34,464 bases of DNA from Paracoccaceae bacterium (GTDB taxonomy: Bacteria > Pseudomonadota > Alphaproteobacteria > Rhodobacterales > Rhodobacteraceae), in the NCBI GenBank assembly GCA_024227755.1, contig JAAEUB010000166.1:1-34464 (forward strand), given 5' to 3'. The notes under the pieces were generated by a model. It saw only the letters and a list, made by a program, of their open reading frames with translations. It ran no database searches and was not told the origin of the DNA. Shown here one piece after another: positions 1-34,464 of the stretch; within the stretch, counting starts at the first letter, position 1; every line of letters starts with the position of its first letter. Made by a program: the position numbers and the translations under genes.

Positions 1-1244
1 ACCAACCTGTTGCGAATTTTTTCGAGTTTTGTGGTAATAACACCAATTTCATCGCCACGGTCGGTGCCGGAAATCTCTTCGTCATATGCTCCGGCCGCGA
101 TATTCTCCATCGAAATTGCGGCACGTTTCAGGGGCCGTGTCATGGACCGGGCAAAGATGACCCCAAGGCCGGAAACCAGAAGGATTACAACAGCAGAACT
201 GCCGGCCAGCAATAACAGTAACCGATCTGTATCTGCATAAATCTCAGCCTGATCTCGTTCAGCAATCAACGCCCATCGCTGACCGAAGATATCCAGTGGA
301 AAATAGGCCGAAGTAACCAATTGGCCATCACGCCCACGCGTTTCAGCAACTCCGGATTTTCCCTGCAAGGCTGCAAGTGTGACTTCATTATTCAACTCAC
401 GCTTGAGGATCATGTCCTCATCCCTGAACCGGGAATTTGTACGAACAAGATGATCTGGACCGATCACTGTTACTTCACCGGTCTCACCCAACCCTTCCGG
501 CATGTTGGCGATACTGGAGACATGCCCCGATGGAAGCTGATAGGCCAACACACCGACCCTGTCGCCACTTTTTGAGAAAACAGATTGCGCGATAAAGCTG
601 GCCGGACTGCCATTACTTGGGCCATAGGGCGCGTAATCCTCAAACGCGAACTGGTTTTGCGCAAGTTCCAGCGCCGCCCGGTATGCCGAGGCAAGTCCAG
701 TTTGTGCCCATTCGCCGTCATTCATATTGGTGGCAAAGTCAGCTTCCTTAAAAACCGAATATATCAGGTTTCCTTCAATATCGAAAAGGAACACGTCGTA
801 GTAGCCATAGAGTTGTTGAATAGCGCGGAATTCCGGATGGGCCTGCGCGTGAACGGTCGTACAAGTGGAATCGTCTTCTGCAGTATCCAGATTTTGTTTT
901 GCACCCGCCGGATATGGATTATCCGAGATATAAAGCCGCTGCAGCGTCTCCATCTGCCCTTGCCCCATAACCTTCCATGCCCGCGTGAACCCCTTGATGG
1001 CGCGGAAAGTCGAGGCCCGGTTCGCCGTGATTGAAAGGTCATTTGCATTCGTCTTCAGCATCTCTTCAATTCGGGTGCCGCGTGCGGTTGCCACCGCCTG
1101 CAAAAGATCCTGCGCCCCTTCCTGCAGCGATGTCCGTTGCTGAAAATAAGCCAATGCGTTGGCAATCCCCACCGCTGCTGCGACCATGGCCATTATTATG
1201 GCCGGAAGCTTGAAAGAGATGTTGGAACTCAATGGAAGGCGCAT
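1..1244 (-). CDS. methyl-accepting chemotaxis protein, N-terminal part (runs off the window)
   Basis: The reading frame is open from the ATG at 1244 to the window edge (414 codons, no stop), so the C-terminal part is missing. A strong ribosome site (AGGAGAG) precedes the ATG. Residues ~13-33 form a first membrane segment. Residues ~35-335 are a large periplasmic sensor region whose YYDVFLFDIEGNLIYSV and later GEVTVIGPDHLVRTNS stretches look like Cache-type ligand-binding modules. Residues ~341-364 form the second membrane segment. A HAMP linker follows directly (TRPLKRAAISMENIAAG at ~368, ending in DRGDEIG at ~394). In this family the missing part would be the cytoplasmic methylated-helix and CheW/CheA-binding signalling domain. 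The ligand cannot be inferred. An alternative is a HAMP-containing histidine kinase or cyclase sharing the same sensor half, because the output domain is not visible. Confidence 0.8.
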   Translation of the reverse strand, partial: MRLPLSSNISFKLPAIIMAMVAAAVGIANALAYFQQRTSLQEGAQDLLQAVATARGTRIEEMLKTNANDLSITANRASTFRAIKGFTRAWKVMGQGQMETLQRLYISDNPYPAGAKQNLDTAEDDSTCTTVHAQAHPEFRAIQQLYGYYDVFLFDIEGNLIYSVFKEADFATNMNDGEWAQTGLASAYRAALELAQNQFAFEDYAPYGPSNGSPASFIAQSVFSKSGDRVGVLAYQLPSGHVSSIANMPEGLGETGEVTVIGPDHLVRTNSRFRDEDMILKRELNNEVTLAALQGKSGVAETRGRDGQLVTSAYFPLDIFGQRWALIAERDQAEIYADTDRLLLLLAGSSAVVILLVSGLGVIFARSMTRPLKRAAISMENIAAGAYDEEISGTDRGDEIGVITTKLEKIRNRL

Positions 1245-1455
1245 TTTACTCTCCTGACGGACAGACGTGACAATCTGCCCGTTATTCAATTTCTCGTCTT
1301 TGCCCCTTTCATTGGGCATCGCGCATGTTTTGCGAATTCACCGCCAGTTGCACGATTGATTGTTCTTCGCAGCCATCGGTGAAAATTCACTTAAGCCCGG
1401 CCCGAAACTCACTCCAAGTCAGGGTTTTCCATGTCAAGCACGTCATTTTGACACT

Positions 1456-1483
1456 TTGACCACACGCCAGCACGGCCCTAGAC
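1456..1483 (+). promoter_or_regulatory. putative sigma-70 promoter of the FAH-family gene
   Basis: TTGACC (1456-1461) is followed after 16 nt by CTAGAC (1478-1483), a -35/-10 pair of the alphaproteobacterial housekeeping type, 43 nt before the ATG at 1527. A second TTGACA lies at 1448-1453. The -10 box is part of a small CCCTA-GAC-TAGGG inverted repeat (1476-1488). This is an inference from pattern only. Confidence 0.4.
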
Positions 1484-1526
1484 TAGGGTCAGGCGAAGGT
1501 CGGGCAGTGTTACAAAGGAAAGCACC

Positions 1527-2372
1527 ATGAAATTAATGCGAATCGGGCCGGTGGGCCGGGAAAAACCGGTGTTGATGCAAGTGGATGGTACCTTGCGAGA
1601 TCTTTCCGGTATTGTCGGCGATTTCTTTGGGGACGGAGTTGGGTTTGAACAGCTCAACAAAATCAGATCCCTCAATCCGGACGCTTTGCCGGTGCTTGAA
1701 AGTCCGGGGCGCATTGGTGCGTGCCTTGCAGATGTATCCAACTTTCACGCCATTGGCCTGAACTATGCCCTCCATGCGCAAGAGGCTGGGATGGACGCCC
1801 CGACAGAGCCAATTCTGTTTTCAAAATCAAGCGCTTGCCTGGCCGGACCAAATGATCCGCTAACCTTGCCAGAGGGGTCGGAAAAAAGTGATTGGGAGGT
1901 CGAACTGGGCGTCGTCATCGGCCGCACAGCCTATAACGTCAGCGAGGATAAGGCCCTCAAACACGTCGCCGCCTATTGCACTGTCAACGACCTGTCTGAA
2001 CGGGCCTGGCAGCTGGAGCATGGCGGCCAATGGATCAAGGGTAAATCTGCACCGGGTTTTGGTCCCATCGGTCCGTGGCTGGTGACGGCGGACGAAGTCG
2101 AAGACCCGCAAAACCTGAACCTGTCGCTAAGCGTGAATGGCGAGGTCCGGCAAAGTTCAAACACATCCGACATGATATTCTCGGTGGCCGAGATTATTTC
2201 GTATCTGTCTCGCTTTATGGAGCTTCGCGTGGGCGATCTGATCGCCACCGGCACCCCGTCTGGCGTCGGAATGGGCATGAAGCCACCGCGATACCTGCGC
2301 GGTGGCGACGTGATCGAACTGGAGGTCGAAGGCCTTGGGGTGCAGCGTCAGGAAGTGCGCAGTAGTACTTAG
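1527..2372 (+). CDS. fumarylacetoacetate hydrolase (FAH) family protein
   Basis: A 281-aa protein starting at an ATG behind AAGGAAAG. The C-terminal FAH domain is clear from residue ~70. The acidic metal site reads DWEVELGVVIG, giving E124 and E126, with the third ligand D155 in CTVNDLSERAWQ. The glycine-rich loop TGTPSGVG lies at 241-248, and residues 170-185 carry GPIGPW. Family members are metal-dependent C-C hydrolases, decarboxylases or lyases acting on 2-oxo- or beta-diketo-acids, such as diketo-deoxy-sugar acid hydrolases and ureidoglycolate-lyase-like enzymes. The ~70-residue N-terminal extension is the type found in sugar-acid and YisK-like members. The gene stands alone: divergent from the chemotaxis receptor and convergent with alaX. 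The neighbours therefore do not identify the substrate. Confidence 0.85.
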   Translation: MKLMRIGPVGREKPVLMQVDGTLRDLSGIVGDFFGDGVGFEQLNKIRSLNPDALPVLESPGRIGACLADVSNFHAIGLNYALHAQEAGMDAPTEPILFSKSSACLAGPNDPLTLPEGSEKSDWEVELGVVIGRTAYNVSEDKALKHVAAYCTVNDLSERAWQLEHGGQWIKGKSAPGFGPIGPWLVTADEVEDPQNLNLSLSVNGEVRQSSNTSDMIFSVAEIISYLSRFMELRVGDLIATGTPSGVGMGMKPPRYLRGGDVIELEVEGLGVQRQEVRSST

Positions 2373-2475
2373 ACCGCACAGCTTGGTTCATTTAAGGCAG
2401 GAACACCAAGCGTCGAAAAAGGGCTGGTGCGCCGTCCTGAAAATCTGAACCACTTCAGAAGATGGGAACGGGAAG

Positions 2476-2520
2476 AAGCGGTTTCGAAACCGCTTTCTCA
2501 AGGCGTTTCGAAACGCCTTG
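2476..2520. repeat. two adjacent perfect palindromes with a shared TTTCGAAA core
   Basis: Bases 2476-2495 form a perfect 20-nt palindrome (arms AAGCGGTTTC / GAAACCGCTT). Bases 2499-2520 form a perfect 22-nt palindrome (arms CAAGGCGTTTC / GAAACGCCTTG). Both centre on TTTCGAAA and are only 3 nt apart. They lie between the converging stop codons of the FAH-family gene (2372) and alaX (2549). Neither is followed by a clear T-run, so they resemble a REP-type element or a bidirectional transcript-end structure more than a textbook terminator. I found no other copy by eye in this window. Confidence 0.7.
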
Positions 2521-2548
2521 TTGCGGTTCAGACTTAAAGGACGCGGCT

Positions 2549-3268
2549 CTAGTCTTCCAGATGGATATTGAACCGGCGGTTAAGGCGGCTTTTCTTTTCA
2601 ACCTTGCCAAACCGCACCCGGCCAATCTCACCGGTGCGCGCAACGTGCGTACCGCCACAGGGTTGCAAATCGACCTGTTCGTCCACAGTTCCAATACGTA
2701 AAAGCCGCACTTTTCCCGCACCTTTGGGGGGTTGCACGGACATCGTCTTAACCAGCGCTGGATTTGCGGCAAGCTCGCTTTCGCTGATCCAGCTTTCACT
2801 AACCTCGAGATCACGGGCGATAAGCGCGTTTAGGGCATCCTCAAGCGCCTGTTTGTCCTCGGGCGGGTCTTGCATGGCAAAATCTACGCGGCCTTTTTCA
2901 GCCGATATGGCCCCGCCGGTGACCGGCAGGGGGATAACCACGGACAGTAAGTGCAGGGCGGTATGAATGCGCATGTGGCGCAGCCTTTTTTGCCAATCGA
3001 TCTCCTGAATGACCTCTATGCCAATAGTGGGCAAAGTGGCACCTTCATCGGGCACCAGTACGACCGTGTCACCTTCGCCCTTCACGGCTGTCACAACTGG
3101 CATTTCACCGCCGTCCCAGCGCAACAGGCCGCTATCGCCGGGCTGGCCACCACCGGTGGGGTAAAACAGGCTGGCATCCAGCACCACGCCGCCGCGGTCG
3201 TTGTGCGCAACCACACGCCCCGGAGCCTGACGGCGGTACGCATCCTGTCGAAACAACAGCTTATTCAT
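2549..3268 (-). CDS. alaX: alanyl-tRNA editing protein (AlaX family)
   Basis: A 239-aa free-standing relative of the AlaRS editing domain that hydrolyses mischarged Ser- (or Gly-) tRNA-Ala. Both zinc-binding motifs are present: H102 and H106 in HMRIHTALH, and C204 and H208 in QPCGGTHVA. The N-terminal DASLFYPTGGGQPGDSG stretch (31-47) is the conserved glycine-rich strand region. A longer frame opens 38 codons earlier (3382), but the ATG at 3268 is chosen. It has AGGAGAGGGCG directly upstream, and it overlaps the preceding channel gene by 8 nt (ATGAATAA), which indicates translational coupling. It is the last gene of the trgA-trgB-cysK-channel unit. The length fits the medium AlaX-M type. Confidence 0.9.
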   Translation of the reverse strand: MNKLLFRQDAYRRQAPGRVVAHNDRGGVVLDASLFYPTGGGQPGDSGLLRWDGGEMPVVTAVKGEGDTVVLVPDEGATLPTIGIEVIQEIDWQKRLRHMRIHTALHLLSVVIPLPVTGGAISAEKGRVDFAMQDPPEDKQALEDALNALIARDLEVSESWISESELAANPALVKTMSVQPPKGAGKVRLLRIGTVDEQVDLQPCGGTHVARTGEIGRVRFGKVEKKSRLNRRFNIHLED

Positions 3269-5738
3269 CGCCCTCTCCTGTCCCCTCTGAGGCATCCATG
3301 TGCAAATCCCCCTGCGCAAGCGCTGCGCGCGCTTGTACTTCACTGGTCTCGGCTTCATTTCCCGAACCAGCTGGCGCAGCACTGGTCAGGACCTCGGGGT
3401 TGCGCAGCCAGATATCACGCTGGGCAAAGGGTATTTCGATCCCCAACTCGCCAAAGCGTCTGGCAATTTCGTGGTTCAGGTCGCTTTTAACACTAAGGAC
3501 AAAATTCACATCCTTGAGGATGGCCCGAATTTCAAACTCCAGCGCGTCGGCACCAAATCCCTGAAATATCACCGAAGGCGCTGGCTCCACTGTGATAATC
3601 GGATGCGCCTCGGCCACTTCGCGTAATATCCGCTCAACCAGCTTTGTGTCAGTGCCGTACGCCACCCCCACCGGCACGATCACCCTGCCGATAAGGTTGC
3701 CGCGGGTGAAATTGGTTACCACACCCGAAATCAGGTCCGAGTTGGGAAGGATCACATCAGTGCGGTCAAAGGTTTCAATCCGGGTTGAGCGCACCGAGAT
3801 ATCGCGCACATATCCCATCTGCCCGCCAACCTCGATCCAGTCGCCTTCACTTATGGGGCGTTCTATCAACAAAATGATGCCGGACACAAAGTTCGACACC
3901 ACGTTTTGCAGGCCAAAGCCGATGCCCACGGACAGCGCACCGGCAACGATGGCAAGGGAAGAAAGATCAACCCCGGCGGAGGTAATCGCAACAATTGCTG
4001 CCACGAATATCCCCAAATAGCCAAGTCCGGAAATGACCGCGTTCTGCCCGCCTTTATCCATCCGGGTTTTCGGCAGTATCGAGTTTTTCAGGGTGCTCTG
4101 AACAATTCGCGTCGCGGCATATCCAATGGCAAAAATAGCGGCGAAGGTCAGCAAAGTCTTCGGTGTCACACGGGTTTCGCCCAGCGCGAACCCCTGCCCC
4201 AGCGTCGTCCAAAGCTCGGTCAGGTCTGTGACCCGCATTCCCCAGATCAGGGCAATCAACGGAAGCGAGGCGATAACCAGCGCAAAACTGGCAAGAATAG
4301 GCGCCAGCGCCTCGCGCGCATCGCCCTCTTTACGTTTTGTTACCAGCCCAAAAAGATCGGTAAAAAACAGGTGCAGAACCTCAAGTAGCGCCAATAATCC
4401 AAGGGTCAATATGGCCGGGTAGATCAACCGCTCGGCCAACGCCATATACCCAATTGCACCTGCCAGCGGTCCAACTACACCAAGCAACGTTAGGACACGA
4501 CCCAGATTGCGAACCAGATATTGGCGCAAGCCCGTTGTTTCGTCGGGACTCTTGCTGGATGTGCGCAATAGCAGGCCCAGCCGCACAAAAAGCAGCCCCG
4601 CCGGCAGCACCAGCAAAAAGCCAAGAACCGCCAGGCTTTCCGGCGAATAACCCTCATATGCAGCAATATTTTGCAGCAACATATTCAAGCCATAAATCAA
4701 CCCCAACAAGGCCAGCGTCAGACGCCCCTGCGTCGCTTGCGACACGCTTTCAACTTCGATCACCACATGCGCTGTTGTTGGTGCGCCAAATACCCGGTTT
4801 CCCAGCCAAAGGGCGGTAAAAAACGTCAAACCCAGCCATGGAAGCGTGTCGGCGATCACCTGAGCGCGCAGATCCAGAATTCCAAGTCGATTCAGCACGA
4901 CCAAAAGCGCGTATATTCCGGCAAAAGGTACGGCAACCTGCCCCAGCGAGATCAGCAGACCCATAACACCGCGCGAGGGACCGGTCGCGCGCCGGAAAAC
5001 ACCCGCACCAAAGCGCACCACCCAAGACCGGCCCCGCACCAGCAAAACAGCGCCAAAAACCGCAAGTAAAATGGTCAGTGGCAGACCCCGTTCCATTTCA
5101 GCGCGCTGAGTATCCGTGCCCCATGATGCGGCCATGCCGCTGGCAGCAAGGTTGAACGTACTTAGCAAACTTCGCCCGGCGCCGACCCAATTGGCCGGAT
5201 TGACCGGCGAAGGGCCCAATGAAACCAAAGCATTAGTCTGACGCGCGCGGGCCAATCCATCAATCTCGCCAATCAGGACATCGGCGCGGCTGAAGGCCTC
5301 TTCCGCCGTCCGAACCGGGGTCTGGGCGTCATTCAGCAATTGGGTCAATTCATCACGTCGTTGGGTCAGTATGGCCGGTTCGCTCTCGCCTTCTGCCGGC
5401 GGTGGTCCAAGGGTGGAAATCTGCGTTTCTAAGGTATTGATATTTATATCATTTTCACTTGTCACTTCGGAAAATGCAGCTCGCCATTCGACCAATTGTT
5501 CGCGCAATTGCTCAAACACGGAATCCGAGGCACGACCGACTTCAAGTGCTGTTTCGATCCGCTCGGCGGTCTGCCGCCAGACGCTATAGTCAAGCTGGCC
5601 GTTTTCAAGGCGCTCAACCACGGACGCGGCGGGTTGCTCAATTGACGCAAGCGCCGCATCTTCCTGCGCTGTTATCACGGCGGGGATAAGCGTGAATATT
5701 GTCACCAGGATGAACAGAAATTGCCGCACCGGCCTCAA
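3261..5738 (-). CDS. mechanosensitive ion channel with periplasmic DUF3772-type region (MscS family)
   Basis: An 825-aa inner-membrane channel of the large MscS class, which opens under membrane tension to release solutes on osmotic downshift. Residues 1-24 form a signal peptide (cleavage near ITAQ). Residues ~30-185 form a coiled periplasmic region with the DUF3772-like PANWVGAGRS segment. About ten hydrophobic segments follow between 220 and 590. The MscS core begins at ~570, with the pore helix ALSVGIGFGLQNVVSNFVSG (601-620), RPISEGDWIEVG (628-638) and PNSDLI (665-670). A beta/alpha cytoplasmic part ends at ~770, followed by a loose acidic tail. The first possible start is TTG at 5738, overlapping the cysK stop as TTGA. 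A GTG at 5729 with GAGG a few nt upstream is an alternative and would keep the signal peptide. Confidence 0.9.
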   Translation of the reverse strand: MRPVRQFLFILVTIFTLIPAVITAQEDAALASIEQPAASVVERLENGQLDYSVWRQTAERIETALEVGRASDSVFEQLREQLVEWRAAFSEVTSENDININTLETQISTLGPPPAEGESEPAILTQRRDELTQLLNDAQTPVRTAEEAFSRADVLIGEIDGLARARQTNALVSLGPSPVNPANWVGAGRSLLSTFNLAASGMAASWGTDTQRAEMERGLPLTILLAVFGAVLLVRGRSWVVRFGAGVFRRATGPSRGVMGLLISLGQVAVPFAGIYALLVVLNRLGILDLRAQVIADTLPWLGLTFFTALWLGNRVFGAPTTAHVVIEVESVSQATQGRLTLALLGLIYGLNMLLQNIAAYEGYSPESLAVLGFLLVLPAGLLFVRLGLLLRTSSKSPDETTGLRQYLVRNLGRVLTLLGVVGPLAGAIGYMALAERLIYPAILTLGLLALLEVLHLFFTDLFGLVTKRKEGDAREALAPILASFALVIASLPLIALIWGMRVTDLTELWTTLGQGFALGETRVTPKTLLTFAAIFAIGYAATRIVQSTLKNSILPKTRMDKGGQNAVISGLGYLGIFVAAIVAITSAGVDLSSLAIVAGALSVGIGFGLQNVVSNFVSGIILLIERPISEGDWIEVGGQMGYVRDISVRSTRIETFDRTDVILPNSDLISGVVTNFTRGNLIGRVIVPVGVAYGTDTKLVERILREVAEAHPIITVEPAPSVIFQGFGADALEFEIRAILKDVNFVLSVKSDLNHEIARRFGELGIEIPFAQRDIWLRNPEVLTSAAPAGSGNEAETSEVQARAALAQGDLHMDASEGTGEGDE

Positions 5739-6766
5739 TCCTCAAACATTTCAGGTAATTGACGTGGGGGTTTTGACAGCCAACCTGGTTGTGGCAGGTC
5801 TTTCGAAGCCAGAAACTCCGGGTTGAACAGCTTGGATTGATAGCGCGTGCCATAATCAGCCAGCACCGTAACAATCCGGTGGCCGGGACCCATTTCGCGC
5901 GCCATGCGAATCGCCCCGGCAATGTTGATGCCGGATGAACCGCCCAGAACCAGGCCTTCGTTTTCTACAAGGTCGAAAATCAGCGGCAGTGCCTCTTCAT
6001 CCGGTACCTGCCACGCGAAGTCGGGGGTGAAGCCTTCCAGATTAGCGGTGATGCGCACCTGGCCTATGCCTTCTGCGATCGAGCCGCCCTCCATAGCGAT
6101 CTCACCTGTTGTGTAATAGGAATACAGCCCAGCCCCCATCGGGTCAGCCAGACCAATTTTCACACCCTTGGGTTGCAAGGCTAATGCGACCCCTGCAAGG
6201 GTTCCACCCGAACCGACGGCACAGACGAAACCGTCCACCTTGCCCCCGGTCTGTTGCCAGATTTCGAGCCCGGTGGTTTCCACATGCGCTTGCCGGTTGG
6301 CGACATTGTCAAACTGATTGGCCCAGATCGCGCCATTTGGTTCGATTTGTGCAAGTTTCGTGGCCAAACGCCCTGAATATCGCACAAAATTGTTCGGATT
6401 TCGATAGGGAGCGGCAGGAACCTCGACCAGCTCAGCCCCTGCCAAACGCAACATGTCCTTCTTTTCCTGGCTTTGCGTCTCGGGAATCACGATTACACAT
6501 TTATAACCCATAGACGCGCCAATCAGCGCCAGACCGATACCGGTGTTGCCCGCGGTACCTTCAACGATTGTACCGCCGGGTCTGAGCACCCCCTTTGCAA
6601 CCGCATCCTGAATTATATAAAGTGCGGCACGGTCCTTGACCGACTGGCCCGGGTTCATGAACTCGGCCTTGCCTAATATCTCACATCCGGTCGCCTCGGA
6701 CGCTGCGCGAAGCCGGATCAACGGTGTGTTGCCGATGCTGCCAACTAAATTGTCCGCGATATCCAT
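5735..6766 (-). CDS. cysK: cysteine synthase (O-acetylserine sulfhydrylase family)
   Basis: A 343-aa fold-type II PLP enzyme that makes cysteine from O-acetylserine and sulfide in the cytoplasm. The PLP lysine is K44 in NPGQSVKDRAA. The substrate loop at 71-75 reads TAGNT where classical CysK has TSGNT, and is preceded by VEG instead of EP. The phosphate-binding loop is GSGGT (185-189), and GGSSG (275-279) closes the cofactor site. GGAAAGGGCGGGAC precedes the ATG. It follows trgB by 51 nt and overlaps the channel gene by 4 nt. In Rhodobacter a cysK is linked to trgAB and to high tellurite resistance, which fits this context. The divergent substrate loop places it in a subgroup that could also use another acetylated or phosphorylated serine donor. 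Assignment to the family is firm, the exact substrate less so. Confidence 0.85.
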   Translation of the reverse strand: MDIADNLVGSIGNTPLIRLRAASEATGCEILGKAEFMNPGQSVKDRAALYIIQDAVAKGVLRPGGTIVEGTAGNTGIGLALIGASMGYKCVIVIPETQSQEKKDMLRLAGAELVEVPAAPYRNPNNFVRYSGRLATKLAQIEPNGAIWANQFDNVANRQAHVETTGLEIWQQTGGKVDGFVCAVGSGGTLAGVALALQPKGVKIGLADPMGAGLYSYYTTGEIAMEGGSIAEGIGQVRITANLEGFTPDFAWQVPDEEALPLIFDLVENEGLVLGGSSGINIAGAIRMAREMGPGHRIVTVLADYGTRYQSKLFNPEFLASKDLPQPGWLSKPPRQLPEMFED

Positions 6767-6817
6767 GTCCCGCCCTTTCCGTGCATATTATATGTGTATG
6801 CATGCGCCCTGCGGAAC

Positions 6818-7942
6818 TCAAGCCAGGCCGCGCAATCTGGAACGGTTTGCCGCAAGCCAAAGCGCAGACAGAACAAGTGGCCCACATCCGGCCTCACCCG
6901 AGGAAACCAGTTCCATTAGCCTTGCGAATGGCAGCACATGGCTGCGGATATCCTCAGCCTCTGCCGCGACTCCGCCAATGCCTCCCATATCCGGGGTCAG
7001 ATCCGCCAGGCCAATATAGGTATAGAAAAACTCGGATACAGCGCCAGGGCTGGGGTAATAATCGGCCACATGTTCCAATCGGGACAGCTCCAACCCAGCC
7101 TCTTCCAGCGCTTCACGCCGGGCGCAGGCCTCGGGGGTTTCACCGCCATCTATTCGCCCGGCGATTGGTTCCAGCACCCAAGGTCGAGTATCCCCGCGTA
7201 AAAAAGGACCATAGCGAAACTGTTCAATCACCAGCACGAGGTCGGTTTTGGGATCATAAGGCAGTACAATTGCAGCGTCGCCCGCAACAAAGCCGGCTCG
7301 TTCAACATCCGCCGACATGGTGCCGTCAAAGCGGCGAAAGGACAGGTTGCTTTCCTCAAGCGCAAAAAACCCGGCATAGGGTTGGCGGCGTTCAGCCTCT
7401 TCGATGTGATCGGGTCCAAAATCACCGCGCAACTTCGTCGGGGCCGGGTTGGCCGCGGCCCGCACCTTGCTGGATGCGCGAGTCAGGATCATTGGATAAA
7501 TTCTCGCCAATTCCTCAGGCGTTAAAGTCGTAAAGTTCCGCATCACTTCTCCCGCCGCAACCTTTGTCACCGGCCAGCAATCGCGGGCCCATTCCTCCAG
7601 CGACCAGGGCCTGCCCACCTCATGCAGCTCAACTGGAAAATATGCCTCGGCCCGGTGCTCGGCCCTGTCAACCTCAACCGTGATTTCACGCAATTCATAA
7701 CCAAACCCGGCTGAGTAATAATCCAGCCTTGCGCGCGCATCAGCCGTGGTCCCATCAAGCAAAATCCCCGTCGTCACCATGCCTGGATTTCGCCGTATTG
7801 CTGGGAAATGCGCGCCCTTTGTCCACCTCACCTCGTGATCTGGAAGCTTTGCCTGTCCAAATAACGACGGCTTTTCATCGTTCATAACCAGCTTTAACAA
7901 CGGAAGGTAACACAGTGTTCCATAAAGGAAAATATCGCTCAC
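6818..7942 (-). CDS. trgB: TrgB-like fusion: gamma-glutamylcyclotransferase-like domain + Nudix hydrolase
   Basis: A 374-aa two-domain protein. Residues 1-140 have the AIG2/gamma-glutamylcyclotransferase fold signature (YGTL at 7-10). Residues ~185-350 are an ADP-ribose-pyrophosphatase-type Nudix domain with a complete Nudix box from G262 to L284 (G-x5-E-x7-REAxEExGL; E268, R276, E277, E280, E281). The start is GTG at 7942: the next in-frame ATG would remove the YGTL motif, and the trgA stop lies one base upstream. In the first domain the position where family members carry the catalytic Glu (LDxYEG-type motif) reads LDYYSAG, so cyclotransferase activity is doubtful. trgAB was described as a tellurite-resistance locus in Rhodobacter sphaeroides; its biochemical role is not settled. 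Confidence 0.85.
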   Translation of the reverse strand: MSDIFLYGTLCYLPLLKLVMNDEKPSLFGQAKLPDHEVRWTKGAHFPAIRRNPGMVTTGILLDGTTADARARLDYYSAGFGYELREITVEVDRAEHRAEAYFPVELHEVGRPWSLEEWARDCWPVTKVAAGEVMRNFTTLTPEELARIYPMILTRASSKVRAAANPAPTKLRGDFGPDHIEEAERRQPYAGFFALEESNLSFRRFDGTMSADVERAGFVAGDAAIVLPYDPKTDLVLVIEQFRYGPFLRGDTRPWVLEPIAGRIDGGETPEACARREALEEAGLELSRLEHVADYYPSPGAVSEFFYTYIGLADLTPDMGGIGGVAAEAEDIRSHVLPFARLMELVSSGEAGCGPLVLSALWLAANRSRLRGLA

Positions 7943-7943
7943 C

Positions 7944-8384
7944 TTACGACCAATGCTTAGCAGCGCTTCCGGTCAGCCAGCCGCCAATAAGTCCACCAAT
8001 TACCAACGCGCCGATCACCGGGGCGACCGCGGCAAGCCACAGGTAATCCACCGCAATGGCGAACATGTTTTGCAGCGCGTCAACTGGCCCGTCGTAATAG
8101 CTGCGCATGGACAAGCGCACCATTTTGTAGCCCGAGAATGCCAGAAGCACCCAAAAGCTCAGCAAAAATGAGGATGCCAGCCCCATACCAAGCGCGCCGC
8201 TTTGCGACGCTCCGAGCCTTTTGCCGGTAAAGAACCAACCGACCAAAAGACCAAACCCGGCAGAAATCTGCGAAAACTTCCCGACCGCCGTGCCCTCAGG
8301 TAAAAGCGGTTTGATCAAGTCCGCAGTAAACCAGCCAAGTGCGGCGAAGAACAATGCGGCGACCAATCGGGCTGTTGTCGGCAT
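7944..8384 (-). CDS. trgA: TrgA family membrane protein
   Basis: A 146-aa integral membrane protein with about four hydrophobic segments (roughly residues 5-25, 38-56, 68-90 and 110-138). Start chosen at the ATG at 8384 (MPTTARLVAALFF), which has CGGAAAG ~8 nt upstream. An earlier in-frame start at 8441 would add 19 polar residues with no support. The stop is one nucleotide before the GTG of trgB, so the two are surely co-translated. Position next to a GGCT-Nudix fusion and cysK matches the trgAB-cysK tellurite-resistance locus of Rhodobacter. It has no recognisable enzymatic motif. The name rests on context, membrane topology and general resemblance. Confidence 0.75.
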   Translation of the reverse strand: MPTTARLVAALFFAALGWFTADLIKPLLPEGTAVGKFSQISAGFGLLVGWFFTGKRLGASQSGALGMGLASSFLLSFWVLLAFSGYKMVRLSMRSYYDGPVDALQNMFAIAVDYLWLAAVAPVIGALVIGGLIGGWLTGSAAKHWS

Positions 8385-8454
8385 GAGTTGACTTTCCGGT
8401 TTTTGGGCCAATTTGGGCCGGGTTCCTATGACTATCCTCAAAGTGCCTTTTTAC

Positions 8455-9675
8455 TCAAAACACCTGATCCAGAGCCAGGATCAGGTTTTTCACTTCCTTT
8501 TCAGTTGTATAATGTACAAAACTCAGACGCAGTACACCTTTTTCCGGATCTACCCCCATACCTTCAAGTGCACGGTTGGCATAAAAATCGCCACCACCAG
8601 CCATGATCCCTAATGGGGCAAGCTTGGCGGCTGTCGCCTCGCCCGGTCCCGGCAATTCAACTGCCACCGTCGCCGCGCGCCCGGCGGATTGTGCAGGTCC
8701 GATCAGGCGCACATCGTTTCGCGCCGACAGGTAATCCAACAGCGGCGTCAGTAACCGCTGCTCATGCGCCAGCATCAACCGGGCCACCCCGGCCGAACGC
8801 GCCCGTGGCCCGCCCTCAATCTTGTGATGTGCCGCCTGCGCCTCAATGTAATCCACCATCCCGGCCGAGGCCGCGACTTGGGCGTGATCAGGTCCGGCAG
8901 GGGTAAAACGTTTGTACAAAGTATCGGCGTTGAAATAATGCCCCTGATTGGGCAGCTTTTCACCCAGTTCGCGGCGGATGGTCATGATGCCCTGATGCGG
9001 CCCACCGGTTTTATAGGCTGAAAACAGATAGATATCGGCACCCAGCGCGCCTATGTCCGGAAATCCGTGCGGCGCATAGCTCACACCGTCCACACAGGTA
9101 TTTGCCCCGGCGTCGCGCACTTTTGCGCAGATGGTGGCGACATCATTAACCTCGCCCACCACGTTCGAGACATGGGGGAAGCATACCAGCCGGACGTTTT
9201 CATCCAGCAATTTGTCAAGCAAGGCTGGGTCCAAGTGACCGGTATCCCGGTCAATCTGCCATTCGCGTACCTCAATTCCTGCCTCGGCCAGACGCCGCCA
9301 CGGGCCTGAATTGGCCTCGTGATCCTGATTGGTAACGATGATCGCGTCACCGGGCTTAAGCATCGCGCGAAAAGCCTGCGACAGCACATAAGTGTTTTGC
9401 GTGGTTGACGGACCAAAGCTCAGCTCGTCGGTATCAACCCCAAGCATTGCCGCCAGCCTGATACGCGCCTCGTCCATCTCACGCCCGGCAAGCATGCTTG
9501 CCTCATAGGGCGCATAGGGTTGGACTTTGCGCGAGGTGTAAAAACGCATCAGCCGTTCAATTACGAAACGGCTGGTATACGAGCCGCCCGCGTTTTCAAA
9601 GAACGCCATTTCACCAAGCCCCGGTTCATCAAAGGCCGGAAATTGTGCACGGGTGAAATCCAGATCAAGCTGCAT
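8455..9675 (-). CDS. aminotransferase class V / cysteine-desulfurase-like protein
   Basis: A 406-aa PLP enzyme of the NifS/SufS-like class V fold. The ATG at 9675 is preceded by AAAGGAG; an upstream in-frame ATG (9729) lacks such a site and lies in the terminator region of the neighbouring gene. The PLP lysine is K222 in LFSAYKTGGPHQG, the cofactor Asp is D196 (CVDG), and H119 (NQDHEANSGPW) stacks on the ring as in the family. The short loop lacks a clear catalytic cysteine motif of SufS or IscS. It may therefore act on another substrate (selenocysteine lyase-, isopenicillin-epimerase- or kynureninase-like). It may act in sulfur handling, given the neighbouring cysK-trg unit, but a hairpin at its end separates it from trgA. 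Confidence 0.75.
   Translation of the reverse strand: MQLDLDFTRAQFPAFDEPGLGEMAFFENAGGSYTSRFVIERLMRFYTSRKVQPYAPYEASMLAGREMDEARIRLAAMLGVDTDELSFGPSTTQNTYVLSQAFRAMLKPGDAIIVTNQDHEANSGPWRRLAEAGIEVREWQIDRDTGHLDPALLDKLLDENVRLVCFPHVSNVVGEVNDVATICAKVRDAGANTCVDGVSYAPHGFPDIGALGADIYLFSAYKTGGPHQGIMTIRRELGEKLPNQGHYFNADTLYKRFTPAGPDHAQVAASAGMVDYIEAQAAHHKIEGGPRARSAGVARLMLAHEQRLLTPLLDYLSARNDVRLIGPAQSAGRAATVAVELPGPGEATAAKLAPLGIMAGGGDFYANRALEGMGVDPEKGVLRLSFVHYTTEKEVKNLILALDQVF
8463..8485 (-). terminator. hairpin at the 3' end of the class-V aminotransferase gene
   Basis: CCTGATCC (8463-8470) and GGATCAGG (8478-8485) form a perfect 8-bp stem with a 7-nt loop. It lies inside the last codons of the gene. On the minus strand it is followed by TGTTTTGAG containing the stop codon. 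On the plus strand it is followed by five T. It could be a bidirectional terminator, or simply stable coding sequence. Confidence 0.4.
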
Positions 9676-9710
9676 CAGAGCTCCTTTCAGGTTTTCTGGC
9701 ACTGAAATGC

Positions 9711-9750
9711 AAAAAGCCCCGAAGCGCAAGCACCCCGGGGCCTTCTTTTT
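9711..9750 (-). terminator. Rho-independent terminator after the BCCT transporter gene
   Basis: GCCCCG (9716-9721) pairs with CGGGGC (9736-9741). On the minus strand five T follow (9715-9711). On the plus strand a CTTCTTTTT run follows (9742-9750), so it may work in both directions. It lies 13 nt after the transporter stop codon and 36 nt before the next gene's start. Confidence 0.7.
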
Positions 9751-9762
9751 GTGGTTGCCTTT

Positions 9763-11400
9763 CTAGCGTGGTTCGCTGCGCAACCCTTTCAAAACCGCCC
9801 AGCACATGAGCAGCAGGATCGCGGTAAATGGCAAGCCGGTCGAGATCACCATCGCCTGCAAGCTAACCAGACCACCGCCAAGCAAAAGCACGATAGCCAC
9901 CGCGCCTTCGAAGATGCACCAGAAAACCCGCTGTGGTACCGGCGCGTCAACCTTGCCGCCCGCAGTGATGGTGTCAATTACCAGACTGCCCGAGTCAGAC
10001 GAGGTGACAAAGAATACCACAACCAGAATGATCCCGATGAACGAGGTAATGGATGCCAGCGGCAATTCGGCAAGCATCTTGAACAATTTCAGTTCAAGCG
10101 GTGCCGATGTCACAGTTTCCAGCCCATCCTGAATGACCTGCTGAATGGCCGTGCCGCCAAAAACCGACATCCAAAGCACACAAACCAGCGACGGGATCAA
10201 GAGGACCGAGATCAGGAACTCGCGCACAGTGCGCCCACGGCTGACACGGGCGATGAACATGCCCACAAAAGGTGACCAGCTGATCCACCAGGCCCAGTAA
10301 AACGCGCTCCAGCCCTGGCTGAAGTTAGCGTCTTCGCGGCCAAATGGCATCGAAAGTGCGGGCAAGTACTGGATATAAGCCATCAGGCTGTCAACAAAAC
10401 CAGTGAGGATTGCCATTGTGGGCCCGACTATTAGCACGAACAGCAATAAAATCGCTGCCAGCCCCATATTGATCTCGGACAAAACCTTGACCCCGCCATC
10501 TAGGCCGCGCACCACCGATATCAGAGCAACCGCAGTAATGGCAGAGATCAAGATGACCTCGGTGGTTGATCCCGTGGGGATGCCGAAAAGCTCGTGCAAT
10601 CCGGCGGTGGCTTGGGTCGCCCCGAAGCCCAGCGAAGTTGCCAAACCAAAGAGGGTGGCAAAAACCGCCATCACGTCGATGATGTGACCAACCCAGCCCC
10701 ATACCAGATCGCCAAAGATCGGATGAAAGGCCGAGCGAACCGTCAGCGGTAAACCCTTGTTATAGCTGAACAAACCCAATGCCAGGCCTACAATGGCGTA
10801 GATCCCCCAAGGGTGAAGCCCCCAGTGATAGATCGTCGCCGCCATTCCAAGGCGCGCCGCACCAGCATTGTCACCAACCGCAGCACCCAAAGGTGCCCAG
10901 TCAATGCGGGCTCCGGTCTCGTCCAGAGAAGTGCCGCCGACGGATGAGGCAAAGTGGCTGAGCGGCTCTGAAACACCGTAAAACATCAGCCCGATGCCCA
11001 TGCCTGCGGCAAACAACATCGCGAACCAGCCGACATAAGTGTAGTCAGGCTTGGCATCGCTGCCTCCCAGCCTGATTTTACCCCATGGGCTGACAATCAG
11101 AAACAGGCAGAAAAGAACGATTAAATTGGCCGAGCCCAGAAAGAACCAGTCAAAGGTGCTGGTTAAAGCGGGCCTGAGCCAGCTGAAAAACGCCGTCGAT
11201 TGCTCGGGCAGAGCAAGCGCGTAAAACACAAAAGCCACAATCGCCAGCCCTGAAATCAGAAAGACCGGGTTGTGAACATCAAGCCCGAACGGGCCAAGCT
11301 TTGGTTGGATATTGTGCTGACCTACCTCATAATCGGTCTCGATAACGGTCGCCGCCCCTTGCGGTGCGGGTATACCAGTTTCTACTTCGTCTTCAGACAT
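9763..11400 (-). CDS. BCCT family transporter (betaine/choline/carnitine type)
   Basis: A 545-aa inner-membrane secondary transporter with 12 predicted membrane helices. The glycine-rich unwound helix reads GMGIGLMFYG (133-142). The aromatic substrate-binding box W-A-W-W-I-S-W lies at 369-375, followed by SPFVGMFIARVSRGRT, the family signature. W193 and the HPWG motif (196-199) are also present. AGGGAGCAAGCGT precedes the ATG. The GMGIG form resembles betaine-type, sodium- or proton-coupled members such as BetP and OpuD; DMSP or choline are also plausible in a marine relative. The short C-terminal tail (~15 residues) lacks the long osmosensing extension of BetP. It is a single-gene unit ended by its own terminator. 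Confidence 0.93.
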   Translation of the reverse strand: MSEDEVETGIPAPQGAATVIETDYEVGQHNIQPKLGPFGLDVHNPVFLISGLAIVAFVFYALALPEQSTAFFSWLRPALTSTFDWFFLGSANLIVLFCLFLIVSPWGKIRLGGSDAKPDYTYVGWFAMLFAAGMGIGLMFYGVSEPLSHFASSVGGTSLDETGARIDWAPLGAAVGDNAGAARLGMAATIYHWGLHPWGIYAIVGLALGLFSYNKGLPLTVRSAFHPIFGDLVWGWVGHIIDVMAVFATLFGLATSLGFGATQATAGLHELFGIPTGSTTEVILISAITAVALISVVRGLDGGVKVLSEINMGLAAILLLFVLIVGPTMAILTGFVDSLMAYIQYLPALSMPFGREDANFSQGWSAFYWAWWISWSPFVGMFIARVSRGRTVREFLISVLLIPSLVCVLWMSVFGGTAIQQVIQDGLETVTSAPLELKLFKMLAELPLASITSFIGIILVVVFFVTSSDSGSLVIDTITAGGKVDAPVPQRVFWCIFEGAVAIVLLLGGGLVSLQAMVISTGLPFTAILLLMCWAVLKGLRSEPR

Positions 11401-11780
11401 ACGCTTGCTCCCTGTTTCATTTTCTTAACAAAACTCCGCTTGTTATTGTGACAAAAGGTCGGCCAGGCTGATCTGGCAGCGTTCCTTTTGCCTAAAGCGT
11501 CCGAGGCGATTACCCTTGGCGCTATTGCGGATTACGCACTTTGCTTGCTTCATGGGGTTGATATTACCCGCCCCCATAGCAGCCACAGTACGTAAACTTT
11601 CGTGGCGAGGTGCCGATAAAGCGCAGGATTCTCGCGCGAAAACGACAAAAGGGACCCAATATCGCGCCGTTTCGGCCACTTAATAAGCCCATACTTGGCC
11701 GAAAAACGCGCTGCAACGCCATTTTGCTGCCTATTCACTGCCCCATTGCCCCCACTCATCAGCCCGCGTAAACCAGCGCC
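11401..11780. other. intergenic region, divergent promoters expected, no gene seen
   Basis: This 380-bp gap separates the BCCT transporter (leftward) from trpC (rightward). Minus-strand open frames over 11443-11679 and 11550-11930 have compositionally odd translations and no ribosome site, and one of them runs into trpC, so they are not called. The gap must hold both promoters, but I see no convincing -35/-10 pair, operator, trp-leader peptide or attenuator hairpin. Confidence 0.6.
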
Positions 11781-12581
11781 ATGGTTACTGTATTGGATAA
11801 AATAAAAGCCTATAAGCTGAAGGAAGTAGCGGCACGAAAAGCCGCGCACCCAATAGGCGAGGTAGAAGATGCCGCGCGCGCCGCTGGCCCCGTACGTGGC
11901 TTTGCCAGAGCATTGGCGCGGGCTTCGCAAAACGGTTACGGGCTGATCGCCGAAGTCAAGAAAGCCAGCCCCTCAAAAGGGTTGATCCGCGCCGATTTCG
12001 ACCCACCAGCTTTGGCGCGCGCTTATGAGGCCGGGGGCGCTACCTGTCTTTCCGTGCTGACGGACACGCCCAGCTTTCAGGGTGCTGACGCCTTTTTGGT
12101 TGCGGCGCGCGAAGCCACCAACCTGCCTGCCCTGCGCAAAGACTTCATGTATGACACCTATCAGGTCGCCGAAGCGCGCGCTTTGGGGGCTGATTGCATC
12201 CTGATCATAATGGCCTCGGTCTCGGACGCGCAGGCGGGTGAACTGGAAGAGGCCGCATTTTCATGGGGCATGGATGTTCTGGTCGAAGTGCATGACGAGG
12301 CTGAACTGGAACGCGCAGGCGCGCTGAAATCACCCTTACTGGGCATCAATAACCGTAACCTCAAGACCTTTGAAACCTCGCTCGATACGACCAGACGCTT
12401 ATCGGCGCTGGCGCCAAAGGGCCGCCTTTTGGTCTGCGAAAGCGGCCTTTCCGGCCCTGCCGATCTGGCAAAAATGGCAGCCGTAGGTGCACGCACGTTC
12501 CTGATCGGTGAAAGCCTGATGCGTCAAAGCAACGTTGAGGCAGCAACCCGAAACCTTCTGGCTAATCCGGTGAAAATATGA
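11781..12581 (+). CDS. trpC: indole-3-glycerol phosphate synthase
   Basis: A 266-aa TIM-barrel enzyme that closes carboxyphenylamino-deoxyribulose-phosphate to indole-glycerol phosphate in tryptophan synthesis. All catalytic landmarks are present: E58 and K60 in [12 protein letters not shown]120 in LRKDF, E169 in VLVEVHD, N190/N191 in [10 protein letters not shown], and E220-S221 in VCESG. The phosphate loop LIGESLM lies at 241-247. The N-terminal helix [16 protein letters not shown] is typical and fixes the start, although the ribosome site is weak. It overlaps moaC by 4 nt (ATGA). The usual upstream partners trpG and trpD are not present here; a BCCT transporter faces the other way 380 bp upstream. 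Confidence 0.97.
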
Positions 12582-13060
12582 GCAACGAACTCACCCATTT
12601 CGACGATCAGGGACAGGCGCACATGGTTGATGTGTCTGAAAAGGACGTCACCTCGCGCGAGGCAACAGCTTTAGGCCGGGTGGTAATGACACCTGACACT
12701 CTGGCGCGCGTTCTTGAGGGCAGCGCCAAGAAAGGCGACGTTTTGGGTGTGGCACGACTTGCGGGCATCATGGCGGCCAAAAAAACCTCGGACCTCATTC
12801 CACTTTGTCACCCACTGGCGCTGACGAAAGTTGCGGTCGAGCTGACCCCTGACACCGACCTGCCAGGCGTGCAGATTTCCGCCACCGTGCGCAATTCTGG
12901 CCAGACCGGGGTTGAGATGGAGGCACTAACAGCGGTCTCGGTCGCCGCCCTGACGGTATATGATATGCTGAAAGCGGTCGAAAAGGGAATGCACATCGAA
13001 AATATCCACCTTGCCCGTAAAACTGGCGGTAAATCAGGGGTTTACGAGGCCAAGGGATGA
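12578..13060 (+). CDS. moaC: cyclic pyranopterin monophosphate synthase
   Basis: 160 aa. With MoaA it converts GTP-derived cyclic intermediate into cyclic pyranopterin monophosphate, the first step of molybdenum cofactor synthesis. Signature motifs are [13 protein letters not shown] (68-80, including H78), [20 protein letters not shown] (111-130, with D129) and KTGGKSG (148-154). It overlaps trpC and moeA by 4 nt each (ATGA), so the three genes are translationally coupled. Length and motif spacing match the family exactly. Confidence 0.97.
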
Positions 13061-14241
13061 CCACCCCCACTCAGGCGCTGGCGCATATTTTCGCCCTTCT
13101 ACCCGCACCAAAAAATGAAATCATACCTCTGCGAAAGGCTGCGGGGAGAGTTCTGGCCGCGCCCGCAATTGCCACGCGCGACCTGCCACCATTTCCGGCC
13201 GCCGCAATGGACGGCTATGCGCTGAATGGTATTGAGGCCGACCCTGAAGCGATGTTTCGTGTCATTGGGGAAGCGGCAGCGGGGCACGGGTTTTCGGGCC
13301 ATGTCGGTGCCGGGGAATGCGTGCGCATCTTCACCGGGGCCCCGATGCCCGAAGGTGCAAACCGGGTAATCATGCAAGAGCAAGCAACCCGCCGTGACGA
13401 TCTGGTCACTCTGGCCTGCGATCTGGATGCCCGCGCATTTACCCGTGCACAAGGGTCAGATTTCGCCATTGGTGACAAGCTTGAGGCACCGCGGGTTTTA
13501 AGCCCCGACGATCTGGCCCTGTTGGCGTCGATGAATATCAACGAGGTCACAGTCTCCCGCCGCCCAATCGTGGCCATCTTGCCCACCGGGGACGAATTGG
13601 TAATGCCGGGCGAGGATCCGCGACCGGACCAGATTATCGCCTCAAACGCATTTGGTCTGAAGGCACTGGTTGAAGGGGCTGGGGGCAAGGCGCGCATGTT
13701 GCCGATTGCCCGCGACAACAAGGCATCACTCGGCCAGGCCTTTGCGCTGGCCAAAGGCGTTGACCTGATAGTCACCACTGGCGGTGCTTCGGTGGGTGAT
13801 CATGATATCGTTGCGGATGTCGGGAAGGAATTTGGACTGAAACTCAGTTTTTCGGGGCTGGATATGCGCCCCGGTAAACCGATGATGGCCGGGGGAATGG
13901 GCGCGCGAATGGGGAATACACCTTTGATTGGTCTGCCTGGCAGCCCCTATGCTGTCATGGTACTTGGCCGGGTTTTTCTGGTACCTGCTGTGCAGGCAAT
14001 GCTTGGCCTTGGTGAAAAACCTGCACCGCTTTCGCGCGCGCGCCTTACCGAACCCTTAAGACGTGGCGGCAGATTTGAACAATTTCTTACAGCGCAGGTC
14101 AGCCCGCAAGGCATTGCCCCCCTGCCCAAGCCACCCGGTTCGCTGATGTCACCGGACGCACGAGGTAACGCCCTTTTACATCGCGCAGCTGATGACATCG
14201 CGCGTGAAACGGGTGAAATCGTCGAGTATTTGCCCGTTTAA
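13057..14241 (+). CDS. moeA: molybdopterin molybdotransferase
   Basis: A 394-aa enzyme that inserts molybdate into adenylated molybdopterin. Landmarks are [12 protein letters not shown] (44-55), [12 protein letters not shown] (90-101), the MoCF fold motifs PTGDE (176-180) and [11 protein letters not shown] (240-250), DMRPGKP (269-275), and [11 protein letters not shown] (292-302), where most relatives have GNP in place of GSP. A C-terminal beta domain (~325-394) follows. It is coupled to moaC by ATGA. The next gene, lexA, has its own promoter in the 116-bp gap, so moeA probably ends the trpC-moaC-moeA unit. Confidence 0.96.
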
Positions 14242-14275
14242 GCTGTCAAATCCGGCTTTTCTAACCCGCCTTTCG

Positions 14276-14315
14276 TTGACACAAAACAAGAACACGGCTA
14301 GAACATTACCTGAAC
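14276..14315 (+). promoter_or_regulatory. lexA promoter with two overlapping SOS (LexA) boxes
   Basis: A -35 TTGACA (14276-14281) and a -10 CTAGAA (14298-14303) are separated by 16 nt. Three GAAC units at 14290-14293, 14301-14304 and 14312-14315 are each separated by exactly 7 nt, giving GAAC-N7-GAAC twice in register. GAAC-N7-GAAC (the complement of GTTC-N7-GTTC) is the known LexA operator of Rhodobacter and other alphaproteobacteria. The boxes cover the -10 and the start point, as expected for autorepression. Confidence 0.85.
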
Positions 14316-14357
14316 TGATCCGCAAAGGGATCAGATACAGGACGGAAGGATGCAGCC

Positions 14358-15053
14358 ATGTTAACCCGTAAGCAGATGGAATTGCTGGGATTTATCCACA
14401 AACGTATTCAGCGTGACGGGGTGCCGCCTTCGTTTGACGAGATGAAAGATGCGCTGAGCCTGCGCTCGAAATCCGGCATTCACCGGCTGATTACTGCATT
14501 GGAAGAGCGTGGATTTATCCGCCGTTTAGCCCACCGCGCGCGCGCCATCGAAATCGTCAAGCTGCCCGAAATGATGGAGCATAACGGGCGCGCCGGCTTT
14601 GAACCAAGGGTCATTGAGGGCGACAAGGTGGACCAACCACGCGGGGCAATGGTCGCAAAAAGCACCAGCGCCACAGAGCTTCCTCTGCTTGGGCGCATAG
14701 CCGCCGGTCACCCGATCGAGGCGATTGTGGACGGTGCCCAGAACGTGGCAGTGCCGGGCCAAATGCTGGCCGGGCAAGGCAACCATTATGCGCTTGAAGT
14801 CAAAGGGGATTCGATGATCGACGCTGGCATCAACAGTGGTGATATCGTCGTGATCCGCGAAACTCCTACCGCAGAAAACGGTGACATCGTGGTGGCTCAG
14901 GTCGATGGCTATGAGGCGACGCTGAAACGTTTTCGTCGTCAGGGCGATATGATCGCATTAGAGGCGGCAAATCCGGCCTATGAAACAAGGCTTCTGCGCG
15001 AAGGGCAAGTCAAGGTTCAGGGCAAGCTGGTGGGGCTGATCCGGACCTACTAA
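14358..15053 (+). CDS. lexA: LexA repressor, SOS regulator and self-cleaving protease
   Basis: 231 aa. The N-terminal winged helix ([17 protein letters not shown]...; recognition region [18 protein letters not shown] at 38-55) binds SOS operators. The C-terminal S24 peptidase domain has the A116-G117 cleavage site ([11 protein letters not shown]), catalytic S152 ([10 protein letters not shown]) and K190 (YEATLKRF). RecA-stimulated self-cleavage releases repression after DNA damage. The linker of ~35 residues is longer than in E. coli, as is usual in alphaproteobacteria. GGAAGG precedes the ATG, and two SOS boxes lie 43-68 nt upstream. It converges with comEC. Confidence 0.97.
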
Positions 15054-15124
15054 GGCGTTTCCTTCGGGCGCATAAAGCAGGCCGCGATCACGGGTTTTGA
15101 TGCGGTTCTTTCTTCGTTCAGCCA

Positions 15125-17188
15125 TCATTCCGCTGGGGTATTCCACAACCTTTTTCCGGCTACCGTAGCGCTGTCGACGATCCGCCAGCCCTGCGCCCCG
15201 GCATAGATTGCCAACGTGCCTTTTTGGTCCATGAAAGCACGGTCCAGAACAAGGCAATCGGGCACCGGTTCGCTTAGCACGCCTGACAAGATCACCACAT
15301 CCGCCTTTATGCAGGCTTCCTCAACCCGCTCAACCGCGCCGCGCCCGCTAAGCTGCACCGCCCTTTTGCTGCCAAGTTCGAACCTTAACCGGCCCTTTTC
15401 TCCGGCAAAGCCAGCCCGTGCAAAAGCCACATCCTGAGCGACCGCATCGCCATCGTTTTCCAGCCAACTTGTCGCCAAAAACCCCTCGCCGCGTGGTTTA
15501 TTCAAGGCCCGGCCCTGTTCCCCCATAAGTCCGACAAGCCCACCCGAGGGCGATATCAACAGGTCGGGCCGTTCAGCCACCGACCACAGCACAAAGCCCA
15601 GTGTCAAAGGCAAAACCCCGCTGCAACGTGCCCTGCCCTGAAACAAAACTCCCAATAACCCGCCCAGTGCGACGAGCGGCAGCACCACCGCTCCCGGTGT
15701 CACCACATGGCCGATTGCACCCTCCATTGAGGACACGTGCCCCGCTACGGCAAGGATCCAGTTGATCGCCGGGCGTATCATTATCAGTGCCAGCGACGAC
15801 AGGCCTATGGGTGTCAGCAACCCTGCCAGTACCGCACCCGGCATGACCACCATTCCCATCACCGGCACCGCCAACAGATTGGCCATCAGGCCAAAATATG
15901 AAACCTGATTGAAATGCGCTGCCGCAAACGGCGCGGTTGCCGCCCCTGCCACCGCTGATGAAATCACTACGGCCAGCATAGGTCGGGCCCAGCGTGGCAC
16001 CCGCCAAGGTCGCTTTTCTTCCGGCCAATCGCGGATCCAGCCAAACACTGCAACCAGTGCGGTCGTTGCGGAAAATGACATCTGAAACCCCGGCCCAGTC
16101 AGGGCTTCGGGACGTAATACCAACACGATCAACGCGGCCATTGCGACCGATCGCAGGGTCAGCGCGCGCCGATCGAAAAGCACGGCGATGAACATCACAG
16201 CGACCATGATAAACGCACGCTGGGTGGCAACATTGCCCCCCGACAAGGCCAGATAAAATGCCCCCGCAGCCAGCGCCAGCAGAGCCGCAATTTTTTTAAC
16301 AGGAAAGCGCAGGGCGATCCACGGCGCAAGGGCCATGACGTAGCGCAGGGCGGCAAAGACAAACCCGGTCAAAAGCCCCATATGCAGGCCGGAAATTGCC
16401 AGCAAATGCGCCAGATTTGACCCGCGCAAATCTGCCAGCGTCGCCTGGCCGATTGCGGCGCGGTCACCGGTCATGATGGCAGCAGCGAAAGCCCCGGCCT
16501 CACCGGGCATTTTTACCTGTACCGCGTTGGAAATCCGCATCCGTAACCGGTGCAGAAAAAGCCCCGCCCTGCCCTCAACCGCCGGGGCGATGGCAAGTAC
16601 CGGTACTCTGGTATACCCAACCGCTCCGATTTGGCGAAACCACGCCATGCGCTGAAAATCAAAGCCCCCAGGCTCTACCGGGCCGGACGGGGCGGAAAGA
16701 TGCGCCGTGGTAATAATCCGCAGGCCCGGTTCGGGCGTGATAAACCCCTGCTGACCATGCAATGAGACACGTATGCGCTTCGGTGTGCGTTCTGGCCGAA
16801 CCCCATCAATGCGGACTTGATCCAGTGTCAGGCGCACAGCATCCGAGCCAGAGCGGTCAACAACTACCACCCGGCCCTCAACCGCGCCATAAAACCGAAA
16901 CTCAAGTTTCGCGGCTGCAATAGTGTTTGCCCGCCCGGCCGCCAAAACCAGACCCGCCGTCAATAAGGCAACCGCAATAAGCAACGGCCCTGCCCCGCCG
17001 CCAACCCGCCAGCCAAGAATAGCCGAGAGGACGCTGACCACAGCAAGCAGGGCTAATGCCCGTCCCCCAGGTTCGAGCGGCAACAGGAAATAAAGACCCA
17101 CGCCAGTGCCAAGAAACACCGGTGACCAGACAAATAACCGCCCGCGCATCGCCTCGACATGTGCAAACAGCCAAACCAAAGCGGCCAC
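15125..17188 (-). CDS. comEC: ComEC/Rec2 family DNA uptake channel protein
   Basis: A 687-aa polytopic inner-membrane protein thought to pass transforming DNA into the cytoplasm. The N-terminal membrane segments and DUF4131-type beta region occupy ~1-190. The Competence domain carries the conserved LAISGLHMGLLTG motif (~260-275) and PGFQMSF, followed by many membrane helices to ~540. The C-terminal ~130 residues correspond to the metallo-beta-lactamase-like part but show no HxHxDH motif, so the nuclease site seems degenerate. The start is GTG at 17188, supported by GGAGGACAA directly upstream. It diverges from gltX (76 bp apart). Confidence 0.93.
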   Translation of the reverse strand: MAALVWLFAHVEAMRGRLFVWSPVFLGTGVGLYFLLPLEPGGRALALLAVVSVLSAILGWRVGGGAGPLLIAVALLTAGLVLAAGRANTIAAAKLEFRFYGAVEGRVVVVDRSGSDAVRLTLDQVRIDGVRPERTPKRIRVSLHGQQGFITPEPGLRIITTAHLSAPSGPVEPGGFDFQRMAWFRQIGAVGYTRVPVLAIAPAVEGRAGLFLHRLRMRISNAVQVKMPGEAGAFAAAIMTGDRAAIGQATLADLRGSNLAHLLAISGLHMGLLTGFVFAALRYVMALAPWIALRFPVKKIAALLALAAGAFYLALSGGNVATQRAFIMVAVMFIAVLFDRRALTLRSVAMAALIVLVLRPEALTGPGFQMSFSATTALVAVFGWIRDWPEEKRPWRVPRWARPMLAVVISSAVAGAATAPFAAAHFNQVSYFGLMANLLAVPVMGMVVMPGAVLAGLLTPIGLSSLALIMIRPAINWILAVAGHVSSMEGAIGHVVTPGAVVLPLVALGGLLGVLFQGRARCSGVLPLTLGFVLWSVAERPDLLISPSGGLVGLMGEQGRALNKPRGEGFLATSWLENDGDAVAQDVAFARAGFAGEKGRLRFELGSKRAVQLSGRGAVERVEEACIKADVVILSGVLSEPVPDCLVLDRAFMDQKGTLAIYAGAQGWRIVDSATVAGKRLWNTPAE

Positions 17189-17264
17189 TTGTCCTCCCCC
17201 TTGCCATTGAATAGACCTTGCCGGAACTTATCCCTTTCATGGTTTCTAAAAGGTTAATACTCCC

Positions 17265-18689
17265 ATGTCCGACCGTCAGATCGTCACCCGCATCGCGCCT
17301 TCACCCACCGGCTACATGCATGTTGGCACCGCCCGCACGGCATTATTCAACTGGCTTTATGCCCGCGGACGAGGCGGCAAGTTTCTGCTACGCATAGAAG
17401 ATACAGACCGCGCCCGATCGACTCCCGAGGCAACCAAAGCCATTCTTGAGGGCATGGCCTGGCTTGGTCTGGACTATGATGGCGACGCGGTCAGTCAGTT
17501 TGAGCGTGCAAGTCGCCACGCTGAGGTTGCGCGGGAAATGCTGGCAAATGGCCACGCCTATAAGTGCTTTGCCACACAAGACGAGATTGCCGCCTTTCGC
17601 GAGGCTGCCCGCGCCGAAAAACGCTCGACGCTTTACCGAAGCCCTTGGCGTGATACTGACCCCGCCAGCCACCCGAACGCGCCTTACGTTATCCGCCTGA
17701 AGGCACCCAAAGAGGGTGAAACCGGAATCAATGATCAGGTACAGGGTCGGGTTGTGGTCAGAAACGATCAGCTTGATGACATGATTTGTTTACGGTCCGA
17801 TGGTACACCGACATATATGCTGGCGGTTGTTGTCGATGATTTTGACATGGGGGTAACCCATGTGATCCGCGGGGATGACCACCTGACCAATGCCGCGCGC
17901 CAAATTCTGGTCTATCGCGCCATGGGATGGGATCTACCGATATATGCCCATATCCCGCTGATCCACGGACCCGACGGCAAGAAGCTTAGCAAACGCCATG
18001 GTGCACTCGGGGTGGCCGAATACCGCGAAATGGGATATCCGGCGGCCGCGATGCGCAATTATCTGGCCCGGCTGGGTTGGAGCCACGGCGATGACGAGTT
18101 CTTCACCGACGCGCAGGCGCTGGAATGGTTTGACCTTTCCGGTATCGGCAAGTCCCCCGCGCGATTTGATTTCAAAAAGCTCGATAACATTTCGGGCAAG
18201 CACATCGCGGCGATGACGGACGAGGCATTAGTGAGCGAGCTTGAAGGATACCTTGCCGCCACGGGCCAACCTGTTTTGCAGCCGCATAAACGTGACGCCA
18301 CGTTAAAGGCAGCATATTGCCTGCGAGGAGGCGCTAAGAAACTCGGGCAAGTTATTGATAAAGCTCGCTTTGTACTTGCTGATCGACCATTGAATATCGA
18401 GCCGAAAGCGATGGCCAATCTTTTTAATGTATCCATTGGTATACTGAATGAATTGACGCCGCAGCTGCAAAATGTTAGCTGGGAGCGCGATACGTTGGAG
18501 GGCGTTCTGAACACCCTTGCCGAGACCCACGGCCTTTCATTTGGCAAGCTTGCGGCCCCCCTTCGCGCGGCCCTGGCAGGGCGCACGGCGACACCCAGCG
18601 TTTTTGATATGATGCTTGTCCTTGGACGCGATGAAACAATTGCGCGGCTGGAGGATGCAGGCAAAATGGATCCGGAAGCTCTGGCCTGA
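17265..18689 (+). CDS. gltX: glutamate--tRNA ligase
   Basis: A 474-aa class I aminoacyl-tRNA synthetase. The ATP-binding HIGH-type motif lies in [15 protein letters not shown] (11-25; HVGT at 19-22), and the KMSKS-type loop reads KKLSKRHG (239-246). DTDRARST (47-54), [17 protein letters not shown] (193-209) and a helical anticodon-binding half (~330-474) complete the family profile. It is divergent from comEC, and gltA follows 48 nt after its stop. The zinc cysteine cluster of some bacterial GluRS is not present, as in many alphaproteobacteria. It could be discriminating or non-discriminating; the sequence does not settle this by eye. Confidence 0.97.
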
Positions 18690-18737
18690 CACTGGCCTGA
18701 CGGGCAAATGCCGGCGGGACAAAAAAAGGAAATGAAC

Positions 18738-20033
18738 ATGGCCAAGAAGACCGGCACCGCAACCCTGAGTTTTGGCGACAAGAGCATTGCGCTACCAATG
18801 TACAGCCCCACGCTTGGCCCGGATGTCATCGACGTTACCGGGCTTTATAAGCTTGGCGGCGTTTTCACTTATGATCCGGGTTACACATCGACCGCATCGT
18901 GCGATTCAACGATCACCTATATTGATGGCGATCTTGGCGAACTGCTTTACCGCGGGTATCCCATCGACCAACTGGCAGAGAAATCCCATTTTCTTGAGGT
19001 CTGTTACCTTTTGCTTTACGGCAACCTGCCGTCAGCCAACGAGTTGGAAGATTTCGAAGACGTTGTGACCAATCACACGATGGTACACGAGCAAATGGCA
19101 AGTTTTTTCAAAGGCTTCCGCCGTGATGCTCACCCAATGGCGATTATCACCGGGGTTATGGGTGCGATGTCGGCATTCTATCACGACAGCCTTGATATCA
19201 ATGATGAGAACCAGCGCGAAATTGCCGCCATCCGCATGATTGCCAAAATGCCAACCATCGCCGCCATGGCTTATAAATATTCAACTGGGCAGCCCTTCAT
19301 ATATCCGAAAAATGCTCTGGATTATTCATCAAACTTCCTTCGCATGTGCTTTAAAGTCCCGGCTGAAGACTACGAGGTTAATCCTATCCTAAGCCGCGCC
19401 ATGGACCGGATATTCACCCTACATGCGGATCACGAGCAAAACGCCTCGACCTCGACTGTGCGCTTGGCAGGGTCTTCGGGCGCCAACCCGTTTGCCTGTA
19501 TTGCTGCCGGGATCGCCTGTCTTTGGGGCCCTGCCCATGGCGGAGCGAATGAGGCGGCTCTGGACATGTTGCGCGAGATTGGGACGGTCGACCGCATTCC
19601 CGAATATGTCGCCCGCGCCAAGGACAAGGACGACCCCTTCCGCCTGATGGGCTTTGGCCACAGGGTTTACAAAAACTTCGATCCGCGCGCCAAGGTAATG
19701 AAGCAAAGCGCCGACGAGGTGCTGGATCTTTTGGGTATTGAAAACAACGAGACTCTGAAAGTGGCGAAAGAACTGGAAAGAATTGCCCTTGAGGATGACT
19801 ACTTCGTCTCGAAAAAGCTTTATCCAAATGTGGATTTCTATTCGGGCATTATCCTTGATGCGATGGGCTTCCCAACATCGATGTTCACCCCGATTTTCGC
19901 GCTTTCGCGTACTGTCGGCTGGATTTCGCAGTGGAAGGAAATGCTGGGCGATCCAAGCCAGCGCATCGGCCGCCCGCGGCAACTTTACATGGGCGATATT
20001 GCGCGTGATTACGTGGATGTTGAAAACCGCTGA
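18738..20033 (+). CDS. gltA: citrate synthase
   Basis: A 431-aa hexameric-type (type II) citrate synthase, which condenses acetyl-CoA and oxaloacetate at the entry of the TCA cycle. Catalytic residues are H267 in [11 protein letters not shown]308 in [14 protein letters not shown] and D366 in [25 protein letters not shown] (229-246) is the other signature. Three in-frame ATGs exist (18708, 18732, 18738). The last is chosen because AAGGAA sits 6 nt before it and the protein then begins [13 protein letters not shown] as in relatives. It is close behind gltX and probably partly co-transcribed. Confidence 0.97.
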
Positions 20034-20049
20034 GCCCAGCCAAAACAGG

Positions 20050-20142
20050 GCGCGCTGTATGATCAGCGCGCTCATACCTGTTAGCAGAGTAAACAAAAAG
20101 CAGACGCCCGGACTGAGGCCCGTGAAGACATTCCTTCATGGG
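20050..20142 (+). other. two hairpins in the convergent gap after gltA
   Basis: GCGCGCTG (20050-20057) and CAGCGCGC (20064-20071) form a perfect 8-bp stem with a 6-nt loop, 16 nt after the gltA stop. A second 9-bp stem with one G-U pair lies at 20119-20127 / 20134-20142. Neither is followed by a T-run, so Rho-dependent ends, mRNA-protecting structures or a small 3' RNA are all possible. The remaining gap to 20269 shows nothing else I recognise. Confidence 0.4.
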
Positions 20143-20269
20143 ATCAAACAGACGTCCACGCCAGTTGAGCGCAGTTTTTCGGTGATGGGCTGCCCGATGA
20201 AAAGATCAGCAAGTATTTCAGTGCGGTCTTAGACACCTGACACATCCGGTCATGGGTTTGCGTCCGGCC

Positions 20270-21046
20270 TTAACGCCCTTCAAAATCCGCGTTACGTTTT
20301 TCCATGAATGCTATCACGCCTTCCTGAAAATCGCGGGTTTTGCCGCATTCGCCCTGCAATCGCGCCTCAAGCTTCAGTTGTGAATTGAGGTCGTTATCAT
20401 AGGACGCGCGCAGGGCCTGCTTGACCCGGGCAAAGGCAGCCGTTGGTCCTGATGCCAGATCCCCGGCCCTTGCGCGCCAGTGGGCGGTAAATTCGTCGTC
20501 CGCCACAGCCTCCCAGATCATGCCCCAGTCGCTTGCCTGCTTCGCGGTGATCTTCTCGGCAAACAAGGCCGCCCCCATCGCCTTGGCAAATCCCATCTGA
20601 CGTGGCAGCCAATAGGTGCCGCCAGCATCTGGTATCAGCCCGATCCGGGTAAAGGCCTGCATGAACACAGCACTTTCGGTGGCAATAACCACATCCGCCG
20701 CCAGCGCCAGATTGGCACCCGCCCCGGCCGCCGCACCGTTGACGGCACAGATGGTCGGAATGGGGCTGTCATAAATTGCACGCAGCATCGGTTCGTATTC
20801 GTCGCGCAGGGTCCGCTCCAGATTGGCATTCGCCGCATTGGCCCGGTCGCCCAGATCCTGACCCGAGCAAAAGGCTTGGCCCTCGCCGGTGATCACAAGC
20901 ACCCGTGCTTCGCTACCAGCCTGCCTAACCGCATCAAAAATCTCTGCCCGCATCTGAGTATTTAGTGCGTTCATAACCTCAGGCCGGTTCAGGGTCACAA
21001 CCGCAACCCCGTTGTCGATGCCAAGTGTAATAGTTGAATATTCCAT
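20270..21046 (-). CDS. enoyl-CoA hydratase/isomerase family protein, PaaG-like
   Basis: A 258-aa crotonase-fold enzyme. The ATG at 21046 has GGAGG 5 nt upstream; the earlier in-frame start (21067) lacks this. The oxyanion-hole loops are FCSGQDLGDR (59-68) and AVNGAAAGAGANLA (101-114). D140 lies in GLIPDAGGTYWLPR, where a single acidic residue followed by GG is typical of PaaG (epoxyphenylacetyl-CoA isomerase) and related isomerases rather than of two-Glu hydratases. No other phenylacetate gene is near; it sits downstream of ccmH in the same direction with an 87-bp gap. The paaG role is therefore inferred from motifs only, and a generic enoyl-CoA hydratase/isomerase is the safe reading. Confidence 0.85.
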   Translation of the reverse strand: MEYSTITLGIDNGVAVVTLNRPEVMNALNTQMRAEIFDAVRQAGSEARVLVITGEGQAFCSGQDLGDRANAANANLERTLRDEYEPMLRAIYDSPIPTICAVNGAAAGAGANLALAADVVIATESAVFMQAFTRIGLIPDAGGTYWLPRQMGFAKAMGAALFAEKITAKQASDWGMIWEAVADDEFTAHWRARAGDLASGPTAAFARVKQALRASYDNDLNSQLKLEARLQGECGKTRDFQEGVIAFMEKRNADFEGR

Positions 21047-21133
21047 GAAACCTCCGCGCCTTTTCACGCCAATTTACCGTATAGTCTTGCCAAGGGAAGG
21101 AAAACGCTCCGTAACTTCCCGCAAGCGCCCAGC

Positions 21134-21583
21134 CTACTTTTTCAAAATCGCCTCAAGGCGTGCCTGTTCCTTGTCACTCAGTGCGTCACCACCCTCACCT
21201 GTCCGTGCCCGGCGGCGCATATAAAGCACCCCACCAATAAGCGCGATCAGGAATAAAACCGGCCCCGCCGCCCATAAAACCAGGTTGGCACCGTCACGGT
21301 TTGGCGTCATCAACACGTATTCGCCGTAGCGCTCGGCGACATAGTCGACAACCGCCTGATCCGTATCCCCCTCAAGCAGCCGTTCACGCACAAGCAGGCG
21401 TAAATCTCGGGCAACTCCGGCATTGCTTTCATCAATGTTTTCACCCCGGCAGACCACACAGCGCAATTCTTGCGAAATAGCGCGGGCGCGGGCTTCAAGG
21501 GCAGGATCTTGCAAAACCTCATCCGGATTAACCGCAAAAAGCGGCGAGCCGATCAAAGCAAAGACAAGGAAAAGACGTTTCAT
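21134..21583 (-). CDS. ccmH: cytochrome c-type biogenesis protein CcmH (CycL)
   Basis: A 149-aa membrane-anchored periplasmic thioredox protein that reduces the CxxCH motif of apocytochrome c before haem attachment. Residues 1-17 form a signal peptide (MKRLFLVFALIGSPLFA). The active site is LRCVVC with C42 and C45. A membrane anchor lies at ~101-123, with a short basic cytoplasmic tail. It overlaps ccmF by 4 nt (ATGA). The CcmI-type TPR extension found in E. coli CcmH is absent, as in other alphaproteobacteria, where CcmI is separate and is not in this window. Confidence 0.96.
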   Translation of the reverse strand: MKRLFLVFALIGSPLFAVNPDEVLQDPALEARARAISQELRCVVCRGENIDESNAGVARDLRLLVRERLLEGDTDQAVVDYVAERYGEYVLMTPNRDGANLVLWAAGPVLFLIALIGGVLYMRRRARTGEGGDALSDKEQARLEAILKK

Positions 21584-23571
21584 TGCGCTGGCACCCCTTT
21601 TGCTGCGGGTTTAGTCACCGGCCGTGCGCGCGCCGCCCCGGCGGCCACCCGGTAACGTCTGTCTGTAAGGCTGATCAACCCGCCGAATGCCATGATAATG
21701 CAACCAGCCCAGATCCAATTTGCGAAGGGCTTGATGAACGTACGCACAGCCCAGCCACCACCCTCCTGCGGATCACCAATCACCAGATAAATGTCGCGCC
21801 ACAATCCATTGGCAATCGCCGCTTCGGTGGTCGGCATACCCTCAACCGGATAGACCCGTTTTTCGGGGTAAAGGCGTACCAACTCGCGCCCATCGCGAAC
21901 AACGCGCATCTCGGCTTTGGTGGAAATGAAATTGGGACCCTGTTCACGACTTACCCCCTCCAGCGTCACCTCATAACCGGCAACAGTGAAGCTTTCGCCC
22001 ACCTGAGCGACGCGAATATCCTCGACCTGCCATGCCAGCAGCCCTGAAATCCCGATAAAGGTGATGCCCAGCCCTGAATGAGCCAAAGCCTTGCCCCAAT
22101 CGGCCCGTGGTAGTTTCCTCAGCCGTGCGGCGCGTCCTTTAAACGGTCCGCGCCCTGTACGCAGCCACAGATCGGTAAACGCGCCGGCAATCAGCCAGAT
22201 TCCCAGTGCAATGCCAACAGGTGCCAAGGCTGATCGCCCGGTTCCGACAGCCCATACCAGTACGCCTACGGACAGAGCCAGTACCGCGGCCCCCCAAAGC
22301 GGGCGCATGGTCCGGCCAAGACGTGCGCGTTTCCACGGCAGCATTGCGCCGATGGGCAAAACTATCGCCAGCACCACCATGAAAGGGGTGAAGGCAGCTT
22401 CAAAATACGGCGCGCCGACAGATAGTTTGCGGTCAAAGAACATCTCGGCCACCAGCGGCCAGATGGTGCCGATAAAGACCACCAGCGATGACACTGCCAG
22501 CAGGATATTATTCAATAGCAGCCCGCTTTCACGGCTTATCATGGCAAAGACCCCGCGCGCCTCCATCGACCGGCCACGGAAAGCAAAAAGCACCAGGGCC
22601 CCGCCGACAAATGCCGCCAAAATACCCAAGATAAACACACCGCGGGTCGGGTCGCTTGAAAACGCATGTACCGATGTCACGATACCCGAACGGGTGATGA
22701 ACGTGCCGATGAGCGAAAAGCCAAAGCCGAGAATGGCCAGCAATACCGTCCAGCTTTTGAGGCTTTCGCGTTTTTCCACCACAATGGCCGAATGCAGCAA
22801 GGCCGCCGAAAACAGCCACGGCATGAAGCTGGCATTTTCCACAGGATCCCAGAACCAAAAACCGCCCCAGCCAAGCTCATAGTAAGCCCACCATGCCCCC
22901 AGCGCGATACCTACAGTCAGGAATATCCAGGCCGCCAGCGTCCACGGTCGGACCCAGCGCGCCCAGGCGGCGTCGACCCGGCCTTCAATCAGGGCGGCAA
23001 CGGCAAAGCTGAAGGCCATCGAGAGCCCGACATAGCCGAGGTACAAAAATGGTGGATGAAATGCCAGGCCAATATCCTGCAATAGGGGGTTTAGCCCCTG
23101 GCCGTCAAAGGGTGGCTGCGCCAGCCGCAGGAAGGGGTTCGAGGTAAAGAGGGAAAAGCTGAGAAAAGCAGCGCCAATCGCCGCCTGCACCGCCAGCACC
23201 CGCGCGCGCAAAGACGGTGGCAACCCGCCGCCGAAAACCGCTGCCATCGCGCCGAACAAAGCCACGATCAGCACCCATAGCAGCATGCTGCCCTCGTGGT
23301 TGCCCCAGACCCCGGTGACTTTATAGAGCATCGGTTTTAAGGAATGCGAGTTTAGCACCACCAGTCGCAGCGAAAAATCCGAGGTCACGAAAGCATGGGT
23401 CAGAGCCGCAAAGGCCCCGGCCACCAATAAAAATTGCAGTACCGCCGCAGGCACCGCCAGCGCCATCCAGCCCTGCCAGCCCTTATGCGCACCGATCAGT
23501 GGTATTACCACCTGCACCAGCGCAACGCCCAGCGCCAGTATCAGCGCAAAATGTCCAACTTCTGTAATCAT
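21580..23571 (-). CDS. ccmF: haem lyase subunit CcmF
   Basis: A 663-aa polytopic membrane protein that, with CcmH and CcmI, attaches haem to apocytochrome c in the periplasm (System I). The tryptophan-rich WWD domain reads WGGFWFWDPVENASF (235-249). GSMLLW (94-99), the HPPFLYLGY segment (172-180) and the conserved N-terminus MITEVGHFALILALGVALVQ confirm family and start. The C-terminal ~200 residues include the large periplasmic loop before the last helix. The only purine-rich site lies ~14 nt upstream, and a TATAAT box lies 9 nt upstream of the ATG, so the mRNA may be leaderless. Unlike the usual ccmE-ccmF order, about 3.4 kb of other genes separate it from ccmE here. Confidence 0.96.
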   Translation of the reverse strand: MITEVGHFALILALGVALVQVVIPLIGAHKGWQGWMALAVPAAVLQFLLVAGAFAALTHAFVTSDFSLRLVVLNSHSLKPMLYKVTGVWGNHEGSMLLWVLIVALFGAMAAVFGGGLPPSLRARVLAVQAAIGAAFLSFSLFTSNPFLRLAQPPFDGQGLNPLLQDIGLAFHPPFLYLGYVGLSMAFSFAVAALIEGRVDAAWARWVRPWTLAAWIFLTVGIALGAWWAYYELGWGGFWFWDPVENASFMPWLFSAALLHSAIVVEKRESLKSWTVLLAILGFGFSLIGTFITRSGIVTSVHAFSSDPTRGVFILGILAAFVGGALVLFAFRGRSMEARGVFAMISRESGLLLNNILLAVSSLVVFIGTIWPLVAEMFFDRKLSVGAPYFEAAFTPFMVVLAIVLPIGAMLPWKRARLGRTMRPLWGAAVLALSVGVLVWAVGTGRSALAPVGIALGIWLIAGAFTDLWLRTGRGPFKGRAARLRKLPRADWGKALAHSGLGITFIGISGLLAWQVEDIRVAQVGESFTVAGYEVTLEGVSREQGPNFISTKAEMRVVRDGRELVRLYPEKRVYPVEGMPTTEAAIANGLWRDIYLVIGDPQEGGGWAVRTFIKPFANWIWAGCIIMAFGGLISLTDRRYRVAAGAARARPVTKPAAKGVPAQ

Positions 23572-23579
23572 GGCGCGAC

Positions 23580-23585
23580 ATTATA
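23580..23585 (-). promoter_or_regulatory. consensus -10 box immediately before ccmF
   Basis: On the minus strand TATAAT occurs with 8 nt between it and the ccmF ATG. No good -35 at 16-18 nt is visible (TTGGCA lies 21 nt upstream of the box). If used, transcription would start at or next to the start codon. Confidence 0.35.
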
Positions 23586-23620
23586 ACTTCTCCCGGAATT
23601 GACCAGTGCCAATGATGTGA

Positions 23621-24096
23621 ATTGATGTCACACCGGGAAAAACCCCGGTTGCACCAGATCCCATTGTTGCTGCTCGGGCACCAATGCCCGTTGTCGCGGA
23701 CAGGTGGGACGGCTTTTGTGTAGGTGTCTATGCGGGAACAGTTTATGACGGAATTGAAACAGTGTTCGGGATTATGGGCGGACATAACCGGCAATCCGGC
23801 ACCTTCGTCTTTGGTGTCGAACTGGACGCATTCTCGGCTAGCCCTTCAAGCGATAGCGGGGTTTTTCTGAATGCCCGCGCTGGTGTTGCCCTTGGGGATA
23901 CGCGCTTGTGTTCCTTAAAGCAGGCCGTGGTCAGTATAACGGAAATCTTGATCTAAATGGTGCAGGCCTAGGCGCCGAGTTTGCAGTGAGTGACAACCTT
24001 TCAATCCGGTTTGACTATGAGTGGCATAACATAACCGGAGCTGATGTCTTTGACGGATCGGCCTTTGCCAAACTGGGCGCGGTCTGGAGCTTCTAA
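23621..24096 (+). pseudogene. decayed outer-membrane beta-barrel protein gene
   Basis: Two overlapping frames together encode one barrel protein. The first frame (from ~23621; only ATG at 23684) reads VVADRWDGFCVGVYAG ... VFGVELDAFS ... NARAGVALGDTRL. The second frame, from ~23905, continues VFLKAGRGQYNGNLDLNG ... GAVWSF and ends with the C-terminal phenylalanine expected for barrel insertion. The frames differ by two, so one base has been lost (or two gained) near 23900. There is no signal peptide: the open frame begins in what should be the mature N-terminus, and the stop at 23618 plus ccmF at 23571 leave no room for one. The alignable intact copy is the next gene. A fine terminator still follows it. 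Confidence 0.75.
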
Positions 24097-24121
24097 AAGC
24101 GACGCAATGAAATTATTTCTG

Positions 24122-24151
24122 GGGGCCGTGCTAAAGCGCGGCCCCTTTTTT
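24122..24151 (+). terminator. strong Rho-independent terminator after the barrel pseudogene
   Basis: GGGGCCGTGC (24122-24131) pairs with GCGCGGCCCC (24136-24145) over 10 bp with one G-U pair and a TAAA loop, followed by six T (24146-24151). Confidence 0.85.
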
Positions 24152-24363
24152 GTGAAACAGAGAAATTCCTGCCAAATAGCAAACGCCCCGGAAACCATCC
24201 TCGCCATTGGCTGGCACCAATGTCACACTATTTGTGGAAATTGGCAAAAAACAGCCTTAAGGCGAAAATGGGAGTTTTCCCTTCCGCATTTGTGATTATA
24301 AGTGATATTAGTAAAAAAAAGAATCCATGAGACATGATCTCGAGCATCCCGGAGAAAAAGGTT

Positions 24364-24888
24364 ATGAAAATCCTCAAACTCACAAGTATTACAGCGGCCT
24401 TCGTCGCGGCCTTAAGCGGCGTTGCACTGGCCGGTTCCTATACGCCGCCGCCAATCGTGCCGCCTCTTGCCCCGCCGCCGCCTGCAGCACATGACTGGAC
24501 AGGCATGTACGGCGACCTCTATGCCGGGCACTGGATCGACCCGGCTGTGGGTAATTACTTCGGTGCCAATATCGGCTATCTGGCCGGTGGCGGCGCGTTC
24601 CTATTTGGCGGCGAACTTGGCTTGATCTATGACCCATCCCTGGACTACACACAGTATACACTGGATCTTCGGGTCGGCGCGCCAGTCGGTGATAACGCGA
24701 TGGTTTTCGCCAATATTGGTCTCGGCCAAGATGATGTCTCGGTGACTTTCGGTGAATACTCGATCGGTGGCCAATATGCCTTCGCGAGCAATGTATATGT
24801 TCGCGGAGAAGTCATTGGCCAGACCGCGATTAGCGGGGCTTCCGGCACAACCTCTGCCGTCCGGCTTGGACTTGGCTGGGGATTCTAA
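24364..24888 (+). CDS. outer-membrane beta-barrel protein (porin-like, 8-strand class)
   Basis: 174 aa. The ATG at 24364 starts a clear signal peptide (MKILKLTSITAAFVAALSGV, cleavage after ALA at 23); an upstream in-frame ATG (24334) would bury it behind ten polar residues. A proline-rich linker (PPPIVPPLAPPPP, 28-40) is followed by alternating amphipathic strands with glycine/aromatic turns, ending in LGLGWGF, the C-terminal aromatic signal for BAM insertion. It resembles small Omp25/OmpW-size barrels, but no specific family can be named. It is the intact paralogue of the decayed gene before it (aligned blocks such as FLFGGEL / FVFGVEL). It has its own promoter region (24152-24363) and terminator. 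Confidence 0.75.
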   Translation: MKILKLTSITAAFVAALSGVALAGSYTPPPIVPPLAPPPPAAHDWTGMYGDLYAGHWIDPAVGNYFGANIGYLAGGGAFLFGGELGLIYDPSLDYTQYTLDLRVGAPVGDNAMVFANIGLGQDDVSVTFGEYSIGGQYAFASNVYVRGEVIGQTAISGASGTTSAVRLGLGWGF

Positions 24889-24914
24889 GCCCAAAACGAA
24901 CTACAAAAAGCTGG

Positions 24915-24950
24915 CCAAGGCCGCCTCAGGGATAACGGCCTTGGTTTTTT
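24915..24950 (+). terminator. Rho-independent terminator after the barrel protein gene
   Basis: CCAAGGCCG (24915-24923) and CGGCCTTGG (24936-24944) form a perfect 9-bp stem with a 12-nt loop, followed by six T. It lies 26 nt after the stop codon and before the convergent 140-aa gene. A T5 run on the minus side suggests it may also stop leftward transcription. Confidence 0.88.
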
Positions 24951-24974
24951 GCGCTTATGCTATCCATTTGCGGC

Positions 24975-25397
24975 TCACACCAACAGGTAAATCCCTGCCG
25001 ACAGGCCGACTGCGCCGATAACCGGCAATAAAAACGCTGCACCGTGCAGACCAAAGCTGCGGTGGATGACAGCGAAATGCAGCACTGCGCCGACAAAATA
25101 GAATGGCAGGAAGGCAAACAGGACCGGGCTTTCACGCAGCCACAAAGGTTGGCCGTTAAGGTTAAACAACCACCACCAGCCCAGGACAAAACCCGCCCCG
25201 GCCCAACTATAGGCCATGCCCAGCGCAAGGGGGGTGGCTCGCACCACGAATAGCCATAAGAAGGTGGCGGCGATCATCATCGCCATCAAGGTTATAGCCC
25301 CATATGCAACCTGATACACCGCCTGATATCCAAGCAGATAGTAGCCAATCTGAAACATGGCGATAAGGGCTAAAAGCATTAAAAATGCCTGTTTCAT
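24975..25397 (-). CDS. hypothetical polytopic membrane protein, last gene of the lysis cassette
   Basis: A 140-aa very hydrophobic protein with about five membrane segments (near 4-22, 30-52, 57-78, 90-111 and 118-139) and almost no soluble part; tryptophans cluster in GWWWLFNLNGQPLWL (73-87). The start ATG overlaps the stop of the 47-aa gene (ATGA). I recognise no family. Position at the end of the endolysin-holin cassette suggests co-expression, but it could be an unrelated membrane protein that is merely co-transcribed. Confidence 0.7.
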   Translation of the reverse strand: MKQAFLMLLALIAMFQIGYYLLGYQAVYQVAYGAITLMAMMIAATFLWLFVVRATPLALGMAYSWAGAGFVLGWWWLFNLNGQPLWLRESPVLFAFLPFYFVGAVLHFAVIHRSFGLHGAAFLLPVIGAVGLSAGIYLLV

Positions 25398-25537
25398 TGG
25401 CGTAGAACCTCTCTGACCACTGCATCCAAATCCCGTGCGGCTTTTTGGTTGCGTTCCAATGCTTTATGAAGCTCCACACCACCAAGAACCTGTCGGATCC
25501 AGGTCATTATCCGGCGACGAATAACAGGGGGTTTCAT
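25394..25537 (-). CDS. small basic protein of 47 aa in the lysis cassette
   Basis: The ATG at 25537 follows GGAGGGGGCG and overlaps the stop of the 62-aa gene (ATGA); its own stop overlaps the next start (ATGA). The product begins MKPPVIRRRIMTWIRQVLGG and continues as an amphipathic, charged helix (LHKALERNQKAARDLDAVVREVL). It has no signal peptide or full membrane span. I know no family for it. Overlaps on both sides and the strong ribosome site are the evidence that it is translated. Confidence 0.6.
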   Translation of the reverse strand: MKPPVIRRRIMTWIRQVLGGVELHKALERNQKAARDLDAVVREVLRQ

Positions 25538-25722
25538 CGCCCCCTCCCTGCGGGAAGCCGCTCGCGGATGATGGTGGTGATTTCGATCAATATGGCCGAG
25601 TTTTTGTCCAGAACCGCACGCGTTGCCATGTCTTTTTGCACGTCGCGCCATAGAAGGTAAAAGACCAGCAAAACCCAAGGCCCGTGTTCAGCCACCAGAC
25701 GCAGAACGATGTCAGACCCCAC
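25534..25722 (-). CDS. small single-TM protein of 62 aa in the lysis cassette
   Basis: Start chosen at GTG 25722: GGAGG lies exactly 7 nt upstream, and the start overlaps the end of the holin gene by 11 nt. ATGs further upstream in frame lie deep inside the holin gene. The product has one membrane segment (LVAEHGPWVLLVFYLLW, ~9-25) followed by a charged, probably cytoplasmic helix (WRDVQKDMATRAVLDKN...). Size and topology would suit a holin modulator or antiholin, but this is inference from position only; I know no named family. Confidence 0.6.
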   Translation of the reverse strand: MGSDIVLRLVAEHGPWVLLVFYLLWRDVQKDMATRAVLDKNSAILIEITTIIRERLPAGRGR

Positions 25723-26263
25723 CGTCCTGCCTCCAATTGTCAAGGGCAGCATTGGGGCCCGCTTCCGGCTCAGGACCAGTGACCGACCCTGCCCCTGCCT
25801 CCAAAGCCTCAAGGGCGCGCAGATTTTGCGCTACCCCATCTACCCGCGCCATTGTTTCAGCAATAGAGCGTTGAAATTCCTGGCCTTTCAGTTGATGGCG
25901 GGCACCAAAATAAAAGCTGACAATAGCACCAAGCAACCACCAAAGCGGCTCGGGCACCAATGATATGCCCTGCATCCGTGAGGCGAACCAAACCGGGTTA
26001 GTCATCGCCGACATAAACAACCCCAAAGTACCCAACGCCAGCGCCGGGCGCGGCACCCGGTTCAAACCATCCATAAACCGGTCAAAGAGGCCCCGGCGCG
26101 GCAGGGCAAACTCGGCTGCGAACTGGTTCAGGGCAGCACCACGAAGCTGGACCTCGCGCTGACCCGCTGCTTCGCTGTTTTCACGAAAAACCTCGGCGGT
26201 TTCGCGCACGACATTGCGCCCGCCACCAAACAACAGGCTGAAAAGCGCTTCGATTATCCCCAC
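25712..26263 (-). CDS. GTA-type holin (3TM holin family)
   Basis: A 183-aa membrane protein resembling the gene-transfer-agent holin family, which permeabilises the inner membrane so that the endolysin can reach peptidoglycan and release GTA particles. Start chosen at GTG 26263 (product MGIIEALFSLLFGGGRNVVRE), with GGGTGG upstream and a 10-nt overlap with the endolysin end. Longer frames run into the endolysin. Hydrophobic segments lie at ~2-13 (amphipathic), 73-95 (LALGTLGLFMSAMTNPVWFAS) and 105-122 (EPLWWLLGAIVSFYFGAR). Polar helices lie between (20-60) and after them (123-183). In Rhodobacter capsulatus the GTA lysis genes lie away from the main head-tail cluster, as here. Confidence 0.78.
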   Translation of the reverse strand: MGIIEALFSLLFGGGRNVVRETAEVFRENSEAAGQREVQLRGAALNQFAAEFALPRRGLFDRFMDGLNRVPRPALALGTLGLFMSAMTNPVWFASRMQGISLVPEPLWWLLGAIVSFYFGARHQLKGQEFQRSIAETMARVDGVAQNLRALEALEAGAGSVTGPEPEAGPNAALDNWRQDGGV

Positions 26264-26865
26264 GCTGCCACCCGCGTCCGATGTTCGGCGTCGCTCAGAT
26301 GATATTCGGGCGATATGAACGCCTCGGCGCGTGTGATCCAACCGCCTTTGCCGCCATCGCGCCGCCGCGCGTATTTGCGACTGGCCGGGCGATTGTCAGC
26401 TAAGCGATAATAATAGTTGCGCCTTTCAATCCCATAGGCATCACGAAAATGGCCGGGGGCGCTTGCATATGCTGCCTCAGCGGCAGCAATCGTCATCGGC
26501 CCGATGGCCCCGTCTACAGCCAGGTCATGCCCCATACGTCTAAGCAGTTTTTGCAATATGCGAACAGCACCACCGCCTGCATTGACATACATGTCAAATA
26601 CCGATGCCTGCACCGGTTCAGGCAAGGTATCTATGCGGGGGCGTTCAAAATAGTGCTTAACAAAGATGCCACGTGCTTGGTCTTTGGTTAGACTGCGCAC
26701 ATCGGCCTCGCTCACCCTCTCGTCGCCGTTCAGGTCCATCCCAAGGCGACGTAAAGTGTGAATCGTTACCCCGAAATTTGTCGCCCCGCCGGGATCATCG
26801 GGGTCATTTACATAGCCGCCTTCACGGTCAAGAATGTCGTCGGCAATCTCAAATACAGTTTTCAT
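26254..26865 (-). CDS. GTA-type endolysin, glycoside hydrolase family 108 with peptidoglycan-binding C-terminus
   Basis: A 203-aa muramidase-like lysin. The GH108 signature is complete: the catalytic Glu is E15 in REGGYVNDPDDPGGATNFG (14-32), with HYFERPRIDTLP (~71-82). Residues 84-130 hold the second half of the catalytic domain (FDMYVNAG) and the DGAIGPMT motif of the PG_binding_3 type. Residues 44-55 read DLNGDERVSEAD, a 12-residue EF-hand-like loop (D44, N46, D48, D55), which hints at calcium binding. There is no signal peptide, so export depends on the holin encoded by the overlapping next gene. AAGG precedes the ATG. A CtrA-like site lies ~41-55 nt upstream. Confidence 0.88.
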   Translation of the reverse strand: MKTVFEIADDILDREGGYVNDPDDPGGATNFGVTIHTLRRLGMDLNGDERVSEADVRSLTKDQARGIFVKHYFERPRIDTLPEPVQASVFDMYVNAGGGAVRILQKLLRRMGHDLAVDGAIGPMTIAAAEAAYASAPGHFRDAYGIERRNYYYRLADNRPASRKYARRRDGGKGGWITRAEAFISPEYHLSDAEHRTRVAAWG

Positions 26866-26905
26866 GAGCCTTAACCCCTACGTGAAATACACGCGGGACA
26901 GGCTG

Positions 26906-26920
26906 TTACCCAGTCGTTAA
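26906..26920. promoter_or_regulatory. CtrA-like binding site upstream of the endolysin gene
   Basis: TTAC (26906-26909), seven bases, then TTAA (26917-26920) matches the CtrA consensus TTAA-N7-TTAA in seven of eight defined positions. It lies 41-55 nt before the endolysin ATG, about where a -35 region would be, in the 66-bp ccmE-endolysin gap. CtrA is required for GTA lysis gene expression in Rhodobacter capsulatus. The assignment is by pattern only, and such a short site can arise by chance. Confidence 0.4.
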
Positions 26921-26931
26921 CAAATCAAAAA

Positions 26932-27384
26932 TCAGGCGTCCGGGTCAACATAAACACCCTGTTCTTTCAGGCTGTCAATAACCTCGCGGGGCATATAGCT
27001 TTCGTCATGTTTGGCAAGAATTTCCGTGGCTTGAAAGACATTATTGACGTAGTTACCCGTGCCAATCATGCTTTGGCCTTCACCGAACAAATCGGGCAGG
27101 ATACCGCTGAAGGCAACTGGCACCTCAACCCCGTAATCGGTGACAACAAAATGCACGATCTCACCTTCACCGCGAACAAGGCTGCCCTCAACAACCACAC
27201 CGCCAAGACGGAAAACCTCGCTTTCACGTGGTGGATCTTCAAGCAGTTGCGTCGGCGAGCGGTATAGATTGATGCCATCTTTCATCGCATAGCCGATCAG
27301 CACAGTCGCCACGGCCAGAGCAACGAAAGTCAGCACGATCACCTGAATGCGGCGCCGTTTCTTCAAGCTTTTCATTCCAGCCAT
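26932..27384 (-). CDS. ccmE: cytochrome c maturation haem chaperone CcmE
   Basis: 150 aa. It carries haem covalently bound in the periplasm and hands it to CcmF/CcmH. The N-terminal anchor (basic KKRRR, then a membrane helix at ~13-33) is followed by an OB-fold domain. The haem-binding H126 and Y130 lie in LAKHDESYMPREV, the family signature. AGGAGGAAT precedes the ATG. It begins 12 nt after the argC stop, so it is probably read from the argC promoter. Its functional partners ccmF and ccmH lie 3.4 kb further on, beyond the lysis cassette and the barrel genes. Confidence 0.97.
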   Translation of the reverse strand: MAGMKSLKKRRRIQVIVLTFVALAVATVLIGYAMKDGINLYRSPTQLLEDPPRESEVFRLGGVVVEGSLVRGEGEIVHFVVTDYGVEVPVAFSGILPDLFGEGQSMIGTGNYVNNVFQATEILAKHDESYMPREVIDSLKEQGVYVDPDA

Positions 27385-27396
27385 TTCAATTCCTCC

Positions 27397-28425
27397 TCAG
27401 GGAAATACAGGGGCATGCGTCAGCCCCGTGGTTTCCGCTTCACCTAACATGATATTCGCATTTTGCAGCGCCTGGCCGCTTGAACCCTTGGTCAAATTGT
27501 CAAGCGCTGCCACCACGATCGCACGACCTTCTATCCGGTCTGCGCTGACCCCGACATGGCAGAAGTTTGAGCCGCGGATATGCCGGGTCGAAGGCAGTTC
27601 ACCCATTGGCAACGTCACCATGAAAGGTTCATCCTGATAGGCCCTGGTCAGCGTATCAAATACACGATCGGGATCACCCTTGACGTAAACCGTTGCCAAT
27701 ATGCCCCTATTGGCCGGGATCAGATGTGGCGTGAACTGCACGCGCACCTCGCGCCCGGCAATCAGGCTGAACTCTTGATCAAACTCGGCCAGATGTCGGT
27801 GGGTGCCACCGGCTGCATAAGCATGCGCACCCTCGCTCAGCTCTGCGTGCAGCAGGTTTTCTTTCAGCGCGCGCCCTGCCCCGGAAACCCCGGTTTTAAG
27901 GTCAATGATGATTTCATCCAGATCAATCACCCCGGCGGCGATCAACGGCCGCAAGGCATATTGTCCGGTGGCGGCGTTACAACCCGTGCCGGCGACGACC
28001 CGCGCAGTGCGAATGTCGTCACGATAAAACTCGGTCAGACCATAGACGGCCTCGGCCTGGACCCCAAGGGCCGCGTGTTCGCCGCCATACCAACGTGCGT
28101 ATTCTTGCGGATCACGCAGCCGGAAATCAGCGGAAAGATCCACTATTTTCAAGTGCTTGGGAAGGTCGCGTATGACTTCCTGACTGGTTGCATGCGGCAA
28201 GGCGCAAAAGCATAGATCAATATCCGCAAAGTCGATCTGGTCAATTTTCACCAGTTCAGGCAAATCCAGATGCCTGAGATGCGGGAACACCTTTGCCATC
28301 GGCAACCCGGCCTTGGAATTGGCCGCAAGTGCCGCGATCTCCATCGTCGGATGGGTTGCGATCAGGCGCACAAGTTCGGCCCCGGTATAGCCGGACGCAC
28401 CCAGAATGGCGATTTTATGGGTCAT
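27397..28425 (-). CDS. argC: N-acetyl-gamma-glutamyl-phosphate reductase
   Basis: A 342-aa NADPH-dependent enzyme of arginine synthesis. The dinucleotide motif is [13 protein letters not shown] (9-21), and the catalytic cysteine is C149 in [25 protein letters not shown] and [11 protein letters not shown] match the catalytic half of the family. AGAGGTCACC precedes the ATG. It lies between murI (55 bp upstream) and ccmE (12 bp downstream). Confidence 0.97.
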
Positions 28426-28480
28426 GGTGACCTCTTTTTTCTATCAGTGGATATGTAGGTGTTTTGCAGGCGCGCCGCAA

Positions 28481-29293
28481 TCACGCAGCTTCGAAAATGA
28501 TCTTTCGTCGCAGGAAGGCAGTGGCACGGTTGGAAACTTTGGGTGCGTCACCAGTTGTCAGAAACTTCGACACCGCGCCTCCTCCGCGCATATTTGGATG
28601 CCGGATCAGATAATCAGCAAGGCTTTCAGCCACCAGCCCAGCCTGACTGAACACTCTGACTTTCGTGCCCAGCGCCTCCTGAAAAACTTCTTCCATCAGG
28701 GGATAATGGGTGCAGCCCAGCATTGCTGCGTCCGGTTCCGGCATTTTGCGCAACAAGGCATCGACATGACTGCGCACCAGCGCATCAGCCAAAATCATGT
28801 CACCGTCTTCGATGGCGTCGACCACGCCGCCGCAGGCTTGGGCCTCGACATCGACGCCGATAGCGCGAAATGCCAGTTCACGCTGAAAAGCACGGCTGGC
28901 AACGGTGGCTGGTGTGGCGAAAAGCGCCACATGTTTGACGTCAACCTCGCGCGGGGGAGAGTTATCGCCCCAGTCGCGCTCTGTCAGCGCCTCTATCAAA
29001 GGTACAAATACCCCCAACACCCGTTTGCCTTCAGGCAGCCCGCCCTCCTGCATCCGCCGCAGGGCGGCAGCAGAGGCTGTATTGCAGGCCAGGATCACCA
29101 GATCACAACCTTCGTCCCACAGGCGCGATACCGCAGCCCGGGTCAGCGCCAACACATCATCCGCGTCCCTCACCCCGTATGGCGCGTTTGCGTTGTCGCC
29201 ATAATAGACGAAATCAACATCCGGCAGCCGTTTGGCCACCGCGTCCAGTACCGTCAGCCCGCCAAGGCCACTATCAAAAACTCCAACTGCCAT
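28481..29293 (-). CDS. murI: glutamate racemase
   Basis: 270 aa, cofactor-independent. It makes D-glutamate for peptidoglycan. Start at ATG 29293 behind GAGAGGAGCC; an in-frame ATG four codons earlier is less well placed. Motifs are [10 protein letters not shown] (6-15), [11 protein letters not shown] (30-40), the first catalytic cysteine C70 in [11 protein letters not shown], and the second C194 with H196 in GCTHYPL. It follows the indolepyruvate oxidoreductase by 48 nt on the same strand. Confidence 0.96.
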
Positions 29294-29341
29294 GGCTCCT
29301 CTCATGCCTCGTTTTTCTGGTTGGGTTCAAGCCTGAAATAC

Positions 29342-32300
29342 CTATTCGGCGGCCTCAACTGAAGATTGGGCTGCAACAAAGCTTTGCATCAGCCGGTCAC
29401 GCTTGAGGCGCGCCTCATGAGCATTTTCCGCCTTTACCGCGCCAAAGCCACGGATACCCATTGGAAGTTCCGCAAGCGCGATGGCATATTCCCGGTTAAT
29501 GTTAGTCAAACCCTTGATTACAATCCCCATATCAGCCTCATAGGCGCGGATCAGGTCACGCTCCATACGTCGCTCGGACGAATGCCCGAAAGGATTAAAT
29601 ATGGTGCCGCGCAGGCGTTTCAGGGATGCCAACCAGGTAACCATCCGAACCGCGCCGGGACCAAATTTGCGTTTTCTCGGACGTCCGTCAGGACCAATGC
29701 GCGAAAACAACGGCGGGGCCATATGATAACTCAGCTTCAGGTCGCCATCAAATTCGGTCTGCACCTTCTCCGCGCTGCCTTTAAGTAGCCGCGCCACCTC
29801 GTATTCATCCTTATAAGCCAATACCTTATGATAGCTTTCGGCAATTGCTGCTTTCAATTCCGGGTCTTCAGCACGCTCCACCATCCGAAGGTAACGCGCG
29901 GCCAGCCGTTTGGACTGGTAGGTCACCAGATGTTCCGCGCGCAAAGCGATTTTGTCCTCCAGAGTTTTCGGAAGCTCGATCACTTCGGCCACCAGATGTT
30001 TTGCCGCCTCATCCGGGTGGGTTGCGACCCAGCGCCCCAAGGCAAAGGCACGTTGGTTTCGCTCGGGTGCCTGTCCGTTCAGCGTGATTGCTTGCATCAA
30101 GGCGTCGAATGTAAGTGGCACCAGCCCCTTTTGCCACGCGGCCCCCAGTACCATCATGTTTGAATAGATCGAATCGCCCAGCAAAATACGTGCCAGCTCG
30201 GTGGCATCAAAAAGTGTCAGGCGGTCACGAATACGTGCCTCTAGCGAAAGCGCCAGCCGCGCGCCGGGAATGGCGAAATCAGGTTGGCGGGTAAAGTCTC
30301 CGGTGACCGTTTCGTGGCTGTCCACCACCGCGCCGGTGCGCCCCGTTTTTGTCAGGCCCAGGGTTTTTGCGGCTGCCGAAACCACCAGTTCGCCGCCAAT
30401 CAGCGCGTCACATTCCCCGGTTGCAACGCGGATGGCTGAAATATCCTCGGGCCGGTTGGCAAGCCTGAGATGCACAAGCACCGCGCCACCCTTTTGCGCA
30501 AGTCCTGCCATCTCCATCATGCCGGCACCCTTGCCATCGATATGCGCGGCCTGCGCCATGATCGCACCAATGGTCACGACGCCAGTGCCACCAACCCCAG
30601 TGATCACCGTGTTGAATGTGCCGACAATGGATGGCAGAGCAGGCTCGGGCAGATCCGGCAGCTCAATTTCGGTCACAGCGGTCTTCTTAAGCGTTGCACC
30701 CTCAACCGTGATCATGGCCGGGCAGAAACCGTTAAGACATGAAAAATCCTTGTTGCATGAGCTTTGGTCGATGGCGCGTTTGCGGCCCAGTTCGGTTTCA
30801 ACCGGTACAATCGAGACACAGTTTGACTGCACCCCGCAATCACCACAGCCTTCGCAAATGTCTGTGTTGATGAATACGCGGGCATCGGGGTCGGGAAACA
30901 GGCCGCGCTTGCGGCGACGGCGCTTTTCAGCCGCACAGGTCTGAACATAAAGAAGGACCGATACGCCTTTCAATTTACTAAGTTTTTCTTCGACCGGCAG
31001 TAGTTCTTCGCGCGTATGCCTGCTTACTTCCTTGGGGAAGGCCGCAAAGTCGATTTCCTCTTTATCATCGTAAACCAACACCACTTTCTTGACACCTGCC
31101 GCCAGCACCTCGCGGGCAATACGCGGTGCATCCAACCCACCCTCGTTTGACTGCCCGCCGGTCATCGCCACCGCATCATTATAAAGGATCTTATACGTCA
31201 TCGTCGTGCCTGCCGCGACTGCCGCGCGGATGGCCATAATGCCGGAATGGTTAAAGGTTCCGTCACCGATGTTTTGAAATACATGTTCGCGGGTTGAAAA
31301 CGGCGCTTCGCCAATCCAGTTCGCGCCTTCGCCACCCATGTGGGTAAAGCCAATGGTCGAGCGGTCCATCCACTGCACCATGAAATGGCAACCAATACCC
31401 GCGTAAGCGCGCGCGCCTTCTGGCAACTTGGTCGAGCTGTTATGGGGACAGCCCGAGCAGAAATACGGTAACCTTGCGGCGATATCGGGGGCATTGTCAG
31501 CCTTGCGGGCCTCGTCCAACGACACCATCCCGGCCTTGACCCCGTCAGTATCGCGGCCTTCATCAATCAGGATATTACCGATCTTTTCAGCTATCATAAT
31601 CGGATCAAGCGCAAAACGTGTCGGAAACAGCTCCTGCCCCTTATCGTCATACCAGCCGAAAATTCGCCGCCCCCGGCGATTGTCAAAAATCGCCTCCTTG
31701 GCTTGCACTTCAAGCAGTTTGCGCTTTTCTTCAACCACGACAATCAAGTCCAGCCCCTCGGCCCAGTCCTGAAAGCCTTTCATGTCCAAAGGCCAGGTCT
31801 GCGCAACCTTGTATGTGGTCAGGCCCAGCCGTTCAGCCTCGGCTTGATTTATCCCCAGCAAGTTGAAGGCATGCACCAGATCAAGCCAGTTTTTCCCGGC
31901 AGCAACAAAACCAATTTTCGCACCGGGCTTGCCCCAGACCCTTTTGTCGATATTGTTGGCATGGGCAAAAGCCTCGGCGGCGATGCGTTTAAAATCAATC
32001 ATCCGCGCCTCTTGCGGGATACGGTCATCAATCATGCGAATATTCAATCCGCCCTGCGGCATTTCAAAATCAGGGGTTACAAAGCTCATCCGATCTGGAT
32101 TTCCGTCCACCACCGAGGTCACCTCGATCGTGTCCTTCATAAGCTTCAGGCCAGCCCAGACCCCAGCAAAACGGCTGAGCGCGAAGGCATAAAGGCCGAA
32201 ATCAAGAATTTCCTGCACCCCAGCAGGGCTGAGCACCGGCATATAGGCGTCAACCATCGCCCAGTCGCTCTGGTGCAACGTGGTAGAACTTTCGCCAGTG

Positions 32301-32743
32301 TGATCATCCCCCAGCGCCATCACAACGCCGCCATTTTTCGACGTTCCGGCCATATTGGCGTGGCGCATCACGTCGCCCGAACGGTCGACGCCCGGTCCTT
32401 TTCCGTACCAAAGCCCGAAAACGCCATCATGGGTACCCTCGCCGCGCAACTCAGCCTGCTGGCTGCCCCAAAGTGCGGTCGCGGCCAAATCTTCATTCAA
32501 CCCCGGCTGAAACAAAACATCTGACGCGCTAAGCTGCTTTTGTGCCCGACTCATCCATATATCAACCGCACCCACAGGTGACCCGCGGTAACCAGTGACC
32601 AGTCCGGCAGTGTTCAGCCCAGCGGCCATGTCACGTGCTTTTTGCATCAGCATCAGGCGTACCAAAGCCTGAGTTCCGTTTAAGAGAACCGGCGATTTCT
32701 CCAGATCAAAACGATCGCTGAGTGAAATGTCAGGCTTGCCCAT
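29342..32743 (-). CDS. indolepyruvate ferredoxin oxidoreductase family protein (fused subunits)
   Basis: A 1133-aa cytoplasmic thiamine-diphosphate iron-sulfur enzyme that oxidatively decarboxylates aryl- or branched 2-oxo acids to acyl-CoA with ferredoxin. Start at ATG 32743 behind GGAGGATAC. Order: PP-type TPP domain at ~10-240 (GLVTGYRGSPVGAVD at 47-61); TPP-binding half at ~425-600 (NIGDGTFNHSG at 491-501, ILYNDAVAMTGGQ at 519-531); iron-sulfur motif with C630, C633, C636 and C642, plus C663, C669 and C674; POR-gamma domain from ~710 (ITGVGGTGVVTIG at 715-727); and a helical C-terminal domain. This single-chain form is common in aerobic proteobacteria. It may serve aromatic amino-acid breakdown. 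A divergent LysR gene suggests regulation. Confidence 0.93.
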   Translation of the reverse strand: MGKPDISLSDRFDLEKSPVLLNGTQALVRLMLMQKARDMAAGLNTAGLVTGYRGSPVGAVDIWMSRAQKQLSASDVLFQPGLNEDLAATALWGSQQAELRGEGTHDGVFGLWYGKGPGVDRSGDVMRHANMAGTSKNGGVVMALGDDHTGESSTTLHQSDWAMVDAYMPVLSPAGVQEILDFGLYAFALSRFAGVWAGLKLMKDTIEVTSVVDGNPDRMSFVTPDFEMPQGGLNIRMIDDRIPQEARMIDFKRIAAEAFAHANNIDKRVWGKPGAKIGFVAAGKNWLDLVHAFNLLGINQAEAERLGLTTYKVAQTWPLDMKGFQDWAEGLDLIVVVEEKRKLLEVQAKEAIFDNRRGRRIFGWYDDKGQELFPTRFALDPIMIAEKIGNILIDEGRDTDGVKAGMVSLDEARKADNAPDIAARLPYFCSGCPHNSSTKLPEGARAYAGIGCHFMVQWMDRSTIGFTHMGGEGANWIGEAPFSTREHVFQNIGDGTFNHSGIMAIRAAVAAGTTMTYKILYNDAVAMTGGQSNEGGLDAPRIAREVLAAGVKKVVLVYDDKEEIDFAAFPKEVSRHTREELLPVEEKLSKLKGVSVLLYVQTCAAEKRRRRKRGLFPDPDARVFINTDICEGCGDCGVQSNCVSIVPVETELGRKRAIDQSSCNKDFSCLNGFCPAMITVEGATLKKTAVTEIELPDLPEPALPSIVGTFNTVITGVGGTGVVTIGAIMAQAAHIDGKGAGMMEMAGLAQKGGAVLVHLRLANRPEDISAIRVATGECDALIGGELVVSAAAKTLGLTKTGRTGAVVDSHETVTGDFTRQPDFAIPGARLALSLEARIRDRLTLFDATELARILLGDSIYSNMMVLGAAWQKGLVPLTFDALMQAITLNGQAPERNQRAFALGRWVATHPDEAAKHLVAEVIELPKTLEDKIALRAEHLVTYQSKRLAARYLRMVERAEDPELKAAIAESYHKVLAYKDEYEVARLLKGSAEKVQTEFDGDLKLSYHMAPPLFSRIGPDGRPRKRKFGPGAVRMVTWLASLKRLRGTIFNPFGHSSERRMERDLIRAYEADMGIVIKGLTNINREYAIALAELPMGIRGFGAVKAENAHEARLKRDRLMQSFVAAQSSVEAAE

Positions 32744-32775
32744 GTATCCTCCGAGAAGCGAGTTTTGCCGCATTT

Positions 32776-32796
32776 TAGGTCAAAAACTCTGACCTA
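32776..32796. promoter_or_regulatory. probable LysR operator between the divergent oxidoreductase and lysR genes
   Basis: TAGGTCA (32776-32782) and TGACCTA (32790-32796) form a perfect 7-bp inverted repeat with a 7-nt spacer. T32780 and A32792 frame an exact T-N11-A LysR box. It lies 33 nt before the oxidoreductase ATG and 100 nt before that of lysR. A separate direct repeat TTTGCCAT occurs at 32809-32816 and 32830-32837, spaced by 21 bp (two helical turns). Confidence 0.6.
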
Positions 32797-32896
32797 CCAA
32801 ATCATTTCTTTGCCATATTTGGCTGGTTTTTTGCCATCTGGACCCGCTATAGATATGTAAAAGTAAAAGCGACGACAGGGTACAGGTTATTTCAAA

Positions 32897-33796
32897 ATGG
32901 ACTGGGATAAGCTCAGAATATTTCACGCCGTGGCAGATGCCGGCAGCCTGACCCATGCAGGCGAGACATTGCATCTTAGCCAATCTGCGGTTTCGCGTCA
33001 GATCAGGGCGCTGGAAGAGGCACTGAATGCCACGCTTTTCCACCGCCATGCGCGCGGATTGATTCTTACCGAACAGGGTGAATTGCTGTTTGACGCCACT
33101 AATGCCATGTCACAGCGCCTTGACGCAGCCGTTGCGCGCATTCGAGATTCAAAAGAGGAAGTCTTTGGTGAACTACGCGTAACCACGACAATCGGCTTCG
33201 GCTCCCTGTGGCTGGCCCAGCGACTACCCAAACTTTATGACCAATATCCGGGCCTGAAGATCGACCTGATGCTCGAGGAACGCGTGCTTGACCTGCCGAT
33301 GCGCGAGGCAGATGTGGCAATCCGCATGAAAGAGCCCAGTCAGGCCGACCTGATCCGCAAACGATTGATGAGTGTGAATATGCGGCTTTATGCGTCGGGG
33401 GCCTATCTGAGCAAAAATGGCGCGCCGCAAACGCCCGAGGATCTGGCGGATCACCGTCTGATTTGCCAAAACACCCGCTCGACCCAGGTCTCTGCCGCCT
33501 CCAGCTTTACCCGCTACCTTCTGACCCTGAATATTCAGTCCTTGCTGACCGTGAATAACTATTTCGGAACATTGCAGGCGACGCTGAACGGTCTGGGCAT
33601 CGGTGTGCTGCCGGATTATGTAACCCGCGATTTTCCTGATCTTCAGCATATTCTGCCAGAGGTCAAAAGCCAGGAAATCCCGGTTTTTCTGGCTTACCCG
33701 GAGGAATTGCGCCAATCCAAACGCATCGCGGCTTTCCGCGACTTTGTTGTTGATGAGATCATGGCCGAACGGCGCCGAAGCCGCGAAGAGAGTTAG
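32897..33796 (+). CDS. LysR family transcriptional regulator
   Basis: 299 aa. The N-terminal winged helix-turn-helix lies at ~3-62 (helix pair GSLTHAGETLHLSQSAVSRQ at 16-35). A linker helix follows (~63-90), then a periplasmic-binding-like effector domain (~93-290; LRVTTTIGFGSLWLAQRLP). It diverges from the indolepyruvate oxidoreductase with a 153-bp gap holding a T-N11-A inverted repeat, the usual LysR layout. It therefore probably controls that gene and itself. The effector is unknown; an aryl-pyruvate or amino-acid-related compound would fit. The ribosome site is weak (ACAGG ~11 nt upstream). Confidence 0.93.
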   Translation: MDWDKLRIFHAVADAGSLTHAGETLHLSQSAVSRQIRALEEALNATLFHRHARGLILTEQGELLFDATNAMSQRLDAAVARIRDSKEEVFGELRVTTTIGFGSLWLAQRLPKLYDQYPGLKIDLMLEERVLDLPMREADVAIRMKEPSQADLIRKRLMSVNMRLYASGAYLSKNGAPQTPEDLADHRLICQNTRSTQVSAASSFTRYLLTLNIQSLLTVNNYFGTLQATLNGLGIGVLPDYVTRDFPDLQHILPEVKSQEIPVFLAYPEELRQSKRIAAFRDFVVDEIMAERRRSREES

Positions 33797-33893
33797 GTTC
33801 AAACAATTGAATCCGGACGGTTCCTTTTGAAGCACGTACCAAACTCAAATTCAGATATGCAAATATTGCATAGCGGCATTGCAAAGGAACTTC

Positions 33894-33998
33894 TTGAAAC
33901 AGCCACCCCTGCCCCCTAAATCATATTCAAAGCCGACGTATTGTTGGTTTTTACCTCCCTGTTGGACTTGGCCGAGCTTTGTGCTCGGCCTTTTTTTT
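33894..33998 (+). ncRNA. candidate small RNA with its promoter, ending in a strong terminator
   Basis: TTGAAA (33894-33899) and TAAATC (33917-33922) are 17 nt apart and would start transcription near 33929. The transcript would run ~70 nt to the terminator at 33970-33998. It carries an exposed ACCTCCC (33953-33959), complementary to ribosome-binding sequences, which is common in alphaproteobacterial regulatory RNAs. No reading frame of note lies inside. The alternative is that this is only the 3' end of the lysR transcript. Confidence 0.3.
33970..33998 (+). terminator. strong Rho-independent terminator
   Basis: GGCCGAGC (33970-33977) and GCTCGGCC (33983-33990) form a perfect 8-bp stem with a TTTGT loop, followed by eight T. 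It lies 174 nt after the lysR stop, unusually far for its own terminator. Confidence 0.93.
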
Positions 33999-34040
33999 AC
34001 CTATTTAGGCGCAGAGTCTGGCGCTGAAGCTATATTCATG

Positions 34041-34060
34041 TATTGTAATATGTAACAATA
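34041..34060. promoter_or_regulatory. AT-rich inverted repeat before the last gene
   Basis: TATTGT (34041-34046) and ACAATA (34055-34060) are inverted copies with an 8-nt spacer, 20 nt before the ATG at 34081. Position over the expected promoter suggests an operator, but the regulator is unknown. Confidence 0.35.
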
Positions 34061-34080
34061 GCGCGACTTGGGAGAATACT

Positions 34081-34464
34081 ATGACCGCCATTACCAGAAT
34101 ACTTGCTTTGATCGGGATTATCGCCATTGGCCTTCTGATCTGGATCGGACCGGGTCTGTGGAAATACAAGCAGGCCTTTGACAGTTTCGACGACAAGGCA
34201 CTTGCGACTTATATGTCAATGGGCGACCGGTTGGTGGAAACCGGCAATTCTGCCGCTGCCACTGTCTGGAGCGTCAAGGTGGCCGAGGGGCTGAGCTTTG
34301 AAGAGATTGACGAGAGCATCCAGGCCGTGGCCATCGACCGCAATATCAAAGGCGTGGGCGTGCTTCCCTTAGGCGATCAGGTCGAGGCGATGACCGGCGA
34401 GCCTTGGCGCAAGCTGAAGATCTACCTCTACTGCAACCCCCTGACTGCGGCCAAGATGGTCGAA
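34081..34464 (+). CDS. DUF302-type membrane-anchored protein, N-terminal part (runs off the window)
   Basis: The frame opens at ATG 34081 (GGGAG 7-8 nt upstream) and is still open at the window edge after 128 codons. Residues ~5-25 form a membrane segment (LALIGIIAIGLLIWIGPGLW). The rest is periplasmic. Blocks such as VWSVKVAEGLSFEEIDESI and YLYCNPLTAAKMV resemble the DUF302 family, often found near sulfur-oxidation or stress genes. The function is unknown. The lone cysteine in YLYCNP is characteristic of this subgroup as I recall it. The assignment is provisional because the C-terminal half is missing. Confidence 0.6.
   Translation, partial: MTAITRILALIGIIAIGLLIWIGPGLWKYKQAFDSFDDKALATYMSMGDRLVETGNSAAATVWSVKVAEGLSFEEIDESIQAVAIDRNIKGVGVLPLGDQVEAMTGEPWRKLKIYLYCNPLTAAKMVE

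Follow-up and report, generated by a model that had tools for sequence, protein, structure and literature searches.

Background

Release of gene transfer agents (GTAs) kills the producing cell. The closest described systems to the locus reported here are the endolysin–holin pairs of R. capsulatus (rcc00555, endolysin; rcc00556, holin) and D. shibae (Dshi_1756/1757), whose products presumably belong to the same families as those of our locus, as the Pfam name implies. Two lysis genes are named in each organism in the parts of the literature considered here. The R. capsulatus pair is reported to be unlinked from the GTA structural cluster (PMC8601537, PMC6209664), its promoter is bound by GafA, CtrA is required for endolysin induction (PMC6363796), and putative CtrA half-sites have been noted at the same promoter (PMC9638019). 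A dedicated system that controls host lysis by GTAs has also been described in another alphaproteobacterium, Caulobacter (LypABC); it is a different kind of protein, and the portion of the report considered here gives holin–endolysin homologues as absent from that organism (PMC13236601).

Two Bacillus prophage modules offer further points of comparison. In the relevant part of one study, vesicle release by PBSX required xhlA, xhlB and xlyA, which agrees with what had been reported before for lysis, whereas the SPbeta set blyA-bhlAB induced no vesicles when expressed in Bacillus, unlike the PBSX set (PMC5589764). Here we describe an operon of a Rhodobacteraceae bacterium in which three small genes overlap downstream of an endolysin–holin pair; among the matches listed, we found no description of these genes in the open-access literature.

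Organization of the lysis operon

The window analysed is a stretch of 34,464 nt (contig JAAEUB010000166.1 of the Paracoccaceae bacterium assembly GCA_024227755.1) from a genome that is 89.96% complete, with 4.68% contamination, in 539 contigs. The features of the operon are as follows:

26906–26920, minus strand: CtrA-like site TTAACGACTGGGTAA, beginning 55 nt upstream of the endolysin start, one mismatch to TTAA-N7-TTAA
26254–26865, minus strand: muramidase (endolysin) gene, ATG start, 203 aa
25712–26263, minus strand: holin gene, GTG start, 183 aa
25534–25722, minus strand: 62-aa gene, GTG start
25394–25537, minus strand: 47-aa gene, ATG start
24975–25397, minus strand: 140-aa gene, ATG start
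24915–24944, minus strand: terminator-like hairpin 3′ of the 140-aa gene, possible operon end (pattern scan, 11 pairs)

The original prediction of a five-gene cassette in which every gene overlaps the next is borne out: all five open reading frames are present on the minus strand, and in operon order they overlap by 10 nt (endolysin/holin), 11 nt (holin/62-aa), 4 nt (62-aa/47-aa) and 4 nt (47-aa/140-aa), the last two junctions both being formed by ATGA. The first two genes were rightly taken for known partners in GTA release. The endolysin is a GH108 muramidase (PF05838, E 8e-28, plus PF09374, PG_binding_3) that scores 351.5 bits against the NCBIfam model NF040573, ‘holin-associated N-acetylmuramidase’ (cut-off 240); no hydrophobic segment was found in its residues 1–60 and no signal sequence is apparent. 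The holin matches PF11351, GTA_holin_3TM (E 2.1e-28, 99.7 bits, cut-off 24.8), described in Pfam as a ‘holin of 3TMs, for gene-transfer release’.

The site upstream of the endolysin gene was scored against TTAA-N7-TTAA, which we take to be the CtrA motif. Of 79 loci, 50 have a CtrA-like site with at most two mismatches in the 120 nt upstream; the corresponding fractions are 14% for upstream regions after mononucleotide shuffling and 7% for random stretches. At the other end of the operon, a second hairpin that overlaps the one at 24915–24944 also reads as a plus-strand terminator, and the region holds 5 terminator-like sites versus 3.4 in shuffles, so that the evidence for a terminator is weak. 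The five genes would be cotranscribed as far as this hairpin.

No GTA structural gene is apparent among the open reading frames between 22.5 and 29.5 kb of the window, the region read, in agreement with the claim that the window holds none. The genome's sole GTA_TIM match sits on another contig, C505, where 9 of the 10 scanned open reading frames match Pfam and where genes for terminase, portal, prohead protease, capsid, connector, DUF2460, Phage_BR0599 and the GTA_TIM tail protein are found. The ninth match, at the edge, is a YceG-like protein. We take the operon to be the GTA release (lysis) operon of this Rhodobacteraceae bacterium.

Distribution and conservation of the three small genes

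The muramidase family was detected in 283 of 292 sampled genomes of the order and the 62-aa protein in 20 (10 of 113 genera); the module is thus not general to GTA release in Rhodobacterales. In all 20 genomes the 62-aa gene lies directly behind the holin and muramidase genes, and it is itself directly followed by a homologue of the 47-aa gene encoding 37 to 52 aa. The 140-aa protein was found in 18 genomes, every one of them among these 20; one of the other two carries an 84-aa protein in its place and the other has nothing there. Across 367 class-wide genomes, the 62-aa family was detected in genome G000 alone. The 140-aa family was detected there as well and gave, besides, a single weak match outside the family, in G644 (E 2.6e-4, 22 bits), within a 486-aa frame.

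A scan of named genome contigs with the 62-aa protein gave 122 relatives, from which 80 loci were retained. Added to the 20 loci of the order sample and freed of 9 duplicates, they form a set of 91 distinct loci for which the 62-aa gene was the query. The named carriers are all Rhodobacterales (Aliiroseovarius, Maritimibacter, Celeribacter, Palleronia, Pacificibacter, Silicimonas, Boseongicola and others). Two carrier records are MAGs labelled only Alphaproteobacteria.

Gene order is kept across the 91 loci, as expected if the three small genes belong to the lysis operon. The 62-aa gene neighbours a holin gene in 89 loci and a muramidase gene in 88, the three incomplete loci ending at contig ends. 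A 47-aa homologue follows it in 91/91; the 20 loci from which the models were built match by construction. The 140-aa gene was detected in 79 of the 91, perhaps a slight undercount since in two loci scored as lacking it (L223 and L227) very faint similarity is present at the expected position. With the start codon taken as the one nearest to a 4-nt overlap, a choice that biases toward overlaps, overlaps were counted at 87/88 muramidase/holin, 84/89 holin/62-aa, 64/91 62-aa/47-aa (61 of exactly 4 nt) and 74/79 47-aa/140-aa junctions (73 of 4 nt). Overlaps between neighbours across this set exceed chance.

Pooled pN/pS values, from 11 close pairs picked by hand, were 0.18 for the muramidase, 0.28 for the holin, 0.14 for the 62-aa, 0.40 for the 47-aa and 0.24 for the 140-aa gene. 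By this estimate purifying selection acts on all three small genes, and among the five products the 62-aa protein is under the tightest constraint in these pairs. All three small genes are genuine and conserved.

The original prediction had named two outcomes that would speak against it: absence of the small genes beside the holin in all relatives, and their persistence in genomes lacking any GTA cluster and endolysin. Neither was observed. We found the 62-aa gene always beside the holin and muramidase genes where the contig reaches, and a GTA_TIM match in each of the 20 order-sample genomes that carry the cassette (19/19 besides the source genome), one of them partial. However, GTA_TIM was present in 41 of the 42 genomes tested overall, including 8 of 9 muramidase-less genomes; it is nearly universal in the order, and its co-occurrence with the cassette therefore says little. 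The tight association of the cassette is with the holin and muramidase, not with the presence of the GTA cluster. The operon has the known GTA lysis pair as its core and, beside it, an accessory module that is real, conserved and lineage-limited.

We also considered a phage origin of the module. None of 50,697 phage records matched the 62-aa, 140-aa or holin proteins (E limits 10, 1 and 1, respectively), and pattern scans of viral contigs with the 62-aa and 140-aa families gave no relative. No phage source was thus found and the idea was set aside, a lost or very diverged source being conceivable.

Properties of the three small proteins

None of the three small proteins of the window exceeds a cut-off in Pfam, PHROGs or NCBIfam, and no solved relatives of the 62-aa and 140-aa families were found by sequence. 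The 62-aa protein has a short membrane segment that starts from a GPW motif and a charged helix behind it. Thirteen positions are invariant in 66 sequences (G14, P15, W16, V20, F21, L23, L24, D27, K30, T34, R35, N41 and T50). An AlphaFold2 model with helices at residues 2–13 and 16–55 (mean pLDDT 82, pTM 0.42) is consistent with a membrane start continuing into the charged helix. By the positive-inside rule, the charged flank suggests a cytoplasmic C-terminus.

Several comparisons point to a distant likeness of the 62-aa protein to BhlA (PF10960) of SPbeta. This Pfam family is hit at E ≤ 5 by 16 of 20 members and at E ≤ 1 by 46 of 66, the best E value being 9.2e-4, and the runner-up Pfam family by 4; none of 10 reversed sequences matched PF10960. 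The window's own protein gives no match, and for no family member is a match over the cut-off shown. In PHROGs, the most frequent family was phrog_2429 (8/20 members, best E 0.057), which carries the same label as the SPBc2 BhlA gene. Aligned by hhalign with nine phage BhlA proteins, the 62-aa profile gave E 3.5e-4 (probability 37%, 54 columns) and a score of 24.3, as against 17.2 for reversed BhlA and 19.9 for the reversed 62-aa profile; the score was equalled by 1 of 200 column shuffles and 4 of 200 membrane-keeping shuffles. The 62-aa protein is therefore best described as weakly BhlA-like, its membership in PF10960 being unproven. BhlA resembles it in being small, in the GP(W/F) start of its segment, in the charged helix behind and in its position beside a holin, but comes from Gram-positive phages with mostly amidases, as opposed to the GH108 muramidase here. 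In the phage stretches around BhlA-like genes, a cell-wall hydrolase lies at most two genes away in 7 of 8 cases, and the eighth, a shorter stretch, has an annotated holin beside the gene; by their annotations alone, no gene resembling those for 47 or 140 aa was noticed in these stretches.

The 47-aa family has no membrane segment, a mean net charge of +4 and a conserved RN..AA..LD pattern. Its C-terminal end is like that of the 62-aa protein, and we asked whether it could be a shortened copy of the latter; hhalign gave no support (E 0.052 over 19 columns). Its comparison with BhlA was likewise negative (E 0.35).

The 140-aa protein is predicted with high confidence as a five-helix membrane bundle (AlphaFold2 mean pLDDT 96.3). 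Foldseek returned no match under E 1.4, and VIA-align gave Z values up to 8.7, scattered over unrelated helical proteins and possibly at the background level of helical bundles; no fold or family match over a cut-off was found in Pfam, PHROGs, NCBIfam or the fold searches. The earlier statement that the three small proteins are unaccounted for thus holds for the 47-aa and 140-aa proteins, which match no family over a cut-off, and has to be relaxed for the 62-aa protein in view of its weak likeness to BhlA.

A variable slot between the holin gene and ccmF

To place the small genes in a wider context, we surveyed 59 additional loci, each representing a different genus that lacks the 62-aa gene and drawn from the best-scoring muramidase matches. 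Behind the holin gene, 11 of them encode an XhlA-like protein, two a third small membrane protein of about 50 aa, and 46 nothing recognisable. The XhlA-like proteins, of about 67 aa, all match PF10779 (11/11, best E 3.6e-12), although the first member, the one whose bit score is given, falls with 30.9 bits just under the cut-off of 34.7. The flanks of the slot are conserved. The distance from the holin stop to ccmF is 52–171 nt in 31 of the 34 loci with no recognisable gene and ccmF in reach (241–836 nt in the other three), 268–335 nt in 10 of the 11 XhlA loci (706 nt in the remaining one) and 393–2369 nt in those 16 of the 20 cassette loci that have ccmF in reach.

Genome-wide, the XhlA-like family was found in 40 of 292 genomes and in none of the 20 cassette genomes. 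By coordinates compared by hand, 32 of these 40 genomes have the XhlA-like gene within about 1.3 kb of a muramidase gene, one has it on another contig, and for seven no muramidase is among the matches listed. BhlA-like and XhlA-like genes were never found in one genome, which is only mildly unexpected (P 0.047 by genome, 0.20 by genus, kinship ignored); given these values and the confounding by kinship, we dropped mutual exclusion as a statistical claim. A report on roseophages phiCB2047-A and -C, in the part considered here, describes an XhlA protein along with a protein that contains a muramidase (PMC10783043).

Mapped on a tree of endolysin plus holin, the slot states require 8 changes as compared with 29.6 in shuffles, on a tree of 79 loci built by a quick method with 34 of 76 inner branches weakly supported. 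These states thus follow descent, with no more than a few exchanges or losses; each may have had a single origin, which is compatible with the well-supported branches.

In PBSX, as in these genera, XhlA belongs to a module with a holin and an endolysin (xhlA-xhlB-xlyA). It is a membrane protein with one segment and a coil that is presumably cytoplasmic. The XhlA-like proteins carry this segment at the C-terminus, whereas that of the 62-aa protein lies near the N-terminus, and no sequence relation between the two was found, a comparison that also served as control (hhalign E 0.44). The main new point of this work is that XhlA-like and BhlA-like proteins, unrelated as far as these comparisons tell, occupy the same place behind the same holin. 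With either protein, a short coil would lie against the cytoplasmic side of the membrane. Probably, the three small genes serve release as exchangeable accessories.

Discussion

BhlA and XhlA reside in holin–endolysin modules of Bacillus prophages, and it is on this ground that we read the 62-aa and 47-aa proteins as a co-holin module. With moderate confidence, we favour a model in which a CtrA-driven operon encodes these two proteins as helpers of the PF11351 holin and the 140-aa protein as an optional accessory of release. CtrA, probably with the activator GafA, would turn on the whole operon late in GTA production. The 62-aa protein would anchor a helical coil at the inner face of the cytoplasmic membrane, adjoining the holin, and the 47-aa protein could pair with this coil or rest on the membrane via its basic helix. 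Together they might help the holin to make its lesion at the right time, much as XhlA is presumed to do for XhlB in PBSX. The muramidase would then reach the wall and GTA particles would exit by lysis, a step in which the 140-aa protein, where it is encoded, would assist from within the membrane. Weighing against this reading are the weakness of the BhlA match, the failure of the SPbeta set to induce vesicles and the absence of the module from most genera sampled.

Alternatively, the 62-aa and 47-aa pair could be an antiholin, bound to the holin and holding lysis back while particles mature. A small membrane protein with one segment adjoining the holin, together with a soluble basic partner, would suit such a role, and the overlap of their genes would keep their levels matched. 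Nevertheless, the closest families that can be recognised, namely BhlA for the 62-aa protein and XhlA for the proteins that other genera have in the slot, are known as holin-type or holin-assisting. Sequence does not separate an antiholin from a co-holin; it is the company of BhlA and XhlA, namely their holin–endolysin partners, that leads us to prefer the co-holin and to regard the antiholin as the less probable role.

The small genes could also be passengers of the operon or serve another role, such as vesicle release or protection from lysis, an idea that would apply best to the 140-aa gene, which went undetected in 12 of the 91 distinct loci and whose product recalls no known fold or family. 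However, the 140-aa gene never occurs without the 62-aa gene in the order sample, nor the 62-aa gene away from the holin, and all three genes are under purifying selection. This makes a passenger status rather improbable, although the 140-aa protein may have a different job. It is likewise improbable that the 62-aa protein acts on its own as a holin, either the main one or a second, independent one, with another role for the PF11351 protein: PF10960 is named as a holin family and the 62-aa gene is under stronger purifying selection than that of the PF11351 protein, but a PF11351 homologue is present in all 79 loci compared, including 59 without the 62-aa gene, in which release is presumably possible without the 62-aa protein. 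A spanin-like role, suggested in the original prediction, seems unlikely because no lipoprotein or periplasmic domain is visible by eye and the charged coil of the 62-aa protein is presumed cytoplasmic; no spanin family in Pfam, PHROGs or NCBIfam matched the small proteins.

Returning to the co-holin module, it is tempting to speculate, as a tentative extension, that in GTA-carrying Rhodobacteraceae the place between the holin gene and ccmF is an exchangeable ‘co-holin slot’. Mutually unrelated membrane coil proteins with one segment, all of the phage lysis kind, would be swapped in it (an XhlA-like protein, a BhlA-like protein with its 47-aa partner, a third kind or none), tuning the timing and manner of GTA release. 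The lineages with the BhlA-like protein would have added a five-helix release factor from a family without known relatives.

If the co-holin reading is true, GTA lysis in part of a large marine group would be modular, rather than the work of two genes. The 62-aa, 47-aa and 140-aa genes would then be direct, named targets for the study of GTA release. The exchange of BhlA-like and XhlA-like proteins at one fixed chromosomal place would, in addition, make these poorly understood holin partners comparable in similar hosts.

Conserved neighbourhood of the lysis operon

The lysis operon lies within a conserved stretch of the window (21580-28425) that is arranged as ccmF, lysis genes, ccmE and argC. 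We take the identities of the three flanking genes from the appearance of their proteins:

21580-23571, minus strand, presumed ccmF
26932-27384, minus strand, presumed ccmE
27397-28425, minus strand, presumed argC

In the locus comparison, ccmE was within reach in 67 of the 79 loci, ccmF in 63 and argC in 58.

Between ccmF and the lysis operon, the plus strand carries a 184-aa ORF (24334-24888) with a signal-like start and, as judged by eye, an outer-membrane-like sequence. It is preceded by shorter plus-strand ORFs (the whole run spanning 23684-24888), which by visual inspection resemble fragments of a similar gene.

Variation among loci and genomes

Eight genomes of the order (G013, G081, G110, G141, G145, G149, G227 and G247) matched GTA_TIM, a tail protein of the GTA structural cluster, without a match to the holin-associated muramidase; the GTA_TIM match in G110 is partial. 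In the window's own genome, the contig that carries the GTA structural genes has a YceG-like ORF at its edge (L149, 15926-17083); YceG proteins are a lytic transglycosylase family.

In two loci from two genera (L147 and L148), a hydrophobic protein of about 50 aa directly follows the holin. It differs by eye from the XhlA-like and BhlA-like proteins and represents a third kind of occupant of this variable slot. Further along the operon, at locus L081 (genome G283), the 140-aa gene is replaced after the 47-aa gene by one for an 84-aa hydrophobic protein (oriented positions 2803-3057), in which two membrane segments are apparent by eye.
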